A stretch of 64,000 nt of DNA from an uncultured Flavobacteriales bacterium (GCA_905479915.1 CAJQOH010000015.1:124001-188000), one strand, 5' to 3'; positions 1 through 64,000 are shown, numbered from the stretch's first letter. Numbers and translations: made by a program. The notes: generated from the sequence alone by a model not told the origin.

Positions 1-652
1 TGGTAAAGACCAAGGAACATTTTCTTATTATGAAAATCAAGGAAGTAGTACTAGTCCTAATCTTGTTTCAATAACAGACTCTCTTGGTAAAGTAGACACA
101 AAAAGATTATATGATTCTTACGGGCACAGTAACCCCGTGTTTATTGACAGTGCTGGAACCACAATAATGTATTCCGGAGCTAAAAATGGCTACATTTATA
201 AGTTCACCAACATTGATGGAAACATCAATGGTACTTTTGAAACAGACAGCGCTTATTTAAATATTTGGGAAGGAATCAATTCAAAAGTTTCTATTTATGA
301 CATTACTAATGACAGTAATTTAGAGATGTTAGTTGGAAACTATTCTGGAGGAGTTGCATTATACAAAGGAAAAGGAACAGTTTCTCCAATAGGTATAAAA
401 GAAAATATAAGTCTTACTAATTTAAACATTTACCCCAACCCTACTAAAAATACAATCACTATAGATACTCAGGAAAATAATTTAAACAATGCTTCTATTC
501 AAATTATTGATGTATTAGGAAAGGAAGTTGTTACACAAAAAGTTAGCAATAAAATAACTACAATTAACCTTCTTAATTATTCTAAAGGGATTTACTTTGT
601 TAAATTCTCTAATCACTTAGGAAGTAAAGTTTATAAATTGATTAAAGAGTAG
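1..652 (+). CDS. T9SS-sorted FG-GAP/VCBS-like surface protein, 3' part
   Basis: The frame is already open at the first bases, so this is the last ~216 residues of a longer secreted protein; the GTG at 137 is internal, not a start. The visible part begins GKDQGTFSYYENQG and matches the end of the next gene block for block, which places it at the end of an FG-GAP/VCBS-type beta-propeller. The final ~75 residues are a type A T9SS sorting domain (IYPNPTKNTI, then GIYFVKFSN and a basic tail KLIKE). Proteins of this kind are exported to the cell surface or medium and lose this domain during secretion. Its stop codon abuts the ATG of its paralogue, so the two are probably co-transcribed. Substrate or ligand cannot be told. 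Confidence 0.85.
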   Translation, partial: GKDQGTFSYYENQGSSTSPNLVSITDSLGKVDTKRLYDSYGHSNPVFIDSAGTTIMYSGAKNGYIYKFTNIDGNINGTFETDSAYLNIWEGINSKVSIYDITNDSNLEMLVGNYSGGVALYKGKGTVSPIGIKENISLTNLNIYPNPTKNTITIDTQENNLNNASIQIIDVLGKEVVTQKVSNKITTINLLNYSKGIYFVKFSNHLGSKVYKLIKE

Positions 653-2896
653 ATGAAAGTTTATTTCAGCTTCATATGCTTTTTATTTTTTTTCTCTTTA
701 CAAATATCGAACGTAAGTGGACAAACATTTTTTTTTAGAGATGACTCTTTTCTAGTTTTAAAAACGAATGGAGATACACTCAAAAATCCTTGGGCTGGAG
801 GTTTTAACTCTGTTCAATTTTCTAAAATTGATCTGGATCTAGATGGAGTAAAAGATTTATTTGTTTTCGATAGAACCGGAAATAGAATTTCTACATACTT
901 AAACTCTGGAGCACCAAATCAAATTGATTACACACATGCGCCTAATTTTATTGAAAATTTTCCAGAAGGCTTGCGCAATTGGGTGTTATTAAGAGATTAC
1001 AACTGCGATGGTAAAATGGATATTTTCACTTCCTCATCATCCGGAATAGCAGCTTATAAAAATACTTCGAATACAACATTACAGTTCACCTTAGATACCA
1101 ACCTTATTCACTCCAACTTTAATCCAAATTTCATTAACATATGGAATTTTGGCGATTTTATTCCTGCCATAGATGATATTGATGGTGATGGTGATTTGGA
1201 TATTCTAGCAATAGATCAATCTTTCACACGGGTTCAATATCACAAAAACCTATCTATGGAAACATTGGGTAATTGCGATAGTTTATATTTTCAACTGACA
1301 AATAAATGTTGGGGATATTTTAAATTCAAAAACAACAATGTACATGAGCTGTTTGACACATGCTCCTTAAATGTTTCAAACCCTGAAGACATCACTCCTA
1401 TCCAACATTTAGATTTTGGATCGGCCCTTTTAACGATTGATGTAGATTCTAATGACACCAAGGATTTAATTATTAGTAGTTATGCAAAAAAGAATTTCAA
1501 TCTACTTATAAACAATGATTTAAGCGGAAATCAAACCTCTTCATCTTTAACCTCTCAAGACACCTTATTCCCTAAAAACAATCTAAATACAATACCTCTA
1601 GATTTAAATATTTTTCCAGGAGGATATTACCTAGATGTAAACAATGACAATATTAAAGACTTAATCTCTGCCCCAATCTATCCATACGCATGCAAAAACA
1701 CTAACAATGTATGGCTCCACAAAAATACACATGCAAATAATAAACCTAATTTTAAATATATTCAAAATGATTTCTTACAGGGGGGTATGATTGAAGTTGG
1801 CGAAGGTTCTCAACCCGTATTTTTTGATTATAATGCAGACAGTTTAATGGATATTGTGATAGGTAATCATGGCGTTTTTGACGAAACAAATCAACTCTTT
1901 TTTAACTCTAGCCTCTTTTTATACGAAAACATAGGAACAGCTAATACTCCAATCTATCAATTAGTCGACACAAATTATGCAGGAATCTCTTCGATGATAT
2001 TAAACTTAGATTCTAATGATAAAACACTAGGGCTAAGTCCAACATTTGGAGATCTTGACAATGACAATGATTTAGATATGCTAATTGGAGACTACAATGG
2101 TTACATCCATTATTTTACAAATACTGGTGGAGCTGGAAATACAGCATCCTTTTCGTTAACACAAATAAATTACTTAGATATTCAAGGAAGTGATGCCAAA
2201 CCCTTTCTTTACGACCTTAATAAAGACAATTTATTAGATGTAATTGTTGGTAATAAAAAAGGAACATTCACCTATTTCGAAAACAATGGAACTCCAACAA
2301 ACCCTAACTTTTCTTTTGTAACGGATTCTTTAGGTAAGGTTACTACAAGAGGTTTCTATAACCCAAGAGGAAATAGCCATCCTTTTATAATTGATAGCTC
2401 AGGAACTTCTATATTATTCTCAGGATCTGAATCAGGATACCTCTTTAAGTATGGAAATATAGATGGCAACCTTAATGGAACTTTTTCTATTGATAGTGCT
2501 TATTTAGACATTTGGGAAGGCATTAGATCTTCGATTTCTATAACCGATGTAACAAATGACGGGATCCTAGATATGTTAATTGGAAATTATTCTGGAGGGG
2601 TAGCTTTTTACAATGGAAGCAATTCAAATTCTTCTTCAATAGAGCAGAAATACGGGTTAACAGAGATTAAAATCTATCCTAACCCAACTAAAAATACAAT
2701 CACCATAAATATTCAAGAAAATGCTTTAAACAATGCTTCTGTTAAAATTATCGACTTACTTGGAAAGGAAATTTATAGTCAAAAGATTAATCATCAAATA
2801 ACAACACTAAACATGATGAACTATGCTAAAGGAATTTATTGTATAAAATTTTCTAATAACAAAGGAAGTAGGTTATCTAAAATAGTTAAGAACTGA
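653..2896 (+). CDS. T9SS-sorted FG-GAP/VCBS repeat surface protein
   Basis: 747 residues. A signal peptide occupies about residues 1-23 (hydrophobic run, then VSG-Q). The body carries repeated acidic calcium-type loops spaced along the chain, for example DLDLDGVKDLF, DYNCDGKMDIF, DIDGDGDLDIL, DLDNDNDLDML, DLNKDNLLDVI and DVTNDGILDML, the pattern of FG-GAP/VCBS beta-propellers. The C-terminus is a type A T9SS sorting domain (KIYPNPTKNTI ... GIYCIKFSN). The ATG follows the previous stop with no gap. It is a recent tandem duplicate of the upstream gene: the last ~200 residues are closely similar, also at DNA level. Expected location is the cell surface or outside the cell; role (adhesion, matrix binding) is inference only. 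Confidence 0.88.
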   Translation: MKVYFSFICFLFFFSLQISNVSGQTFFFRDDSFLVLKTNGDTLKNPWAGGFNSVQFSKIDLDLDGVKDLFVFDRTGNRISTYLNSGAPNQIDYTHAPNFIENFPEGLRNWVLLRDYNCDGKMDIFTSSSSGIAAYKNTSNTTLQFTLDTNLIHSNFNPNFINIWNFGDFIPAIDDIDGDGDLDILAIDQSFTRVQYHKNLSMETLGNCDSLYFQLTNKCWGYFKFKNNNVHELFDTCSLNVSNPEDITPIQHLDFGSALLTIDVDSNDTKDLIISSYAKKNFNLLINNDLSGNQTSSSLTSQDTLFPKNNLNTIPLDLNIFPGGYYLDVNNDNIKDLISAPIYPYACKNTNNVWLHKNTHANNKPNFKYIQNDFLQGGMIEVGEGSQPVFFDYNADSLMDIVIGNHGVFDETNQLFFNSSLFLYENIGTANTPIYQLVDTNYAGISSMILNLDSNDKTLGLSPTFGDLDNDNDLDMLIGDYNGYIHYFTNTGGAGNTASFSLTQINYLDIQGSDAKPFLYDLNKDNLLDVIVGNKKGTFTYFENNGTPTNPNFSFVTDSLGKVTTRGFYNPRGNSHPFIIDSSGTSILFSGSESGYLFKYGNIDGNLNGTFSIDSAYLDIWEGIRSSISITDVTNDGILDMLIGNYSGGVAFYNGSNSNSSSIEQKYGLTEIKIYPNPTKNTITINIQENALNNASVKIIDLLGKEIYSQKINHQITTLNMMNYAKGIYCIKFSNNKGSRLSKIVKN

Positions 2897-2910
2897 CCGC
2901 AATACACTAA

Positions 2911-4710
2911 CTATCGAATTACTGTAAGCTTCTTAACTTCACGTGTACCTCCAATCAGAACATGAACAAAGTAAACCCCTTCACTTAAATCAGTAACATC
3001 TACTTTAAAATTCGGTTGATTTTCTATCTCCGACAACTCCTCTCTTTTAACATGTTCACCTACATTGTTATAAATATCTATCGAAAAGGATCTTACTTTA
3101 GTCGTATTTACAACTGAAAATGAAAATTGATTACCAGTAGGATTAGGATAAAGATTACTTATCCCATAATCATTCATTTTAGAGTTATCTATGTAGATAA
3201 TTTTAGAATACTTATTTGCTCCATCAAAATCTGTTTGATTTAATCGATAGTAATTTGAAATTCCATGTACCGGTGAAATATCCACCAAATCATAATCTAA
3301 ATGATCACTACTATTTCCAGCACCAGTAACTCTTCCTATCTCTAACCATTCTATTTTTCCATTCCTTTTTATTCCTCTTTCTACTGTAAAGAAATCATTA
3401 TTAATTTCAGTAGAAGTACCCCATGAAATCAAGTTTGTATTATCATTCTGAGAAACACCTTTAAAAGACAGTAATTGAACAGGTAATACAGCACAAGCCG
3501 TACCTGTATTTGTAACTTGTAATCTAAAGTTTCCATCTTCGGTATTGTCAAAACCATCAACCGTAACATAATAAGTTCCTGCAGTTAAAAACGTAGTAAT
3601 CCTAGAACTTAGACCAGATGTACCACAAGCATCATCACTAGATGCAATTACAGTTCCACTACAGCAACTAGGATACAAAGCCATGTAAGTATCAAAATCT
3701 GTATTGGCATGGCATGTGCGAAATCGCCAAGTCTCATCACATGGAATTACTACTTCAACTATCTGATCTTTAGCTCCACCACCTACAAAAGCACAATCAT
3801 CTGCATCAGCAGTTGTGTTACCATTTTGATTTGCTGGTCCAGTAATTGAATAATCAGCAGTACAAGGTGTAGGACAAGGATTTGCCTGTGTAACATCAAG
3901 TGTATAAGCTCCAGCATCACTAATACCAAACCCTTCAATAGTAATGTAATACGTTCCAGCAGTTAAAGCAGCTGTAATTGTTGACTGCGAACTACATCCA
4001 TCATCGTTTGTTGATATAGTTCCACCACAACAACCTGAACTTAAAACCATATAGGTATCCCAAGTAGCATTACCACAAAGCGAAAATGTATAGGTTTCAT
4101 CACAGGGCAGAATAACCTCTATCACCTGTTCCTCACTCGCACTAAAATTACAACCATTGCCTGCTCCAGATGTGTTCCCTGCTTGCGAGGCTGGAGCCGT
4201 GATACTAAAATCGGCAGTACACACGTATCCTACGATTGAGGTTGAAGGGGTTGAAGTACATCCATCATTTATACCCCCCACAGAAACAGAACAGTTTTGT
4301 GGATCTCCATCTACAGTAACTGTAAAGTTAAAACATGGGCCAGCTATAAAATCATCAACCTCCCACCAAGTACCAGTTGCAGCAAACCCAGGATCAAGAT
4401 ATGTTAAAACCCCTCCAGTAATACTTGCTGTAGCCACTTTACCTGAATTTGTAAGTGTTGCTGCACTCGTTGCTGTTACATTTAATCCACACCCCATCGA
4501 TAAATCAAACCCATCTTCAGAACCATTTTCTCCTATACAAACCTGCATATCAAATGTAAAAAACCCACCACCGATGTCAACAATATTTGTAGGTGTTAAA
4601 ATAGGACTCGTATCACATGCCTTAGCATTTATTCCTAAAAATAAAGATCCTACAATCAGCAAAAAGCCAATAAAGGAAGGGGATATTCGGTTAAAAACAT
4701 GTGATAGCAT
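2911..4710 (-). CDS. Secreted protein with two PPC-like repeats and T9SS sorting domain
   Basis: 599 residues, convergent with the FG-GAP pair (14 nt between stops). A signal peptide ends near residue 31 (FLGINAKA-C). Two similar ~115-residue modules follow, each starting D(F/Y)SIT(A/G)PA and containing TYTFSLCGNATWDTYM or a variant, then GTYYITIEGF: the layout of bacterial pre-peptidase C-terminal (PPC) jelly-roll domains, rich in cysteine (paired CC in SGCCGGT / PSCCSGT). A region starting LPVQLLSFKG is the linker often seen in flavobacterial T9SS cargo, and the end is a type A sorting domain (NLYPNPTGNQF ... GVYFVHVLIGG). No catalytic domain is visible. Probably a surface structural or binding protein. 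Confidence 0.85.
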   Translation of the reverse strand: MLSHVFNRISPSFIGFLLIVGSLFLGINAKACDTSPILTPTNIVDIGGGFFTFDMQVCIGENGSEDGFDLSMGCGLNVTATSAATLTNSGKVATASITGGVLTYLDPGFAATGTWWEVDDFIAGPCFNFTVTVDGDPQNCSVSVGGINDGCTSTPSTSIVGYVCTADFSITAPASQAGNTSGAGNGCNFSASEEQVIEVILPCDETYTFSLCGNATWDTYMVLSSGCCGGTISTNDDGCSSQSTITAALTAGTYYITIEGFGISDAGAYTLDVTQANPCPTPCTADYSITGPANQNGNTTADADDCAFVGGGAKDQIVEVVIPCDETWRFRTCHANTDFDTYMALYPSCCSGTVIASSDDACGTSGLSSRITTFLTAGTYYVTVDGFDNTEDGNFRLQVTNTGTACAVLPVQLLSFKGVSQNDNTNLISWGTSTEINNDFFTVERGIKRNGKIEWLEIGRVTGAGNSSDHLDYDLVDISPVHGISNYYRLNQTDFDGANKYSKIIYIDNSKMNDYGISNLYPNPTGNQFSFSVVNTTKVRSFSIDIYNNVGEHVKREELSEIENQPNFKVDVTDLSEGVYFVHVLIGGTREVKKLTVIR

Positions 4711-4890
4711 ATTCTCTCAAATTAAAGTGTGTTGTAAAATTAAACAATTATCAGCTTTTTTGTTAAATTATTATTACAAACACACCTTATTGTTGAATTC
4801 CTAACATTCGGAAAATAAATAAAAAGGCTATACATCACCTATCATTACGACAAACAATTTGCTTTAAAACACTAAAAAAAATTAAAACTA

Positions 4891-6237
4891 TTACTTCTTT
4901 AATGGTAAAATCCAATCCGATTTACCAAATGGTTTAAAAGTAACCTTAGTAAGATCAAGGTCCTGATCTAAAAGATGTTGTTTTTCACCTCCCATAAAGC
5001 CAATTTTAAAATCGGCAACAACTTTTGGATTCTTCATCCCTCTTCTAATCGCTTCTTCCTTAATATATTTGGCTACAGTTGGAATAAAATCTGGATAATA
5101 TATAAGGTTAGTATATTGCTTTGTATTTAAAAAATTACCCACATTTACTTCTTTCTTTTGATCTGAATTTTCTTCAACCAAATAAAAGTGCATATCAGGT
5201 TCTTTATACATTATTTTCATTCTCCAAGCAAACCGCTGTCCTTTTCCCGACCAGTCAACATTATTTTCGTATAAAAGATGTCGAAAAGGTAAAATTACTT
5301 GTACTAGAACATATACAGTAATAGCAGCTATAATTAAAAATGAATACCCCTCTCTTTTGTCAACATCAACTTTATCTAAAGAACTTGGCTTTTTGATTAA
5401 CCATTTCAATTTATCTTCAACTGATTTAGGCTTAATAAATATGGAAAAACAGGCCAACAATAAAAAAGGGAAGAAACCTATTTCACCAATATCATAAAAC
5501 AACCAAAAATTTAAAATATTAAAAACAACATAAATAATAAAAGCATATTTTCTGGTTTTAGCCGACCAAATAAGAAACCCAATTGATAAGTCAAATAATA
5601 AACCAGCCCATGAAAAAGATGAGAATGAAAAACTATTTAACAGCCATTCATAATTATGTAAAGCAGCTTTTGCCTCAACAATGTGCTTCATAGGTTGAAA
5701 ATCAAACATCCAATAAGGATTCAATTTATTAATTCCTGCAATAAAAAAAACGATAAAAATTTGAAACTTAAGAATGAAAATTTGCCAATACGAAATAGTT
5801 CCCTCATCTCTTTTTTTAGCTCGAAAACTTCCCCAATTATTAGCACTTGTAAACAATAAAAGAAAAACCAAAAGGGAAATAAAATAGTAATGGTTATTAA
5901 AGTAACTTTTATCTAATAACCATAAGTAAGTAAAGCTTAAACCAAAAAAAACAAGTGCTGATTTTAACCACCTGCCTATTGTTATTAATACTGTTGACAA
6001 CAACATTAATAACATCATAACCTTCATCATTGGCTTTGATAAAGGTTCTAAAAATTGAAAAAAGTAAAATTTAAAATGGAGAACTGGATCAAATAAGTTC
6101 AGTGTAATAAAATCAGTTTTAATAAACCAAACAGTTTGTGCAAATAACACAATCCCAAAAAGTATTCTAAACAAGCCTAAACTAGCTGCACTCTCTTGTT
6201 TAAACAAAGACCGTTTAAAATTTTCAATCCAATCCAC
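4891..6237 (-). CDS. HTTM-domain (vitamin K gamma-carboxylase-like) membrane protein
   Basis: 448 residues with several hydrophobic helices in the first ~330 residues, then a soluble C-terminal part. Residues 165-176 read FFIAGINKLNPY; by eye this lines up with the segment of animal vitamin K-dependent gamma-carboxylase that holds its catalytic lysine (FIAGxKKLD), giving Lys171 as the equivalent. The N-terminal FRILFGIVLF stretch is also typical of the bacterial HTTM (horizontally transferred transmembrane) family. Known: bacterial HTTM proteins are mostly uncharacterised and need not carboxylate glutamate. The gene lies 35 nt downstream of the retropepsin-like gene on the same strand, so the two may be co-expressed. 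Function not assigned. Confidence 0.75.
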   Translation of the reverse strand: MDWIENFKRSLFKQESAASLGLFRILFGIVLFAQTVWFIKTDFITLNLFDPVLHFKFYFFQFLEPLSKPMMKVMMLLMLLSTVLITIGRWLKSALVFFGLSFTYLWLLDKSYFNNHYYFISLLVFLLLFTSANNWGSFRAKKRDEGTISYWQIFILKFQIFIVFFIAGINKLNPYWMFDFQPMKHIVEAKAALHNYEWLLNSFSFSSFSWAGLLFDLSIGFLIWSAKTRKYAFIIYVVFNILNFWLFYDIGEIGFFPFLLLACFSIFIKPKSVEDKLKWLIKKPSSLDKVDVDKREGYSFLIIAAITVYVLVQVILPFRHLLYENNVDWSGKGQRFAWRMKIMYKEPDMHFYLVEENSDQKKEVNVGNFLNTKQYTNLIYYPDFIPTVAKYIKEEAIRRGMKNPKVVADFKIGFMGGEKQHLLDQDLDLTKVTFKPFGKSDWILPLKK

Positions 6238-6272
6238 AACTAAATTATTAACAGTAAATATGTCTAAAAATA

Positions 6273-6710
6273 CTACTTTTTAGGTTTATAAAACAACTCT
6301 AAAACTTTCTCCCCATAATCAATCACAGCATTATATGCTACTAAAATATCACTACCCAAAACACCTACAACTGGTTCTAAACCTAATTTTTCATAAGACA
6401 GATTAATGTGCGTTAAATCTAAAACAGCAGCATTATAACTATCAACCTCAATTGCCCCAATTTTAAATTTACCCACCTCAACCTTCTTACTTTCCATTGT
6501 ATTGGTTCCCAAACCGGAAGACAACCTTTCTTGTTCAACAATACTTTCAGGCTTTACATAATCTGCAATTTTTACCTCATCAAATACAGAACATGATGCT
6601 CCTGTATCTAAAATTAAATTAGCTGGTCTCCCATTTATCATAACACTTACTTTTAAATGGAAGCCATCATCTTCTATAGGAAATATTTCTATTGGAATTA
6701 TTGTTTTCAT
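6273..6710 (-). CDS. Retropepsin-like aspartic protease family protein
   Basis: 145 residues, one domain. Residues 35-39 are DTGAS, the catalytic motif of retropepsin-type aspartic proteases (Asp35), preceded by a hydrophobic strand (NLIL). A second hydrophobic-hydrophobic-Gly segment, VGVLGSDIL near residue 118, fits the family's ILG element. No signal peptide or membrane anchor is visible, so a cytoplasmic location is likely. Retropepsins with a single domain work as dimers. The gene starts just beyond the tRNA-Gly terminator and is followed closely by the HTTM gene. Substrate unknown. Confidence 0.75.
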   Translation of the reverse strand: MKTIIPIEIFPIEDDGFHLKVSVMINGRPANLILDTGASCSVFDEVKIADYVKPESIVEQERLSSGLGTNTMESKKVEVGKFKIGAIEVDSYNAAVLDLTHINLSYEKLGLEPVVGVLGSDILVAYNAVIDYGEKVLELFYKPKK

Positions 6711-6721
6711 ATGGTATCAAA

Positions 6722-6752
6722 TAAAAAATGCCGGAACAAGTCCGGCATTTAA
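6722..6752 (-). terminator. Rho-independent terminator after tRNA-Gly
   Basis: Perfect hairpin with arms AAATGCCGGA and TCCGGCATTT and a loop of about five bases, followed on the minus strand by TTTTTTAT. It lies 8 nt past the tRNA-Gly 3' end and should end that transcript before the protease gene. Confidence 0.85.
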
Positions 6753-6759
6753 ACTACTG

Positions 6760-6832
6760 AGCGAGAGACGGGGCTCAAACCCGCGACCCTCAGCTTGGAA
6801 GGCTGACGCTCTATCAACTGAGCTACTCTCGC
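6760..6832 (-). tRNA. tRNA-Gly (anticodon TCC)
   Basis: 73 nt on the minus strand. The acceptor arms GCGAGAG (6826-6832) and CTCTCGC (6761-6767) pair fully. D-arm GCTC...GAGC, anticodon stem TCAGC/GCTGA with loop CTTCCAA (anticodon TCC) and T-arm GCGGG-TTTGAGC-CCCGT are all present. CCA is not encoded. It sits 24 nt downstream of mdh, but has a TATGTTTG box just before it and a strong terminator just after it, so it can be a stand-alone unit. No integrase or repeated tRNA end is nearby, so I see no sign that it serves as an attachment site. Confidence 0.93.
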
Positions 6833-6842
6833 TAAAGTTTTG

Positions 6843-6850
6843 CAAACATA
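6843..6850 (-). promoter_or_regulatory. -7 box of tRNA-Gly promoter (TATGTTTG)
   Basis: Exact match to the Bacteroidota -7 element TAnnTTTG, 10 nt before the first tRNA base, which fits a start at or near the mature 5' end. It lies in the spacer between mdh and the tRNA. No clear -33 TTG at ideal spacing. Confidence 0.5.
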
Positions 6851-6856
6851 AATAAA

Positions 6857-7792
6857 TTATGCAATAACTCCTTCTAATAATGCATTAGTTTTTTTAACTC
6901 CCTCTGCACTAGTATGTAATTTTTCTTTTTCTGCATCAGACAATTCAATTTCAACAATTTTTTCAATCCCGTTCTTTCCTAAAATACAAGGAACACCTAT
7001 TGATAAATCATTCAATCCAAACTCTCCTTCTAATAATGCTGAACAAGGGAACATTTTTTGTGCATCTTGTGCAATTGCTTGAACCAATGCAGAAACAGCA
7101 GCTCCAGGAGCATACCACGCACTTGTTCCTAACAATCCAGTTAATGTAGCTCCACCAACCTTAGTAGCTTCAACTACTTCATTCATTCTATCAGCAGATA
7201 AAAATTCAGAAACAGGAACACTATTTCTTACAGCCTTACCTATTAATGGAACCATACCAACATCACTATGTCCACCAATCACCATTCCATTTACGTCAGA
7301 AGAAGGACAATCTAAAGCTTCACTTAATCTATATTTAAAACGAGCACTATCTAAAGCTCCACCCATTCCAATAATTCTATTTTTTGGCAATCCAGTAGCT
7401 TTATGAGCCAAATAAGCCATAGTATCCATAGGGTTACTTACTACAATTAAAATAACATTTGGTGAATGCTCAATTAAACTAGCTGCTACAGTTTTAACAA
7501 TCCCAGCATTAATTCCAATTAACTCTTCACGAGTCATTCCTGGTTTACGTGGGATACCACTAGTAATTACCGCCACATCACTTCCTGCTGTTTTAGTATA
7601 ATCATTTGTAGCACCTGTAATCTTAGTATCAAATCCATTTAAAGATGCACACTGCATTAAATCCATTGCTTTACCCTCAGCAAAACCCTCTTTAATGTCA
7701 ACCAATACAACCTCAGCTGCAAAATCTTTAATTGCAATATATTCAGCACAACTTGCACCTACTGCTCCTGCTCCTACTACTGTTACTTTCAT
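6857..7792 (-). CDS. mdh: Malate dehydrogenase
   Basis: 311 residues, the usual length of the LDH-like bacterial MDH group. The Rossmann motif GAGAVG is at residues 7-12 and Asp32 at the end of beta-2 points to NAD. The substrate loop has Arg82 and Arg88 (IPRKPGMTREE); arginine rather than glutamine at the first of these favours oxaloacetate/malate over lactate/pyruvate. The catalytic His is in GGHSDVG near residue 174. The enzyme interconverts malate and oxaloacetate in the cytoplasmic TCA cycle. It is followed 24 nt later by tRNA-Gly and stands divergent from an amino-acid dehydrogenase gene across a 266-nt spacer. Confidence 0.95.
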   Translation of the reverse strand: MKVTVVGAGAVGASCAEYIAIKDFAAEVVLVDIKEGFAEGKAMDLMQCASLNGFDTKITGATNDYTKTAGSDVAVITSGIPRKPGMTREELIGINAGIVKTVAASLIEHSPNVILIVVSNPMDTMAYLAHKATGLPKNRIIGMGGALDSARFKYRLSEALDCPSSDVNGMVIGGHSDVGMVPLIGKAVRNSVPVSEFLSADRMNEVVEATKVGGATLTGLLGTSAWYAPGAAVSALVQAIAQDAQKMFPCSALLEGEFGLNDLSIGVPCILGKNGIEKIVEIELSDAEKEKLHTSAEGVKKTNALLEGVIA

Positions 7793-7943
7793 TTGTTTTA
7801 TTTTATGTTAAATTATCGTTTTTTTTAGGATGACTAAATTAGGGATTCTATGCAGTTAAAACAAAATATCTGACTTATAAGATATCAACTATTTTTAACA
7901 TTGTTTTTTATCCAATTCATGCTGAAAAACTCATTCCTTTTTT

Positions 7944-7951
7944 TACTTTTG
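7944..7951 (+). promoter_or_regulatory. -7 box for the amino-acid dehydrogenase gene (TACTTTTG)
   Basis: Exact TAnnTTTG match about 107 nt before the start codon. It would give a leader of about 100 nt that contains two small hairpins. No good -33 TTG is seen. Confidence 0.4.
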
Positions 7952-7993
7952 TTCGACTTAAAAAAAACACTAAGAAACGAGCAGAAGGTAATC

Positions 7994-8041
7994 CTCTATA
8001 GTTAGAGATTATTAATCCGCGAGTTCTCTATAGCAATAGAG
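7994..8041 (+). promoter_or_regulatory. Twin hairpin leader before the amino-acid dehydrogenase
   Basis: Two hairpins share the CTCTATAG sequence: CTCTA-TAGT-TAGAG at 7994-8007 and CTCTAT-AGCA-ATAGAG at 8026-8041. The second ends 17 nt before the ATG, just upstream of the AAAAAGGA ribosome-binding region, so it could influence translation. No known riboswitch family is recognised. Confidence 0.35.
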
Positions 8042-8058
8042 AAAATAAAAAGGAATAA

Positions 8059-9288
8059 ATGAAAGATTTACTGAATAAGTTTGAAAATAAAACTCCTGAA
8101 ATCGTTTTTGAATGGAATGATTCCGAAACAGACGCAAGAGGATGGGTAGTTATTAACTCATTAAGAGGTGGTGCTGCTGGTGGTGGAACAAGAATGAGAA
8201 TTGGTTTAGATAAGCATGAAGTAACTTCTTTAGCAAAAACTATGGAGGTTAAGTTCACAGTTTCTGGACCTGCAATAGGTGGAGCAAAATCTGGAATTAA
8301 TTTTGATCCCAACGACCCAAGAAAAGAAGGTGTTTTAAAAAGATGGTATGCTGCGGTTACCCCACTATTAAAACACTATTATGGTACAGGTGGCGATTTA
8401 AATGTTGATGAAATTCATGAAGTAATACCTATAACTGAAGATTGTGGTGTATGGCACCCACAAGAAGGTGTTTTTAATGGCCATTTCCAACCAAGAGAAG
8501 CCCAAAAGATTAATCGAATTGGACAATTAAGACAAGGTGTTTTAAAAGTTATTGAAGATACAGATTTGAGTCCAGATGTTAACAGAAAATATGTTGTAGC
8601 AGATATGATTACAGGATATGGTGTTGCTGAATCTGTAAAACACTACTATTCAGTATACGGTGGTGAGTTAAAAGGAAAGAAAGTAATTATCCAAGGATGG
8701 GGAAATGTTGGTGCTGCTGGAGCTTATTATTTAGCACAAGAAGGTGCTATTATTGTTGGTATTATTGATAGAGTTGGTGGATTAATAAAAGAAGAAGGTT
8801 TTTCTTACGAAGAGATTACAGCTTTATTTAATGCTAAAGATGGTAATAAATTGAACGCTGAAAACATGCTTTCTTTTGATGAAGTTAATGCTAAAATTTG
8901 GGATATTAATGCTCAAGTATTTTTACCTTGTGCTGCATCACGTTTAATTACTCAAGAACAAGTAGAAAGAATGATTGCTGCCGGAATGGAAGTGATTGCT
9001 GCTGGAGCAAATGTTCCTTTTGCAGATCCTGAAATTTTCTTTGGACCAATTGCAGATTTCACTGATGATAACATAAGTATTATTCCAGATTTTATCTCAA
9101 ATTGTGGAATGGCTAGAGTATTTGGATACTTAATGAGTTCTGATTTAGATAAACTAGAAGACAATGAAATATTTAAAGATACTTCAAACATCATTAAAGA
9201 TGCATTGATTAAAGCGCATGCCAAAAACCCTAGTAAAACTCACATTGCAAAAACTGCATTTGAAATAGCTTTAGATCAATTGGTTTAA
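8059..9288 (+). CDS. Glu/Leu/Phe/Val dehydrogenase family protein
   Basis: 409 residues. The N-terminal half has the substrate-binding segment GGGTRMRIG and the catalytic-lysine segment GGAKSGI (family form GGAKGGI), followed by GTGGDLNVDE. The C-terminal half is a Rossmann domain with GWGNVG near residue 216 and an acidic residue after the second strand (IIDRVGG). The family deaminates an L-amino acid to its 2-oxo acid with NAD(P). This subgroup, common in Bacteroidota, differs enough from hexameric glutamate dehydrogenase that substrate (Glu, Leu or Val) cannot be settled by eye. The start is supported by AAAAAGGA upstream. NhaD follows after 41 nt but has its own promoter-like box. Confidence 0.88.
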   Translation: MKDLLNKFENKTPEIVFEWNDSETDARGWVVINSLRGGAAGGGTRMRIGLDKHEVTSLAKTMEVKFTVSGPAIGGAKSGINFDPNDPRKEGVLKRWYAAVTPLLKHYYGTGGDLNVDEIHEVIPITEDCGVWHPQEGVFNGHFQPREAQKINRIGQLRQGVLKVIEDTDLSPDVNRKYVVADMITGYGVAESVKHYYSVYGGELKGKKVIIQGWGNVGAAGAYYLAQEGAIIVGIIDRVGGLIKEEGFSYEEITALFNAKDGNKLNAENMLSFDEVNAKIWDINAQVFLPCAASRLITQEQVERMIAAGMEVIAAGANVPFADPEIFFGPIADFTDDNISIIPDFISNCGMARVFGYLMSSDLDKLEDNEIFKDTSNIIKDALIKAHAKNPSKTHIAKTAFEIALDQLV

Positions 9289-9293
9289 AATAT

Positions 9294-9301
9294 TATTTTT
9301 G
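9294..9301 (+). promoter_or_regulatory. -7 box for nhaD (TATTTTTG)
   Basis: Exact TAnnTTTG match immediately after the upstream stop codon and 28 nt before the nhaD ATG. Confidence 0.4.
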
Positions 9302-9329
9302 TAACCACTTAACTAAAAATTAAACAATT

Positions 9330-10697
9330 ATGGAAATATTTATTGTAGCCGTATTCATTTTAGGATACTTAGCAATTACACTAGAACATAGTCTTAAAAT
9401 TGACAAGCTTGTTCCTGCTCTTTTAATGATGGCTCTAGCTTGGGCTGGAGTCGCTTTCGGATTAGATGGTTTTACTTCTTGGTTCGATTCTCATGCCATG
9501 AAAATGTTAGAAGGATTCGGTAGTATGGATCATGAATCCAAACTTCACCTAATGGAAAATACACTTTTACATCATTTTGGTAAAACGTGTGAGATTTTAA
9601 TATTCTTGGTTGGTGCAATGACTATTGTTGAAATCATTGATCACTTCAAAGGGTTTTCTACTATTAAAGGGTTTATAAAAACTAACAAAAAGAGCACTTT
9701 ACTTTGGATCGTGTGTATTTTAGGGTTCATTTTATCTGCTATTATAGATAACCTTACTGCTACTATAGTTTTAATTACAATACTTAGAAAATTAGTTCCA
9801 AGTAAAGAAGATAGAATTTGGTTTGCTGGTTTAATTATTATTGCTGCAAATGCTGGTGGTGCATGGTCTCCTATTGGAGATGTTACAACTACAATGTTGT
9901 GGATGGGTAAAAAAGTAAGCGCTGGAGCATTAATTGAATACTTAGTACTTCCATCTTTAGTTTGTATGATTATCCCTACAATAATAGCAAGTTTCTTACC
10001 TGCTTTTAAAGGGAATTTTGAATCAAGTTCAGATCAAGGAGAAACAGATAGCAAAGGAGCTATGATGCTATATTTAGGTTTAGGAATGATTGTTTTTGTT
10101 CCTATTTTTAAAACAGTAACACACCTACCCCCTTATGTAGGTATGATGTTATCTCTTTCTATTGTTGCAATGGTTGCTGAAGTTATTAGTAACCGTAGGT
10201 TTAGCATGACTGATATAGCTGAAGCAGATGATGCCCACGGAGGGCATGCTTCAAGCCCTACATTTGGTGCCTTATCGAAAATTGAAATGCCTTCAATACT
10301 TTTCTTTTTAGGAATCTTAATGACAGTTGCAGCTTTAGAATCTTTAGGTTTAATTTTTACTTTCGGGCAAGATGTACAAGCTTCTATTGATAGCGATATA
10401 TTTGTAATGTTATTAGGAGCAGGTTCTGCTGTAATTGACAATGTACCTTTAGTTGCTGCAAGTATGGGAATGTTTGATATGACAAACTATCCTATGGATG
10501 CTTCAACATGGCATTTTATTGCTTATGCTGCTGGTACTGGTGGAAGTATGTTAATTATTGGTTCTGCTGCAGGAGTTGTTGCAATGGGAATGGAAAAAAT
10601 ATCTTTTTTCTGGTACTTAAAGAAAATTGCTTGGTTAGCTCTTATAGGTTATGTTGCTGGTGCAGCTGTATTTATGGTAATGAGAGGATTTATATAA
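9330..10697 (+). CDS. nhaD: Sodium:proton antiporter NhaD
   Basis: 455 residues with about 12 predicted membrane helices, the usual NhaD length. Typical segments are IDNLTATIVL near residue 139, ANAGGAWSPIGDVTTTMLW near 173 and AVIDNVPLVAA near 370; these acidic and polar residues inside helices are the ion-binding core of this ion-transporter-superfamily member. It exchanges cytoplasmic Na+ (or Li+) for H+ and keeps sodium low, as expected for a marine or saline organism. A strong terminator follows 15 nt after the stop. Confidence 0.93.
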   Translation: MEIFIVAVFILGYLAITLEHSLKIDKLVPALLMMALAWAGVAFGLDGFTSWFDSHAMKMLEGFGSMDHESKLHLMENTLLHHFGKTCEILIFLVGAMTIVEIIDHFKGFSTIKGFIKTNKKSTLLWIVCILGFILSAIIDNLTATIVLITILRKLVPSKEDRIWFAGLIIIAANAGGAWSPIGDVTTTMLWMGKKVSAGALIEYLVLPSLVCMIIPTIIASFLPAFKGNFESSSDQGETDSKGAMMLYLGLGMIVFVPIFKTVTHLPPYVGMMLSLSIVAMVAEVISNRRFSMTDIAEADDAHGGHASSPTFGALSKIEMPSILFFLGILMTVAALESLGLIFTFGQDVQASIDSDIFVMLLGAGSAVIDNVPLVAASMGMFDMTNYPMDASTWHFIAYAAGTGGSMLIIGSAAGVVAMGMEKISFFWYLKKIAWLALIGYVAGAAVFMVMRGFI

Positions 10698-10712
10698 CCA
10701 ATCTCACAATAT

Positions 10713-10749
10713 AAAAAGCCTCTCAGATAAATTTGAGAGGCTTTTTTTT
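10713..10749 (+). terminator. Rho-independent terminator after nhaD
   Basis: Hairpin AAGCCTCTCA / TGAGAGGCTT with a short AT-rich loop, followed by an eight-T run. It separates nhaD from rlmB, whose ATG is only 11 nt further on. Confidence 0.92.
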
Positions 10750-10759
10750 ACTTTACAAT

Positions 10760-11494
10760 ATGGAAAAAGAAAATATCATTTTTGGAGTTCACCCTGTTAT
10801 TGAAGCTATAAATGCAGGTAAAGCTATAGACAAACTTTATATCCAAAGAGATATTAAAGGAAGTGGATTGACAGAACTTAGGAAGGCTGTAAAAAAGGCT
10901 AAAATTGCATTTTCTCATGTCCCAATTCAAAAATTAAACAAACACACCTCTGGTAATCATCAAGGCGTAATGGCTTTTATTTCCCCTATTGATTTAGCTG
11001 ATATTGAAACATTAATTCCTACTTTATTTGAAGAAGGAAAAACACCCCTTATTTTATTACTAGATAAATTAACTGATGTAAGAAATTTTGGAGCAATTGC
11101 TAGAACAGCTGAATGTGCAGGAGTTCATGCTATTGTTGTACCTAAAAGAGAGTCAGCACAAATAAATGCTGACGCCATAAAAACTTCTGCTGGAGCATTA
11201 CACACAATTCCTGTTTGCAAAGTGGATAACCTCACAGATACGGCCATGTTCCTACAAGCTAGTGGAATAAGAATAGTTGGTTGTACAGAAAAAACTGATC
11301 AAACAATCTATGATGTTGATTACACTCCTCCTACAGCTATTATTATGGGAAGTGAAGAATTTGGGATATCAAATCAGATTTTAAAATTAGTTGACGACAA
11401 AGCTAAAATACCCATGGCAGGTGAGATTTCTTCCTTAAATGTATCAGTTGCTGCAGGAATAATTCTGTATGAAGCTGTTAAACAAAGGATTTAA
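10760..11494 (+). CDS. rlmB: 23S rRNA (guanosine-2'-O-)-methyltransferase RlmB
   Basis: 244 residues from the ATG at 10760. The frame is open further upstream to a TTG at 10733, but that lies inside the nhaD terminator stem, so the ATG (MEKENIIFGVHPVIEA) is chosen. The N-terminal ~75 residues are the SpoU substrate-binding domain. The SPOUT methyltransferase domain has motif 1 NFGAIARTAECAG, motif 2 AIIMGSEEFGIS and motif 3 SLNVSVAAGIILYEA. It methylates G2251 (E. coli numbering) in the peptidyl-transferase P loop of 23S rRNA. Its stop overlaps the convergent gene by four bases (TTAA shared). Confidence 0.93.
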   Translation: MEKENIIFGVHPVIEAINAGKAIDKLYIQRDIKGSGLTELRKAVKKAKIAFSHVPIQKLNKHTSGNHQGVMAFISPIDLADIETLIPTLFEEGKTPLILLLDKLTDVRNFGAIARTAECAGVHAIVVPKRESAQINADAIKTSAGALHTIPVCKVDNLTDTAMFLQASGIRIVGCTEKTDQTIYDVDYTPPTAIIMGSEEFGISNQILKLVDDKAKIPMAGEISSLNVSVAAGIILYEAVKQRI

Positions 11495-13023
11495 ATTACT
11501 TTAGATTTTATTACCGATTCAAAACTACTGTCACCGATTTTACTATCTAACCAAGAAACAAAGTCGAAATACTCATTAGCAGCTTGTTCATACGGATCTT
11601 TTAAAACTTCTGTTAATGCAGCTCTAAAATCTTTGTACAACTTTTGCATTCCTTCAGAATCTTTATTTTTCAATAATTTCTTAAAATCCTTTAAGAATAC
11701 ATTTTCAAATTTATAGTTCTTCTTACTTTTAGTTACAAAACGTTTTGTTGATTTAATAGTATAATCTAACAAATCAAAGTTTCCAAGCTCAAAGTGTATC
11801 ACCAAATTAACTAATCGAGCAAAAGTATAAACATCTTCCCTTAATCCATTTTCACTATTATTCAATACCAGGTTGATATATTTTAAAGCAAGCTTATAAT
11901 CTCCATATCCAAAATAAGCCCTAGAAATATTATAATAAAAAAGCATTACTTCTTCATTATTAATTTTTCCTTCATATTCTTCTAACCCATTTATTATCTC
12001 TGGAACCACTATTTCAGTCGCTTTTTTAAAGTCACCTTTATTGATACAAACCAATAATTCTCCATTATGTGGGAACGTAAATAGCTTTAATTGAACATCA
12101 AGACTTTCAAAACCTTTTTGTTTGGTTAATCCTTTCATTTTTTCAATCATATCATAGCATTCATCCCATCTCTTATAATCCATATAGGAAAACATCACAT
12201 TATTTAATGCTTTAACATATCGTTTAGGAAGCTCCCTCATTATCATTGGATTATTCTCCATGATTTTTATCACTTTCATGAAATTTGCATAAGTATCATC
12301 CAAATTTCTTTCTGTAGAGGCACACAACCCTTTTATATAATAACAAGCTGTTGCTGCCTTGGTAGATAAAGCTGTATTCTTTCCTTTTATTAAATGATAA
12401 TTCGAAATTTCATCAACAATTATTTGTTCTTCATCATTCCTTGTATACCCACCTGTTCTAAAAGCATAATTTATTTTAGAGTATAACATTTGATATTCGG
12501 CTAGGTTCCTAAGTTTTTCCAAACACTCATTTTCCTCAAGAACAATTTTAGTCAAATCTTTATCAAAGTCTCCTCTTAAATATTCTTCTTCCACAAGAGT
12601 TTTTTCCCAATCCAAAAGATCTAAAAGAAAATAATACTTTTCATAATCGTAAGCCATCTTTTTTGCCTTACGAATTATTTTTGCACACTCTTTATACAAA
12701 GCTTTATCTACTAGCAATTCAATATTACGTATTTGTTCTTGCAATATTGCTGCAGCCGATTTATCAGCATAAAACCCCCTTAGACTTTTAAGAATAAGAC
12801 TGTATAAATGATTTTTTTCTGATGGTAAATGTTTTATGAAAGTTTCTGTTGCAAACTTATTTTTAATACCCTGTTCATCATAAGAATTCTGCAACTCTAT
12901 AGCATCAAAAAGCTTCATGTAATTCTTATCACCTGACTGTAAAGAAGAAGATAATTTAAAGTATCTTTTTTCAGATTTTGATAATGATTTAATAAGTTGA
13001 AAAAGTTCGGTAGAAGGCTTCAT
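11491..13023 (-). CDS. Conserved Bacteroidota protein of unknown function, helical repeats
   Basis: 510 residues, no signal peptide or membrane helix. The sequence is rich in amphipathic helices with aromatic and Tyr-Phe pairs about every 35-40 residues (AYFGYGDYKLALKYINLVL near residue 370 resembles a TPR unit), so an all-helical TPR-like solenoid is likely. The N-terminal LIKSLSKSEKRYFKLSS segment recurs, as I recall, in a flavobacterial hypothetical family. It stands alone, convergent with rlmB. I do not recognise a function; a protein-protein interaction scaffold is the most that can be inferred. Confidence 0.8.
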   Translation of the reverse strand: MKPSTELFQLIKSLSKSEKRYFKLSSSLQSGDKNYMKLFDAIELQNSYDEQGIKNKFATETFIKHLPSEKNHLYSLILKSLRGFYADKSAAAILQEQIRNIELLVDKALYKECAKIIRKAKKMAYDYEKYYFLLDLLDWEKTLVEEEYLRGDFDKDLTKIVLEENECLEKLRNLAEYQMLYSKINYAFRTGGYTRNDEEQIIVDEISNYHLIKGKNTALSTKAATACYYIKGLCASTERNLDDTYANFMKVIKIMENNPMIMRELPKRYVKALNNVMFSYMDYKRWDECYDMIEKMKGLTKQKGFESLDVQLKLFTFPHNGELLVCINKGDFKKATEIVVPEIINGLEEYEGKINNEEVMLFYYNISRAYFGYGDYKLALKYINLVLNNSENGLREDVYTFARLVNLVIHFELGNFDLLDYTIKSTKRFVTKSKKNYKFENVFLKDFKKLLKNKDSEGMQKLYKDFRAALTEVLKDPYEQAANEYFDFVSWLDSKIGDSSFESVIKSKVI

Positions 13024-13320
13024 AGCAATTCAATAATTAAATAAGCTTTTATTAGTATAAAAATACCTAAAATTAATTTCTTATCACTTATAATTAGACC
13101 ATAGGATTACAATGATAACATTGAGTGTTATTTCATCTCATAAACGGTCAAAGCTATTCCTTTAAAGGCCTAGACCCCTTTCGTTAACCTAAAAAGAGTA
13201 AAAAAGACAAACTCTAGTTAGATATTTAACCATACTTGTTGAATATAGTTGATATCTATTATAAGCTGATGCTCTTTTTATTGATATTTTATTTTACTTT
13301 AGCACTGATTTTTTATACTA
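13024..13320. other. 297-nt intergenic region without a recognisable gene
   Basis: AT-rich spacer between two divergent genes of unknown function. The only structure I see is a small inverted repeat ATAACA-TTGAG-TGTTAT near 13112-13130. No exact TAnnTTTG box and no convincing small ORF were found. Confidence 0.5.
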
Positions 13321-13653
13321 ATGGCAGCTTCTAAAATAAAATTACGATCGAGAGATAGAGATATTCTTTTTAAAAAAGAATATGCTCAACTTAAAATTAA
13401 GGTTGCTTTAAATTGGTTTGAGATTTTTGCCTTATTAATTGTAAGTTTTCTAGCTACATTAAAAACTTCTACCCACTTAAAAATTGGATCAATTAGTCTT
13501 TCTGTTCTTATCTCTTTAATTGTTGCTATAGGTATTGCTTTTGTATTTTCAATGTTTAGAAAATATCAGCTAAAAATCACTAGGTTTGATAAAGAACACA
13601 TCTATAAGAAAATCAGTAATGATTTGATTGACAAAACAAAAAAAGAAGAGTAA
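13321..13653 (+). CDS. Small two-helix membrane protein of unknown function
   Basis: 110 residues. A basic N-terminal segment (KIKLRSRDRDILFKKE) precedes two hydrophobic helices at about 32-47 and 56-78, with a short loop between, then a Lys-rich tail. The basic ends suggest both termini face the cytoplasm. Codon use looks like that of the neighbours. The gene ends one base before the stop of convergent bioA. I do not recognise a family and can give no function. Confidence 0.65.
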   Translation: MAASKIKLRSRDRDILFKKEYAQLKIKVALNWFEIFALLIVSFLATLKTSTHLKIGSISLSVLISLIVAIGIAFVFSMFRKYQLKITRFDKEHIYKKISNDLIDKTKKEE

Positions 13654-13654
13654 T

Positions 13655-14917
13655 CTATTCTTCTAGAAAGCACTCAATAGTCTTATAGATATATTCTAAA
13701 TCTTCTTCTTTAATACAATAAGGCGGAATCATTATCAACACATTCCCTAACGGTCTAATTACAATTCCTTTATCCATAAACCACTTATACGCTTCATTTC
13801 CTTTAGTATTGAAATAATTACTTTCTCCTTCTGTATCTAGCTCTATTGCTGAAATAGTTCCAAAATTACGAGCATCCCTTAGTTTAGGATGACTTTTAAT
13901 TGAAGCGATAAATTCCGATTGTTGTTTAACAATCCTTTGAATATTATGTTTTGTTTCCTCTTTTTCAAAAAGGTCTAAATTAGCATTAGCAGCGGCACAA
14001 GCTAGAGTATTACCAGTATAAGAATGGCCATGTAAAAATGTGTGTTTCTTATTATCAGAATCAAATGCTTTATATATTTTTTCTGCAACCGCTGTTACTC
14101 CCATTGTCATAAAACCACCTGTAACCCCCTTTGACAAGCACATAATGTCCGGTTTATATGCTAAATGATCAGAGGAGAAAAATTTACCTGTTCTATAAAA
14201 ACCTGTTAACACCTCATCAGCTATCGTAACTACATTATACCTTTGACACAAAGCAATCATCTCAGATAATATTTCTGGAGAATGCATCAACATCCCTGCT
14301 GCTCCCTGAACAATAGGTTCGAAAATGAATGCAGCAATATCATTTGATTTTAAAAGTTGTTCAAAATCTGATAAAACAGTTGATCTATTTTCATCATTTG
14401 GAGTGTTAATAAATTGAACATCAAATAAAAATCGCTCAAAGGGTTCATTAAACCCTCCACGAGCTGTTAAACTCATACTACCAAAAGTATCTCCATGATA
14501 ATCATTAGTAAAAGTTATAAATTTACTTCTCTCCTCTCCTTGATTGTACCAATATTGAATCGCCATCTTCAAAGCCACTTCATTTGCTGTAGACCCATTA
14601 TCTGAAAAGAAAATTTTATCAATATTATTTGGAAGAAAATTTACTAAACGTTCCGCCAACTTTACAGCTTGAGGATGTGTAAAGCCTCCAAAAGCAACAT
14701 GCTCTAATTCTAAAGCTTGGTCAGCAATTTTTTTAGCAATATAAGGATGACAGTGTCCGTGCATATTCACCCACCAACTGGAAAAACCATCAATATATTT
14801 CTTACCATCTTCACCATAAATATAAGCTCCTTCAGCTTTTACAATGGGCACAATTTCGGTTCCTTTATGATTAAAAGGATGCCAAATATATTTTAAATCT
14901 TTTTCTACTAAACTCAT
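13655..14917 (-). CDS. bioA: Adenosylmethionine-8-amino-7-oxononanoate aminotransferase
   Basis: 420 residues, class III PLP aminotransferase. Visible features are the N-terminal HPFNHKG, SSWWVNMHGH (substrate site), SDNGSTANEVALKMA (cofactor phosphate site), ADEVLTGFYRTG and the Schiff-base lysine Lys263 in CLSKGVTGG. It converts 7-keto-8-aminopelargonate (KAPA) to 7,8-diaminopelargonate with S-adenosylmethionine as amino donor, the third step of biotin ring assembly. It is the last gene of the bioB-F-D-A operon and its ATG overlaps the bioD stop by 4 nt. Confidence 0.95.
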   Translation of the reverse strand: MSLVEKDLKYIWHPFNHKGTEIVPIVKAEGAYIYGEDGKKYIDGFSSWWVNMHGHCHPYIAKKIADQALELEHVAFGGFTHPQAVKLAERLVNFLPNNIDKIFFSDNGSTANEVALKMAIQYWYNQGEERSKFITFTNDYHGDTFGSMSLTARGGFNEPFERFLFDVQFINTPNDENRSTVLSDFEQLLKSNDIAAFIFEPIVQGAAGMLMHSPEILSEMIALCQRYNVVTIADEVLTGFYRTGKFFSSDHLAYKPDIMCLSKGVTGGFMTMGVTAVAEKIYKAFDSDNKKHTFLHGHSYTGNTLACAAANANLDLFEKEETKHNIQRIVKQQSEFIASIKSHPKLRDARNFGTISAIELDTEGESNYFNTKGNEAYKWFMDKGIVIRPLGNVLIMIPPYCIKEEDLEYIYKTIECFLEE

Positions 14918-15525
14918 AACTTTTCAAATTGAGATTTATAACTCAATACAACTTCTTTATTAATTTCTTGATGCTGTTTAATTCTCCCTAAACATTTTAA
15001 ACCTGAATAACCCAAAATGTACTTTTCGGTTTCTTGATTTTCATCGCCATTAAATATTATCCCTAATACTTTAATTCCTCTATTTTTTAACGCATCTATA
15101 CTTAAAATTGTATGGTTAATACTGCCTAGATAATTTTGAGAAACTAAAACTACCTCGATATCCAACCTCTGAATTAAATCGATAATTAAGTCTTTATCAT
15201 TTAAAGGAACCATCAAACCTCCTGCTCCCTCAACAACTAAATGGTTAGCTGTTTCAGGAAGTACAAAGTCAGACAGTTGTATTTCTAAACTATCTATTTC
15301 GGCAGCTGCATGTGGAGACATAGGAGAATTTAATTTCACTCCTTCTAAATGAATAACTGTTTTATTATTTGAAATAAATCGTTCTATTTTTAAAGAGTCT
15401 GAATTATCTAAATCTCCTGCCTGAATTGGCTTCCAGTAATCAGCTTCTAACGCTTCTGTTAATATTGCTGAGACTACCGTTTTGCCCACATCAGTCCCTA
15501 TTCCTGTAACAAATATTTTTCTCAT
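14914..15525 (-). CDS. bioD: Dethiobiotin synthase
   Basis: 203 residues. The P-loop GTDVGKT is at residues 10-16. WKPIQAG near 31, the VEGAGGLMVP motif near 109 and VSQNYLGSINHT near 138 are all typical. It closes the ureido ring of dethiobiotin from diaminopelargonate, CO2 and ATP. Its start directly follows the bioF stop and its end overlaps bioA, so translation is probably coupled through bioF-bioD-bioA. Confidence 0.94.
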   Translation of the reverse strand: MRKIFVTGIGTDVGKTVVSAILTEALEADYWKPIQAGDLDNSDSLKIERFISNNKTVIHLEGVKLNSPMSPHAAAEIDSLEIQLSDFVLPETANHLVVEGAGGLMVPLNDKDLIIDLIQRLDIEVVLVSQNYLGSINHTILSIDALKNRGIKVLGIIFNGDENQETEKYILGYSGLKCLGRIKQHQEINKEVVLSYKSQFEKL

Positions 15526-16626
15526 TTAATCTTGTATAACTTTAATCAATTCAGCAATTTGTTCTTTAGTATTAAAAGAGTGTAAACATATACGCAACCG
15601 CTCTTCTCCTTTCGGAACTGTTGGCGATAATATAGGCCGCACATCAAAACCTCTAGATTGAACTTTTTCTGCCAACGTTTTTACCTCATCATTTCCTGGT
15701 ACAACTACACATTGAATAGCACTATTGGAGTTAAAAGTTAAAAGTTGAAAATTGAAAGTTGATTCTTTAAAATATTTTATTAATTCCTTTAATTTATTGA
15801 TCCTATCTAAATTATTTTCTAAAAAAGTATGTGCCTTTTTCATTATTAAAATACTTGGCAAAGGCAATGCCGTTGTATAAATAAAAGCTCGTGAATAATT
15901 AATTAAATAATTTCTAAGCAATTTACTCCCTAAAACTACAGCACCATGTGCTCCAAAAGCTTTTCCAAAAGTAACCACACGGGCAAAAACATCATTTTCT
16001 AAACCATATTCAACAATCAATCCTTCTCCTTTCTCTCCAAAAATACCACAAGCATGTGCTTCATCTACAATTAAAGCAACATCATTATTTTTACACAGTT
16101 GAGTCAATTCTTTTAATGGTGCTTCATCACCATCCATAGAGTAAACCGACTCTACAGCAATCCAAATCTGACCTTTAGCATTCTTAATTTTTTCTTCTAA
16201 CGCAACAAGATCATTATGTTTAAAAGAAAACGAATTTGCATTACTCAATCGGATACCATCGCGAATCGAAGCATGAATTAATTCATCGTAAATAATTGTA
16301 TCACCTCTTTGTGGAAGGCTTGAAAACAAACCAAGATTAGCATTATAACCTGAATTAAATATTAATGATGATTCAGCTTTATAATAACTTGCTAAATACA
16401 CCTCAACCTCTTCAGTTATTTTATGATTGCCAGAAATTAAACGAGAACCGGTAGAGCCAAATAGTTCTATACCATTTTGAATGTGTATCTCAGGTTCTGA
16501 GGCAAAGCCTAAATAATCATTAGAACAAAAATCAATCAATTCATTATTGACTTTTAATTCTCTTAAAGCATTTTCAGATTTTCGATTAAACAGTTTTTGC
16601 TCAATATTTTTGTAATGAGACTTCAT
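15526..16626 (-). CDS. bioF: 8-amino-7-oxononanoate synthase
   Basis: 366 residues, alpha-oxoamine synthase family. Seen: NDYLGFA near residue 36, GSTGSRLISGNH near 53, VDEAHACGIFG near 188 and the PLP-lysine segment TFGKAFGAHG near 220. It condenses a pimeloyl thioester with alanine to KAPA. Odd feature: residues ~288-299 (STFNFQLLTFNS) are encoded by tandem AACTTTY heptamers at 15728-15765, the same kind of repeat as in the bioB-trmD spacer, which looks like a repeat inserted in frame into the C-terminal domain. Lys, His and Asp of the active site are intact, so the enzyme is probably functional. Confidence 0.92.
   Translation of the reverse strand: MKSHYKNIEQKLFNRKSENALRELKVNNELIDFCSNDYLGFASEPEIHIQNGIELFGSTGSRLISGNHKITEEVEVYLASYYKAESSLIFNSGYNANLGLFSSLPQRGDTIIYDELIHASIRDGIRLSNANSFSFKHNDLVALEEKIKNAKGQIWIAVESVYSMDGDEAPLKELTQLCKNNDVALIVDEAHACGIFGEKGEGLIVEYGLENDVFARVVTFGKAFGAHGAVVLGSKLLRNYLINYSRAFIYTTALPLPSILIMKKAHTFLENNLDRINKLKELIKYFKESTFNFQLLTFNSNSAIQCVVVPGNDEVKTLAEKVQSRGFDVRPILSPTVPKGEERLRICLHSFNTKEQIAELIKVIQD
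15728..15765. repeat. AACTTTY heptamer repeat inside bioF
   Basis: On the minus strand four to five consecutive units close to AACTTTC / AATTTTC / AACTTTT run through the bioF coding sequence. The 7-nt period is not a multiple of three, so the units are read in different frames. The same unit makes up both arms of the repeat upstream of bioB. Confidence 0.7.
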
Positions 16627-16631
16627 AAAAA

Positions 16632-17741
16632 CTACTTAACCTCTTTCAACTCTCTTCTTGCAGCTTTACCTTTTTCTGTAGCTTCAATATTTCTATCAAT
16701 ATCATGAGCTGGTCTACTCCACTTTTCTCTACCTTCTTCTTGAATTTCTTTATAAGAACCTTTAGTAGATGGTTGTTCTCCAGCAGTAAATGCTTCTTTA
16801 GGCTTTACTCCTAAAATCTTAAACAACTCCATATCTTCATTATATTCTGGGTTAGGAGTGGTTAACAATTTATCTCCAGCAAAAATAGAACTTGCACCAG
16901 CCATAAAACACATTGCTTGTCCTTCTTTACTCATATGTTGTCTACCTGCAGATAATCTAACTTCAGCCTTAGGCATTACAATTCTTGCAGTAGCAATCAT
17001 TCTTACCATATCCCAAATTTCTACTGGTTTTTGCTCTTCCAATGGTGTCCCAGGAACTGGTACTAACCCATTAATTGGTACTGACCCAGGATGTGGAGTC
17101 ATATTAGACAATGTGTATAACATTCCTACTCTATCATTCTCATCCTCTCCCATTCCAATAATACCACCAGAACATACATGAATTCCTTCATTTTGAGCAT
17201 GTTCAATAGTTCTTAACCTATCATCATAACCTCGAGTAGAAATAATCTCTTTATAAAAATCCTCAGAAGAATCTAAATTGTGATTGTAAGCATATAAACC
17301 TGCCTCTTTTAATCTTCTGGCCTGATCTTGCGATAACATTCCTAAAGTACAACAAACTTCCATATTCATAGAGTTTACTTCCTTTACCATATCTAGCACA
17401 TTGTCAAAATCTTCATTATTCTCAACATTACGCCATGCAGCTCCCAAACATACTCTAGATGCACCACTTTCTTTGGCATTGCTTGCCATTTCCTTAACAG
17501 TATCAACACTCATTAAATCGTTCTTCTCAATTCCCGTATGGTAACGAGCCGCCTGTGGACAATAGCCACAATCTTCCGAACAACCACCAGTTTTAATAGA
17601 AATTAATGAGCTAACTTGAACCTCTAGAGGATCATGGTATTCTCTATGGATACTTGCTGCTTCATACATCAGCTGCATTAAAGGCCTATTGTATATTTCT
17701 AATATTTCTTCTTTTGTCCAGTTGTGTTTTGTTTCTGTCAT
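16632..17741 (-). CDS. bioB: Biotin synthase
   Basis: 369 residues from the ATG at 17741. The frame stays open 41 codons further upstream, but that extension is a hydrophobic translation of the repeat-rich spacer and lies across the likely promoter, so it is rejected. Radical-SAM cysteines Cys54, Cys58 and Cys61 form CSEDCGYC. YNHNLDSS, the GMGE segment and the late arginine in VRLSAGR (ligand of the [2Fe-2S] cluster in known BioB) are present. It inserts sulfur into dethiobiotin to make biotin. First gene of the bioB-F-D-A operon, 5 nt before bioF. Confidence 0.94.
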   Translation of the reverse strand: MTETKHNWTKEEILEIYNRPLMQLMYEAASIHREYHDPLEVQVSSLISIKTGGCSEDCGYCPQAARYHTGIEKNDLMSVDTVKEMASNAKESGASRVCLGAAWRNVENNEDFDNVLDMVKEVNSMNMEVCCTLGMLSQDQARRLKEAGLYAYNHNLDSSEDFYKEIISTRGYDDRLRTIEHAQNEGIHVCSGGIIGMGEDENDRVGMLYTLSNMTPHPGSVPINGLVPVPGTPLEEQKPVEIWDMVRMIATARIVMPKAEVRLSAGRQHMSKEGQAMCFMAGASSIFAGDKLLTTPNPEYNEDMELFKILGVKPKEAFTAGEQPSTKGSYKEIQEEGREKWSRPAHDIDRNIEATEKGKAARRELKEVK

Positions 17742-17758
17742 AGCAAAATTTTGAAGAA

Positions 17759-17766
17759 CAAAGATA
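17759..17766 (-). promoter_or_regulatory. -7 box of the biotin operon promoter (TATCTTTG)
   Basis: Exact TAnnTTTG on the minus strand, 17 nt before the bioB ATG. It lies just inside the heptamer-repeat spacer, so the repeat occupies the -33 region and beyond. No BirA-type operator was recognised. Confidence 0.5.
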
Positions 17767-17783
17767 AGTATTAGGAGTAAGAA

Positions 17784-17866
17784 AGTGGAAAGTAAAAAGT
17801 AGAAAGTTTTAACGAGTTTATTAATAACGAAAACTTGTAACTTTACAACTTTATAACTTTTCAACT
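17784..17866. repeat. Heptamer-built imperfect inverted repeat between bioB and trmD
   Basis: One arm (minus strand) reads as ACTTTCT, ACTTTTT, ACTTTCC, ACTTTC units; the other arm (plus strand) as AACTTGT, AACTTTAC, AACTTTAT, AACTTTTC units. The arms are separated by about 20 nt near 17815-17835. Together they fill nearly all of the spacer between two divergent start codons. The same unit appears inside bioF and, more degenerate, after trmD. Confidence 0.7.
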
Positions 17867-17870
17867 CAAA

Positions 17871-18545
17871 ATGAGAATTGATATCATAACAGTACTTCCC
17901 AACCTTCTAGAAAGCCCTTTAAACACCTCTATTTTAAAAAGAGCGCAAGACAAAGGATTGGTAGAAATTAACTTACACAACCTACGTGATTACTCTACTA
18001 ACAAACAAAAAAGTATTGATGATAGTCCGTTTGGTGGTGGTGCAGGTATGGTGATGCAGATACAACCTATTGCTGATTGTATTGAACAACTAAAATCAGA
18101 AAGAACTTACGATGAAATAATCTATATGACTCCTGATGGAGAAACCATGAAACAAGGAATGGTAAATTCACTTTCTCTAAAGGAAAATATTATCATTTTA
18201 GCAGGTCATTATAAAGGTATTGATGAAAGAGTTAGAGAATTATTTATCACTAAAGAAATTTCTATTGGAGACTTTGTTTTAACTGGAGGAGAGCTTCCTG
18301 CTGCAATTTTAAGTGATGCTATTATTAGATTAATTCCAGGAGTAATTAATGACGAGACCTCTGCACTGACCGATTCATTTCAAGATGGGCTATTGGCTCC
18401 ACCCCTATATACAAGACCAGAAGAGTATAAAGGCTTAAAAGTTCCAGAAATATTATTAGGAGGAAACCACAAGGCTATTGATCAATGGAGAGAAGAAAAA
18501 GCTATTGAAAGAACTAAAGATAGACGACCAGATTTATTAGAGTAA
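17871..18545 (+). CDS. trmD: tRNA (guanine-37-N1-)-methyltransferase
   Basis: 224 residues, near the family's usual 225-250. SPOUT trefoil-knot signatures are clear: [12 protein letters not shown] near residue 52, [13 protein letters not shown] near 107, [13 protein letters not shown] near 131 and [20 protein letters not shown] near 165. It methylates N1 of G37 next to the anticodon with S-adenosylmethionine and prevents +1 frameshifting. Unusually, it is not inside a ribosomal-protein operon (rpsP-rimM-rplS) but stands alone, divergent from bioB with only a repeat-filled spacer. Confidence 0.95.
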
Positions 18546-18600
18546 AAAGTTACAAGTTTTTAAAGTCAAAATGTCTTGATAAACTTTCCTCTTTCAAACT
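18546..18600. repeat. Degenerate AAAGTT-type inverted repeat after trmD
   Basis: The 55-nt gap between trmD and the convergent small gene holds AAAAGTTACAAGTTTTTAAAG and, facing it, AAACTTTCCTCTTTCAAAC. The units resemble those upstream of bioB. It may fold into a weak hairpin and act as a bidirectional terminator, but there is no clean T run. Confidence 0.45.
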
Positions 18601-18813
18601 TTATGAACTAGTTACTACTTCATCATTCTTACATTTTTCAGTTGGCTTAGCACCACAAAAACCACAAGGCTTTCCTTCTTGATCTTCACCAAAAATTCTA
18701 CTTGCACTTGCGCATGTTTTATCGAACTTACCACCTTTCTTAAAGATGATTTTTACTGCCATTCCAAAAACACCTAGAGCTAGTAATCCTGTTATTAGTA
18801 AGAATAATTTCAT
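18601..18813 (-). CDS. Small membrane-anchored Cys protein (NqrM/DUF539-like)
   Basis: 70 residues. One N-terminal membrane helix (residues 3-25, ending MAVKIIFKKG) is followed by a cytoplasmic-size tail with four cysteines (KTCAS ... PCGFC ... EKC). Helix plus MAV, IF and spaced cysteines resemble NqrM, the DUF539 protein that helps deliver iron to Na+-translocating NADH:quinone reductase. No nqr gene is in the window, so the assignment rests on pattern only. Convergent with trmD. A TATTTTTG box at 18904-18911 could be its promoter. Confidence 0.6.
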   Translation of the reverse strand: MKLFLLITGLLALGVFGMAVKIIFKKGGKFDKTCASASRIFGEDQEGKPCGFCGAKPTEKCKNDEVVTSS

Positions 18814-18919
18814 GTGTTCTTTTCTATTTTAAATATTAGTCACATGGAACTCGCAAAAGCCAACTTCTTATTAAGAAAAAGTACAGCTACTCGTTTCATG
18901 CTACAAAAATAAGACTAAT

Positions 18920-19129
18920 TTACTTCTTAATGAGGATAGGTTGTAAGACATATTGAGATCCAAAATTTTCCAACACCCAGTTCTTTAACTCCTGAACTTC
19001 ATCCTCTAAGAGATGCTGATAAGCTTTAGACAATTCCTTTTTAAACAATAGAATATCAAAACTCATTTTACTTAATACATTCTTATTATATGCTAACAAC
19101 TTAATTGATTTTTCTTTGGCCTTTTTCAT
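18920..19129 (-). CDS. Small conserved protein of unknown function
   Basis: 69 residues, Lys-rich, no membrane segment. It looks all-helical: KKAKEKSIKLLAYNK, then SFDILLFKKELSKAYQHL and EDEVQELKNWVLENFG. Similar short proteins occur, as I recall, as singletons in Flavobacteriia. Codon use matches neighbours and the ATG is followed by a lysine-rich start. I cannot assign a function. Confidence 0.55.
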   Translation of the reverse strand: MKKAKEKSIKLLAYNKNVLSKMSFDILLFKKELSKAYQHLLEDEVQELKNWVLENFGSQYVLQPILIKK

Positions 19130-19257
19130 TACAATAATTCTTTACGACTTTAAATTTACAAAAAAATTTAACTCAAAATTTATAAAATATTAAAGTTGTT
19201 AACGCCACTCATTTTTAGATATTGCGACTCTAAATAAACTTAACATAATTTAACATC

Positions 19258-20499
19258 TTAGTGCATACTAAGGGAAATAAAATAGATGCTAAAACCAACA
19301 AGATAAGCTATCCCGATCCAACTCAAGTACTTTAGAAAAATACTAGGCTTATCTTCCTCTGGCATTGTTTTGCCATGGATTACCAAATAGTTTAATATCG
19401 CTAAAATAGGTGATGTGATAAACGCAATTTTAGTGGCAAAATCTACCATAGTTTTCATATCTTTTAAGAATAAAGATAAAATAACAATGGTTCCAAAAAC
19501 CAATACCAATAACCACAACCAATAGATCTTTTTTGATTGATCGTTTACTTTATTGAACATCATACCTGATGCTGGAGTTAATACTCTAGGGAAAGCATCT
19601 AAACAAGTTAATGTTGTACTAAACATTGTTGTAAATGCAGCAATAGCAATAATATAATAAGACCAACTTCCTAAGCTGTTTGTATATATATTTATTAACT
19701 GCTTTGCAAAACCTCCGCCACTAGCTTCTAACTCAATTCCTGTTCCATAAATTGTTGAAGCACCTAATCCAACAAAACATAAAGCTAAAAACAGCGTTCC
19801 TACATATCCTATTTTAAAGTCAAGCAATGCTGTTTTTAACGGTATTTTTTGTCCAATTTCCTTAGACTTTTCTAAAGCCCATACAGAATGCCATACAGAA
19901 ATATCTAATGGAGCAGGCATCCAGCCCATTAAAGCAATTAAAAACAGTACATTCTCATTATCTTGAAATGAAAACGTTTTTAAATACATCGTATACTGCT
20001 CTGTAGTTCCCAATAAAGAAAATACCAATGCTACTATTGTTGTTAGGGTTAACACAACAATGATTAACTTCATCGCTTTATCTAAAAATGAAAAATTTCC
20101 TATCAATAGTACTGTTGTGCACAACAGCAACAACCCTCCAGAAATTTTCCATGGATCAACAAGTAAACCTGTTATTTCTGAGACTAAACCAGCAGTAACA
20201 ATAGTAACTGCTGATTGAATTATAAACATGGTACTGATTGTAATCCCTACAAAGAGATACAACGCCCACCTCCCTAACGACTCATATCCAGACAACAAAC
20301 TTTTACCTGTAGAAGCTGCATATCTCGGCCCTGCCTCAAAAAAAGGGTATTTTAAAACATTTGCCAATAGCACTGCCCAAACTAATCCATACCCGAATTC
20401 TGCGCCAGCTCTTGTTGATTGTACCAAATGAGATACGCCAATTGCTGCTCCAGCATATAACAAACCTGGACCCAACAGTTTATACCAAGAATTTTTCAT
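19258..20499 (-). CDS. NRAMP-related metal transporter, non-canonical
   Basis: 413 residues, about 11 membrane helices. The overall pattern (GPGLLYAGAAIG at the start of TM1, RAGAEFGYGLVWAVLLAN) is that of the NRAMP/SLC11 family. However, the TM1 metal site DPGN is replaced by VSHL (residues 22-25) and the TM6 site MPHN by MPAPLD (residues 194-199). These positions bind Mn2+/Fe2+ in canonical NRAMPs, so transport of those ions is doubtful; related branches are known to carry other ions such as Mg2+ or Al3+. Stands alone, 35 nt downstream of the small T9SS protein on the same strand. Inner membrane. Confidence 0.78.
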   Translation of the reverse strand: MKNSWYKLLGPGLLYAGAAIGVSHLVQSTRAGAEFGYGLVWAVLLANVLKYPFFEAGPRYAASTGKSLLSGYESLGRWALYLFVGITISTMFIIQSAVTIVTAGLVSEITGLLVDPWKISGGLLLLCTTVLLIGNFSFLDKAMKLIIVVLTLTTIVALVFSLLGTTEQYTMYLKTFSFQDNENVLFLIALMGWMPAPLDISVWHSVWALEKSKEIGQKIPLKTALLDFKIGYVGTLFLALCFVGLGASTIYGTGIELEASGGGFAKQLINIYTNSLGSWSYYIIAIAAFTTMFSTTLTCLDAFPRVLTPASGMMFNKVNDQSKKIYWLWLLVLVFGTIVILSLFLKDMKTMVDFATKIAFITSPILAILNYLVIHGKTMPEEDKPSIFLKYLSWIGIAYLVGFSIYFISLSMH

Positions 20500-20534
20500 T
20501 TAGTTTATTTTTGTCTTCTATAAAAATAGAAGAA

Positions 20535-20921
20535 CTACCTCAGCAAAGAAACTGAGCCTTTAAAAATTTTAGAAGTTGAAATTCCGTCTTCAAAAAGCTC
20601 TACATCAAACACGTAAAAATAAGTACCTTCAGGAACTTTATCACCTGTAACTGTTCTACCGTTCCAAACTTCGCTTATTTGATTGGATTGAAAAAGTAGC
20701 TCACCCCATCTATTAAATATTTTCTTATTCACTTTAGTTACACAGCCACCCGAAAGGTTAAACCCATCATTTATTCCATCAAAATTAGGAGTAAAAACAG
20801 ATGGCATTATCACCTCTGAAATCACTATAGTTGTTGATGTATCTGATCCACATTGAGCTTTAAGCTCAACAGATATCAAACAACTCATTATTACTAAAAA
20901 GAAAAAAAACTTCTTCATCAT
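20535..20921 (-). CDS. Miniature protein: signal peptide plus T9SS type B sorting domain
   Basis: 128 residues. A signal peptide ends at about residue 22 (ISVELKA-Q). After only ~20 further residues the whole remainder is a type B (gliding-motility-associated) sorting domain: VFTPNFDGINDGF, KIFNRWGELLFQS, VPEGTYFYVFDVE, FKGSVSLLR. It is nearly the same as the end of the large neighbour upstream, so it looks like that gene after loss of its cargo, or a partial tandem duplication. It could be a pseudogene remnant that kept its frame or a genuine small T9SS substrate. Its stop-proximal DNA is very like that of the neighbour. Confidence 0.75.
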   Translation of the reverse strand: MMKKFFFFLVIMSCLISVELKAQCGSDTSTTIVISEVIMPSVFTPNFDGINDGFNLSGGCVTKVNKKIFNRWGELLFQSNQISEVWNGRTVTGDKVPEGTYFYVFDVELFEDGISTSKIFKGSVSLLR

Positions 20922-20982
20922 TCTTATTTTACAGCTAAAATACTACAAATGTTTCAGCAAGTTTTATAAAAAAGAGAAGTTT

Positions 20983-23178
20983 TTACCTTAACAAAGAGAC
21001 TGATCCTTTAAAAACTTTAAAAGTCAATTCTCCATCTACAAACATTTCTATATCGAACACATAAAAATAAGTACCTTCAGGAACTTTATCGCCTGTGATT
21101 GTTCTACCGTTCCAAACCTCACTTATTTGATTGGATTGAAAAAGTAACTCTCCCCATCTATTAAAAATTTTCTTATTTATGGATTGAATACAACCTCCAG
21201 TAATATTAAACCCATCATTTAACCCATCAAAATTTGGGGTAAAAACATTTGGAATTATTATTTCAGATTCACCCTCAACTGTAATTACAACAGTATCTTT
21301 TGCTGAGCATCCATTTACTGTACCGGTAACGATGTAAGTTATCGTAGTTAATGGTGAAACAACAGGACTAGAACAATTACTACAACTTAAATCAGTTAGT
21401 GGCAACCAAGAATATGAAGTTCCTCCTACCGCACTTAGCTGAGTCGAACTACAAACTTGTATTAACGTATCATTTGATGCAATGATTATTGGAATAGAGT
21501 CAATGCTCAACGTAACAATAACAACACTATCACAACCATATACAGATTGTAAACTATCCGTATAAATACCTGGAGAATTCTGAAATACCCCTCCTAATAA
21601 AATACTATCCCCTTGACAAAGACGAAGAGTTGTAGTATCGTAATAATTACTCTCAACTATAAGTGTTGTATTAATAATACTATCACATAGCAATACTGTT
21701 TGTAGGGTATCTGAAAAGAACCCCGTAACAGTTTGATAACTGCCTCCGATCAATAGACTATCTCCTTGACAAATTGTCTCATTTACATTGATTTGATACG
21801 ATGGGTTAACAGTTAAATCTAATACCTCTAAACTATCACAACCTAATATAGTTTGTAAGCTATCTGTATATATTCCTGTACTATTATAAAAAGTTCCACC
21901 AAATAAAACACTATCTCCTTGACAAATCGTTTGATTCTGAGTAGAACTAAATATTGGATTAACAGCCAAAGTCGTTGTAATAATACTATCACAACCAAAA
22001 AATGATTGCAAGCTATCAACATAAATTCCAACCGAATTTTGAAATGTTCCTCCTAAAAATATACTATCGCCTTGACAAATAGAATCTGTAATAGTTAGAT
22101 TATAAACTGGATTAATAGTTAGTGGAATCATTATAGAATCAATACAGTTAGAATCATTAGTAACAGCAAGAATTACATTAAAACTACCAATGCTACCATA
22201 TAAATGATTAGGGTTTTGAATCCCTATAATTGAATCTCCATCTCCAAAATACCATTGCCAGTTAACAATATTAGCATTACTATCAATTGATAAATCAGTA
22301 AACGAAGTAGAATCTCCAAAGCACAATGAATCAACAGAAAAATTCGAAGTTAATTTACATTGATAACTGCTATCACAAATAGGATTTGCACAAGAGTTCT
22401 CTATCCAATTAGATCCAAAACCATTTAATCCAAAATCAATTAAATTTCCATTCAACCCATTTATTGTTTTATCAATTAATGTATTATTCCCCCCATTATT
22501 TCCTCCAGAAACTCCTTGATTAAAATCATAATACGCCAACAACCCTAATTCATTCCCAATTAACTCTATATTCATATTCGTAACAATTTGAACTTGACTT
22601 CGTGATGTAGTCCATATTCTTAAATCATCAATATTTCCATTGTAAAATTGAGAAGTAGCAGGAGAAGTAGCTAGATAATCCCAATCTTGACCAACACTTA
22701 TACTATCATTAACAGTAATTAAATAATTCGTAAAATGATTACCCACATTAACTCCATCTAAATAAATAAATCCAGTATTTCCATTCCGAACATATGCTAT
22801 ATGGTGACAAACATTATCTCCAATATTAGCACCCCCTATCCAGTCCCAAGCACCTCCTTCATCACTAATTCCTAGCTGTCCTGTTTGTGAACTAGGACTT
22901 CCCATCGTAATTAGAATACCATCTGAAGCAATTGGTGCATTCGAATTTATTGCAAATAAAGAAACCGCTGTTATTGGAGATGGCTGATTAAATCTATCTG
23001 CTTTCATCCAAAATTCAACCGTATAGTTTGTCGATCCTACTAAAGAAGATGCAATAGAATTTAAGTCTATATAATCATCAACCCCATCAAAATTAAGCGT
23101 GTTGCAAGCGCTAGAAATTTGAGCTTTAACCTGAACTGATAAAAAACAACAGATTATTAAAACAAACTTATTTATCAT
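20983..23178 (-). CDS. Secreted LamG-PKD-repeat protein with T9SS type B sorting domain
   Basis: 731 residues. Order: signal peptide (1-19); a LamG/concanavalin-like domain (about 25-230, starting TLNFDGVDDYIDL); a PKD domain (about 270-350, WQWYFGDGDSI); four tandem ~50-residue units (about 355-560), each with CQGDS-hxhGG and GxYxDSLQ and ending in CDS; a short region with SCSNCSSP; then the type B sorting domain (IPNVFTPNFDGLNDGF ... FKGSVSLLR). Type B domains go with cell-surface or gliding-related T9SS cargo. LamG and PKD suggest carbohydrate or protein binding at the surface; no catalytic domain is seen. Confidence 0.88.
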   Translation of the reverse strand: MINKFVLIICCFLSVQVKAQISSACNTLNFDGVDDYIDLNSIASSLVGSTNYTVEFWMKADRFNQPSPITAVSLFAINSNAPIASDGILITMGSPSSQTGQLGISDEGGAWDWIGGANIGDNVCHHIAYVRNGNTGFIYLDGVNVGNHFTNYLITVNDSISVGQDWDYLATSPATSQFYNGNIDDLRIWTTSRSQVQIVTNMNIELIGNELGLLAYYDFNQGVSGGNNGGNNTLIDKTINGLNGNLIDFGLNGFGSNWIENSCANPICDSSYQCKLTSNFSVDSLCFGDSTSFTDLSIDSNANIVNWQWYFGDGDSIIGIQNPNHLYGSIGSFNVILAVTNDSNCIDSIMIPLTINPVYNLTITDSICQGDSIFLGGTFQNSVGIYVDSLQSFFGCDSIITTTLAVNPIFSSTQNQTICQGDSVLFGGTFYNSTGIYTDSLQTILGCDSLEVLDLTVNPSYQINVNETICQGDSLLIGGSYQTVTGFFSDTLQTVLLCDSIINTTLIVESNYYDTTTLRLCQGDSILLGGVFQNSPGIYTDSLQSVYGCDSVVIVTLSIDSIPIIIASNDTLIQVCSSTQLSAVGGTSYSWLPLTDLSCSNCSSPVVSPLTTITYIVTGTVNGCSAKDTVVITVEGESEIIIPNVFTPNFDGLNDGFNITGGCIQSINKKIFNRWGELLFQSNQISEVWNGRTITGDKVPEGTYFYVFDIEMFVDGELTFKVFKGSVSLLR
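21495..22110 (-). repeat. Four tandem ~150-nt units encoding CQGDS repeats
   Basis: Within the large type B T9SS gene, four consecutive units encode (S/T)ICQGDS or RLCQGDS, then a Gly-Gly turn, G(I/F)(Y/F)xD(S/T)LQ and CDS. Each holds two conserved cysteines that could form one disulfide per unit. Confidence 0.75.
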
Positions 23179-23281
23179 AACATAGAATTAAATACATATA
23201 CAAGATAAATTAACCCATACTATTAATATGAGGTTCTATCTTTTTTCTATTTAACGGTAACATTTTAAGCTTCAGTGGTAA

Positions 23282-24205
23282 CTACAAATGTTTCATTAAA
23301 TACTGATATAACCCTACCATAGCTTTGATATCATTCTTATGTACTTTTTCATCTGGAGTGTGTACATTATCTTCTGGAGCTCCTATAAAACACCAATCAA
23401 AAGGGTAAGGAGAACGTTGTAAAGAATTCCCATCACTACCACCAGCACTTTCCACTTCTAACTGAAAAGGAACTTTACTTTCTTTAGCCAATTCAATAAT
23501 TCTATTTAAATATGTCCTCCTTGGAATACCAGAATCTCTCATTGAAATGGCTACTCCTTTATTGTGTTGAACACCTTCAGTAACCCAAGTAATATCAGAA
23601 ATTAATGCTTGTTTTACATTTAGTTGCTCATATAAATATCTTGCTAAATAACCTACACTACCACCCCCATGTTCTTCCCAAGCAGAAAATACAACAACAC
23701 CATTTTCTAATGTTTCTGCAACTTTTATGGCATTCCACATTCCTAACCTATCATCCATATAGCAACACTGAACAAAGTCATTATCTTCTCTAAAATTCGG
23801 TTTATACACCAAAGTTGTACCCCTATCAATCTCTCTGTCAAAATCTGCCGACAACGTTAAAAACTGATGCTCATCTTCTTTAGAATTTAAGATACACTCT
23901 ATCTTTCCTTGACTATCTTCTCCAACTAATTTAGCTCCTTTCTTAGCTGCAGGACCACCAATTTTTATCAAATTATTTTTATAGCCTACTGTATAGCCAA
24001 TAGAATCCATATGAGCAAAAATAGCCGTTGTTGGTTTTCCAAATACCAACATGATACAATCTTGAAAACCATCTCCAGAAATAACTTCTGGCAGAACTTT
24101 CCAACTACTTTTATTTTCATTGATATAACCCAATAAAAAATCAGTCATTTTATATTCGCTCCCCGCTGGAGCATGAACATCTATTAGTTTTTTTAATAAT
24201 TCCAT
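23282..24205 (-). CDS. M42-like metallo-aminopeptidase
   Basis: 307 residues, cytoplasmic. Metal ligands of the M42/M20-type dinuclear zinc site can be picked out: His in AHMDSIG near residue 70, Asp in CYMDDRLG near 150, Glu-Glu in AWEEHGGG near 177, Asp in ISDITW near 202 and His in DNVHTPDE near 285. The start HAPAGSE matches the PS(G/S)xE opening of M42 peptidases. The family removes N-terminal residues from peptides as large oligomers. It sits on its own, 112 nt downstream of dnaN beyond a terminator. Confidence 0.8.
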   Translation of the reverse strand: MELLKKLIDVHAPAGSEYKMTDFLLGYINENKSSWKVLPEVISGDGFQDCIMLVFGKPTTAIFAHMDSIGYTVGYKNNLIKIGGPAAKKGAKLVGEDSQGKIECILNSKEDEHQFLTLSADFDREIDRGTTLVYKPNFREDNDFVQCCYMDDRLGMWNAIKVAETLENGVVVFSAWEEHGGGSVGYLARYLYEQLNVKQALISDITWVTEGVQHNKGVAISMRDSGIPRRTYLNRIIELAKESKVPFQLEVESAGGSDGNSLQRSPYPFDWCFIGAPEDNVHTPDEKVHKNDIKAMVGLYQYLMKHL

Positions 24206-24243
24206 AGTCTTAGATTATTGTATTTTGATAATGGTTTTTAGTT

Positions 24244-24277
24244 AAAATAAAAACTGCCATTCATTGAATGACAGTTT
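24244..24277 (-). terminator. Terminator after dnaN
   Basis: On the minus strand the arms AAACTGTCATTC and GAATGGCAGTTT pair with one G-U pair, followed by TTTTTATTTT. It lies 40 nt past the dnaN stop. Confidence 0.75.
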
Positions 24278-24285
24278 AATTATTT

Positions 24286-24312
24286 AAGATTGCTTCGTTC
24301 CTTGCAATGACG
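24286..24312. repeat. Dispersed-repeat copy (CATTGCxAGGAACGAAGCAATC type)
   Basis: The minus strand reads CGTCATTGCAAGGAACGAAG followed by CAATCTT. From memory, this sequence (usually with CGAGG) recurs between genes in many Bacteroidota and other genomes. Its ends ATTGC/GCAAT are complementary. It lies between dnaN and its terminator. Only one clear copy is in the window. Confidence 0.5.
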
Positions 24313-24317
24313 AAAAA

Positions 24318-25439
24318 CTAGTTATTTAGCATTACAGGCATTACTAGCATTAACACCTCTTCTGCCTCATCATTTTTCTCGCAAGGAGTTAAAATTCCAG
24401 CTCTATTAGATGCTGACATTGCAATATTTACATCATCAGATTCTAAATTAGATAACATCTCAATTAAAAACCTAGAGTTAAAACCTATCTCCATATCTTC
24501 TCCTTCATACTGACATGTTAATCTTTCATTTGCTTCATTTGCAAAATCTAAATCTTCAGCAGAAATATGCAATTCACTTCCAGTCATTTTTAAACGAACT
24601 TGGTGAGTTGTTTTATTTGAGAAAATAGAAACTCTTTTAATTGAGTTTAACAATCCATTTCTTCCAACTGTTAAACTATTAGGGTTTTCAGTAGGAATAA
24701 CAGCATTATAGTTTGGGTATTTTCCATCAATTAATCTACACTGCATTTTAGTTGATCCAAAAACAAACATAGCATTTGTTTCATTGTACTCAACTGTAAC
24801 AGATTCCCCAACATTTCCTAAAATTCCCTTCAATAACGTTAAAGGTTTTTTAGGCAAGATAAAAGATGCTCCTTTATCTCCTTTTAAATCTGCTCTTTTA
24901 TATTTCACCAATTTGTGAGCATCTGTTGCTACAAAAGTGATGTTATCATTGTTTATTTCAAAAAATACACCAGACATAACTGGTCTTAATTCATCATTAC
25001 CTGTAGCAAATAAAGTCTTGTTAATTGCATTCGATAAGATTGAAGCATCAGCATCAATTTTAGATGGCTTTTCTAACTTTGGTGTTTTAGGAAATTCTGT
25101 TCCGTCATGACCATTTAATTTATATTTTCCGTAATCTGAAGAAATTTCAATTCCGAAATTATTCATATCAATGGTGAACGTTAATGGTTGATCCGGAAAA
25201 GTCTTTAAAGTATCTAACAATAACTTTGCAGGAATAGCAATAACTCCATCCTCTTTTGCTTCAATAGATATTTTAGTAACCATTGTGGTTTCTAAATCTG
25301 AAGCAGTAATGCTTAATTCACCTTTTTTTATTTGAAACAAAAAATCATCTAAAATTGGCAATGTATTGTTAGAGTTTAATACTCCTCCAATTAATTGCAA
25401 CTTTTTTAATAAGATTTCACTTGATACTATAAATTTCAT
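24318..25439 (-). CDS. dnaN: DNA polymerase III sliding clamp (beta subunit)
   Basis: 373 residues, the standard length for three repeated clamp domains of ~120 residues. Seen: MKFIVSSEILLKKLQ start, FDIPLLD-like SKLLLDTLKTFP, ELRPVMSGVFFE (start of domain 2), FVATDAHKLVKY, CRLIDGKYPNY (end of domain 2) and the C-terminal EVLMLVMPVML, whose M-P-hydrophobic end forms part of the partner-binding pocket. As a ring dimer it tethers polymerase III to DNA. It is not next to dnaA or recF here, which is common in Bacteroidota. Confidence 0.96.
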   Translation of the reverse strand: MKFIVSSEILLKKLQLIGGVLNSNNTLPILDDFLFQIKKGELSITASDLETTMVTKISIEAKEDGVIAIPAKLLLDTLKTFPDQPLTFTIDMNNFGIEISSDYGKYKLNGHDGTEFPKTPKLEKPSKIDADASILSNAINKTLFATGNDELRPVMSGVFFEINNDNITFVATDAHKLVKYKRADLKGDKGASFILPKKPLTLLKGILGNVGESVTVEYNETNAMFVFGSTKMQCRLIDGKYPNYNAVIPTENPNSLTVGRNGLLNSIKRVSIFSNKTTHQVRLKMTGSELHISAEDLDFANEANERLTCQYEGEDMEIGFNSRFLIEMLSNLESDDVNIAMSASNRAGILTPCEKNDEAEEVLMLVMPVMLNN

Positions 25440-25477
25440 TCTTTTACCTTTATTAATTATCTCTACAATGAGGTTAA

Positions 25478-25485
25478 CAAATGTA
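25478..25485 (-). promoter_or_regulatory. -7 box for dnaN (TACATTTG)
   Basis: Exact TAnnTTTG, 38 nt before the dnaN ATG on the minus strand, downstream of the lon terminator, so dnaN appears to be its own unit. Confidence 0.5.
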
Positions 25486-25556
25486 ATTTTTTTTAGTACT
25501 GATTGCTCTTTTAATTTTTCAGAAATTATTAACAGTTGTTGATAGAAATTTATGGC

Positions 25557-25593
25557 ATAAAAAAGAGCTTAGAAAATCAACTTTTCTAAGCTC
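25557..25593 (-). terminator. Rho-independent terminator after lon
   Basis: Perfect 12-bp hairpin GAGCTTAGAAAA / TTTTCTAAGCTC with a 5-nt loop, followed on the minus strand by six T. It lies 22 nt past the lon stop. Confidence 0.9.
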
Positions 25594-25614
25594 CTCAAAA
25601 TATAATTTATAGGA

Positions 25615-28059
25615 TTAAGCTATCTTTAAAGCTTGTTTTACTTTCTGATTAGTTAATGCTAAATCAACTACTTCAATCATTGTTTTTACGTAATGAAAAG
25701 TTAATCCTTTTAAATATTTCTCATTAATTTCTTCAATATCTTTTCTATTGTCTTCTGATAAGATAATCTCTTTGATATTTGCTCGTTTTGCTGCTAAAAT
25801 CTTTTCTTTAATTCCTCCAACAGGTAAAACTCTTCCTCTTAAAGTAATTTCTCCAGTCATAGCTATATTACTTTTAACTTTTCTCTGAGTAAATGAAGAC
25901 GCTAAAGAAGTTAACATGGTAATACCTGCGGAAGGCCCGTCTTTTGGTGTTGCTCCTTCAGGGACATGCACATGGATATCCCATTTATCAAATATTTCTG
26001 GTTTCAACCCAAGCATACCAGCATGAGATTTTAAATAAGCCAAAGCAATTACTGCCGACTCCTTCATTACATCACCTAAATTTCCTGTTAAGGTCAATTT
26101 TCCTTTTCCTTGACTTAAACTTGATTCTATAAATAAAATATCTCCTCCAACAGACGTCCAAGCCAAACCAGTTACTACACCAGCTACTTCATTTCCTTGA
26201 TACTTGTCTTTAGAATGTCCAGGACCAAGTATACTCAGCAATTGTTCTTCAGAAATTTTAGCATCAAATGGCTCTTCCATCGCAATATGCTTGGCTACAT
26301 TCCGAACAATTTTAGCTATTTTTTTCTCCAACAACCTCACTCCCGACTCACGTGTGTAATCAGTAATTATTTTTTCAATTACTTTTTTAGATAAATTTAA
26401 ATGCGCTTTTTTCAACCCATGATTCTCTAACATTTTAGGAATTAAGTGCTTATTAGCTATTTCTATCTTTTCCTCTACAGTATAACCAGTTATCTCAATT
26501 ATCTCCATTCTATCCCTTAAAGCTGGCTGAATTGTAGACAATGAATTTGCAGTAGCTACAAAAAGGATTTTAGACAAATCATAATCCAGTTCTAAAAAGT
26601 TATCGTAAAAATTTTCATTTTGTTCTGGATCCAACACCTCTAGTAATGCAGAAGATGGGTCACCTTGATGACTCGAACCTAACTTATCTACCTCATCCAA
26701 TACATATACAGGATTAGATGAATTTACTTTTTTAATATTCTGAACAACTCTTCCTGGCATTGCTCCAATATATGTCTTTCTGTGCCCTCTAATTTCTGCT
26801 TCATCTCTAACTCCCCCTAAAGACATTCTTACATACTTTCTATCCAATGCTTCAGCTATAGATTTCCCTAAAGAAGTTTTACCAACTCCTGGAGGTCCAT
26901 ACAAACATAAAATCGGAGATTTCATATCTCCTTTCAGTTTCAATACAGCCAAATATTCAATAATTCTCTCTTTAACTTTTTCTAAACCAAAGTGATCTTT
27001 ATCTAAAATCTTTTGAGCTCTTTTAAGATCAAAATTATCTTTAGTATAATCTCCCCAAGGCAATTCAATTAACGTTTCTAAATAGTTTAATTGAACAGAA
27101 TACTCAGCAGATTGAGGATTTAAACGTTGAAACTTCTGCAATTCTTTTTCAAATCTCTCTGCAACAGTCTTATTCCATTTCTTTTTCTTCGCTTTAGCTT
27201 TAAACTCTTCAATCTCTTGCTCTTGAGGATCTCCACCCAGCTCCTCTTGAATTTGTTTTATTTGTTGATTTAAAAAATACTCTCTCTGTTGTTGATCTAA
27301 ATCCGTTCTAACTTTAGATTGTATATCATTTTTCAACTCCAATAGTTGAAGCTCTTTTGTTAAATGTTCCAATAAAGAGTTTGCTCTTTCATTTAATTCT
27401 GGTGTTTCTAACAAACTTTGTTTTGTAGGAACATCAGCCTTCATATTAGAAGCAATAAAGTTGATTAAGAACGTAGGACTTTCTATATTCTTTATGGCAA
27501 AAGTTGCTTCTGTTGGAATAGTTGGCGATTGTTCAATAATCTGAGATGCTAAATCCTTAATTGAAGAAACTAGAGCGTCAAAACCTTTTCCTGATGGCTT
27601 TTGAAGCTGATTAAACGCTTCTATTTTAGCTCTTAAATAAGGTTCTTTCTGTGTATATTCTTTAGTCTTAAAACGTTTTTTACCCTGAATGATAACAGTA
27701 ATATTTCCGTCAGGCATTTTTAACATCTTAAGGATATGAGCTATTGTTCCAACAGTATTTAAATCCTCTTCTTTTGGATCTTCAACCTCATCATTCTTTT
27801 GAGATACAACCCCTAAAGTTTTATCTCCTTTATATGCTTCTTGAATTAATTTAATAGACTTATCTCTACCAACAGTAATTGGAATAACCACTCCTGGAAA
27901 TAAAACGGTATTTCTTAAAGGTAAAATTGGCAATTCATCTGGAGTATCCTCTGCATTAATTTGCTCCTCATCATCTGGAGATAACAATGGAATAAACTCT
28001 GCATCTTCATCCAATACATTACTTATCATTATGTTATCCATATCAAAACTATCTTTCAT
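25615..28059 (-). CDS. lon: ATP-dependent protease La (Lon)
   Basis: 814 residues, full length. Domains: LON substrate-binding domain (about 40-240, [14 protein letters not shown]), helical linker with [23 protein letters not shown]+ module (Walker [10 protein letters not shown] near 385; Walker [11 protein letters not shown] near 447), and the peptidase domain with Ser710 in KDGPSAGIT and Lys753 in GIKEK, the catalytic dyad. It degrades damaged and some regulatory proteins in the cytoplasm as a hexamer. Monocistronic by its terminator; its leader (28060-28202) holds two inverted repeats. Confidence 0.96.
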
Positions 28060-28085
28060 AACTAATCTGTCTATTTTTTTTATTT

Positions 28086-28145
28086 GAAGGCAAAACCTTC
28101 AAGTCATAATGACAGCTATTTTAGATTAAATCATAAATTAGCTGT
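28086..28145. repeat. Inverted repeats between the GlmU-like gene and lon
   Basis: GAAGG-CAAAA-CCTTC at 28086-28100 and a longer imperfect pair ACAGCTATTTTA / TAAATTAGCTGT at 28112-28145. They lie downstream of the GlmU-like gene and upstream of lon on the minus strand, and could be a terminator or part of the lon leader. No clean T run was found. Confidence 0.4.
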
Positions 28146-28202
28146 ATGCCCCTTCTATTTCAAGAGCCGTGCCATTACTTTATAACTGAAATTTTGGCGG
28201 AA

Positions 28203-29387
28203 TTATTCGCGAAATCTGCTTGTCATCTCAAAAATGGCAGTCAAAATTGATTTGTCCTCATTGGTTAATTCAATCCCTCTTCTTTCCATTACTTTTTCTG
28301 CTACCTCAAACATTTTATCCAATCGATACTCAGTAAAACCTTCTGATCCTCCCCAATTGTAAGATGAAATAAACTTAGTAGGAAATCCACTTCCAAATAC
28401 ATTTGCTGAGACCCCTACAACTGTACCCGTATTAAACATAGTATTAATACCACACTTTGCATGATCTCCCATTATTAAACCACAAAACTGTAATCCTGAA
28501 CGCTCTAATTTTTCAGAAGAATAAGACCATAATTTCACTTCACCATAATTATTTTTAAGGTTAGAAGTATTGGTGTCAGCTCCTAAATTACACCATTCTC
28601 CTATTACAGAATTTCCTAAAAATCCATCATGTCCTTTATTGGAGTAATCTTGAATTACAGAATTGTTTACTTCTCCTCCAACTTTAGAAAACCTACCCAC
28701 AGTTGTTGGCCCATAAATTTTAGCTCCCATTTTTAAAGCTGAACTTTCACACATCGCAAATGGCCCTCTAACCATACTACCCTCCATTATTTCAGCATTC
28801 TTACCTATATATATTGGACCATTTGTACTGCTTAAGATAGACGCCTCTACCTTAGCTCCTTCTTCAATAAAAACTTGATTTCCAATAATAGTATTGGTAG
28901 CGCTAATATTTGCTGATTGTCTCCCTTCGGTTAACAATTTATAATCCTGTTCTATTGCCAAACCATTTTTCGAAAAAATAGCCGTAATAGCATCTAAAAA
29001 AATTGGTTCTTCCTGACTCCAACTTACTTGCTCAAACGATTTAGCTTTAAAATCAGAAACATTTAATTTTCCAGCAATCATATCTTCACCCATATATAAG
29101 GCTTGATTAGGTTTAAGCGTATTTACAATACACTCAACCAATTCTTTGGTTGGAAAATAACGGGCGTTAATAAAACAGTTTTCTAACTGCTCTTCAAATT
29201 TAAATTTAGTTTGTAAATACTCTTCTGTAAAATAAGATACTGAATAATCTATCTTTTCTAAATCAAAATACTTTTTCCATTTTTCTTCAATTGTTAGTAT
29301 ACCAACACGAATTTTTGCAATTGGTTTAGTATAAACAAGCGGTAAAAAATCTACTCGCTTCTTATCATCAAAAAAAATAACATTCAT
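28203..29387 (-). CDS. GlmU-family sugar nucleotidyltransferase-like protein
   Basis: 394 residues. The N-terminal ~170 residues are a degenerate nucleotidyltransferase-type domain (FFDDKKRVDFLPLVYTKPIAKIRVGIL; the GxGxR nucleotide loop is absent). The C-terminal half is a left-handed beta-helix of hexapeptide repeats (IGNQVFIEEGAKVEASIL, IYIGKNAEIMEGSMVRGP, then GEWCNLGADTNTSNLK and FGSGFP). Bacteroidota carry this GlmU-like protein besides true GlmU; transferase activity on a sugar phosphate is likely but its substrate is not known. Cytoplasmic. Downstream of rpmE2 but separated from it by a terminator. Confidence 0.8.
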   Translation of the reverse strand: MNVIFFDDKKRVDFLPLVYTKPIAKIRVGILTIEEKWKKYFDLEKIDYSVSYFTEEYLQTKFKFEEQLENCFINARYFPTKELVECIVNTLKPNQALYMGEDMIAGKLNVSDFKAKSFEQVSWSQEEPIFLDAITAIFSKNGLAIEQDYKLLTEGRQSANISATNTIIGNQVFIEEGAKVEASILSSTNGPIYIGKNAEIMEGSMVRGPFAMCESSALKMGAKIYGPTTVGRFSKVGGEVNNSVIQDYSNKGHDGFLGNSVIGEWCNLGADTNTSNLKNNYGEVKLWSYSSEKLERSGLQFCGLIMGDHAKCGINTMFNTGTVVGVSANVFGSGFPTKFISSYNWGGSEGFTEYRLDKMFEVAEKVMERRGIELTNEDKSILTAIFEMTSRFRE

Positions 29388-29411
29388 AAACTAAAATTAT
29401 TCTACTAAAAT

Positions 29412-29443
29412 AAAAAAGTCCTAGCTAAAGAGCTAGGACTTTT
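29412..29443 (-). terminator. Rho-independent terminator after rpmE2
   Basis: Perfect 13-bp hairpin AAAAGTCCTAGCT / AGCTAGGACTTTT with loop of four, followed by TT-A-TTTT on the minus strand. It separates rpmE2 from the GlmU-like gene. Confidence 0.92.
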
Positions 29444-29465
29444 AAGAAATATTATATGTTTCTTT

Positions 29466-29720
29466 TTATTTTTTATGCTTAGCGTAACGGTTCTTGAATT
29501 TATCAATTCTACCAGCTGTATCAACTAATGTCATTTTACCAGTATAAAACGGATGAGACTTAGAAGAAACCTCTAACTTAATTAATGGATACTCATTACC
29601 ATCTTCCCATTTCACAGTCTCACTAGATGGAGCTGCAGATTTAGTTAAAAATGACTCATCAACAGACATGTCTTTAAACACTACTAATCTATATTCTTCT
29701 GGGTGTATATCTTTTTTCAT
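29466..29720 (-). CDS. rpmE2: 50S ribosomal protein L31 type B (zinc-free)
   Basis: 84 residues. Starts [18 protein letters not shown], then SHPFYTG and the C-terminal [18 protein letters not shown], all typical of L31. It has none of the four cysteines of the zinc-binding form, so it is the C-minus (type B) paralogue, which in many bacteria takes over when zinc is scarce. Only this copy is in the window, so it may be the sole L31 here. Single gene between its own promoter-like box and terminator. Confidence 0.95.
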
Positions 29721-29757
29721 CTTTGTATTTTTTATTCTATTCCTTTAAAAACGGATG

Positions 29758-29765
29758 CAAATGTA
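29758..29765 (-). promoter_or_regulatory. -7 box for rpmE2 (TACATTTG)
   Basis: Exact TAnnTTTG on the minus strand, 37 nt before the rpmE2 ATG. No Zur-type palindrome was recognised. Confidence 0.5.
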
Positions 29766-29878
29766 ATCTTTTTTATTGAAATACAACCCCATCATTAAAA
29801 ACATTTTTTTCGTCTTGCTAAACTCTTTTTTATTCGCAATTTTACACCTTTAATCCCAATACAGTCCAATAGTAAGCA

Positions 29879-31126
29879 ATGTATCTTAGATTCATCCTAA
29901 CAAGTATCATTATCATTCTAAGCATAGATATCTATTATTATAGAGCTTTAAATAGAACTACAAAAACACTCCCATCTCTACCTAAAAATATTCTAAAAAT
30001 TTCTTATTGGCTATTTACTGTATTTACAATAGGGTTTATGTTTTACGCAGCTTCTTTTTTTATTGATAAAACTCCTCCTCCTAAATTTGCCAGAACATAT
30101 ATTATGGGTGTTCTTTTAATAATTGCACTTTCAAAACTAATTGGTTCCGTATTTCTTATTATTTATGATCTTACCAAATTTATAATTTGGGTGATTAGAA
30201 AATCTAAACAAACTACTCCAACTGATAAAATCAATGGAATATCCAGAATAGATTTTTTAAAAAAGACAGCATTAATAGCATCTATTATTCCTTTTAGTAC
30301 CTTAATGTTTGGAGTACTAAAATCTGCTTTTGACTATACAATACATCGTCAAAAATTAAAAATACCCAACTTACCGAATACTTTTAAAGGGCTTAAAATT
30401 GTTCAAATTTCCGATATACATTCAGGGAGTTTTATATCCACAGACCCTCTTGAAAAAGCAATTAAACTAATTAAAGAACAGAAACCTGATATCGTTTTTT
30501 TTACCGGAGATTTGGTGAATGAAATCACAGAAGAAGCTTTACCTTTTATTGATACATTAAAGAAAATTACTGCCCCTATGGGTGTTTATTCTATTCTAGG
30601 AAATCATGATTATGGTGATTATTTTTATAAGAAAGAAGATACCAAAGGAAAAGAACATAACTATGAACTAATGAAATCCGTTCATAAAGAATTGGGATGG
30701 AAACTTTTGTTAAACGAAAATCACATTTTAGAAAAGGACAATGAACGGCTAGCTATTTTAGGTGTTGAAAATTGGGGGAGCGAACTTCGTTTTCCAAAAT
30801 ATGGAGATATTGACAAAGCCAAAAATGGCTGCTTAGATACTGATGTTAAATTGTTATTAAGCCATGATCCAACTCACTGGGATGCACATGTTTTACCCAA
30901 TCATCCTGATATAGCTGCAACATTTTCTGGGCACACGCATGGAATGCAATTTGGGGTAGAAATTCCAGGGTTTAAATGGAGTCCCTCACAATACATTTAT
31001 AAGAATTGGGCAGGGTTGTATGAACAAAATAAGCAACAACTATATGTTAACCGTGGTTTAGGTTTTATTGGATATCCGGGTAGAGTTGGTATCTTGCCCG
31101 AAATTACTGTTATAGAAATTTCTTAG
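29879..31126 (+). CDS. Membrane-anchored metallophosphoesterase (YkuE/YaeI-like)
   Basis: 415 residues. Three or four membrane helices lie in the first ~150 residues. The calcineurin-like domain follows, with the full motif set: QISDIHSG (Asp179, His181), FFTGDLVNE, ILGNHDYGDY, LLSHDPTHWD and FSGHTHGMQFG. This matches the TM-anchored phosphoesterase group that includes YaeI/YkuE, some of which act on UDP-lipid or peptidoglycan precursors. The catalytic domain probably faces the periplasm after an odd number of helices, but topology is not certain. The next gene starts 1 nt after its stop, so they form an operon. Confidence 0.88.
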   Translation: MYLRFILTSIIIILSIDIYYYRALNRTTKTLPSLPKNILKISYWLFTVFTIGFMFYAASFFIDKTPPPKFARTYIMGVLLIIALSKLIGSVFLIIYDLTKFIIWVIRKSKQTTPTDKINGISRIDFLKKTALIASIIPFSTLMFGVLKSAFDYTIHRQKLKIPNLPNTFKGLKIVQISDIHSGSFISTDPLEKAIKLIKEQKPDIVFFTGDLVNEITEEALPFIDTLKKITAPMGVYSILGNHDYGDYFYKKEDTKGKEHNYELMKSVHKELGWKLLLNENHILEKDNERLAILGVENWGSELRFPKYGDIDKAKNGCLDTDVKLLLSHDPTHWDAHVLPNHPDIAATFSGHTHGMQFGVEIPGFKWSPSQYIYKNWAGLYEQNKQQLYVNRGLGFIGYPGRVGILPEITVIEIS

Positions 31127-31127
31127 T

Positions 31128-32021
31128 ATGAAAAATATATTTCTCTCTCTTCTCTTTTCTCTTTTCTCTTTCCTCTCTTTTTCTCAGGACTATGTGGATT
31201 TAGCTCGTTTTCATTATAGCAATACTCCGCAAAATACTTTTGATAGTATTGGGGGAACAACCAATGTAGAAGATTTTGGATTAGATGTTACTTTACCTAT
31301 ACAACTAAATGATAGTAATGCCATTTTAACTGGTTTTAATATCGATCAAATTAAAACACAATTTCATCCAAACGACCATTTCAGAACTGTTTCTACCATA
31401 AACATAAAATTAGGGTACAATAAAAAACATGGACAAAAATGGAGCGGAACTTATATGCTTTTACCTAAAATCGCTTCAGATTTTAAAAACATTACAAACA
31501 AGGATTTTCAATTTGGTGCTTTGATTTTAATGAAATATAGCAAAAAAGAAAACCTTAAATATAATGTTGGTGCTTATTATAATGGTGAATTATTTGGTCC
31601 TTTTGTAGTTCCATTACTTGGTGTGTACTACAAGAGCAAAAATGAAAAGTTTGAGGCTAACCTTACTTTACCAATTTGGGCAGATGTAAATTACAAACTC
31701 AACAATTTTATGAAAGTCGGTGCAAATTTTGCTGCTTTTGTAAGAAGTTATCATTTAAGTGAGAATGCTGCTTATGTAGTTAAAAAGTCTAACGACATAT
31801 TTGGCTACCTTCAATTTAACCTTACTAAAAGTATTTTACTACAAACTAAAACAGGATACACTATTGGCAGAAGCTATAAAGTTTATAACGATAATGATAA
31901 AGCTGATTTTGGTTTTTCTGCTTTTAGATTTGGGGATGACCGAACAGTTCTCAATCCTACATTTAGGGATGGTTTAGTTTTTAAAGCAAGGTTAATTTAT
32001 AGGTTTCATATCGAAAAATAA
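31128..32021 (+). CDS. Outer-membrane beta-barrel protein (DUF6268-like)
   Basis: 297 residues. A signal peptide (1-19, SLFSFLSFS-Q) precedes many alternating polar/hydrophobic beta strands (KWSGTYMLLPKIASDF, FEANLTLPIWADVNYKL, SILLQTKTGYTIGRSYKVY) and an end strand LVFKARLIYRFHI. This is the look of an outer-membrane barrel; the DUF6268 family, common in Bacteroidota, fits best. It follows the metallophosphoesterase after one base, so the two may share an envelope role. Function unknown. Confidence 0.7.
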   Translation: MKNIFLSLLFSLFSFLSFSQDYVDLARFHYSNTPQNTFDSIGGTTNVEDFGLDVTLPIQLNDSNAILTGFNIDQIKTQFHPNDHFRTVSTINIKLGYNKKHGQKWSGTYMLLPKIASDFKNITNKDFQFGALILMKYSKKENLKYNVGAYYNGELFGPFVVPLLGVYYKSKNEKFEANLTLPIWADVNYKLNNFMKVGANFAAFVRSYHLSENAAYVVKKSNDIFGYLQFNLTKSILLQTKTGYTIGRSYKVYNDNDKADFGFSAFRFGDDRTVLNPTFRDGLVFKARLIYRFHIEK

Positions 32022-32091
32022 ACTGAATTTTATTACCATTAAACAATATTAAAATTTGCTATTGAACATGTAGTACTTAATTAAAAGTCAA

Positions 32092-32953
32092 ATGGATAAT
32101 AAAACAGAACTATACTCTTCTCAAGAGACTAATCAACTACAAAAATACAATACTGAAAGGCTCAACAGCTCCGCACCACTTGGATTAAGAGCTACAGATC
32201 ACAAGGTTGATCAATTCATTTCTGAAGGCATCGAAATGAAAAAAGATGGTGACAATATCTTAATCAACTATTCAATTAATAATTTACCTTTCACTTTTTC
32301 CCTTCGTAAAAACTCTTCTGATTTTCTTGTCTTTAGCCAGATCATTCAAAACAAAGAGTATCAAGAAATAATTAACATCTTTCAGAACAACAAAATTCCA
32401 TTTACTACTATTCTTGATGCTGGGGCTAACATTGGTTTAACAAGTATTTTCTTTAAGGCTTTCTTTCCTCAAACTAAAATTATTGCCTTAGAACCTAATA
32501 GCAGTAACTTTACTACATTAAATAAGAACCTAATCAATAACAATTATAACGACATAATTGCATTAAAAAAAGGGCTATGGGGGCATAGCACATTCTTAAG
32601 TGCAGATCACTCATTTAGGGATGGTCTTAATTGGGCATTTAGATTAACTGAAACTGAAAACAAAAAAGACAATTCATTTGAAGCTCTATCTGTAACCGAC
32701 ATAATCAAGAACTATGATCTAAATACTATTGATTTTCTAAAATTGACATTGAAGGTGGTGAAGTATCAGTCTTCAACCCTGAATCAAATTTGGAGTGGTT
32801 AAAAAAGTAAGAGTGGTAGCCTTAGAAATTCATGACGAATTTAACTGTAGAACAAACATTCAAAATATACTGACAAAGTATGGCTTTGATTATACAAATT
32901 CTGGAGAACTTACAATCGGAATAAATAAAAACTTAATCTCAAAAACAGTATAA
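32092..32953 (+). pseudogene. FkbM-family methyltransferase, two frameshifts
   Basis: The first frame (to 32802) encodes an FkbM-type SAM methyltransferase: TILDAGANIGLTS (SAM-binding loop), IALEPNSSN (acidic end of beta-2). The family motif DxxKIDIEGGE should follow, but at 32739-32742 one A is missing from a run and the reading shifts. Restoring it gives DFLKIDIEGGEVSVFNPES. A second missing A in the run 32801-32806 again shifts the frame; restoring it gives VRVVALEIHDEFN and a sensible C-terminus ending ISKTV at 32953. Both lesions are single-A losses in A runs, so a sequencing error is as likely as a real pseudogene. The substrate would be a glycan or peptide hydroxyl. No operon partners. 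Confidence 0.82.
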
Positions 32954-33010
32954 TTAAAATCAACTCCAAGACAAAAACCTTCAATTATTATAGCCTATAA
33001 TAGTTTTCAG

Positions 33011-33018
33011 TATTTTTG
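33011..33018 (+). promoter_or_regulatory. -7 box for coaD (TATTTTTG)
   Basis: Exact TAnnTTTG, 20 nt before the coaD ATG. Confidence 0.45.
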
Positions 33019-33038
33019 TCGTAATTAATTTAATTACC

Positions 33039-33503
33039 ATGAAAATTGCAGTTTTCCCAGGTTCGTTCGATCCAATTACTATTGGCCATCAAGATATTAT
33101 AGAAAGGGCTTTGCCTCTTTTTGATAAAATAGTTATTGGAATTGGAATAAACTCTGCAAAAAAATATCACTTTACTTTAGAACAAAGAACTGATTTTATC
33201 GAACTATCTTTTAAAAACAATCCTAAAGTAGAAGTTAAAACATACAATGGTTTAACAATCGATTTCTGCAAATCAATTCATGCTAGCTATATTTTAAGAG
33301 GTATTAGAAATAGTAATGATTATATGTATGAAAACTCTATTGCTCAAATGAATAAAGCAATGGAAAATCATATTGAAACCATATTTATGCCTACAATACC
33401 AGCTCTCTCTGCAATAAATTCTACAATTGTACGTGATATATTAATTAATAATGGGGATGCAAGCCAATTCGTTCCCGCAGAAATTAGAGACAAAATCATA
33501 TAA
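33039..33503 (+). CDS. coaD: Phosphopantetheine adenylyltransferase
   Basis: 154 residues, standard length. PGSFDPITIGH carries the T-x-G-H nucleotidyl-transfer motif with His17. RGIRNSNDYMYE and the FMPTIPALSAINSTIVRDI segment (equivalent to the S-S-T-x-V-R motif of the family) complete the ATP site. It transfers AMP to 4'-phosphopantetheine to give dephospho-CoA in CoA synthesis, as a hexamer in the cytoplasm. The TlpA-like gene begins 12 nt after its stop and is likely co-transcribed. Confidence 0.95.
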   Translation: MKIAVFPGSFDPITIGHQDIIERALPLFDKIVIGIGINSAKKYHFTLEQRTDFIELSFKNNPKVEVKTYNGLTIDFCKSIHASYILRGIRNSNDYMYENSIAQMNKAMENHIETIFMPTIPALSAINSTIVRDILINNGDASQFVPAEIRDKII

Positions 33504-33515
33504 GAAATCAATACT

Positions 33516-34967
33516 TTGAATAAAATTAATCAATTACTAATAATTCTATTATTTCTAAGTACTTCTGTTTTAACAGCTAGTACAACTGTGGTTAAAGGAA
33601 ATGCAAAAACTTTTATTGGTAAAGAATTGGTTTTATATACCTATGCTGATCACATCAGTGCTAAAAGAGAGCAAATAGGCTTTACTACAATTACACAAAA
33701 TGGATCATACAATTTTGAATTTGATGCTAAAGAAATCAAAAAAGTATTCTTAAAAATTGAAGACAAAACAACTTCTTTTTTTATTCAACCAGGAGAGGTC
33801 TATAATCTCAATTTAAGTTTTAGTGAAGAACTAAATAAAGGTAGGGTTTATGATAAACAACTTTCTTTAAATTTTAGTTTTCCAGTACCAACCGAATTAA
33901 ATCAACAAATTGGAAAGTTTAATCGAAAATTTGATGACTTTATAAGTGATAATCGTGCCTTATTTAAGAAAAGAGATCACTCTATTGAACCTAAAATAAA
34001 GTCCTTTAAACTAAAAATGTTAAAGGAATCTGAAAACTCAAACTCTCAATTTGTAAAAGATTACATCAATTACAGTATTGCCGTTACACAAATTTCATTA
34101 GATGTTTCGTATAAAAAATCAGATTCTAAGAATAGTCAAAATTTAAAAGCTAATTTATACTTGGAGTATTTGCACGAAAAACCTATACTCTATTACAATC
34201 CTGAATACAACACTTTTTATAAGAGTTTTTACAAGGGTGAAATGAAGAAATTATCATTAAAACTAAATGGATTTGACATTTCTAAAGCAATTAATGAAAA
34301 AGCAAGTTACCCAGCATTATTAAAAGCATTAAGAAAATATCCATTCTTATTAACAGATGAATCTGCTACATACTTCATGCTTAACGGTCTATTAGAAGTA
34401 AGTAATGATAAATACTTTACGAAAGAAAATATCATAACTATTTTAGAAGAAATAAAAACAACATCTACTACTCCCAATCATAAAAAAATAGCGGCAAACA
34501 TTATAAAAAAAATAACTAAAAAGAAATTTGGTAAAGGGAGTATCGCTCCCAATTTCAGTCTAAAAAATAAAGATAATGAAACAATTTCATTATCTAGTTT
34601 TAAAGGGAAACCTGTTTACATTAATTTTTGGACCAATTGGAGTATTCCTAGTCAAAAAGAAATGAAAATAATGCAAGTATTGAATAAAAAGTATAAAAAC
34701 AAAATTCACTTCATTAGTATTTGTGCCGATAATGATTTTAATAAAATGACCGCTTTTTTAGCTAAGAACAGCGAATACAAATGGACCTTTTTACACACTG
34801 GAAACTCCAACGTTCTTTCAGATTACCAAATAGCAACTTTCCCGATTTATGTTTTAACAGATCGTGAGCTACAAATTGTAAAATATCCTGCTGGAAGACC
34901 CGGAGGAAATCCAGAAAGAGCAACAGAAGACAATATAGAGAAAGATTTCTTTGAGTTAACCAAGTAA
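33516..34967 (+). CDS. TlpA-like thioredoxin-fold secreted protein without active-site cysteines
   Basis: 483 residues from a TTG start; no ATG exists before the signal peptide (about 1-21, STSVLTA-S), so the TTG is accepted. Residues ~25-110 form a beta-rich domain like the DUF4369 module seen before many Bacteroidota TlpA domains. The C-terminal ~135 residues are a thioredoxin fold (IAPNFSLKNKDNETISLSSF; YINFWTNW), but the active site WCxxC is WSIPS (375-379), so both cysteines are serine. It cannot do thiol-disulfide exchange in the usual way; a binding or chaperone role outside the cytoplasm is inferred. It overlaps the end of the convergent Nudix gene by 12 nt. Confidence 0.82.
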   Translation: MNKINQLLIILLFLSTSVLTASTTVVKGNAKTFIGKELVLYTYADHISAKREQIGFTTITQNGSYNFEFDAKEIKKVFLKIEDKTTSFFIQPGEVYNLNLSFSEELNKGRVYDKQLSLNFSFPVPTELNQQIGKFNRKFDDFISDNRALFKKRDHSIEPKIKSFKLKMLKESENSNSQFVKDYINYSIAVTQISLDVSYKKSDSKNSQNLKANLYLEYLHEKPILYYNPEYNTFYKSFYKGEMKKLSLKLNGFDISKAINEKASYPALLKALRKYPFLLTDESATYFMLNGLLEVSNDKYFTKENIITILEEIKTTSTTPNHKKIAANIIKKITKKKFGKGSIAPNFSLKNKDNETISLSSFKGKPVYINFWTNWSIPSQKEMKIMQVLNKKYKNKIHFISICADNDFNKMTAFLAKNSEYKWTFLHTGNSNVLSDYQIATFPIYVLTDRELQIVKYPAGRPGGNPERATEDNIEKDFFELTK

Positions 34968-35558
34968 CTCTCTTATAGATGCATAAGTATTTTTCAATAC
35001 CTTATCAGAAATTTTATTAGTTGACAACCATTCCACTTTAGTAATCCCTTCTTCTAATTGAGGAACTAGTTCTCCACTGTAAGTAGTACTAATATCAAAC
35101 CAATAAGTCTGCTTTAAAATAGTTTCTTTATTCAACTTATAAATATGAAAAGTATCTTCTAACGGCTTATTAATAGTTAATCCGTTCACACCACACTCCT
35201 CCTCTATCTCTCTAAGCGCTGCTGTTTCAACATTCTCTCCAACTTCAATTTTACCTTTAGGTAAATCCCATTTATCTAAACGATAAATAAATAATTTTTC
35301 ATCTTTGTCATTACTAACAATACCTCCTGCTGCTTTAATTACCTTAAAACATGTTTTAAATTCATTAAAGACTTTTTCAGGTTCATCAACAACAATTATT
35401 ACGTAATCAATTTGATCATCATCAAAAAGTAAATCAACAATAAATGGAGTAATAGTTGAATAAAAAAAAGACAATGTTAGGCCTTTAGAAAACTGATTGA
35501 AATTTTCTGCATTATTTGTAAAATAAATTACCTTTTCGTTTACAAAAACTTTATACAT
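34956..35558 (-). CDS. Nudix hydrolase
   Basis: 200 residues. The Nudix box is complete at residues 102-124: Gly102, Glu108, Arg116-Glu117, Glu120-Glu121 and Gly123 in a REIEEECGV context. An extra N-terminal region of ~70 residues precedes it (FVNEKVIYFTNNAENF), a shape common in Bacteroidota. The family hydrolyses nucleoside diphosphates linked to another moiety; substrate not determinable by eye. Its ATG and that of the divergent pyrE are separated by only 8 nt, an arrangement often kept in flavobacteria. Confidence 0.88.
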   Translation of the reverse strand: MYKVFVNEKVIYFTNNAENFNQFSKGLTLSFFYSTITPFIVDLLFDDDQIDYVIIVVDEPEKVFNEFKTCFKVIKAAGGIVSNDKDEKLFIYRLDKWDLPKGKIEVGENVETAALREIEEECGVNGLTINKPLEDTFHIYKLNKETILKQTYWFDISTTYSGELVPQLEEGITKVEWLSTNKISDKVLKNTYASIRELLG

Positions 35559-35561
35559 TTG
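35554..35561 (+). promoter_or_regulatory. -7 box for a near-leaderless pyrE transcript (TACATTTG)
   Basis: Exact TAnnTTTG that overlaps the first codons of the divergent Nudix gene and ends 5 nt before the pyrE ATG. Transcription from it would begin at or within a base or two of the start codon. Confidence 0.5.
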
Positions 35562-35566
35562 CGCCT

Positions 35567-36214
35567 ATGATTTTAAACAAAGACTCCGCAATAAAAATAG
35601 CCGAATCCCTATTACAAATTAAAGCTATTAAATTGAATCCTACAACCCCTTTCCAATGGGCATCAGGATGGAATTCACCTATTTACTGTGACAATAGAAA
35701 AACTTTATCTTACCCTCCGGTAAGAACATTTATTCGCCAACAATTTGTTGATGCAATAAATGAACATTATCCAAATGTTGAAGTTATTGCTGGTGTTGCA
35801 ACTGGAGGAATAGCTCTTGGAGCTTTGGTTGCCGAGGCTATGGGACTTCCTTTCATTTACATTAGATCTTCATCTAAAGGTCATGGAATGCAAAATTTAA
35901 TTGAAGGAGAAGTTCAAGAAAATCAAAACATAGTTGTTATAGAAGATTTAATTTCTACCGGAGGAAGTAGTTTAAAAGCTGTTACTGCACTTAGAGAAAA
36001 TAAATGTAACGTTCTTGGAATGGTTGCTATATTTACTTATGGATTTGAAATCGCTAAAAACAACTTTAAAGAAGCTAAATGTAAATTGATTACTTTAAGT
36101 GATTACGATACAATGTTAGAAGCTGCAGTTAAGTCTGAATATGTTTCTGAATCTGCATTGTCTTCTCTATCACAATGGAGGAAGAGTCCTGATACATGGG
36201 AACCAAACATCTAA
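35567..36214 (+). CDS. pyrE: Orotate phosphoribosyltransferase
   Basis: 215 residues. The PRPP-binding motif IVVIEDLISTGGSS lies near residue 125. Upstream are SPIYCDNRK (substrate strand), VATGGIALGALVAE and the flexible-loop RSSSKGHGM with its lysine. It joins orotate to PRPP giving orotidine 5'-monophosphate, the fifth step of pyrimidine synthesis. The SRPBCC gene starts 10 nt after its stop. No upstream leader is available for attenuation control (Nudix start 8 nt away). Confidence 0.95.
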   Translation: MILNKDSAIKIAESLLQIKAIKLNPTTPFQWASGWNSPIYCDNRKTLSYPPVRTFIRQQFVDAINEHYPNVEVIAGVATGGIALGALVAEAMGLPFIYIRSSSKGHGMQNLIEGEVQENQNIVVIEDLISTGGSSLKAVTALRENKCNVLGMVAIFTYGFEIAKNNFKEAKCKLITLSDYDTMLEAAVKSEYVSESALSSLSQWRKSPDTWEPNI

Positions 36215-36224
36215 CAATACTATT

Positions 36225-36626
36225 TTGACTATAAAAACCGCTCAACAAACGATCACTGCTAGCCAAGAAATTATTTACAATTTTTTGATGGACATGAATA
36301 ATTTTGAGCAATTACTTCCTCAAGACAAAATAACCGATTGGGAAGCAAGTAATGATATCTGTACCATGAAAATTAAAAACATGGGAAACTTAGGTTTGAA
36401 ACGTGTTGCATCCACTCCTAACTCTTTAATATACATCGATTCTTACGGTAAAACCCCTTTCAAATTTACACTAAACCTATTTTTAGAAGAAATAGAAAAT
36501 GACAATTGTAAAGCTCATTTAGTTTTTGATGGAGATATTAATCCATTTATGAAGATGATGCTCGAAAAACCATTAACAGAATTCTTTAATGGTCTAGTTA
36601 AAAGATTAGCAATAATTCACCTTTAA
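36225..36626 (+). CDS. SRPBCC-family (START/polyketide cyclase-like) protein
   Basis: 133 residues from a TTG at 36225; the longer reading from 36141 would run 74 nt into pyrE and adds an unlikely N-terminus. The body (TASQEIIYNFLMDMNNFEQLLP at the front, read as helix after strand one; SYGKTPFKFTLNLFL; FDGDINPFMKMMLEKPLTEF at the end) fits the helix-grip SRPBCC fold with a long C-terminal helix. Such proteins bind lipids or other hydrophobic ligands. It follows pyrE directly and is convergent with birA, a gene order I recall from many flavobacteria. Ligand unknown. Confidence 0.75.
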   Translation: MTIKTAQQTITASQEIIYNFLMDMNNFEQLLPQDKITDWEASNDICTMKIKNMGNLGLKRVASTPNSLIYIDSYGKTPFKFTLNLFLEEIENDNCKAHLVFDGDINPFMKMMLEKPLTEFFNGLVKRLAIIHL

Positions 36627-36632
36627 GAATAA

Positions 36633-37382
36633 CTAATTCAAGAATTCAACCTCTTTTAAATCAAAAGATTTGAGTTCTTTATTGATTTCTATTTGTAATC
36701 TACCTATTGAATTAACCCCCCTAATAATCCCCTGAATTGTTTCATTGTTTAATTTGAAATTTCTATTTTCATTTAGCCAATAAAAATTATCAAGATAATT
36801 ATTCTTAATTCTCTCAATTTCTCCTGATTTTAATAAAATATATTCTTTTTCAATAAAGAATAAAAGTTGGTTCAAACCTTCTTTTAGTTCAATTTCGTTG
36901 CCTAATTTCTTCAAAATCGAGGTCGGATTATTTTCTGAAATAAAATTAGATTGATTTACATTCAAACCAATTCCCACAACAGAACCATGTACCCTATTTC
37001 GTTTTATTGTACTCTCAATTAAGATTCCAGCAATTTTTTGATCTTCACAATAAATATCATTTGGCCACTTTATTTTCAAAGTACTTAAACCTAAATCTTC
37101 TAAATAATGAATTATTCCAAGAGATATAGCTTTACTAATTAAAAATTGGTTCTGAACTTGAATATTCGGTTTAAGATAAATAGAAAAAGTAAGGTTTTTC
37201 CCATTTTCACTTTCCCAAACACTTCCTTTTTGACCTCTTCCAGAAAGCTGGTTTTCTGTTGCAACAACTAATCCTTCAATTTCTTTAGGGTGATCATTGA
37301 TCAATTCCTTTAAATAAGAATTGGTAGAATCAGCCTCTTTCAAGTTAACTAACTTACTTCCTATGAATAATCGCTGATACAT
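36633..37382 (-). CDS. birA: Biotin-[acetyl-CoA-carboxylase] ligase, short form
   Basis: 249 residues from the ATG at 37382; a TTG three codons upstream coincides with the promoter box and is rejected. Catalytic features: EADSTNSYL, the biotinyl-AMP loop SGRGQKGSVWES (family GRGRxGRxW), IKWPNDIY and the GIGLNVNQS segment. It lacks the N-terminal helix-turn-helix of E. coli BirA, so it can biotinylate carboxyl-carrier protein but not repress the bioBFDA operon seen at 13.6-17.7 kb. Divergent from rsfS. Confidence 0.9.
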   Translation of the reverse strand: MYQRLFIGSKLVNLKEADSTNSYLKELINDHPKEIEGLVVATENQLSGRGQKGSVWESENGKNLTFSIYLKPNIQVQNQFLISKAISLGIIHYLEDLGLSTLKIKWPNDIYCEDQKIAGILIESTIKRNRVHGSVVGIGLNVNQSNFISENNPTSILKKLGNEIELKEGLNQLLFFIEKEYILLKSGEIERIKNNYLDNFYWLNENRNFKLNNETIQGIIRGVNSIGRLQIEINKELKSFDLKEVEFLN

Positions 37383-37388
37383 TTTCAA

Positions 37389-37396
37389 CAAAAATA
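37389..37396 (-). promoter_or_regulatory. -7 box for birA, near-leaderless (TATTTTTG)
   Basis: Exact TAnnTTTG on the minus strand ending 6 nt before the birA ATG; a TTTTTG lies 16 nt upstream and may serve as the -33 element. Confidence 0.5.
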
Positions 37397-37500
37397 TTGA
37401 TAATTAGATAGACAAAAAAGTTTAGTCTAAATCTTCTATTAATAAACCTTAACTCACAGATTATTCGTTACTTTGCAGACTAATTTGATGCAATTTTTGA

Positions 37501-37875
37501 ATGGCGAAGAAAAAGGAAGTTAAAGTATCTGAAATACTGTCAGATGTTGTAATAAAAGGATTACAAGATTTAAAAGGAGAAAATATTGTTATTGTAGATT
37601 TAAGCAAAATCAAAAATGCAGTTTGCGATAATTTTATTATTTGTACCGGAACATCTAGTACTCACGTTAGTGCTTTAGCTGGATCGGCAGAAAAAGAAGT
37701 AAGAACAACACTAAACGAAAAACCCTGGAAAAGGGAAGGTTTTGGGAATTCTGAATGGATAATCTTGGATTATGTAAATACTGTTGTTCACGTATTTCAA
37801 GAGGAATCAAGAAGTTTTTATAATTTGGATGGGCTTTGGGCCGATGCTAAAATCACAAAAATAGAGGACCAATAA
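37501..37875 (+). CDS. rsfS: Ribosome silencing factor RsfS
   Basis: 124 residues, normal length. Typical segments: IVIVDLSKIKNAVCDNFIIC, GTSSTHVSALAGSAEKEV, EGFGNSEWIILDYVNTVVH and VFQEESRSFYNLDGLW. It binds L14 on the free 50S subunit and blocks joining with 30S when nutrients are short. FtsH starts 3 nt after its stop, so the genes are coupled in an operon that runs on through DUF2007 and cdsA. Confidence 0.94.
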   Translation: MAKKKEVKVSEILSDVVIKGLQDLKGENIVIVDLSKIKNAVCDNFIICTGTSSTHVSALAGSAEKEVRTTLNEKPWKREGFGNSEWIILDYVNTVVHVFQEESRSFYNLDGLWADAKITKIEDQ

Positions 37876-37878
37876 TTA

Positions 37879-39981
37879 ATGGAAAAGCCAAAAAAACAAA
37901 AGAACAAATTTACTTTAGGAGGGAAATCCAATAAACCTTCTAACTTTTACTGGATATACGCGGTAGTAATACTAGCACTAATTGTACTCCAATTTTTCAA
38001 TTTTGGAGAAGCTTCATCTACAATTACCGAATCTGAATTTAAACAGATGGTTGAAAAAAACTATGTTGAATTAGTTACCGTAGTTAGTAATAGAAAAGAA
38101 GTTCAAGTAACACTTACTAAAGAAGCCACTGAACTTGAAGAGTTTAAAAGTAAAATTAAAAAGCCTTTAATCGCTTCAGCTAAAAGTAGAGGTCCGCACT
38201 TTAGTTTTAAGTATTTTTCTGAAGACGGATTTAATGCCGACTTAAAAAAATACGCAAATGAAAACAACTTAAAATACAATGTAACTACTGAAGAAGATTG
38301 GTTTGGAGGTTTAATTGGTTTATTATTTCCAATTATTATTATTGTTGCCATTTGGATGTTCTTAATGAAGAGAATGTCTGGTGGAGCTGGTGGAGGTGGA
38401 CCTGGACAGTTATTTAGTATTGGAAAATCTAAAGCCCAATTATTTGATAAAGAGAATGCTACTAAAACTACTTTTAAGGATGTAGCAGGTTTAGAGGGCG
38501 CTAAAGAAGAAGTGCAAGAAATAGTCGACTTCTTAAAAAAACCACAAAAGTATACTGAATTAGGAGCCAAAATTCCTCGTGGAGCTTTATTAGTGGGTCC
38601 TCCAGGTACAGGGAAAACATTATTAGCAAGAGCTGTAGCTGGTGAAGCTAAGGTTCCTTTCTTTTCATTATCAGGTTCTGATTTTGTTGAGATGTTTGTT
38701 GGGGTTGGAGCTTCAAGAGTAAGAGATTTATTTAAACAAGCAAACGATAAAGCCCCTGCAATTATTTTTATTGATGAAATTGATGCCATAGGTAGAGCAA
38801 GAGGTAAAGGCGGCATGCAAGGAGGTAATGACGAAAGAGAAAACACTTTAAACCAGCTACTAACTGAAATGGATGGTTTTGGTACTAACAATGGTGTAAT
38901 CGTTTTAGCTGCAACAAACAGAGCTGATGTTTTAGATAGAGCTTTAATTAGACCAGGTAGATTTGATAGGCAGATTCATGTTGACCTACCAGAACTAAAT
39001 GAAAGAGAAGAGATTTTTGCTGTTCACCTTAAGCCACTTAAAGTTGATACAAGTGTTGACCTTAAATTTTTAGCCAAACAAACTCCTGGGTTTTCTGGAG
39101 CAGACATTGCTAACATTTGTAATGAAGCTGCTTTAATTGCTGCTCGTAACAATAAAAAGAAAGTGAACAAACAAGACTTTTTAGATGCAGTAGATAGAGT
39201 TGTTGGTGGACTGGAAAAGAAAAACAAACTAATATCTGACCATGAAAGAAAAGCGATAGCTTATCATGAAGCAGGTCATGCAGCAGTTAGTTGGTTAGTG
39301 AAATACGCTAATCCATTAATCAAAGTAACTATAATCCCTAGAGGAAGATCATTAGGTGCCGCATGGTATTTACCAGAAGAAAGACAAATAACTACCAAAG
39401 AGCAATTATTAGATGAAATGGCTGCTGCTTTAGGGGGAAGAGCTGCGGAGGAAGTATTCTTTGGTAAAGTTTCTACAGGAGCTTTAAGTGATTTGGAAAA
39501 AGTAACCAAACAAGCTTACTCTATGGTTACTGTTTATGGCCTAAGTGAAAAAGTTGGAAATATAAGCTTCTACGATTCTTCAGGTCAAAGTGAGTATTCA
39601 ATGACAAAACCTTACAGTGAAAAAACTGCTGAATTAATCGATCAAGAAGTTAAAGAAATGGTTGAAAAATCATATCAAAGAACACTTGCCATTATTAAGG
39701 AAAATAAAGACAAGCTAATCGAATTGGGAGATAAACTTCTTGAAAAAGAAGTTCTTTTTAGAGATGATTTAGAATTAATTTTTGGGAAAAGTAAGTTCGA
39801 AGAAGAATTAAAAGAAGAGAAAAAAATTTCTAAGAAAAATGGATCTAAAAAATCTATAACCGAAACTAAAGAAGTTATTGCCGAGACTGTAAAAGAAAAT
39901 CTTACAGAAGAAAAGACCAAGTTAAAAGAAACCAAAAGCTCAGAAGAAAACCCAACCAATTCTTCTGAAGAAAAAAGCTAG
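37879..39981 (+). CDS. ftsH: ATP-dependent zinc metalloprotease FtsH
   Basis: 700 residues. Two membrane helices (about 20-36 and 137-157) flank a periplasmic domain. The AAA+ domain has Walker A GPPGTGKT at 240-247, Walker B IIFIDEIDAIG near 303 and the second region of homology ATNRADVLDRALIRPGRFDRQ. The zinc site HEAGH is at 463-467, with the third ligand in the ALSDLEKVT segment near 537. A Glu/Lys-rich tail follows. It degrades membrane and short-lived cytoplasmic proteins at the inner membrane. Second gene of the rsfS operon; 3 nt spacing on both sides. Confidence 0.97.
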   Translation: MEKPKKQKNKFTLGGKSNKPSNFYWIYAVVILALIVLQFFNFGEASSTITESEFKQMVEKNYVELVTVVSNRKEVQVTLTKEATELEEFKSKIKKPLIASAKSRGPHFSFKYFSEDGFNADLKKYANENNLKYNVTTEEDWFGGLIGLLFPIIIIVAIWMFLMKRMSGGAGGGGPGQLFSIGKSKAQLFDKENATKTTFKDVAGLEGAKEEVQEIVDFLKKPQKYTELGAKIPRGALLVGPPGTGKTLLARAVAGEAKVPFFSLSGSDFVEMFVGVGASRVRDLFKQANDKAPAIIFIDEIDAIGRARGKGGMQGGNDERENTLNQLLTEMDGFGTNNGVIVLAATNRADVLDRALIRPGRFDRQIHVDLPELNEREEIFAVHLKPLKVDTSVDLKFLAKQTPGFSGADIANICNEAALIAARNNKKKVNKQDFLDAVDRVVGGLEKKNKLISDHERKAIAYHEAGHAAVSWLVKYANPLIKVTIIPRGRSLGAAWYLPEERQITTKEQLLDEMAAALGGRAAEEVFFGKVSTGALSDLEKVTKQAYSMVTVYGLSEKVGNISFYDSSGQSEYSMTKPYSEKTAELIDQEVKEMVEKSYQRTLAIIKENKDKLIELGDKLLEKEVLFRDDLELIFGKSKFEEELKEEKKISKKNGSKKSITETKEVIAETVKENLTEEKTKLKETKSSEENPTNSSEEKS

Positions 39982-39984
39982 TAG

Positions 39985-40194
39985 ATGTCTAATTGGGCAA
40001 TAATATACAAAAGCAATAATGCTAATGAATCCCAGATTGTTAAATCAGTTTTAGAGGATAATGGTATTGATGTCGTTATTGTAGATAAAATGGACTCTAT
40101 GCACACCCACCTAATGAACGCAGGAGTAGAATTACATGTTAAACCAGAAGATGTAATAAAAGCAAAACATATTATTTCTAAAAATTCTTTATAA
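39985..40194 (+). CDS. DUF2007-like small protein
   Basis: 69 residues, one small alpha/beta domain: WAIIYKSNNANESQIVKSVLEDNGIDVVIVDK, then GVELHVKPEDVIKAKHII. This ferredoxin-like layout (strand-helix-strand, strand-helix) with the ending on acid-rich helix is the DUF2007 (putative signal-transducing) family. It is squeezed between ftsH (3 nt) and cdsA (4 nt), so it is clearly translated as part of the operon. Role unknown. Confidence 0.78.
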   Translation: MSNWAIIYKSNNANESQIVKSVLEDNGIDVVIVDKMDSMHTHLMNAGVELHVKPEDVIKAKHIISKNSL

Positions 40195-40198
40195 CAAA

Positions 40199-41017
40199 AT
40201 GTTAACAAGAGCAATAACAGGTTTTTTATTTATTCTTACCATTATGGCAGGAGTATATTTTAATGCAATAATCGCATTATCCTTGTTTAGTCTTATTGTT
40301 CTATTGGGTGTTGATGAATTTTACACTCTAGTTAAAAAGTCAAAAACCATACAACCAATTAAATTCTGGGGGATATTAACAGGATTAGTTTCCATAATTA
40401 TATTAGGACTTATTGTACTGAATATAGTCGCCTTAAAATTAGTTTTCATCCCAGTTTTAATGACATTTTTCATTTTTTTAATAGAACTCTATCGAAAAAA
40501 AGAAAATCCTTTTATAAATGTAGCTTACACTATTTTAAGTATGGTATACATTGTAATTCCATTTGCCATGCTATTTCATTTAGGCTATTATTCTGGGAAT
40601 AGTTTTACTGATAAATACAGTTTTCATATTATTTTAGGGTTCTTCTTAATGTTATGGACCAATGATACTGGAGCTTATCTTGCTGGTAGATTTTTGGGGA
40701 AACACAAATTATTTGAACGAATATCTCCTAAAAAAACATGGGAAGGTTCTATTGGTGGCGGATTATTAACTATAGGTGTGGCTTATGTACTTTCAATCTA
40801 CTTTACTAATCTAAATAGTACCAACTGGATAGTCTTAGCTATAATAGTTGCTGTTTTTGGTGGATTAGGTGATTTAGTAGAGTCAATGCTTAAAAGAAGT
40901 TTAAACATAAAAGATTCCGGAAATATACTCCCAGGACATGGAGGTATCTTAGATCGATTTGATGGATTATTATTATCTGTACCTTTTATATACTCTTATT
41001 TATATTTGATAAGCTAG
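40199..41017 (+). CDS. cdsA: Phosphatidate cytidylyltransferase
   Basis: 272 residues with about 7-8 membrane helices. The C-terminal signature SMLKRSLNIKDSGNILPGHG followed by GILDRFD is a full match to the CDP-diglyceride synthetase pattern; NDTGAYLAGRFLGKHKL and SPKKTWEGSIGG also fit. It makes CDP-diacylglycerol from phosphatidate and CTP, the branch point for membrane phospholipids. The next gene, psd, acts two steps later in the phosphatidylethanolamine route and starts 28 nt downstream. Confidence 0.95.
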   Translation: MLTRAITGFLFILTIMAGVYFNAIIALSLFSLIVLLGVDEFYTLVKKSKTIQPIKFWGILTGLVSIIILGLIVLNIVALKLVFIPVLMTFFIFLIELYRKKENPFINVAYTILSMVYIVIPFAMLFHLGYYSGNSFTDKYSFHIILGFFLMLWTNDTGAYLAGRFLGKHKLFERISPKKTWEGSIGGGLLTIGVAYVLSIYFTNLNSTNWIVLAIIVAVFGGLGDLVESMLKRSLNIKDSGNILPGHGGILDRFDGLLLSVPFIYSYLYLIS

Positions 41018-41045
41018 AATTATTATTTTTAACAAAAATTTATTT

Positions 41046-41702
41046 ATGAAATTTCATAAAGAAGGAATTCCTTCGTTAATCATTGCCATTTTATTTGCTG
41101 TTATAGTTAATGCTATTACTCTATTGTTTTTTAATGAGTTCATGGCAATTAAAATTATTGGTTATGTACTATCTAGTTTGGTACTTATTACAATAATTCA
41201 ATTTTTTAGAAGCCCAACAAGAAACTGGGTTCAAAGAGAAGGAGAAATTATTTCTCCTGCAGATGGTACTGTTGTTGTTATTGAAGAAGTTGAAGAAACA
41301 GAGTATTTCAAAGAAAAACGATTACAGGTTTCTGTATTCATGTCGCCTGTTAATGTTCACATCAATAGATACCCAATATCTGGTATATTAAAATATTACA
41401 AATACCACCCAGGTTTATTTTTAGTTGCATGGCACCCTAAATCATCTACAGACAATGAAAGAACAACTATTGTTGTAGAAGATAATAAAGGAAGAAGTGT
41501 TTTGTACCGTCAAATTGCTGGAGCTTTAGCTAGAAGAATTGTATTTTTTGGTAAGGAAGGACAATCAGTTGAGCAAAATGATGAATGTGGATTTATAAAA
41601 TTTGGCTCAAGAGTAGACTTATTATTGCCTTTAGACGCAAAACTAAACGTTAAGCTAAATGAAAAAGTAAAAGGTGGCATAACTACGATAGCAAAATTTT
41701 AA
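41046..41702 (+). CDS. psd: Phosphatidylserine decarboxylase (short, proenzyme type)
   Basis: 218 residues. Two N-terminal helices (about 10-53), then ISPADGTVVVIEE, VSVFMSPVNVHINRYP with the His of the charge relay, and YHPGLFLVAWHPKSS. The self-cleavage site is FGS at 186-188 (Gly187-Ser188), which turns Ser into the pyruvoyl cofactor. This is the short Psd form common in Bacteroidota. It converts phosphatidylserine to phosphatidylethanolamine at the inner membrane and completes a lipid pair with cdsA. Confidence 0.93.
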   Translation: MKFHKEGIPSLIIAILFAVIVNAITLLFFNEFMAIKIIGYVLSSLVLITIIQFFRSPTRNWVQREGEIISPADGTVVVIEEVEETEYFKEKRLQVSVFMSPVNVHINRYPISGILKYYKYHPGLFLVAWHPKSSTDNERTTIVVEDNKGRSVLYRQIAGALARRIVFFGKEGQSVEQNDECGFIKFGSRVDLLLPLDAKLNVKLNEKVKGGITTIAKF

Positions 41703-41774
41703 CACTCCTTAACAAAAGTATTACTCAATTATTCTTAATTTGGTAACCAGTTAACCATTTTTAAAACTACAATT

Positions 41775-42089
41775 ATGAAAAAATTATTATTAGCATTCGC
41801 ACTTATTGGATTTATAGCAACATCAAGTTATGCTACTGAAGCTATTGTAACATCAACTTTTGATACAGAATTTTGTGAAGATGACAAAAAGTGTGATAAA
41901 AAAGGATGTAAAAAGAAAGAATGTACAGCAAAAAAAGGCGATAAAAAAGCTTGTTGTTCTAAAGACAAAAAAGCTTGTTGTTCTAAAGACAAAAAAGCTT
42001 CTTGTTCTAAAGATAAAGCTGGTGCAAAGAAAGCTTGTTGTTCTAAAGACAAGAAGTCTTGTTCAAAAGAAAAGGCTAAAAAAGAATAA
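41775..42089 (+). CDS. Secreted Cys/Lys-rich repeat protein
   Basis: 104 residues. A good signal peptide (1-20, SSYA-T) precedes a mature part of ~84 residues that holds 12 cysteines and about 30 lysines and almost no hydrophobic residues. An acidic patch (FCEDDKKCDKKGCKKKEC) is followed by octapeptide repeats KACCSKDK, KACCSKDK, KASCSKDK, then KACCSKDK and KSCSKEK. Cys pairs flanked by Lys suggest metal or heme/thiol chemistry outside the cytoplasm, similar in feel to metallothionein but not matching a family I know. Single gene with a strong downstream terminator. Repeat DNA is nearly identical between units, so copy number may vary among strains. Confidence 0.75.
   Translation: MKKLLLAFALIGFIATSSYATEAIVTSTFDTEFCEDDKKCDKKGCKKKECTAKKGDKKACCSKDKKACCSKDKKASCSKDKAGAKKACCSKDKKSCSKEKAKKE
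41945..42056 (+). repeat. 24-nt tandem repeats in the Cys/Lys gene
   Basis: Units close to AAAGCTTGTTGTTCTAAAGA + CAAA recur three times in a row and a fourth time after a 15-nt interruption (GCTGGTGCAAAG region). Units are a multiple of three, so gain or loss keeps the frame. Confidence 0.85.
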
Positions 42090-42111
42090 AATCAATTATT
42101 TATTGATTTAG

Positions 42112-42148
42112 TAAAAAAGAGTTCTGAATTTCAGAACTCTTTTTTTTT
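42112..42148 (+). terminator. Bidirectional terminator between Cys/Lys gene and HAD gene
   Basis: Hairpin AGAGTTCTGA / TCAGAACTCT with a 3-nt loop. It is followed by eight or more T on the plus strand and preceded by six A, so it can work for both convergent genes. Confidence 0.92.
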
Positions 42149-42842
42149 ACAATATATTATACAGTTCACTCAAACAGTTAATTTCATACTGAACTAAATT
42201 TTCATGTTCAGTTTTGTTAGGATTAAAATAAACACTATCCATTTTAACTCTCTGAGCCCCATAAATATCCGCATACCAATCATCTCCAATCATTATAGAG
42301 TTTACAGCTTTAGCACCTGATAAAGAAAATGCTTTTTTAAAGATATAAGGATGAGGTTTCTTTACTCCTACTTTCTCTGACAATATAATCACGTTAAAGT
42401 AATCTTCTAATCCAGATTCTTTTAATTTAATATACTGTACTTCTTCAAATCCATTTGTAATAATATGAAGCTTATACTTTTTAAAAAGATAATCCAATAC
42501 TTCTATTGCATATGGAAACAATAACGTTTGTCTTGGTGAATGTTTAATGTAATAAGATCCAATCTCTTCAGCCACCTCTACATTTCCTTTATTAAAGTGC
42601 TTCAAAGTATCATAAAATCGTTTCCCACGTAATTCTTCTTTATTTATTCTACCTTCTCTATAGAGCTTCCATAAAGCTTCATTGATCTCCTGATATTTAC
42701 AAATAAACTCTTCTGGCGAGTCTACAACCTCACTTAAATTAAATTTGATATAAATATCATTCAATACTTTTTTTGAATTTTCATCAAAATGCCAAAGTGT
42801 TCTGTCTAAATCAAAAAATATATGTTGATATTCTTTACTCAT
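42147..42842 (-). CDS. HAD-family nucleotidase, YjjG-like
   Basis: 231 residues. Motif I FFDLDRTLW gives catalytic Asp11 and Asp13; motif II IITNG near residue 113, motif III lysine in KVGVKKPHP near 153 and motif IV IGDDWYADIYGA near 176. The LWHFDENS start is typical of the YjjG (noncanonical pyrimidine nucleotidase) branch, which dephosphorylates nucleoside monophosphates such as dUMP or halogenated analogues. Cytoplasmic. Monocistronic between two terminators. Confidence 0.88.
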   Translation of the reverse strand: MSKEYQHIFFDLDRTLWHFDENSKKVLNDIYIKFNLSEVVDSPEEFICKYQEINEALWKLYREGRINKEELRGKRFYDTLKHFNKGNVEVAEEIGSYYIKHSPRQTLLFPYAIEVLDYLFKKYKLHIITNGFEEVQYIKLKESGLEDYFNVIILSEKVGVKKPHPYIFKKAFSLSGAKAVNSIMIGDDWYADIYGAQRVKMDSVYFNPNKTEHENLVQYEINCLSELYNIL

Positions 42843-42852
42843 TTTAATCCAT

Positions 42853-42886
42853 AAAAAAAGTCCTGATAATTAATCAGGACTTTTTC
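42853..42886 (-). terminator. Rho-independent terminator after the T9SS propeller gene
   Basis: Hairpin AAAAGTCCTGAT / ATCAGGACTTTT with a 4-6 nt loop, followed by seven T on the minus strand, 25 nt past the stop of the 991-residue gene. Confidence 0.9.
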
Positions 42887-42911
42887 TTACTTAAAAGTTT
42901 GAGGCAACAAA

Positions 42912-45887
42912 TTATCTTGTTACAATAAATTTAGCAATACTTCTTTCAGATCCAGATTCTAATGAAATAATGTAAGATCCAACACTTAATGCAGAAGCAT
43001 CAAATTGAACTGTATTATTTCCTTTAGCTTGATTTCCTAATTGAATCGTTTTAACTAAAGATCCTGTTAAGTTAAATATCTTAACTGTTGTTTCTGAATT
43101 TTCTTTCAAATCAAAAGAAAGATTTCCAATATTATTTAATGGATTCGGATAAACACTTAAGTTAGAAACAAAGCTATCATCTTTATCTTCAATAACATCA
43201 TCATTTCCTTGAACTGAAGTAACCATTAATTCTCTAGCTTCGTAGAATCCTCTACCATGTGTTCCTAAATAAACAACTCCAGAATTTGCAGGAGCTTGCC
43301 ATGATTTTAAATGTTGTTGAACAACACCGTGAACTGGAACATGAGTCATTCCATTTCCACTTGCGTCTGTCCACTGTACTAATGAACCAAATGCCGCAGA
43401 AAAAGCATTATCTGTAGACCAAACTCCCCATTCAGTACCAATAATTACTTTATCATTATCTGTATAATCAATTACCGCATCATAAACTGGCATATAAGGT
43501 AAATAACCTGTTGCTGATGGTGATGCTGGTCCCTGAATAGAAGTCATTGATAAACCAGTTGTAGCATCCGTACATCTGTAAACGTGATTGTTTGTTGTAT
43601 ATCCACCAGTTGTAACGATTATGTTATCAACATTATTAGGATCAGCAGAAATACCAGTAACTTGACCTGAAGTTCCTGAACCAGTACCTGTAGTTAGAAC
43701 AAAAGTTCCTCCAGCTCTGATATCTAATCCTAAAGAATCATTAGCAGTATTAAGACCGCTTATTCTTCTAACCCCAGAAGTTCTTCCGATAAATAAATGA
43801 TTACCATCAGCAGAAAATTCTAAACAATTAACTCCTGTTAACGTAGATACTCTATACCACTCTGTACTTATAGCATTTAATCTTGCAGCATCTCTAGTAA
43901 CGTAAACACCTGCATTTGTAGCCATTGCAAATCTATTTTGAATTGGATCTTGTAGTATTAATGAATCTCCAGGAGTATTTAAAATAATATTAGCAGGAAC
44001 TATATATTGTAATTCGGTTCCATTAGATAAACTAGAGTATCTGATAGTATCATTCATAAATAAAGTATCTCCTGCATAAACAGTATCTCCTATTCCAACA
44101 AGTGTAGGTGTAGAATCTGTGAACATAATTTTTACAGAATCGATACTTGTAAAGTCATCACTGTTTTCCCAATTTTCTATAACGGTATGAAATGGAACTC
44201 CAACATTTGTAATAACATTTTGTAAATCTGCATCAAAGAATCCACCTCCTGAAGCAGAAGCAGTTGCTCTCCATAAACCTCCATTTTGAGATGTTGCATA
44301 TACAATTCCTGCTCCTTGATTAGAAAAAGCTACATCAAATCCATCTCCAGAAATTTGTCCATCTGTAGGTGTTAGTGTAACTCCTGAAATTGGTGTACCA
44401 CCAAAAGCTCCATCTGTAATCATTACATCTCCGTTATCTTGAGATCCTCCAACGATCCATCCATTTGCAGCTGTTGCAACATCATAAAATGAAGTTACGT
44501 TATAACCATAGTTTCTTTCTTGCCATGAATTTCCAGCATCAGAAGATTTTGTAACTCCTCCATCAGAACCTATATATATAGTATTAGCATCTGCAAACTC
44601 AACAGCATGCACATCTGCGTGTACTGAAAAAAGGCTTGCTGCAAGTAACCAACTCCCCTGAGGACTAGAAAGATTTGTATATCTTCCTTCAAATAAACGA
44701 ATACCACCAACAATTACGTGCCCCCAATCAGAAGGATCTACTCCAATAGCATCATCATAACCTCCTTGTCCAGATGTTTCTGTTGCACTTCTTCTAAACG
44801 GATCTACTCCGGCAGAACCCGATGGCACCAACTCTTTCCATGTTGCACCTTTATCTGTAGTAATACTCAACCCAGCCATTGTTCCTGAAGATGAAGAACC
44901 TACAACATACATCACATCAGAGTTAGATGGAGCTGTTGCTCCTGATAATCTTGAACCAGGCAATGTATGTCTAGTAAAATCTCCTAATCCATCGCTTTGA
45001 TCAGAAATATAAGCTTTCCCTCCAAAACATACTAAAAGAGAACCATCAGTTGCTACATCAATATCATGAACTGGACCAGTTTCAGCTAAACCAGGTATAA
45101 CCTCAAGAGGATTAGTCCATGCACCAATAGTTGAAGGATAAGAACTTCCTACTAGGTCTGCCCATACAAATCCTTTTCTAGTTCCCAAATACAATCTATT
45201 TCCAAAAGATTCGATAGCATTTGTATATGCCCAATCTGAACCTGAACTGTTATTAGGCACTGCAGTTGAATTTACAATTACAGGAATAATCGTATCCTCA
45301 GCAGAAACATATTCATAAACCCCATTTCCAAGTGCTCCAGAACCTCCATTTCCTCCAGAACTTTCAAATGAACTTCCTGTTCCAAAAAATACTCTCCCAT
45401 TATCCGTTTGTGTAAGACACGAAACTGATAAATTTTCTCCTGCTGTACCTTCTTGACCAGAAACTGGGTTCCATGTAGCAGCACCATCAGTAGAAACAAA
45501 TAATCCTCCTGTTACACTTCCAGCATAAATAATATTAGAATTAAATTTATCAACTAAAACTGCTCGAGTTCTACCCCCAACATTATCCGGTCCTTTATGA
45601 ATCCAAGTCAATCCTAAAGAAGCTTTATTAAAGCTATTTTGTTGGCTCATTTGCTTAATTTGATTTCTTACTTGATTAACCAAGTTGTAATCAATTTCAC
45701 CTGTTGCTGGATCAGCTTTAAGCATATGCATATATTCAGCATATCCTGCATTACCAGTTACTCCACCATTATAAATAGTTCGAGGTGTATAAACAGCTTG
45801 TTTATCTTGAGAAATCATGTTTAAAAATGTTCCTCCGATAGCTAATCCTAAGGCTAAAGACCCAACAATAATTGTCTTAATATTCAT
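42912..45887 (-). CDS. Secreted sortilin/BNR-type beta-propeller with T9SS sorting domain
   Basis: 991 residues. A signal peptide or anchor is at 1-27. From about residue 105 the chain has repeated blades in the Asp-box/VPS10 (sortilin-like) or YCF48 style: WIHKGPDNVGGRTRAVLVD, NIIYAGSVTGGLFVSTDGAATW, TIYIGSDGGVTKSSDAGNSW. Asp-box motifs (S-x-D-x-G-x-T-W) are clear. The end is a type A sorting domain (SVYPNPLNNIGNLSF ... SYIISLESGSERSIAKFIV). It is exported by the T9SS; propellers of this kind bind glycans or peptides, and a glycosidase activity cannot be shown from motifs alone. Single gene with its own terminator. Confidence 0.88.
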   Translation of the reverse strand: MNIKTIIVGSLALGLAIGGTFLNMISQDKQAVYTPRTIYNGGVTGNAGYAEYMHMLKADPATGEIDYNLVNQVRNQIKQMSQQNSFNKASLGLTWIHKGPDNVGGRTRAVLVDKFNSNIIYAGSVTGGLFVSTDGAATWNPVSGQEGTAGENLSVSCLTQTDNGRVFFGTGSSFESSGGNGGSGALGNGVYEYVSAEDTIIPVIVNSTAVPNNSSGSDWAYTNAIESFGNRLYLGTRKGFVWADLVGSSYPSTIGAWTNPLEVIPGLAETGPVHDIDVATDGSLLVCFGGKAYISDQSDGLGDFTRHTLPGSRLSGATAPSNSDVMYVVGSSSSGTMAGLSITTDKGATWKELVPSGSAGVDPFRRSATETSGQGGYDDAIGVDPSDWGHVIVGGIRLFEGRYTNLSSPQGSWLLAASLFSVHADVHAVEFADANTIYIGSDGGVTKSSDAGNSWQERNYGYNVTSFYDVATAANGWIVGGSQDNGDVMITDGAFGGTPISGVTLTPTDGQISGDGFDVAFSNQGAGIVYATSQNGGLWRATASASGGGFFDADLQNVITNVGVPFHTVIENWENSDDFTSIDSVKIMFTDSTPTLVGIGDTVYAGDTLFMNDTIRYSSLSNGTELQYIVPANIILNTPGDSLILQDPIQNRFAMATNAGVYVTRDAARLNAISTEWYRVSTLTGVNCLEFSADGNHLFIGRTSGVRRISGLNTANDSLGLDIRAGGTFVLTTGTGSGTSGQVTGISADPNNVDNIIVTTGGYTTNNHVYRCTDATTGLSMTSIQGPASPSATGYLPYMPVYDAVIDYTDNDKVIIGTEWGVWSTDNAFSAAFGSLVQWTDASGNGMTHVPVHGVVQQHLKSWQAPANSGVVYLGTHGRGFYEARELMVTSVQGNDDVIEDKDDSFVSNLSVYPNPLNNIGNLSFDLKENSETTVKIFNLTGSLVKTIQLGNQAKGNNTVQFDASALSVGSYIISLESGSERSIAKFIVTR

Positions 45888-45933
45888 TATGTAATGTTTT
45901 TTAATTAGTGTGTTTTTGAAACGGCTTACAAGA

Positions 45934-45953
45934 TAGGTATAATTTAATACCTA
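45934..45953. repeat. Small hairpin in the leader of the T9SS propeller gene
   Basis: TAGGTAT-AATTTA-ATACCTA, 47 nt upstream of the propeller gene's start on the minus strand. No T run on either strand that would make it a terminator. Confidence 0.4.
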
Positions 45954-46074
45954 CCAAAAAAAAGATCCCATTTCGACACTAAAATTATTAAATAATCGGA
46001 TTAGAACCAAAACAGATTTAAGAAACGGTACATTTTCGAGTTATTCAGGAAGGTGAAGCTTTTTTTACGGTAAT

Positions 46075-46941
46075 CTAAAAAAGATGTTTTTCTGCATGAT
46101 AAGAAGAACGAACCAAAGGACCACTCTCTACAAAACGAAATCCTAAATCCAACCCTATTTCCTTGTATTTAGCAAATTGTTCAGGCTTAATAAATTCGAT
46201 TACAGGTAAATGTTTCAATGTTGGTTGCAAATATTGTCCTAGAGTTAATACGTCACATCCAACACTTCTTAAATCCTTCATAGATTCAATCACCTCATCT
46301 TCTGTCTCACCTAAACCAAGCATAATACCAGACTTAGTTTTCATCCCCCCTTCTTTTAGACGTTTTAATGCTTCTAAACTTCTATCATATTTAGCTTGAA
46401 TTCGAACTTGTTTTGTCAATCTACGAACGGTCTCTAAATTATGCGACACAATTTCTGGAGCTACATCTATTATTCGTTGTAAATTATCCCAATCACCCTT
46501 AAAGTCAGGAACTAAAGTTTCTAAAGTAGTGGTTGGACTCAATTCCCTAACAGCTTTAACTGTTTCTTCCCAAATAATAGAACCACCATCCTTTAAATCA
46601 TCTCTATCTACTGAAGTAATAACGCAGTGTTTTACCTTCATTAATTTAACAGAATTAGCAACACGCATTGGTTCTTCAAGATCTGCAGGCAATGGTCTTC
46701 CTGTTTTAACAGCACAAAATCCACAAGATCGTGTACAAATATTACCTAAAATCATAAAAGTAGCTGTTCCTGCTCCCCAACACTCCCCCATATTAGGACA
46801 ATTTCCACTAGAACAAATCGTATGCAATTTATGTTCTGAAACAATCTGCCTAACCTTAGTATATTCTTCTCCTGTAGGTAATTTAACCTTTAACCATGAT
46901 GGCTTTTTAGCGAATTTTCTTTCTGTTACTGTGTTTTCCAA
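46075..46941 (-). CDS. lipA: Lipoyl synthase
   Basis: 288 residues. Both iron-sulfur clusters are readable: auxiliary cluster Cys43, Cys48, Cys54 ([12 protein letters not shown]) and radical-SAM cluster Cys69, Cys73, Cys76 (CTRSCGFC); the C-terminal RSSYHAE supplies the serine ligand. It inserts two sulfurs into octanoyl groups on lipoyl carrier domains of pyruvate and 2-oxoglutarate dehydrogenases. It starts 2 nt after the stop of an outer-membrane protein gene and so belongs to its transcript. Confidence 0.96.
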
Positions 46942-46943
46942 AA

Positions 46944-47690
46944 TTAGTCTGTTTTTTTCGAGCCAAAGGTAAGTGAAACATAAAGATTAAAAAAATACAT
47001 TTCATTAAAATCATTTGCCATCATTGGTATTTTTTGAAAATAAAGATCAAGTACCCCACCTACTTCTAATGCATTAATTTTGCTTGCTTGCCTAGAAGAT
47101 TCAAAATTCAACCCTGCTTTCAAAAAAGCTCCAGGATAAAACCTTCCGTTAAACAACCCTTGAAACAAAGATGCCTTGCCAATAATATTTCCTTGTGTAT
47201 GGATATCTGGATCGTATCTTTCTATCTCGCTTGTCAATTCTAAATCAACAGAATCAACTTTAATCACTTCTAGGTATACCGGTTTAGCATAAGCTAAAGA
47301 CAATCCAGCATTAACAATAGATGAAATGGCTATCCCTCTAACACTTTGCTTACTTATAAACGTTTTATGATTACCAACACTCAACCTCAACAAGATAACA
47401 GAGTTTAATTGACCATAAACGTATCCATTAGAATTATCGAAAGCAGAACTAAAACTTTTTTCATGCTTAGGGTGTTTCATGCCAACTAATTCAGCCTCAT
47501 ATGTTCTTCTTGAAAATCCTGATGTATATTGCCCATATCGGTAAGTAATTCCCCATCCTCTAGTATGAAGAACTAATCCAAAAGATTGTTCTCTTTTATA
47601 AATGGTTCTCTTTTCTTCAAAAACTGTACCCTGAGCACTCATCGTTTGAGCACCAATAACAATTATTAATATGATAAGAAAATTCTTCAT
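46944..47690 (-). CDS. Putative outer-membrane/secreted protein upstream of lipA
   Basis: 248 residues. A signal peptide (1-19, GAQTMSA-Q) is followed by alternating strands ([50 protein letters not shown]) and a last strand [12 protein letters not shown]. It looks like an outer-membrane beta-barrel. I recall the same pairing with lipA in other Bacteroidota, yet no role in lipoylation is evident; shared transcription may be accidental. Promoter-like TATTTTTG lies 7 nt before the ATG. Confidence 0.72.
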
Positions 47691-47697
47691 TCCTTAA

Positions 47698-47705
47698 CAA
47701 AAATA
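47698..47705 (-). promoter_or_regulatory. -7 box for the lipA operon, near-leaderless (TATTTTTG)
   Basis: Exact TAnnTTTG on the minus strand; only 7 nt separate it from the ATG of the first gene. Confidence 0.45.
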
Positions 47706-47748
47706 CAGATAAAAAAACAAGGAAATAAAATACGAATTTAACAGATAA

Positions 47749-48087
47749 TTATGCCTTAAGCTCTAAGTGGATATTCTCTACAGAAATAGACATATGACTT
47801 TCATTATAAACACATTCACCATCTTTAATTAATAGTAACTGTGGAGATTCATGACGTACATTAAACTTCTCAGCAATTAGATCTGAAATATTTCTAAATT
47901 GAATTAAATCCAAATGATAAGCAGGCAAATCACCTTCTAAATCCCAAGATGATTCAAGTCTATTTTTAGCCATAGAACTTATAGAACAGCGAGTACTGTG
48001 CTTAAAAACAACTATACCGCTACCCTGAAATGATTGTTCGATTATACGATCTAAATCTGACTCAGATTTAATGTTAATCCAATTCAA
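47749..48087 (-). CDS. ytxJ: Bacillithiol-system redox protein YtxJ
   Basis: 112 residues, thioredoxin fold. The motif HSTRCSISSMA near residues 30-40 with a single active cysteine, followed by YHLDLIQFRNISDLIAEKF and the cis-Pro segment HESPQLLLI, is the YtxJ (bacilliredoxin-like) signature. It is thought to remove bacillithiol from mixed disulfides on proteins, implying that this organism makes bacillithiol. It starts 3 nt after the stop of a 43-residue lipoprotein gene, with which it shares a promoter. Confidence 0.88.
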   Translation of the reverse strand: MNWINIKSESDLDRIIEQSFQGSGIVVFKHSTRCSISSMAKNRLESSWDLEGDLPAYHLDLIQFRNISDLIAEKFNVRHESPQLLLIKDGECVYNESHMSISVENIHLELKA

Positions 48088-48090
48088 AAC

Positions 48091-48222
48091 TTATGCAGGA
48101 AGTTTTTCAGCGTTTTCTATTTCAACAGATCCATAAGCAGGACATGTTTCATGACTTTTACATGAAGAATATAAAATAGCTACTAAAAAAAGTGCTGAAG
48201 CTGTAATCATTAATTTTCTCAT
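48091..48222 (-). CDS. 43-residue lipoprotein upstream of ytxJ
   Basis: A short ORF with a clear type II signal: MRKLMITASALFLVAILYSS then Cys21, and a mature part of 23 residues, CKSHETCPAYGSVEIENAEK plus LPA. Lipobox YSSC is typical for Bacteroidota (x-S-S-C). A TAGATTTG box with a TTG 19 nt upstream sits just before it, an AAGGAAA ribosome-binding region precedes the ATG, and ytxJ starts 3 nt after the stop. Only two cysteines remain (lipidated Cys and CPAY). Function unknown; likely anchored in the outer or inner membrane. Confidence 0.72.
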   Translation of the reverse strand: MRKLMITASALFLVAILYSSCKSHETCPAYGSVEIENAEKLPA

Positions 48223-48257
48223 CCCTGTTTCCTTATAATGTGAATAGATATCTCTTG

Positions 48258-48265
48258 CAAATCTA
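48258..48265 (-). promoter_or_regulatory. -7 box for the lipoprotein-ytxJ operon (TAGATTTG)
   Basis: Exact TAnnTTTG with a TTG on the same strand at 48285-48287, spacing 19 nt, which is the best -33/-7 pair in the window. It is 35 nt before the lipoprotein ATG. Confidence 0.6.
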
Positions 48266-48363
48266 ATGATAATTAGGTAATTATCAATTAAATTGATTAA
48301 AAAAAGTTGTTAATGCTTTAGGTAAAACGTAAATTGTATTCCTTTGTTATATAAAGAATCCAA

Positions 48364-49056
48364 ATGTTAGAAAAAAATATAGACTTTCAAATAGAAAAAA
48401 GCTGGGGAATAACGCTAAAAGAAGAACTTAATAGCCTCTATTTTAAAGAAATAAAACAGTTTATTTTACAAGAGAAAAACAAAAAAAACATTATATATCC
48501 ACCGAATAATTTAATATTCAATGCTTTTAACCAAACACCCTTTAATGAGGTTAAAGTAGTTATTATTGGTCAAGACCCCTACCATGGAGTTAACCAAGCT
48601 CATGGGCTCAGTTTCTCTGTTTTAGATGGAAACACGCACCCTCCTTCTTTAATTAATATTTATAAAGAACTTGAATCAGATTTAACTATTCCTTATCCAA
48701 AAAGCGGAGATCTAACCCCTTGGGCCAAACAAGGTGTTTTGCTGTTAAATGCCAGTTTAACAGTTAGACAAGCTGAAGCAAATTCTCACCAAAAAATAGG
48801 GTGGCAAAAATTTACTGATAGCGTTATTAAACAATTATCAGAAAAAAGAAACGACATTGTATTTTTACTCTGGGGAGGTTTTGCAAAGAAAAAAGGAGCT
48901 AAAATTGATGCTTCAAAACATCATATTTTAACATCAGGACACCCATCTCCTTTAAGTGCAAATAGAGGGTTCTGGTTTGGAAATCAACATTTCTCAAAAA
49001 CCAATAAACTATTAAAAAGACTAGGTAAAAGTGAAATTGATTGGGAAATAAAATAA
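48364..49056 (+). CDS. ung: Uracil-DNA glycosylase (family 1)
   Basis: 230 residues. The catalytic motif GQDPYHG has Asp71; LLLNASLTVR near 130 and the DNA-intercalating HPSPLSA near 198 with catalytic His are present. It removes uracil from DNA to start base excision repair. The next gene begins 28 nt downstream. Confidence 0.96.
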   Translation: MLEKNIDFQIEKSWGITLKEELNSLYFKEIKQFILQEKNKKNIIYPPNNLIFNAFNQTPFNEVKVVIIGQDPYHGVNQAHGLSFSVLDGNTHPPSLINIYKELESDLTIPYPKSGDLTPWAKQGVLLLNASLTVRQAEANSHQKIGWQKFTDSVIKQLSEKRNDIVFLLWGGFAKKKGAKIDASKHHILTSGHPSPLSANRGFWFGNQHFSKTNKLLKRLGKSEIDWEIK

Positions 49057-49084
49057 TAGTTCTTTATTATCGTATCTTAATAGT

Positions 49085-50815
49085 TTGAAGTTAAAACATT
49101 ACATACTTATCATTGTCCTCTTTTCATTCCTGAAAATTGATGCTCAAAAAATTGAGCTGAAAATATCTTTTAATGATACCACCATTAAGACTTCTAAATT
49201 ATTAGACTATAACAAAACAAGTTCTCTACCTAACCTCAAAAAAGAAATTACAACTGCACTAAATCAACTTCAAAAAAAAGGCTTTCTATCTGCTACTACT
49301 GATAGTATAGTTATAGACTCTACTTTACACCATATATACTTACACCTGGGAAGAATTTACAAATGGACTACCTTAACCAATCAAAACATTGATGAAGAAA
49401 TTCTAAGTAAAATCGGTTTTAGAGATAAATTATTCAACAACAAACCTTTTAATGAAAAGCAAATTCAAAATTTTTTCACGAAAATTATTCTGTACTATGA
49501 AAACAATGGATATCCATTTGCCTCTATAAAATTAGATAGTGTTGTAGTCGAAGAAAATAAATTTTCTGCACAATTATTCATTAAAAAAAATACATTATAC
49601 AAGATAGATAGTGTAATTATTAAAGGGGATGCAACTATCTCTAGTCAATACATCAAAAATTATATAAAAATTAAAGAAGGTGACTTTTACAATGAAGAAT
49701 CTATTCGAAAAATAAGCTCTCGAATTAAAGAACTCCCATTTGTTACCGAAGAAAAAAAATGGAAAGTTGTTTTCACTGAAGATAAATCCAATATAATTCT
49801 TTACCTCAAAAAGAAACAGGCAAGTAGATTCGATGGAGTTTTAGGTCTACTCCCAGATGAAGAAACTGGAAAATTAAGATTAACTGGAGATGTTAAATTA
49901 AACTTAATTAACTCCTTTCATAATGGCGAAAAAATTGAATTTAACTGGCGTGCAATTCAAGAAAATACACAGGATTTAAAATTTAATGTGATGTACCCCT
50001 TCATTGCAAATACCCCTTTAGGATTAGATTACAAATTTAAACTCTATAAAAAAGATACCACCTTTATTGATGTTGGTCATAACATTGGAATTAGATACAT
50101 ATTAAAAGGAAACAACTACTTTAAAACATTTTTCCATAATAAATCATCAAGCATTTTATCACAAACAGGATTCGAAGCACTTACTGTTCTGCCATCTTAT
50201 GCCGATGTTTCTTCTCAATTATATGGGATAGAATCTTATAATGCCAATCTTGATTACCTATTAAACCCTAGAAAAGGTTATCAAGTAAAAGTTAGTGGCT
50301 CTTTGGGAAATAAAACAATTAAACAAAATCCTCAAATAGATGAGAAGTTATATGAAAACTTAGACCTAAAAAGCACCTTATACAATGCTCAATTGGATGT
50401 TAACTACTACTTTCCACTTTCTAAAAGAAGTATTATAAAATTAGGGTCCAAAAACAGCTACACTTTTAATGAAAATCTTTTTGAAAACGAGCTTTTAAGA
50501 ATTGGTGGCCTATTAACTTTAAGAGGATTTGATGAGGAATCTATCTTCGCATCATTCTACTCCATTGAAACTATAGAATACAGGCTCATTCTAGAACAAA
50601 ACTCTTATCTATACTTATTTTTTGATGGCGCTTATTATGAAAATGATGGTATTGAAGAATTTATAGCTGATAGACCTTTTGGATTTGGAGCAGGAATGAG
50701 TTTTGAAACAAAAGCAGGAATATTTTCTATTAGTTATGCTCTAGGAAAACAATTCGATAACCCAATAAAATTTAGCTCAGCAAAGATTCACTTCGGATTT
50801 GTTAATTTCTTTTAA
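49085..50815 (+). CDS. BamA/TamA-family outer-membrane protein
   Basis: 576 residues from a TTG start that puts the signal peptide at residues 1-20 (IDA-Q). One or two POTRA-like domains occupy about 90-245 (YKIDSVIIKGDATISSQYIK, then EGDFYNEESIRKISSRIKEL). A 16-strand barrel follows, with GGLLTLRGFDEESIF near residue 478, resembling the (V/I)RGF motif of Omp85 proteins, and a C-terminal aromatic FGFVNFF. It is shorter than BamA (which has five POTRA), so it is a TamA- or FhaC-like relative that folds or exports an unknown substrate. Codon use is ordinary. Confidence 0.85.
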   Translation: MKLKHYILIIVLFSFLKIDAQKIELKISFNDTTIKTSKLLDYNKTSSLPNLKKEITTALNQLQKKGFLSATTDSIVIDSTLHHIYLHLGRIYKWTTLTNQNIDEEILSKIGFRDKLFNNKPFNEKQIQNFFTKIILYYENNGYPFASIKLDSVVVEENKFSAQLFIKKNTLYKIDSVIIKGDATISSQYIKNYIKIKEGDFYNEESIRKISSRIKELPFVTEEKKWKVVFTEDKSNIILYLKKKQASRFDGVLGLLPDEETGKLRLTGDVKLNLINSFHNGEKIEFNWRAIQENTQDLKFNVMYPFIANTPLGLDYKFKLYKKDTTFIDVGHNIGIRYILKGNNYFKTFFHNKSSSILSQTGFEALTVLPSYADVSSQLYGIESYNANLDYLLNPRKGYQVKVSGSLGNKTIKQNPQIDEKLYENLDLKSTLYNAQLDVNYYFPLSKRSIIKLGSKNSYTFNENLFENELLRIGGLLTLRGFDEESIFASFYSIETIEYRLILEQNSYLYLFFDGAYYENDGIEEFIADRPFGFGAGMSFETKAGIFSISYALGKQFDNPIKFSSAKIHFGFVNFF

Positions 50816-50937
50816 AGTAGCTCTTTCCTCATAAAAAATATAGGGTCTTCATTTTAGAATAATGTATTTCATTATTCTATTTTAGATATATTAACTTTTA
50901 AAAGTTACTCCTAAAATTGATATACATCATAAATACT

Positions 50938-50945
50938 TACCTTTG
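50938..50945 (+). promoter_or_regulatory. -7 box for the oxygenase/ABC operon (TACCTTTG)
   Basis: Exact TAnnTTTG with a TTG at 50917-50919, spacing 18 nt. It is 33 nt before the oxygenase ATG and supports the ATG at 50979 rather than an in-frame TTG at 50943 that lies inside the box. Confidence 0.58.
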
Positions 50946-50978
50946 TTCTTGTTATCTTACAAAGATATTACCAGAACT

Positions 50979-51797
50979 ATGAAAGGAATTATCAATCCAA
51001 TATATTTAGAATCAACGAAGATTGAGCAATTAAAAGTTGATTTTGAAAATGCGAAACCTTGTAATTATTTAGAGTTACCAAACTTCTTAACAGAAGAGTT
51101 GGCAACAACTCTTTATGAGAATTTTCCGAAGATTGATACCTTAAATGTTAAACGTAAAAGTTTAAATGAAAATAAATCAGAAGATTATCATTTTGATCGT
51201 TTTCATCCAAGCTTCTCCGATTTAAAAAAAGTGGTTGGTTCTAAGGAAATGTATCAGTTTATGGAAACCATTACTGGAATTAAAGGTTTAGTAACAACTG
51301 ATGATGCAATGGGTTCTGGAGTACACCAAGGTACTAACGGAAGTTATGTTGATGTTCATATTGATGTAAACTACAACACCAAAGAAAACCTTTGGAGAAG
51401 AATAAACTTGTTGATCTACTTAAACAAAGAATGGAAACCAGAATATGGAGGAGATCTTGAGCTTTGGGATAAAGAAATGACAAAATGTGAGGCGAAAGTT
51501 TCGTGTGATTTTAATAGAGCAGTAATTTTCTTAACGGATGAAAACTCTCCTCATGGCTATGGGAAAATTTCTATTCCAGAAGGAGAAACAAGAAAATCTT
51601 TTTACACTTACTACTTTACGGAAATAGGTGAAGGGTTTAATTATAGTGATTCTCGTTTTGTATCAAGGCCTGATGATTCTGTAGCTAAAAAAATAGGTAC
51701 AGGAATTAAAGAACCTTTAAAAATTACTGCAAAAAAGATTCTGAATAAATTAGGAATGAAATCTTTAGATTTTCAAGATAAAAACAAAAAAGAATAA
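50979..51797 (+). CDS. 2-oxoglutarate/Fe(II)-dependent oxygenase
   Basis: 272 residues. Iron ligands of the double-stranded beta-helix are His and Asp in VDVHIDVNYN near residue 128 and His in SPHGYGK near 195; Arg in ETRKSFYTYYFTE near 210 binds the 2-oxoglutarate. The segment YLNKEWKPEYGGDLELWD is typical of prolyl-4-hydroxylase-like oxygenases that often act on sugars, peptides or lipids. It lies 2 nt upstream of an ABC exporter, so hydroxylation of an exported or lipid molecule is a possible shared role (inference). Cytoplasmic. Confidence 0.85.
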   Translation: MKGIINPIYLESTKIEQLKVDFENAKPCNYLELPNFLTEELATTLYENFPKIDTLNVKRKSLNENKSEDYHFDRFHPSFSDLKKVVGSKEMYQFMETITGIKGLVTTDDAMGSGVHQGTNGSYVDVHIDVNYNTKENLWRRINLLIYLNKEWKPEYGGDLELWDKEMTKCEAKVSCDFNRAVIFLTDENSPHGYGKISIPEGETRKSFYTYYFTEIGEGFNYSDSRFVSRPDDSVAKKIGTGIKEPLKITAKKILNKLGMKSLDFQDKNKKE

Positions 51798-51799
51798 TT

Positions 51800-53566
51800 G
51801 TGGCTAGAAAAAAAAGAGAAAAGATTTCTAAGGAATCTATGAAAAAAGCAATGCGGGTTTTCAGGTTTGTAAAACCTTTTAAGATTACGTTCACTTTCGG
51901 AATGTTAGTTTTAATTATTTCGAGTGTTGTTATGATGGCTTTCCCAAAAGTTTTGGGAGATTTAATCGATTCTGCGAATTCTGCTGATGGAACAACTGTT
52001 AATGAAACAACGATTATCTTAATTAGCATTTTCTTGATCATTGCAATTATGTCTTTCTTTAGAATATATCTCTTTGGAATTGTTACTCAAAAATCTTTAG
52101 CATTATTAAGAACCGAAACTTACAAACACTTAATCTCTTCACCTATGAGTTTTTTCTCTAGCAAAAGGGTTGGAGAATTAAGCAGTAGAATTACAACAGA
52201 TATTGCTTTATTAGAAGAAACATTTTCAACTACTATTGCAGAGATTATTCGTCAGGTCATCACGATCCCTGTAGCATTATTCTTCCTGTTATTTATATCT
52301 CCGAGATTAACCGTTTTTATGATTTCGGTAATTCCTGTTGTTGCTTTAATTGGGATTTTCTTTGGCAAATACATTAAAAAGTTATCTAAGGATGCTCAAG
52401 ATGATATAGCAGAAGCCAATGGAGTTGTTGATGAGACTTTACACGGAATAGCAAGTGTAAAAGCTTATGCCAATGAGTTTTTTGAGATAGCTAGATACAG
52501 AAAAAGTATTGACAGTTCTGTAAACACTTCCATTAAAAATGCCAAATGGAGAGGTGCATTTATTGGTACAATTATGTTTGCTGCCGGAGCAGCTATTGTT
52601 TCCATTATTTGGTATGGATTGCATATGGTTCAAGTAGGAGAAATTACTATTGGTGGATTATTACAATTTGCTATTTATTCTGCATTATTAGGGGTTTCTT
52701 TAGGCGGCTCTGCAGAGTTATTTGCTAAACTTCAAAAATCAATTGGTGCAACAGAACACTTAATGGATATTTTAGAAGAAAATACTGAAGAGATTTCTTT
52801 AAAAGAAGCCAACAGAATCTCAATCAAAGGAAACATTGCTTTCAATAATATTAAATTCTCCTACCCTTCTCGTAGAGATATAGAAGTGATTAAAGATGTA
52901 TCGTTTAATGTAGAGTCTGGAAAACAAATAGCGTTTGTTGGTCCTTCTGGAGCAGGAAAGAGTACTATAGCAGGTTTATTGTATCGTTTCTACAAACCAG
53001 AAAAAGGCTCAATAACAATTGATGGTAAGGATATTGCTGAATATCACCTTTCTGAAATAAGAAATGAAATGGCAATGGTTCCTCAAGAGGTTATGTTATT
53101 TGGAGGGAGCATTAAAGAAAATATTGAGTACGGAAAACCTGGAGCTACTGAAGAAGAAATTTTTGAAGCTGCTAAACAAGCCAACGCATTAGAATTTATA
53201 GAAAGCTTCCCAGAAAAATTCAACACTTTAGTTGGTGATAGAGGAATTCAATTGTCTGGAGGACAAAAACAACGTATTGCCATTGCAAGAGCAATTTTAA
53301 AAAACCCTTCAATATTAGTTTTGGATGAAGCAACATCTGCTTTAGATTCTGAAAGCGAAAGATTGGTGCAAGATGCATTAGATAGACTAATGAAAGGAAG
53401 AACTTCTTTGGTAATTGCTCATCGATTATCTACCATTAAAAATGCAGATAATATTATTGTTTTAGATAACGGAAGAATCAAAGAAACAGGAACACATGCT
53501 GAATTGATTCAATTGGAAAATGGAATTTACAAAAACCTCAGCACCTTACAATTAACTGCTGTATAA
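51800..53566 (+). CDS. ABC exporter, ATPase fused to permease (MsbA-like)
   Basis: 588 residues from a GTG that follows the previous stop by 2 nt. Six membrane helices are in the first ~330 residues, with the coupling-helix region LLRTETYKHLISSPMSFF. The ATPase domain has Walker A GPSGAGKST near 388, Q-loop MVPQE, signature LSGGQ near 492, Walker B ILVLDEATS and the His switch IAHRLST. It works as a homodimer in the inner membrane; MsbA relatives flip lipid A, other lipids or peptides. Substrate not determinable, but the upstream oxygenase is a likely partner. Confidence 0.92.
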   Translation: MARKKREKISKESMKKAMRVFRFVKPFKITFTFGMLVLIISSVVMMAFPKVLGDLIDSANSADGTTVNETTIILISIFLIIAIMSFFRIYLFGIVTQKSLALLRTETYKHLISSPMSFFSSKRVGELSSRITTDIALLEETFSTTIAEIIRQVITIPVALFFLLFISPRLTVFMISVIPVVALIGIFFGKYIKKLSKDAQDDIAEANGVVDETLHGIASVKAYANEFFEIARYRKSIDSSVNTSIKNAKWRGAFIGTIMFAAGAAIVSIIWYGLHMVQVGEITIGGLLQFAIYSALLGVSLGGSAELFAKLQKSIGATEHLMDILEENTEEISLKEANRISIKGNIAFNNIKFSYPSRRDIEVIKDVSFNVESGKQIAFVGPSGAGKSTIAGLLYRFYKPEKGSITIDGKDIAEYHLSEIRNEMAMVPQEVMLFGGSIKENIEYGKPGATEEEIFEAAKQANALEFIESFPEKFNTLVGDRGIQLSGGQKQRIAIARAILKNPSILVLDEATSALDSESERLVQDALDRLMKGRTSLVIAHRLSTIKNADNIIVLDNGRIKETGTHAELIQLENGIYKNLSTLQLTAV

Positions 53567-53583
53567 ACCCTGTACTACTCTAA

Positions 53584-54042
53584 CTAAGAAATTAGTTTTT
53601 GACGCAGCATAAACTCTAATTGTTTATTTGACTGGATAAGCTGTTCAGTTAGAATTTTATTTTCTTGTCTTAAACTGAAAACCTCATGCGCTTGATTAAG
53701 AACCATCTTCATGAAATTATTATCCCAAGGTTTAGAAATGTATTTATAAATACTTCCCTTATTCACAGCTGCAATTACAGCATCAATATCAGAATAACCT
53801 GTTACTAATATGCGAATTGGTTCTGGATGTGTTTTTATTACTGACTCCAAAAATTCTACTCCTGTCATTTCTGGCATTCGTTGATCCGTTAAAATAATTT
53901 CTATCGGATTATTAAGTAAAACCTCTTTTCCTTCAGATGGAGATTCTGCGATAAAAATATTGAACTCCCTTCTGTAAGAAGCTTTAAAAGCCATTAAATT
54001 AGACTTTTCATCATCAACATATAGTATATTTACTTTTTCCAT
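53584..54042 (-). CDS. Stand-alone response regulator receiver protein
   Basis: 152 residues from the ATG at 54042 (the frame is open 15 codons further but that part is not receiver-like). Phosphoacceptor Asp53 (LTDQRMPEMTG), acidic pair Asp10-Asp11 and Lys near residue 103 (YKYISKPW) are all present. No output domain; a ~35-residue helical tail (RQENKILTEQLIQSN) may dimerise as a coiled coil. Its receiver is closely related to that of the receiver-PAS-kinase at 57975 (AFKASYRR versus AFKASFRR; IRILVTGYSDI versus IRILLTAYSDI). Divergent from the signalling operon across a 301-nt spacer. Confidence 0.88.
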   Translation of the reverse strand: MEKVNILYVDDEKSNLMAFKASYRREFNIFIAESPSEGKEVLLNNPIEIILTDQRMPEMTGVEFLESVIKTHPEPIRILVTGYSDIDAVIAAVNKGSIYKYISKPWDNNFMKMVLNQAHEVFSLRQENKILTEQLIQSNKQLEFMLRQKLIS

Positions 54043-54075
54043 TATTCCCAATAAATCATTTAAATTACATCCAAT

Positions 54076-54083
54076 CAAATATA
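54076..54083 (-). promoter_or_regulatory. -7 box for the receiver gene (TATATTTG)
   Basis: Exact TAnnTTTG on the minus strand, 33 nt before the receiver ATG; no good -33 TTG. Confidence 0.4.
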
Positions 54084-54234
54084 TCATTATTTTGCATACA
54101 GATGTACTTGATAAAAATAAAGAAAAGGATTATCTCTTCTTCATAACGAATAATAAATACGTGTAAGCACCTACTAATAAACATGTATTATTACTTATTT
54201 GTTTCGCTCATTTTTTTTGTAATATTACATGCAA

Positions 54235-54242
54235 TAATTTTG
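54235..54242 (+). promoter_or_regulatory. -7 box for the signalling operon (TAATTTTG)
   Basis: Exact TAnnTTTG with TTTG ending at 54219, spacing 15 nt (a little short). It would give a leader of about 95 nt before the TTG start of the first gene. Confidence 0.4.
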
Positions 54243-54343
54243 TGAAATTTAATATGTAAAAGGTGTTTAGGTTTGAATCTTTGTATTAGTAGTTATTCTA
54301 ATATTAAATCTTTGAAAAAAATCACTAAATAAAGTTATAAAAG

Positions 54344-55078
54344 TTGGATAATTCTCAAGAAATAAGAATTCGAATCTATAAAGCTACTAACAACTTAGAT
54401 GCTTGTAAAAGGTTTGCCCAAGGTCATGCAGATGTATTAAAAAGTTACAACATTAAAAAAGTAACTTCATCTAATACAACTTGGTTTGATGATTCTGATG
54501 TCTATATCATTATGGTAGAAAACCCCTCAGGAGATGAAATTTACGGGGGAGCTAGGTTTCATTTAAAAAACAACAATTTTTTATTGCCTATTGAAGAAGC
54601 TCTTGGTGAATTGGATCCTAAAATATTCACATTAGTCAGTAAACATGAGAATTATAAAACTGGTGAAATGTGTGGAATGTGGAACATGAGAGAAATGTCT
54701 GGAACAGGCTTAAGTGTTTTATTAATGCGAGTAGGAGTAGCAAAAGCTGCTATTTTTTTAGCAGACAACCTTAAATTAGATTCTATTTTCACATTATGTG
54801 CTCCATGGACAGTTCAAATGGTTAAAAACGTAGGATTTAAAGCAGAAAAATCATTAGGAAATAATGGCGGCTTCATCTATCCAACTCCAGATCTTATTGC
54901 TTCAGTTTACGTAGCAAATGATATTAAAAATTTAACAACTGCTCAACCCATTGAAAGAGAAAACATTTTCGATCTTCGAAAGAACCCTGTTCAAAAGAAA
55001 ACAGAAAATGGACCTAAAGGATTAATTGAAGTAGAGTACAACTTAATGATGCCACACGAAGATAGTATCGAAATATAA
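54344..55078 (+). CDS. GNAT-fold enzyme, autoinducer-synthase-like
   Basis: 244 residues from a TTG start. The order of elements resembles GNAT acyltransferases and in particular the LuxI/N-acyl-amino-acid synthase branch: strand-turn IYGGARFHL near residue 68 (compare GxxR in LuxI), GMWNMREMSGTGLSVLLMRV near 109 as a possible W-x-x-R/E, then a helix LADNLKLDSIFTLCAP, and TVQMVKNVGFKAEKSLG near 158, matching the V-x-x-x-x-x-G-F helix at the end of the fold. The C-terminal ~75 residues are less ordered. No signal peptide. It opens the operon with a methyltransferase and three two-component proteins. GNAT fold is likely; signal synthesis is inference. Confidence 0.65.
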   Translation: MDNSQEIRIRIYKATNNLDACKRFAQGHADVLKSYNIKKVTSSNTTWFDDSDVYIIMVENPSGDEIYGGARFHLKNNNFLLPIEEALGELDPKIFTLVSKHENYKTGEMCGMWNMREMSGTGLSVLLMRVGVAKAAIFLADNLKLDSIFTLCAPWTVQMVKNVGFKAEKSLGNNGGFIYPTPDLIASVYVANDIKNLTTAQPIERENIFDLRKNPVQKKTENGPKGLIEVEYNLMMPHEDSIEI

Positions 55079-55095
55079 AAAAGAACAGAATACAA

Positions 55096-55851
55096 ATGGA
55101 AAAACATTACGACTCGGATTACCTAAAAAATTCTGGAAGAGTATTAAAAACTATAAAAGAATATTCTTATAGTTTTATTAAAAAAGATATAGAAGGTAAT
55201 ATAATAGACCTCGGGTGTGGCAATGGAATAGATGTACACACAATGGCTAAATCATATTCTAACACAAAGATCATAGGAATAGATCATGATACCACTTTAA
55301 TTGACATAGCTAAAAAAAATACAACAGCATCTAATGTTAGTTTTATTCATTCTGAAGCACACGATATTCCTTTTGATAGTAATTCTATTAATGGCTTAAG
55401 GGCGGAAAGAATAATCCAACACCTTTCAAACCCTGAAGATGTACTTAAAGAAGTTTACCGTGTTTTAAAAGAAAACAGTCCGTTTGTAATTGTAGAAACT
55501 GATTGGCATGGCATTACATTTTATACCGAACACATTAATATTGAAAATAAGATTAAAAAATACTTAGTTGAGGATAAAATAAAAAATGGATTAGCTTCTA
55601 GAAATACCCTAAACTACCTAAACAATCAAAAATTCAAAAACATAAATGTAAAAGTATTTCCCATCACACTTTATTCTTTAAATGAGGCCAATGGACTATT
55701 TAAAATAGAGGAATTAATAAATGAAATGGAGAACAAAAGCCTTTTAACTAAGGATGAAACAAATAAGTTCAGTAATAGTCTACACGAATTGGACAAATCA
55801 AATTGTTTTTATTGCTCAATTGATTTAATTGTTTTTGCCTCTACAAAATAA
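55096..55851 (+). CDS. Class I SAM-dependent methyltransferase
   Basis: 251 residues. Motif I IIDLGCGNGIDVH near residue 36, acidic end of beta-2 IIGIDHDT near 62, motif II SEAHDIPFDSNSINGLRAERIIQHL near 85 (read as two pieces), and post-motif III LKENSPFVIVETDW. This is the Methyltransf_11/UbiE-like layout, with small-molecule substrates. It is 17 nt downstream of the GNAT-like gene and overlaps nothing; the kinase gene starts 7 nt after its stop. A role in modifying the GNAT product is possible but unproven. Confidence 0.82.
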   Translation: MEKHYDSDYLKNSGRVLKTIKEYSYSFIKKDIEGNIIDLGCGNGIDVHTMAKSYSNTKIIGIDHDTTLIDIAKKNTTASNVSFIHSEAHDIPFDSNSINGLRAERIIQHLSNPEDVLKEVYRVLKENSPFVIVETDWHGITFYTEHINIENKIKKYLVEDKIKNGLASRNTLNYLNNQKFKNINVKVFPITLYSLNEANGLFKIEELINEMENKSLLTKDETNKFSNSLHELDKSNCFYCSIDLIVFASTK

Positions 55852-55858
55852 ACAAACA

Positions 55859-57982
55859 ATGAAATACTTATTCACTCTTATTTTAATCCTAACAGTTGCT
55901 TCAATCTCCAAAGCAACAACTTCTCAAGAAAACATATTGTTAGTTCTTGATAATAATCTTGAGGAAAAAACAATAGGTAAACACATTTTAATCTACCAAG
56001 ATAGTGACAATCTAAGTTTCGATGAAATTATCGAAAAAGATAGTTTCAATACAAACCAAGCACTAATACCCAACCTTGGCCTAACAACTGATGCTGTTTG
56101 GTTAAAAATTAATGTTCAAAACAAAAGTTCCATCACTTCTTTTCTACTGGATATAGAATACCCTATGTTGGATGAAGTTGAATTTTTCTATCCAGACTCT
56201 AACAATGAATATGTAAGCATTTATCTAACAGAAACATTTCTTGAAAAAAGAGATTTTAATACGCCTGCTTATGTTTTTAATTTAAGTCTACTAAAAAATG
56301 AAACTAAAACCTATTATTTAAAAATAAAGAATACCGAACAAATTTTACTTCCTATCTCTATTAAAACCAATCAATCATTTTGGAGTAGTGTCAGCACAAA
56401 AAACATCATTAATGGAATATACATCGGTATTATACTCATTATGTTTTTTTACAATCTATTTGTTTTTTTCTCTGTAAGAGACAAAAGTTATTTATACTAT
56501 GTTCTTTATGTTATTTCTACCGGTCTCACCCATATGGGTATACAGGGGTACAGTCTGAGTTATTTTTTCCCTACTATAAATATAGATGGGAGCATACTCA
56601 CTATTTATGCCTCAATTGCTGGAATATCTGTTGTACTATTTACAAAATCTTTTTTAGAAACAAAATTTAATGCAAAAAAATTAAATTACGGTTTAAGTCT
56701 ACTAACAATATTGTTTTCAGCTAGCTTAACTCTTATTATTTTAGGCAAGAATCATATTGGATTTAGTTTAATGCAAATGGCTACTACATTATTTTCATTT
56801 TACATTTTAATCGTCTCTTATTATTTTTTATTTAAAGGCTATAAGCAAGCAAGTTTTATTGCTTTATCTATGTCAATATTGTTAATAGGTGCTATTATCT
56901 TTTTATTAAAAGATTTTGGAATTCTACCTTACAACAATGTAACTAACTATTCCATGCAAACTGCATCTGCATTAGAAATGGTCCTTCTATCTTTTGCGCT
57001 AGCAAATAGAATAAACATCTTTAGATCAGAAAAAGAAACTGCTCAAGAAGAAGTAGTATTAGCACTAAAAGAAAATGAAAAAATAATACGAGAACAAAAT
57101 GTTATACTAGAAGAAAAAGTTGAAGAAAGAACTTTAGAATTAAATAAAACCTTAGGCGATTTAAAACAAACCCAATCCAAATTAGTAGATGCCGAAAAAA
57201 TGTCATCGCTCGGTCAACTTACTGCTGGGATTGCTCATGAAATTAACAATCCAATCAACTTTGTTTCTTCCAATATTACACCACTTCGTCAAGACATTGA
57301 TGATCTTAATTCCATCATGAATAAATATGAAGAGATAACAGATGCTGAAAATGTTAAAGAAAAACTTAATGAAATCAATCAACTCAAAGAAGAATTAGAT
57401 TATGATTATTTAAAAACTGAATTAACTTCCATTGTAGATGGTATTGAAGATGGAGCCAAACGTACTACCGAAATAGTTAGTGGTTTAAGAAATTTCTCTA
57501 GACTTGATGAAGGAGAATTAAAAGAGGCAAATATAAATGAAGGTGTTGAATCGACTTTAATTCTAATTAAAAACAAACTCAATGGTATAAAAGTTAAAAA
57601 AGAATTAGGAGAAATACCTACTACCGAATGCTATCCTGGAAAGCTCAATCAATTACTAATGAATTTAATTGATAACTCTATTGATGCAATTCACTCTAAA
57701 GAAACTGACAACAAAGAAGGTATCATTAATATTTCTACCACAGCTAACAATGAGTATCTTTTTATTACCATAAAAGATAACGGTATAGGTTTTAATAATG
57801 AAATTAAAGAGAAATTATTTGAACCTTTTTTTACTACCAAAAAAGTAGGAAAAGGAACTGGTTTAGGTCTTTCTATTGTATACAGTATAATAGAAGCACA
57901 CAATGGAGGCATTGAAGTAACATCAAATGAAAAAGCTGGAACAGAGATAACGGTTAAAATTCCGATAATAAAGCATGGATAA
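55859..57982 (+). CDS. 7TMR-DISM sensor histidine kinase
   Basis: 707 residues from the ATG at 55859 (the frame is open 10 codons upstream, inside the methyltransferase). A signal peptide (about 1-19) precedes an extracytoplasmic beta domain of the 7TMR-DISMED2 type (to ~175, ending NTEQILLPISI), then seven membrane helices (about 180-385). A coiled coil (LEEKVEERTLELNKTLGDLK) leads to the dimerisation domain with phospho-His460 (GIAHEINNPINFV) and an ATPase domain with N-box LMNLIDNSIDAI, G1 DNGIGF and G2 GKGTGLGLS. 7TMR-DISM sensors bind carbohydrates or other small molecules outside. Its end overlaps the next gene by 8 nt. Confidence 0.9.
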   Translation: MKYLFTLILILTVASISKATTSQENILLVLDNNLEEKTIGKHILIYQDSDNLSFDEIIEKDSFNTNQALIPNLGLTTDAVWLKINVQNKSSITSFLLDIEYPMLDEVEFFYPDSNNEYVSIYLTETFLEKRDFNTPAYVFNLSLLKNETKTYYLKIKNTEQILLPISIKTNQSFWSSVSTKNIINGIYIGIILIMFFYNLFVFFSVRDKSYLYYVLYVISTGLTHMGIQGYSLSYFFPTINIDGSILTIYASIAGISVVLFTKSFLETKFNAKKLNYGLSLLTILFSASLTLIILGKNHIGFSLMQMATTLFSFYILIVSYYFLFKGYKQASFIALSMSILLIGAIIFLLKDFGILPYNNVTNYSMQTASALEMVLLSFALANRINIFRSEKETAQEEVVLALKENEKIIREQNVILEEKVEERTLELNKTLGDLKQTQSKLVDAEKMSSLGQLTAGIAHEINNPINFVSSNITPLRQDIDDLNSIMNKYEEITDAENVKEKLNEINQLKEELDYDYLKTELTSIVDGIEDGAKRTTEIVSGLRNFSRLDEGELKEANINEGVESTLILIKNKLNGIKVKKELGEIPTTECYPGKLNQLLMNLIDNSIDAIHSKETDNKEGIINISTTANNEYLFITIKDNGIGFNNEIKEKLFEPFFTTKKVGKGTGLGLSIVYSIIEAHNGGIEVTSNEKAGTEITVKIPIIKHG

Positions 57983-59360
57983 AGTAAAAGTACTATACAT
58001 AGATGATGAAGTTTCTAATTTAAATGCATTTAAAGCATCTTTTAGAAGACAGTTTGCTATTTATCTAGCAAGGTCTGCTGACGAAGGCATGGAAATATTA
58101 AAAAACATCCCTATAGAAGTTGTAATAGCTGATCAAATCATGCCTAATAAAACTGGAGTAGACTTTTTTGAATCAATATTGGATTTATACCCTAACCCTA
58201 TTCGAATTCTTTTAACTGCCTATAGTGACATTAATGCTGTTATTGATTCGATAAACAGAGGTCATGTTTATCGTTACATTACAAAACCATGGAATGATTA
58301 TGAATTAAAACTAACTATAGAGAATGCTTATCATTTATACCACCTTAAAGAACAAAACAACAAACTAGATCTTAAATATAGGACAATCTTTTCCAAGTCT
58401 ACTGACCCTATTGTAATTTTTGATGATAAAGGAAGAATTATTGATTACAATAAAGCAACGCTGTTATTACTAAATGATAAAGAGGAAGATTTAAATTTTT
58501 CTTCATTAAACTCATTAATACAAGATAAAAAAGAAACCAAACATATTATTAATATAATAAAGGAAAAGGGAGTACTTAAAGATTATGAATGTGAAATTAC
58601 AGTAAAAGATAATGATAAAAGAATATGTTTAATTTCAGGTAATGCTGTCACCAATAGCTATGGTAGAATAGTTAGTTATCAAGCTATCATTAAAGATATA
58701 ACTGAACGAACTCAAATGAATCAGTTATTACTCAAAAAAATCATTGAAACACAAGAAGACGAAAGAAAACGAATAGCAAGAGATTTACATGATGGTATTG
58801 GACAATCTCTAGTTGCAGTAAAATTGCATATAGAAGGACTCAAAAACAACTATAATAAAAATAATGACATTAAAAAAGAATTAAATATTATACCCCAATT
58901 AATACATCACTCTATAGGAGAGTTAAGAAGAGTTTGTTTTGATACACTTCCACTTTTTTTACAAGAGTATGGTTTAATTAAAGCGATACAAGAATTAAAA
59001 TCTACCTTTTCGAATTTAGATTTTAAAATCATATTTAAATATGATAAAGAGCTCCCTGAATTAACAAATCCCTTAGAAATTTCTATTTTTAGAATTATTC
59101 AAGAATTCATGAATAACAGTATAAAACATAGCGAAGCTACTGAAGTTAACATAAATATAAAAAACAAAAAAAATAACATTATATTGAACCTAAAAGATAA
59201 TGGGATAGGTTTTAACATTGATGATATAAAAGAGAATAGAGGTCAAGGGTTAAAAAACATTAAAACTCGAGTTGACTCTTTTAAGGGTAAACTAGAAATA
59301 AATAGCATAACTGATAAAGGAACCGAATTTAAAATAGCATTTCCAACATTGTACATTTAA
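57975..59360 (+). CDS. Hybrid receiver-PAS-histidine kinase (HisKA_3)
   Basis: 461 residues. An N-terminal receiver (1-125) has Asp53 (IADQIMPNKTG), Asp10-Asp11 and Lys in YRYITKPW. A PAS domain (about 130-250, FSKSTDPIVIFDDKGRIIDYN) follows, then a NarX/DegS-type HisKA_3 domain with phospho-His272 in ERKRIARDLHDGIGQSLVA and an ATPase domain (NNSIKHSEA; DNGIGF; GQGLKNIKTR). The receiver in front of a kinase suggests that the 7TM kinase phosphorylates it and so controls kinase activity towards the LuxR regulator. Overlap with the upstream gene implies translational coupling. Confidence 0.92.
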   Translation: MDKVKVLYIDDEVSNLNAFKASFRRQFAIYLARSADEGMEILKNIPIEVVIADQIMPNKTGVDFFESILDLYPNPIRILLTAYSDINAVIDSINRGHVYRYITKPWNDYELKLTIENAYHLYHLKEQNNKLDLKYRTIFSKSTDPIVIFDDKGRIIDYNKATLLLLNDKEEDLNFSSLNSLIQDKKETKHIINIIKEKGVLKDYECEITVKDNDKRICLISGNAVTNSYGRIVSYQAIIKDITERTQMNQLLLKKIIETQEDERKRIARDLHDGIGQSLVAVKLHIEGLKNNYNKNNDIKKELNIIPQLIHHSIGELRRVCFDTLPLFLQEYGLIKAIQELKSTFSNLDFKIIFKYDKELPELTNPLEISIFRIIQEFMNNSIKHSEATEVNINIKNKKNNIILNLKDNGIGFNIDDIKENRGQGLKNIKTRVDSFKGKLEINSITDKGTEFKIAFPTLYI

Positions 59361-59372
59361 AATATTAAGAAG

Positions 59373-60014
59373 ATGAAAAACACAAACGTATTATTGATTG
59401 ATGATCATGAATTAATAAGATCTGGATTAACAACAATTATTAATTCTGACGATAGTGATATAAAAGTCATTAATGACTGCAGCAATGGAGAAGAGGCAAT
59501 TGAATATCTAAAGAAAAAAGCTAAAAGAATTGATGTAATTTTAATGGACATCTCTATGCCAAAAATGAATGGAGTAAAAACAACTGAAAATATTTTAGCC
59601 TTATACCCTGACAAAAAAATTATAGCTCTTACGATGCATTCCGAAGAAGCATATATCATGAAAATGATTGAAGCAGGAGCATCGGGATACCTTTTAAAAG
59701 ATAGTAGTCCTGAAGTATTGATAGAAGCTATAAAAACGGTGTGTCAAGACAAAAAGTATTATAGCAATGATGTTTCTGATAAGCTAGTTAGTTTACTTTT
59801 AAATGATGATAAAAAAGATGAAACAGAACTAACTAGTAGAGAATTACAAATACTTGATTTGATTTCTAAAGGATATAAAAACAAAGAAATGGGAATTGAA
59901 CTTGGTATTAGCAACAGAACCATTGAAAGCCACAGAAGTAATATCATCAGTAAACTAGGGGTTAAGAATACAGCAGAACTAATAAGTTATGCCCACAGTA
60001 ATGACCTAATATAA
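59373..60014 (+). CDS. NarL/LuxR-type response regulator
   Basis: 213 residues. Receiver: Asp10-Asp11, phospho-Asp59 in ILMDISMPKMNG, conserved Lys in GYLLKDSS near 110. Output: C-terminal LuxR/GerE helix-turn-helix (LTSRELQILDLISKGYKNKE, then IGNRTIESH-like SNRTIESHRSNIISKLGVKN). It is the expected partner of a HisKA_3 kinase, which is encoded directly upstream (12 nt). It binds DNA as a dimer when phosphorylated; targets unknown, possibly its own operon. Confidence 0.94.
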   Translation: MKNTNVLLIDDHELIRSGLTTIINSDDSDIKVINDCSNGEEAIEYLKKKAKRIDVILMDISMPKMNGVKTTENILALYPDKKIIALTMHSEEAYIMKMIEAGASGYLLKDSSPEVLIEAIKTVCQDKKYYSNDVSDKLVSLLLNDDKKDETELTSRELQILDLISKGYKNKEMGIELGISNRTIESHRSNIISKLGVKNTAELISYAHSNDLI

Positions 60015-60041
60015 CTTAATTTTACGTAAAAATAAATGCGA

Positions 60042-62669
60042 TTAAACCAAACTTGCTAACTGCTCCTCTAAAACTTTAATTTTAGCCTCAGCATCAGCTT
60101 TTTTCTTTTGTTCAGCAGCAACAACTTGTTCTGGTGCTCCAGCTACAAAGCGCTCGTTAGATAGCTTTTTGTTAACTATATTAAGAGAACCCTGGGTATA
60201 CTCTAAATCAGCTTTGATTTTAGCAACCTCAGCTTCAACATCTACATTCCCTTCCATCGGAATAAAATATTCATTGGATTTAACAACAAATGAAAAAGCA
60301 CCTTCAACTTTATCATCAACGTAAGTTAAATCAGATAAATTAGTCAGCTTAGAAATGATTGTATCCATAGATTCGTTAACGGCTTCATTCTTCTTTACCA
60401 TTAAGGCTATCTGATCTTTATTAGGAATATTCTTAGACTTACGTAATGTTCTAATTTCAGAAATTACATTGTTCGTGTAATCAAAATCTTTTAATAATGT
60501 TTCATTTACTTCTCCAGCTTTTGGGAAGTCTAACAACATAATCGTATCACCATCATTTCTGTCTTCCATATTTTGCCATAACTCTTCAGTTACAAATGGC
60601 ATAAAAGGATGTAACATCTTTAATAATTCTTCAAAATAAGAAATGGTAGTTTTTAATGTAGCTGCATCAATTGGTTGTTGATAAGCTGGCTTAACACATT
60701 CTAAGTAAGAAGAACAGAAATCATTCCAGATCAATTTATATGTACTCATTAATGAATCTGACAATCTATATTTAGAAAAATTATCGTTAACAGAAAGTAA
60801 TGTTTCACTCTTTTTAGATTCAAACCATTCAATAGCAATCTTTGCGCTCTCTGGTTGCGCTAAACTTTCATCAACTTCCCAACCTTTAACCAATCTAAAG
60901 GCATTCCAAATCTTGGTAGAAAACTTACTACCTTGTTCTAGTAAAGATTCATCAAACAATAAATCATTACCAGCAGCAGCACAGCTTAACATTCCAAAAC
61001 GAACACTATCTGCACCATATTGATCAATTAATCCTAAAGCATCAGGAGAGTTTCCTAAGGACTTACTCATTTTTCTACGTTGCTTATCTCTTACCATTCC
61101 AGTAAAGTAAACATCGTTAAAAGGTTTCTCGTTTTTAAACTCGTAACCAGCAAAAACCATACGTGCTACCCAGAAGAAAATAATGTCCCAACCAGTAACC
61201 AATACATTTGTTGGGTAATAATAATCCAGTTCCGTTTTATCTTCTCCAAATCCATCAAAAACAGAAATTGGCCATAACCATGAAGAAAACCATGTATCCA
61301 ATACATCTTCGTCTTGTCTTAAATCTGAAAGTTGTAAATCTACATTTCCAGATGCTGTTTTAGCCAACTCTAATGCTTCTTCTTTAGATTCTGCTATTAC
61401 ATAATCATTGGCTTCATTATAATAATAAGCAGGTATTTGCTGCCCCCACCATAACTGACGAGAAATTGGCCATTCTCTAATATTATCCAACCAATGCTTA
61501 TAAGTATTCTTATATTTTGAAGGGAAAAATTGAATGTTATCGTTCATTACATTTTCTAATGCAGTCTTTACAATTTCATCCATTTTCACATACCATTGTA
61601 AAGACAATTTAGGCTCCACAACAGTATCTTGATTTCTCTCTGAATATCCAACATTATTGGTAATCTGTTCCTCCTTGATTAAAAGACCTTCTTCTTTTAA
61701 CAGCTTAGCAACTTTCTTACGAACTACAAACCTATCTTCTCCAACAAAAACCTGACCTGCTTCACTTATTGTTCCATCATCATTAAATGTATCTATGATC
61801 TCTAAATCATGACGTTTACCAATATCGTAATCATTAGTATCATGAGCTGGTGTTACTTTTAAACATCCTGTACCAAATTCTATATCAATATAATCATCTA
61901 CAATTATTGGTACTTCACGATTTACCATCGGTACAATTACTTTTTTACCATGTAAATGAAAGTATCGTTCATCTTTTGGATGCACACAAATTGCTGCATC
62001 TCCCATTATCGTCTCTGGACGAGTAGTAGCAATTGTTAAGAACTCATCAGAACCAACAATCTTATAGTTAATGTGGTATAATTTAGATTGAACATCTTTT
62101 CGAATTACTTCTTCATTAGATAAAGTAGTTTGAGCTTTTGGATCCCAATTTACTATCTTCCAATCTTTGTATACATACCCTTTCTTATTTAACTCAACAA
62201 ACGATTTAATTACCGCATCCGATAATTTTGGTTCCATAGTAAATCGAGTTCTATCCCAATCACAACTCGCTCCTAATCTTTTTAACTGCTCTAATATTAT
62301 CCCTCCGTATTTATCTTTCCATTCAAAAGCATGTTCAAGAAACTTTTCTCTTCCGATATCATGCTTGCTTATACCTTGTTCTCTTAAAAGGTTAACAACT
62401 TTAGATTCTGTTGCAATAGATGCATGATCAGTTCCAGGAACCCAACAAGCATTGTATCCCATCATCCTTGCTCTACGGATTAAAACATCCTGAATAGTAT
62501 TATTTAACATATGTCCCATATGCAACACTCCTGTTACATTTGGTGGTGGAATGACGATAGTATATGCCTCTCTCTCATCTGGTTTAGAACTAAAAAAGTC
62601 ATTTTTCATCCAGTAATCATACCATTTATTCTCTATGGTTTGAGGATTGTATTTACTATCGATATTCAT
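60042..62669 (-). CDS. valS: Valyl-tRNA synthetase
   Basis: 875 residues. Class I signatures are PPPNVTGVLHMGHML (HIGH) near residue 42 and RKMSKSLGNSPD (KMSKS) near 528. The editing domain (TTRPETIMGDAA, and GTGCLKVTPAHDTNDY) and a C-terminal coiled coil rich in Lys/Glu/Ala (about 805-875) are typical of ValRS. It charges tRNA-Val and hydrolyses mischarged threonine. It is convergent with the LuxR regulator and has a ~110-nt leader with three hairpins. Confidence 0.97.
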   Translation of the reverse strand: MNIDSKYNPQTIENKWYDYWMKNDFFSSKPDEREAYTIVIPPPNVTGVLHMGHMLNNTIQDVLIRRARMMGYNACWVPGTDHASIATESKVVNLLREQGISKHDIGREKFLEHAFEWKDKYGGIILEQLKRLGASCDWDRTRFTMEPKLSDAVIKSFVELNKKGYVYKDWKIVNWDPKAQTTLSNEEVIRKDVQSKLYHINYKIVGSDEFLTIATTRPETIMGDAAICVHPKDERYFHLHGKKVIVPMVNREVPIIVDDYIDIEFGTGCLKVTPAHDTNDYDIGKRHDLEIIDTFNDDGTISEAGQVFVGEDRFVVRKKVAKLLKEEGLLIKEEQITNNVGYSERNQDTVVEPKLSLQWYVKMDEIVKTALENVMNDNIQFFPSKYKNTYKHWLDNIREWPISRQLWWGQQIPAYYYNEANDYVIAESKEEALELAKTASGNVDLQLSDLRQDEDVLDTWFSSWLWPISVFDGFGEDKTELDYYYPTNVLVTGWDIIFFWVARMVFAGYEFKNEKPFNDVYFTGMVRDKQRRKMSKSLGNSPDALGLIDQYGADSVRFGMLSCAAAGNDLLFDESLLEQGSKFSTKIWNAFRLVKGWEVDESLAQPESAKIAIEWFESKKSETLLSVNDNFSKYRLSDSLMSTYKLIWNDFCSSYLECVKPAYQQPIDAATLKTTISYFEELLKMLHPFMPFVTEELWQNMEDRNDGDTIMLLDFPKAGEVNETLLKDFDYTNNVISEIRTLRKSKNIPNKDQIALMVKKNEAVNESMDTIISKLTNLSDLTYVDDKVEGAFSFVVKSNEYFIPMEGNVDVEAEVAKIKADLEYTQGSLNIVNKKLSNERFVAGAPEQVVAAEQKKKADAEAKIKVLEEQLASLV

Positions 62670-62691
62670 GTTATTTCAATATTTTAATTAG

Positions 62692-62765
62692 ATCCCGTTC
62701 TTCAACGGGATTAGTTCAACTTACCATTTCATTTCTTTCGCAAAAGGCGAAATCCTTAAAAAGGA
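62692..62765 (-). promoter_or_regulatory. Structured leader of valS
   Basis: Three hairpins in the untranslated leader: ATCCCGTT-CTTC-AACGGGAT (62692-62711), TTTCGC-AAAAG-GCGAAA (62736-62752) and TCCTT-AAA-AAGGA (62753-62765). The first lies 22 nt before the ATG. No U run follows, so it is not a plain attenuator, and T-box elements are not recognised. Protein binding or mRNA stability control is possible. Confidence 0.5.
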
Positions 62766-62785
62766 GTTTCACTAAAATAAGTTTG

Positions 62786-62793
62786 CAAAGATA
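62786..62793 (-). promoter_or_regulatory. -7 box for valS (TATCTTTG)
   Basis: Exact TAnnTTTG on the minus strand with TTG (62814-62816) 20 nt upstream, so both elements are well spaced. It defines the ~110-nt valS leader. Confidence 0.58.
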
Positions 62794-62906
62794 AGTTTTT
62801 GTAAAGCAAGAATCAATACTTATAGTATAGAAAATTATTTTGTTAAATCTCTGTTATAGAGAAGTTAAGGATTTGTTAATTAACATTTCTCTAACAATTC
62901 CAGCAA

Positions 62907-62914
62907 TAGCTTTG
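62907..62914 (+). promoter_or_regulatory. -7 box for the first DUF1573 gene (TAGCTTTG)
   Basis: Exact TAnnTTTG, 29 nt before the ATG. No good -33 TTG. Confidence 0.45.
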
Positions 62915-62943
62915 ATCTTTATTAATCAAATAACTAATCTATT

Positions 62944-63384
62944 ATGAAAAAAATCATCTTAACACTTAATATCGTTTTAATCGGAATTTTAGCAGCTGCT
63001 CAACCAGTTTCAATAGAAAATCTAAATCAAGTAAAAATTGAATTTGAAACAGAAATCATTGATTATGGAACTATTGAACAACATGCTAATGGAATTCGTG
63101 AGTTTAAATTTAAGAATGTTGGGAATGCTCCATTAATAATATCAGAAGCAAAGAAATCTTGTGGATGCACTATCCCTACCTGGCCAAAAGAGCCTATTAA
63201 ACCAGGACAAAGCTCATCTATAAAGGTTAAATATGCTACTGAACGTGTAGGAATAATTAACAAATCAGTCACCTTAATATCAAATGCAGAAAGAGCTTCT
63301 ATTGTCTTAAGAATAAAAGGTAAAGTGATCAGTCCACAAACAACTCCATTAGTTCAAGAGAATGGAAAACCAGTGGCTAAATAA
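62944..63384 (+). CDS. DUF1573 secreted protein, copy 1
   Basis: 146 residues. A signal peptide (1-18, ILAAA-Q) precedes one DUF1573 domain: FETEIIDYGTIEQHANGIREF, then FKNVGNAPLIISEAKKSCGC, TIPTWPKEPIKPGQSSSIKV and KSVTLISNA. DUF1573 is an immunoglobulin-like (MSP/ASH-type) domain common in Bacteroidota secreted proteins; the SCGC motif may form a disulfide or bind metal. Function unknown. It is the first of two tandem paralogues. Confidence 0.88.
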   Translation: MKKIILTLNIVLIGILAAAQPVSIENLNQVKIEFETEIIDYGTIEQHANGIREFKFKNVGNAPLIISEAKKSCGCTIPTWPKEPIKPGQSSSIKVKYATERVGIINKSVTLISNAERASIVLRIKGKVISPQTTPLVQENGKPVAK

Positions 63385-63467
63385 TTTGGTACAATATTGG
63401 TAAACTATCCATCAAATTTGTATTGTTAAAGAAGTGTTAACAGAAAATTGAAACAACAATTAATCAG

Positions 63468-63475
63468 TATGTTTG
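63468..63475 (+). promoter_or_regulatory. -7 box for the second DUF1573 gene (TATGTTTG)
   Basis: Exact TAnnTTTG with a TTG at 63448-63450, spacing 17 nt. It is 30 nt before the ATG, so the second gene can be transcribed on its own. Confidence 0.58.
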
Positions 63476-63505
63476 TACTGTTATAGAAAATTAAACTAAT
63501 TAATC

Positions 63506-63970
63506 ATGAAAAAAGTATTATTTACATTTGGCTTATTAGCTTTTGTTGCGGTTGGTGCTAATGCACAGACTACTGCTACTCCTGCTGCTAAGGTTGAAGT
63601 TCAAAATCCTAATGCTCCTACTATTACTTTCGAATCAGAAGTTGTTGATTACGGAACTATAGATCAAGGCGCTGATGGTGTAAGAGAATTTAAATTTACA
63701 AACAACGGTAAAGAACCGTTAATCATTTCTAACGCTAGAGGTAGCTGTGGATGTACAGTTCCAACTTGGCCAAAAGAACCAATTAAGCCAGGTGAAAGTT
63801 CAGTAATCAAAGTTAAGTATGACACGAAAAGATTAGGTGCTATTAACAAATCGGTTACAATTACATCTAATGCTTCTACTCCAACTAAAGTAGTTAGAAT
63901 TAAAGGTAAAATTATTGCACCGAAAACTTCTCCAGTTAAAGAAACTGTAGGGTCTCCGGCTGCACATTAA
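63506..63970 (+). CDS. DUF1573 secreted protein, copy 2
   Basis: 154 residues. Signal peptide (1-20, VGANA-Q), a short Ala/Pro-rich linker, then a DUF1573 domain closely like copy 1 (SEVVDYGTIDQGADGVREF; NGKEPLIISNARGSCGCTV; PTWPKEPIKPGESSVIKV). The codons here use more GCT and GGT than in copy 1 and the gene has its own promoter, which suggests higher expression. Function unknown; likely periplasmic or surface exposed. Confidence 0.9.
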   Translation: MKKVLFTFGLLAFVAVGANAQTTATPAAKVEVQNPNAPTITFESEVVDYGTIDQGADGVREFKFTNNGKEPLIISNARGSCGCTVPTWPKEPIKPGESSVIKVKYDTKRLGAINKSVTITSNASTPTKVVRIKGKIIAPKTSPVKETVGSPAAH

Positions 63971-64000
63971 TAAAGATAGGTTATTGATACAATGAAAAGT

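Follow-up and report, generated by a model that had tools for sequence, protein, structure and literature searches.

N-acyl oxazolones are compounds of known biosynthesis but unknown physiological role, and the authors describing them note their resemblance to signals (PMC12856293). TrzA acylates tryptophan, after which TrzS (Rv1355c) cyclizes and desaturates the N-acyl tryptophan to tryptazolone (PMC12856293); TyzABC and OxzAB act in a like manner on tyrosine and phenylalanine (PMC10404671). In all of these systems, TrzAS, TyzABC (M. tuberculosis), and OxzAB (Pseudoalteromonas), an N-acyltransferase lies beside a ThiF protein and a nitroreductase-type (NTR) oxidase. The synthases FeeM and NasY (stieleriacines) are similarly found beside ThiF, nitroreductase, and sometimes methyltransferase genes, and the portions of the source available to us report no linked kinase (PMC12479983). 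Two signaling systems also bear comparison. Ralstonia PhcBSRQ consists of a methyltransferase, a membrane sensor kinase, a REC-plus-kinase protein, and a lone receiver (PMC8578825, PMC6989110), and LuxI-type acyl-homoserine lactone (AHL) synthases are GNAT-like acyltransferases encoded beside signaling genes.

The cassette analyzed here, from an uncultured Flavobacteriales bacterium, lies in a stretch of DNA of 64,000 nt (the whole stretch is referred to below as the window) and resembles each of these systems in part. The oxazolone-pathway set of ThiF cyclase and NTR oxidase with an acyltransferase is complete in relatives of the cassette but not in the window, where ThiF and NTR are missing and a methyltransferase is present. 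Unlike the oxazolone pathways, for which the cited papers mention no sensor kinase, the present cassettes nearly always come with a 7TMR-DISM kinase. All of these Phc-type components are present in the window cassette, which differs in adding a GNAT synthase, in having a 7TMR-DISM protein as its sensor, and in including a NarL/LuxR regulator in its output where Phc uses PhcA; this likeness is one of component types, without homology data. With LuxI the cassette shares a similar motif order (W, Y, GGxR, P, E), yet its predicted receptor is a membrane kinase and not a LuxR receptor, and there is no evidence for a homoserine lactone. The comparison with LuxI is one of fold and logic, not of membership.

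Gene set and recurrence across Bacteroidia

Five co-directional ORFs were found on the + strand between 54344 and 60014, with gaps of 17, 7, -8, and 12 nt (Table 1). The original prediction, of five genes on one strand with gaps of 7 to 17 nt or an overlap, was borne out in this respect, and Pfam returned the same domains for genes 2 to 5 as had been called (methyltransferase, 7TMR-DISM kinase, REC-PAS-HisKA_3 kinase, and LuxR-type regulator); with its domain set, HK1 qualifies as a 7TMR-DISM sensor kinase. The GNAT gene starts with TTG; in L020, a relative with 62% identity can be aligned to it beginning at that relative's residue 1. For HK1, the ATG at 55859 yields a signal peptide (MKYLFTLILILTVASISKA), whereas the TTG at 55829 merely marks where the ORF opens mechanically. 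The divergent lone receiver belongs to the gene set. Neither this receiver nor the ThiF-type enzyme usual in relatives had figured in the original prediction.

Table 1. Features of the cassette, with positions counted from the first letter of the window
Feature	Position	Strand	Basis or remark
Lone receiver (REC) protein, 167 aa, C-terminal coil	53584..54087	-	PF00072 E 1.7e-15; divergent to operon
Divergent intergenic region	54088..54343		Both promoters presumed here; sequence only
GNAT-family N-acyltransferase, predicted N-acyl amino acid synthase (TrzA-like)	54344..55078	+	Family profiles
MT, SAM methyltransferase, cassette-specific family, predicted product modifier	55096..55851	+	PF13847 E 3e-19; Methyltransf_31/11/25
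HK1, 7TMR-DISMED2 + 7TMR-DISM sensor histidine kinase, predicted receptor	55859..57982	+	PF07696 E 3e-25, PF07695 E 9e-46, PF00512 (HisKA), PF02518 (HATPase)
HK2, REC-PAS-HisKA_3-HATPase relay kinase	57975..59360	+	PF00072, PF00989, PF07730, PF02518
NarL/LuxR-type response regulator, predicted output	59373..60014	+	PF00072 E 4e-29, PF00196 (GerE) E 7e-19

Among 396 Bacteroidia genomes, each at least 90% complete, the GNAT was present in 85 (21%), representing 48 of 198 genera. HK1-type sensors were searched in the same genomes and lay no more than 4.5 kb from the GNAT in 83 of the 85 GNAT places; the two exceptions were a contig end and a remote match (the remote relative G217 has GNAT and ThiF genes with no HK1 nearby). 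In the reverse direction, all 43 HK1 sensors scoring at least 200 bits adjoined a GNAT, as did 70 of 72 at a threshold of at least 165 bits. Because the association holds both ways, GNAT and HK1 are a dedicated pair and no local coincidence; pure chance or mere neighborhood is ruled out by the adjacency in 83 of 85 places. Across the 78 loci with called genes, HK1 followed the GNAT directly or after one intervening gene in 77 and a divergent small receiver was encoded in 66, and a REC-kinase protein followed downstream in most relatives. The MT family, searched at E <= 1e-40 in 395 genomes, gave 7 matches, all 7 inside these cassettes and between GNAT and HK1. By these counts, relatives of the first two genes almost always lie near the kinase.

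A contig search with the single window GNAT protein recovered one relative, L020. No phage relatives were found, nor were plasmid relatives of the family member L067. The sole match outside the class Bacteroidia, in G505, was discarded: G028 contains an identical contig, and one of the two assemblies is therefore likely to be contaminated.

The predicted acyltransferase and its putative tailoring partners

Sequence searches with the window GNAT alone gave no Pfam, NCBIfam, or PDB match, and nothing convincing came from PDB sequence searches with the GNAT. The predicted label "GNAT-like" nevertheless holds, because 12 of 47 family members match PF00583 (Pfam; best E 3e-4) and one matches FeeM (E 0.008); together with the TrzA-like match described below, the first gene is GNAT-like by family profile, although the window member itself goes without a match. 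Six columns of the family are invariant (W47, G69, E108, W113, Y179, and P180) and four are nearly so (H28, R71, L81, and P82), and these columns indicate a real, conserved enzyme family. The GNAT fold assigned to gene 1 rests on profiles, with no confident predicted structure behind it: AlphaFold models from a single sequence (pLDDT 30) and from two sequences (pLDDT 40, pTM 0.45) were too poor to use, and a Foldseek search with the pLDDT-40 model placed GNATs at the top, none of them significant (E >= 0.08).

When the GNAT family profile was compared by hhalign with five TrzA-like proteins encoded beside actinobacterial Rv1355c-family genes, the match had a probability of 93% and an E value of 3.3e-7 over 173 columns. 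This comparison set consists of proteins adjoining Rv1355c-family genes, M. tuberculosis TrzA itself lying outside it, and only the family profile reaches them; the window GNAT sequence alone found no match among the TrzA-like proteins. A profile search of a 500-kb Rhodococcus plasmid gave as its sole match (E 7e-5) an unannotated protein adjoining an Rv1355c-family gene and a GGDEF gene. No match to the LuxI (Autoind_synth) family was observed among the 47 members (Pfam, E <= 1), and the family profile gave no significant match to three FeeM-type proteins from Bacteroidia. By these profile comparisons, the GNAT is nearer to the TrzA-like putative N-acyl amino acid synthases encoded next to Rv1355c-family genes than it is to LuxI.

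ThiF adjoins the GNAT in 65 of the 78 loci, alone in 26 and fused to an NTR domain in 39, and the ThiF-NTR fusion passes the NCBIfam equivalog model NF005901 ("Rv1355c family") with 836 bits against a cutoff of 476. Beside the window GNAT, ThiF is absent, and MT occupies the slot between GNAT and HK1. No TrzS-type ThiF was found elsewhere in the window genome (97.5% complete), where the only hit was weak and of a generic ThiF-like kind (E 1e-5, with 26% identity along part of the length), and tblastn of ThiF against 54001-54420 revealed no ThiF remnant upstream of the window GNAT. MT is found in 7 of the 78 loci, none of which retains an intact ThiF; by simple counting, uncorrected for kinship, the 13 loci that lack an intact ThiF would include all seven MT genes with a chance of only ~6e-7. 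The nearest named families of MT are UbiE/ArsM-like. Other enzymes can stand in MT's place: an ICMT-type methyltransferase in two loci and, in the same-genus relative L048, a FAD-linked oxidase accompanied by an internally deleted ThiF that keeps residues about 8-126 and 329-353. Since the carboxylate is the target of ThiF, and ICMT enzymes belong to a family that methylates carboxyl groups, capping of the carboxylate is favored, by inference, as the common outcome. MT would then most likely cap the free carboxylate as a methyl ester, a weaker inference in which the site of methylation is a guess.

Joint exchange of MT and the HK1 sensor half

For tree building, HK1 was split into a sensor half (residues 1-410) and a kinase half (from residue 436); all trees were quick searches without bootstraps. 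In the GNAT tree the seven MT-type loci are scattered and need five changes, and a single MT clade is rejected (p 7e-52), even for six of the seven (p 4e-9). The kinase-half tree likewise rejects one MT-type clade (p 1e-61) and puts the window among ThiF-type cassettes from the genus and family to which it belongs (71% identity to L055). In the sensor-half tree, 6 of the 7 MT-type loci form one clade (SH-aLRT 99.8) that spans three families beyond the window's own; the seventh, L097, falls just outside this supported clade. Pairwise identities follow the same lines. The MT-type L108 and the ThiF-type L088, of the same family, are 63% identical in GNAT and 67% in kinase, against 32% in sensor, and the L108 sensor is 40-41% identical to those of the window and L047; for L097 and L109 the identities are 49 (GNAT), 59 (kinase), and 25% (sensor). 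MT-type pairs have an excess of sensor identity beyond that expected from GNAT plus kinase identity, matched in 39 of 2000 shuffles, and no such excess of kinase identity (level reached in 1996 of 2000 shuffles). A later locus, G674, with GNAT, MT, and HK1 genes and no ThiF beside the GNAT, was checked against a prediction written beforehand: its six best sensor matches were all MT-type and its best kinase match was ThiF-type, though it is not fully independent because it shares its genus with L064.

The sensor half groups the MT types, a grouping rejected by both the GNAT and the kinase half, so MT and the sensor half were exchanged together. Such joint exchange is what a sensor that reads the MT-modified product would lead one to expect, ligand binding itself being inferred from tree and identity patterns. 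That the sensor half is inherited with MT and not with its own kinase half lends indirect support to the idea that the enzymes make the ligand, a last step that remains inference. As neighbors, MT and the sensor half could also have moved on a single recombination tract with no function to bind them. Because linkage alone can keep neighboring genes together in this way, the exchange pattern argues strongly for ligand matching but only circumstantially, and does not prove it.

A putative self-sensing circuit and its alternatives

We consider it probable, with appreciable room for error, that the cassette encodes a self-produced small-molecule circuit, a form of quorum-like N-acyl-amino-acid signaling whose product, ligand, export, and autoinduction are inferred and have not been demonstrated. 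By its TrzA-like homology, the GNAT would attach a fatty acyl chain to an amino acid. In most relatives, to judge from Rv1355c/TrzS family membership, ThiF, often NTR-fused, would cyclize and desaturate the product to an oxazolone; in the window lineage, with ThiF gone, the dedicated MT would modify the product as proposed above. The neutral product may then exit the cell and be bound by the DISMED2/7TM half of HK1, as the joint exchange of sensor and MT suggests. HK1 would signal to the HK2 receiver and the lone receiver, and HK2 to the NarL-type regulator, a phosphotransfer route inferred from an observed order of domains. The regulator in turn might act on target genes, perhaps including its own operon, again an inference.

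The pathway could instead be a cluster for lipid biosynthesis that carries a cluster-situated regulator, in which an outside cue elicits an N-acyl amino acid (an antibiotic, surfactant, or membrane lipid) that the sensor never binds. Related molecules, stieleriacines and N-acyl tyrosines, have antimicrobial roles, which speaks for such a cluster (PMC12479983; PMC12856293). The HK1 sensor is 27% identical to a LadS. We know of no 7TMR-DISM sensor elsewhere, LadS included, that acts as a receptor for a self-made lipid, which also favors an outside cue. A sensor of that kind, however, need not change with the tailoring enzyme, and here the sensor and MT vary in step from family to family, whereas the kinase half does not; we regard the outside cue as unlikely.

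Little credence is given to a membrane-lipid homeostasis loop, in which an N-acyl amino acid lipid would be kept in the cell's own envelope and its level gauged by the membrane part of HK1 without any cell-to-cell signal. Such lipids, e.g., glycine lipids, are known in Bacteroidota (PMC12479983), and tryptazolones are enriched in cell pellets, not supernatants, but N-acyl tryptophans are more abundant in culture supernatants (PMC12856293), and the patchy presence of the cassette (21% of genomes) suits a signal or specialized metabolite better than a housekeeping lipid. Highly improbable is the reading that MT and sensor DNA were exchanged as one tract while nothing functional connects the enzymes with the kinase: the adjacency of MT and the sensor half in the operon permits it, yet it leaves unexplained both the adjacency of GNAT and HK1 in 83 of 85 genomes and the coincidence, in several lineages, of both tract ends with functional borders (GNAT|MT and sensor|kinase).

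Since the sensor half has been swapped together with the decorating enzyme, a hitherto undescribed self-sensing (quorum-like) system is probable. The original prediction of a signaling or quorum-like layout is supported, and neither of the results that would have refuted it (no GNAT fold in the first gene, or relatives of the first two genes mostly far from the kinases) was obtained. More tentatively, and without yet counting on it, we envisage a class-wide quorum-sensing family in Bacteroidia based on N-acyl-amino-acid-derived lipids (oxazolones or, in the window type, methylated acyl amino acids) and dedicated 7TMR-DISM kinases, whose dialect would change by block swap of tailoring enzyme and sensor half.

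No description of the kinase-linked cassette was found in the open-license literature, a search that left out subscription papers and preprints; comparative-genomic surveys of the E1-like superfamily exist in subscription journals and may have noted ThiF-nitroreductase fusions. Bacteroidota are prominent in the sea, in soil, and in the gut, and no lipid autoinducer that has its own dedicated receptor is, to our knowledge, established for them. The presence of a dedicated kinase beside oxazolone-type enzymes in about one-fifth of the sampled Bacteroidia genomes gives a testable role, and the matched swaps of tailoring enzyme and sensor half provide natural chimeras for mapping the ligand specificity of 7TMR-DISM sensors.

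Tailoring-enzyme slot

In G010, a same-genus relative, the ThiF gene adjoining the GNAT gene (predicted N-acyl amino acid synthase) is internally deleted, with approximately residues 127 to 328 gone, and an FAD-linked oxidase gene comes after the GNAT gene; judged from sequence, this arrangement is a putative snapshot of tailoring-enzyme replacement.

Coordinates of tailoring-slot genes and of the small-protein pair
Feature	Location	Remark
Internally deleted ThiF gene	L048:9816-10286	G010
ICMT/PEMT-type membrane methyltransferase	L080:8703-9344	occupies slot of ThiF or soluble methyltransferase
ICMT/PEMT-type membrane methyltransferase	L095:10262-10900	occupies slot of ThiF or soluble methyltransferase
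Two small proteins	window 62944-63970	146 and 154 aa

Cassette composition across loci

Two loci (L058 and L065) each hold a single cassette with two GNAT copies, one of them divergent (~26-28% identity to the window protein), which suggests two predicted acyl products. The remote GNAT-ThiF pair of G217 (L161) has no 7TMR-DISM kinase close by and is an instance of predicted biosynthesis genes lacking a nearby sensor. L057 and L158 are identical 4675-base contigs from assemblies G028 and G505, which are assigned to different classes; one assembly is probably contaminated or misbinned.

Small proteins and GGDEF neighbors

The neighboring, similar, secreted-looking small proteins of the window have near-identical cores (SCGCTxPTWPKEPIKPG) and apparently represent a tandem duplication. 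On Rhodococcus plasmids (L130, L143, L144, and L145), GGDEF genes adjoin TrzA-like and Rv1355c-family genes, a further putative tie, resting on gene neighborhood, between the predicted N-acyl-amino-acid-derived lipids and signaling.
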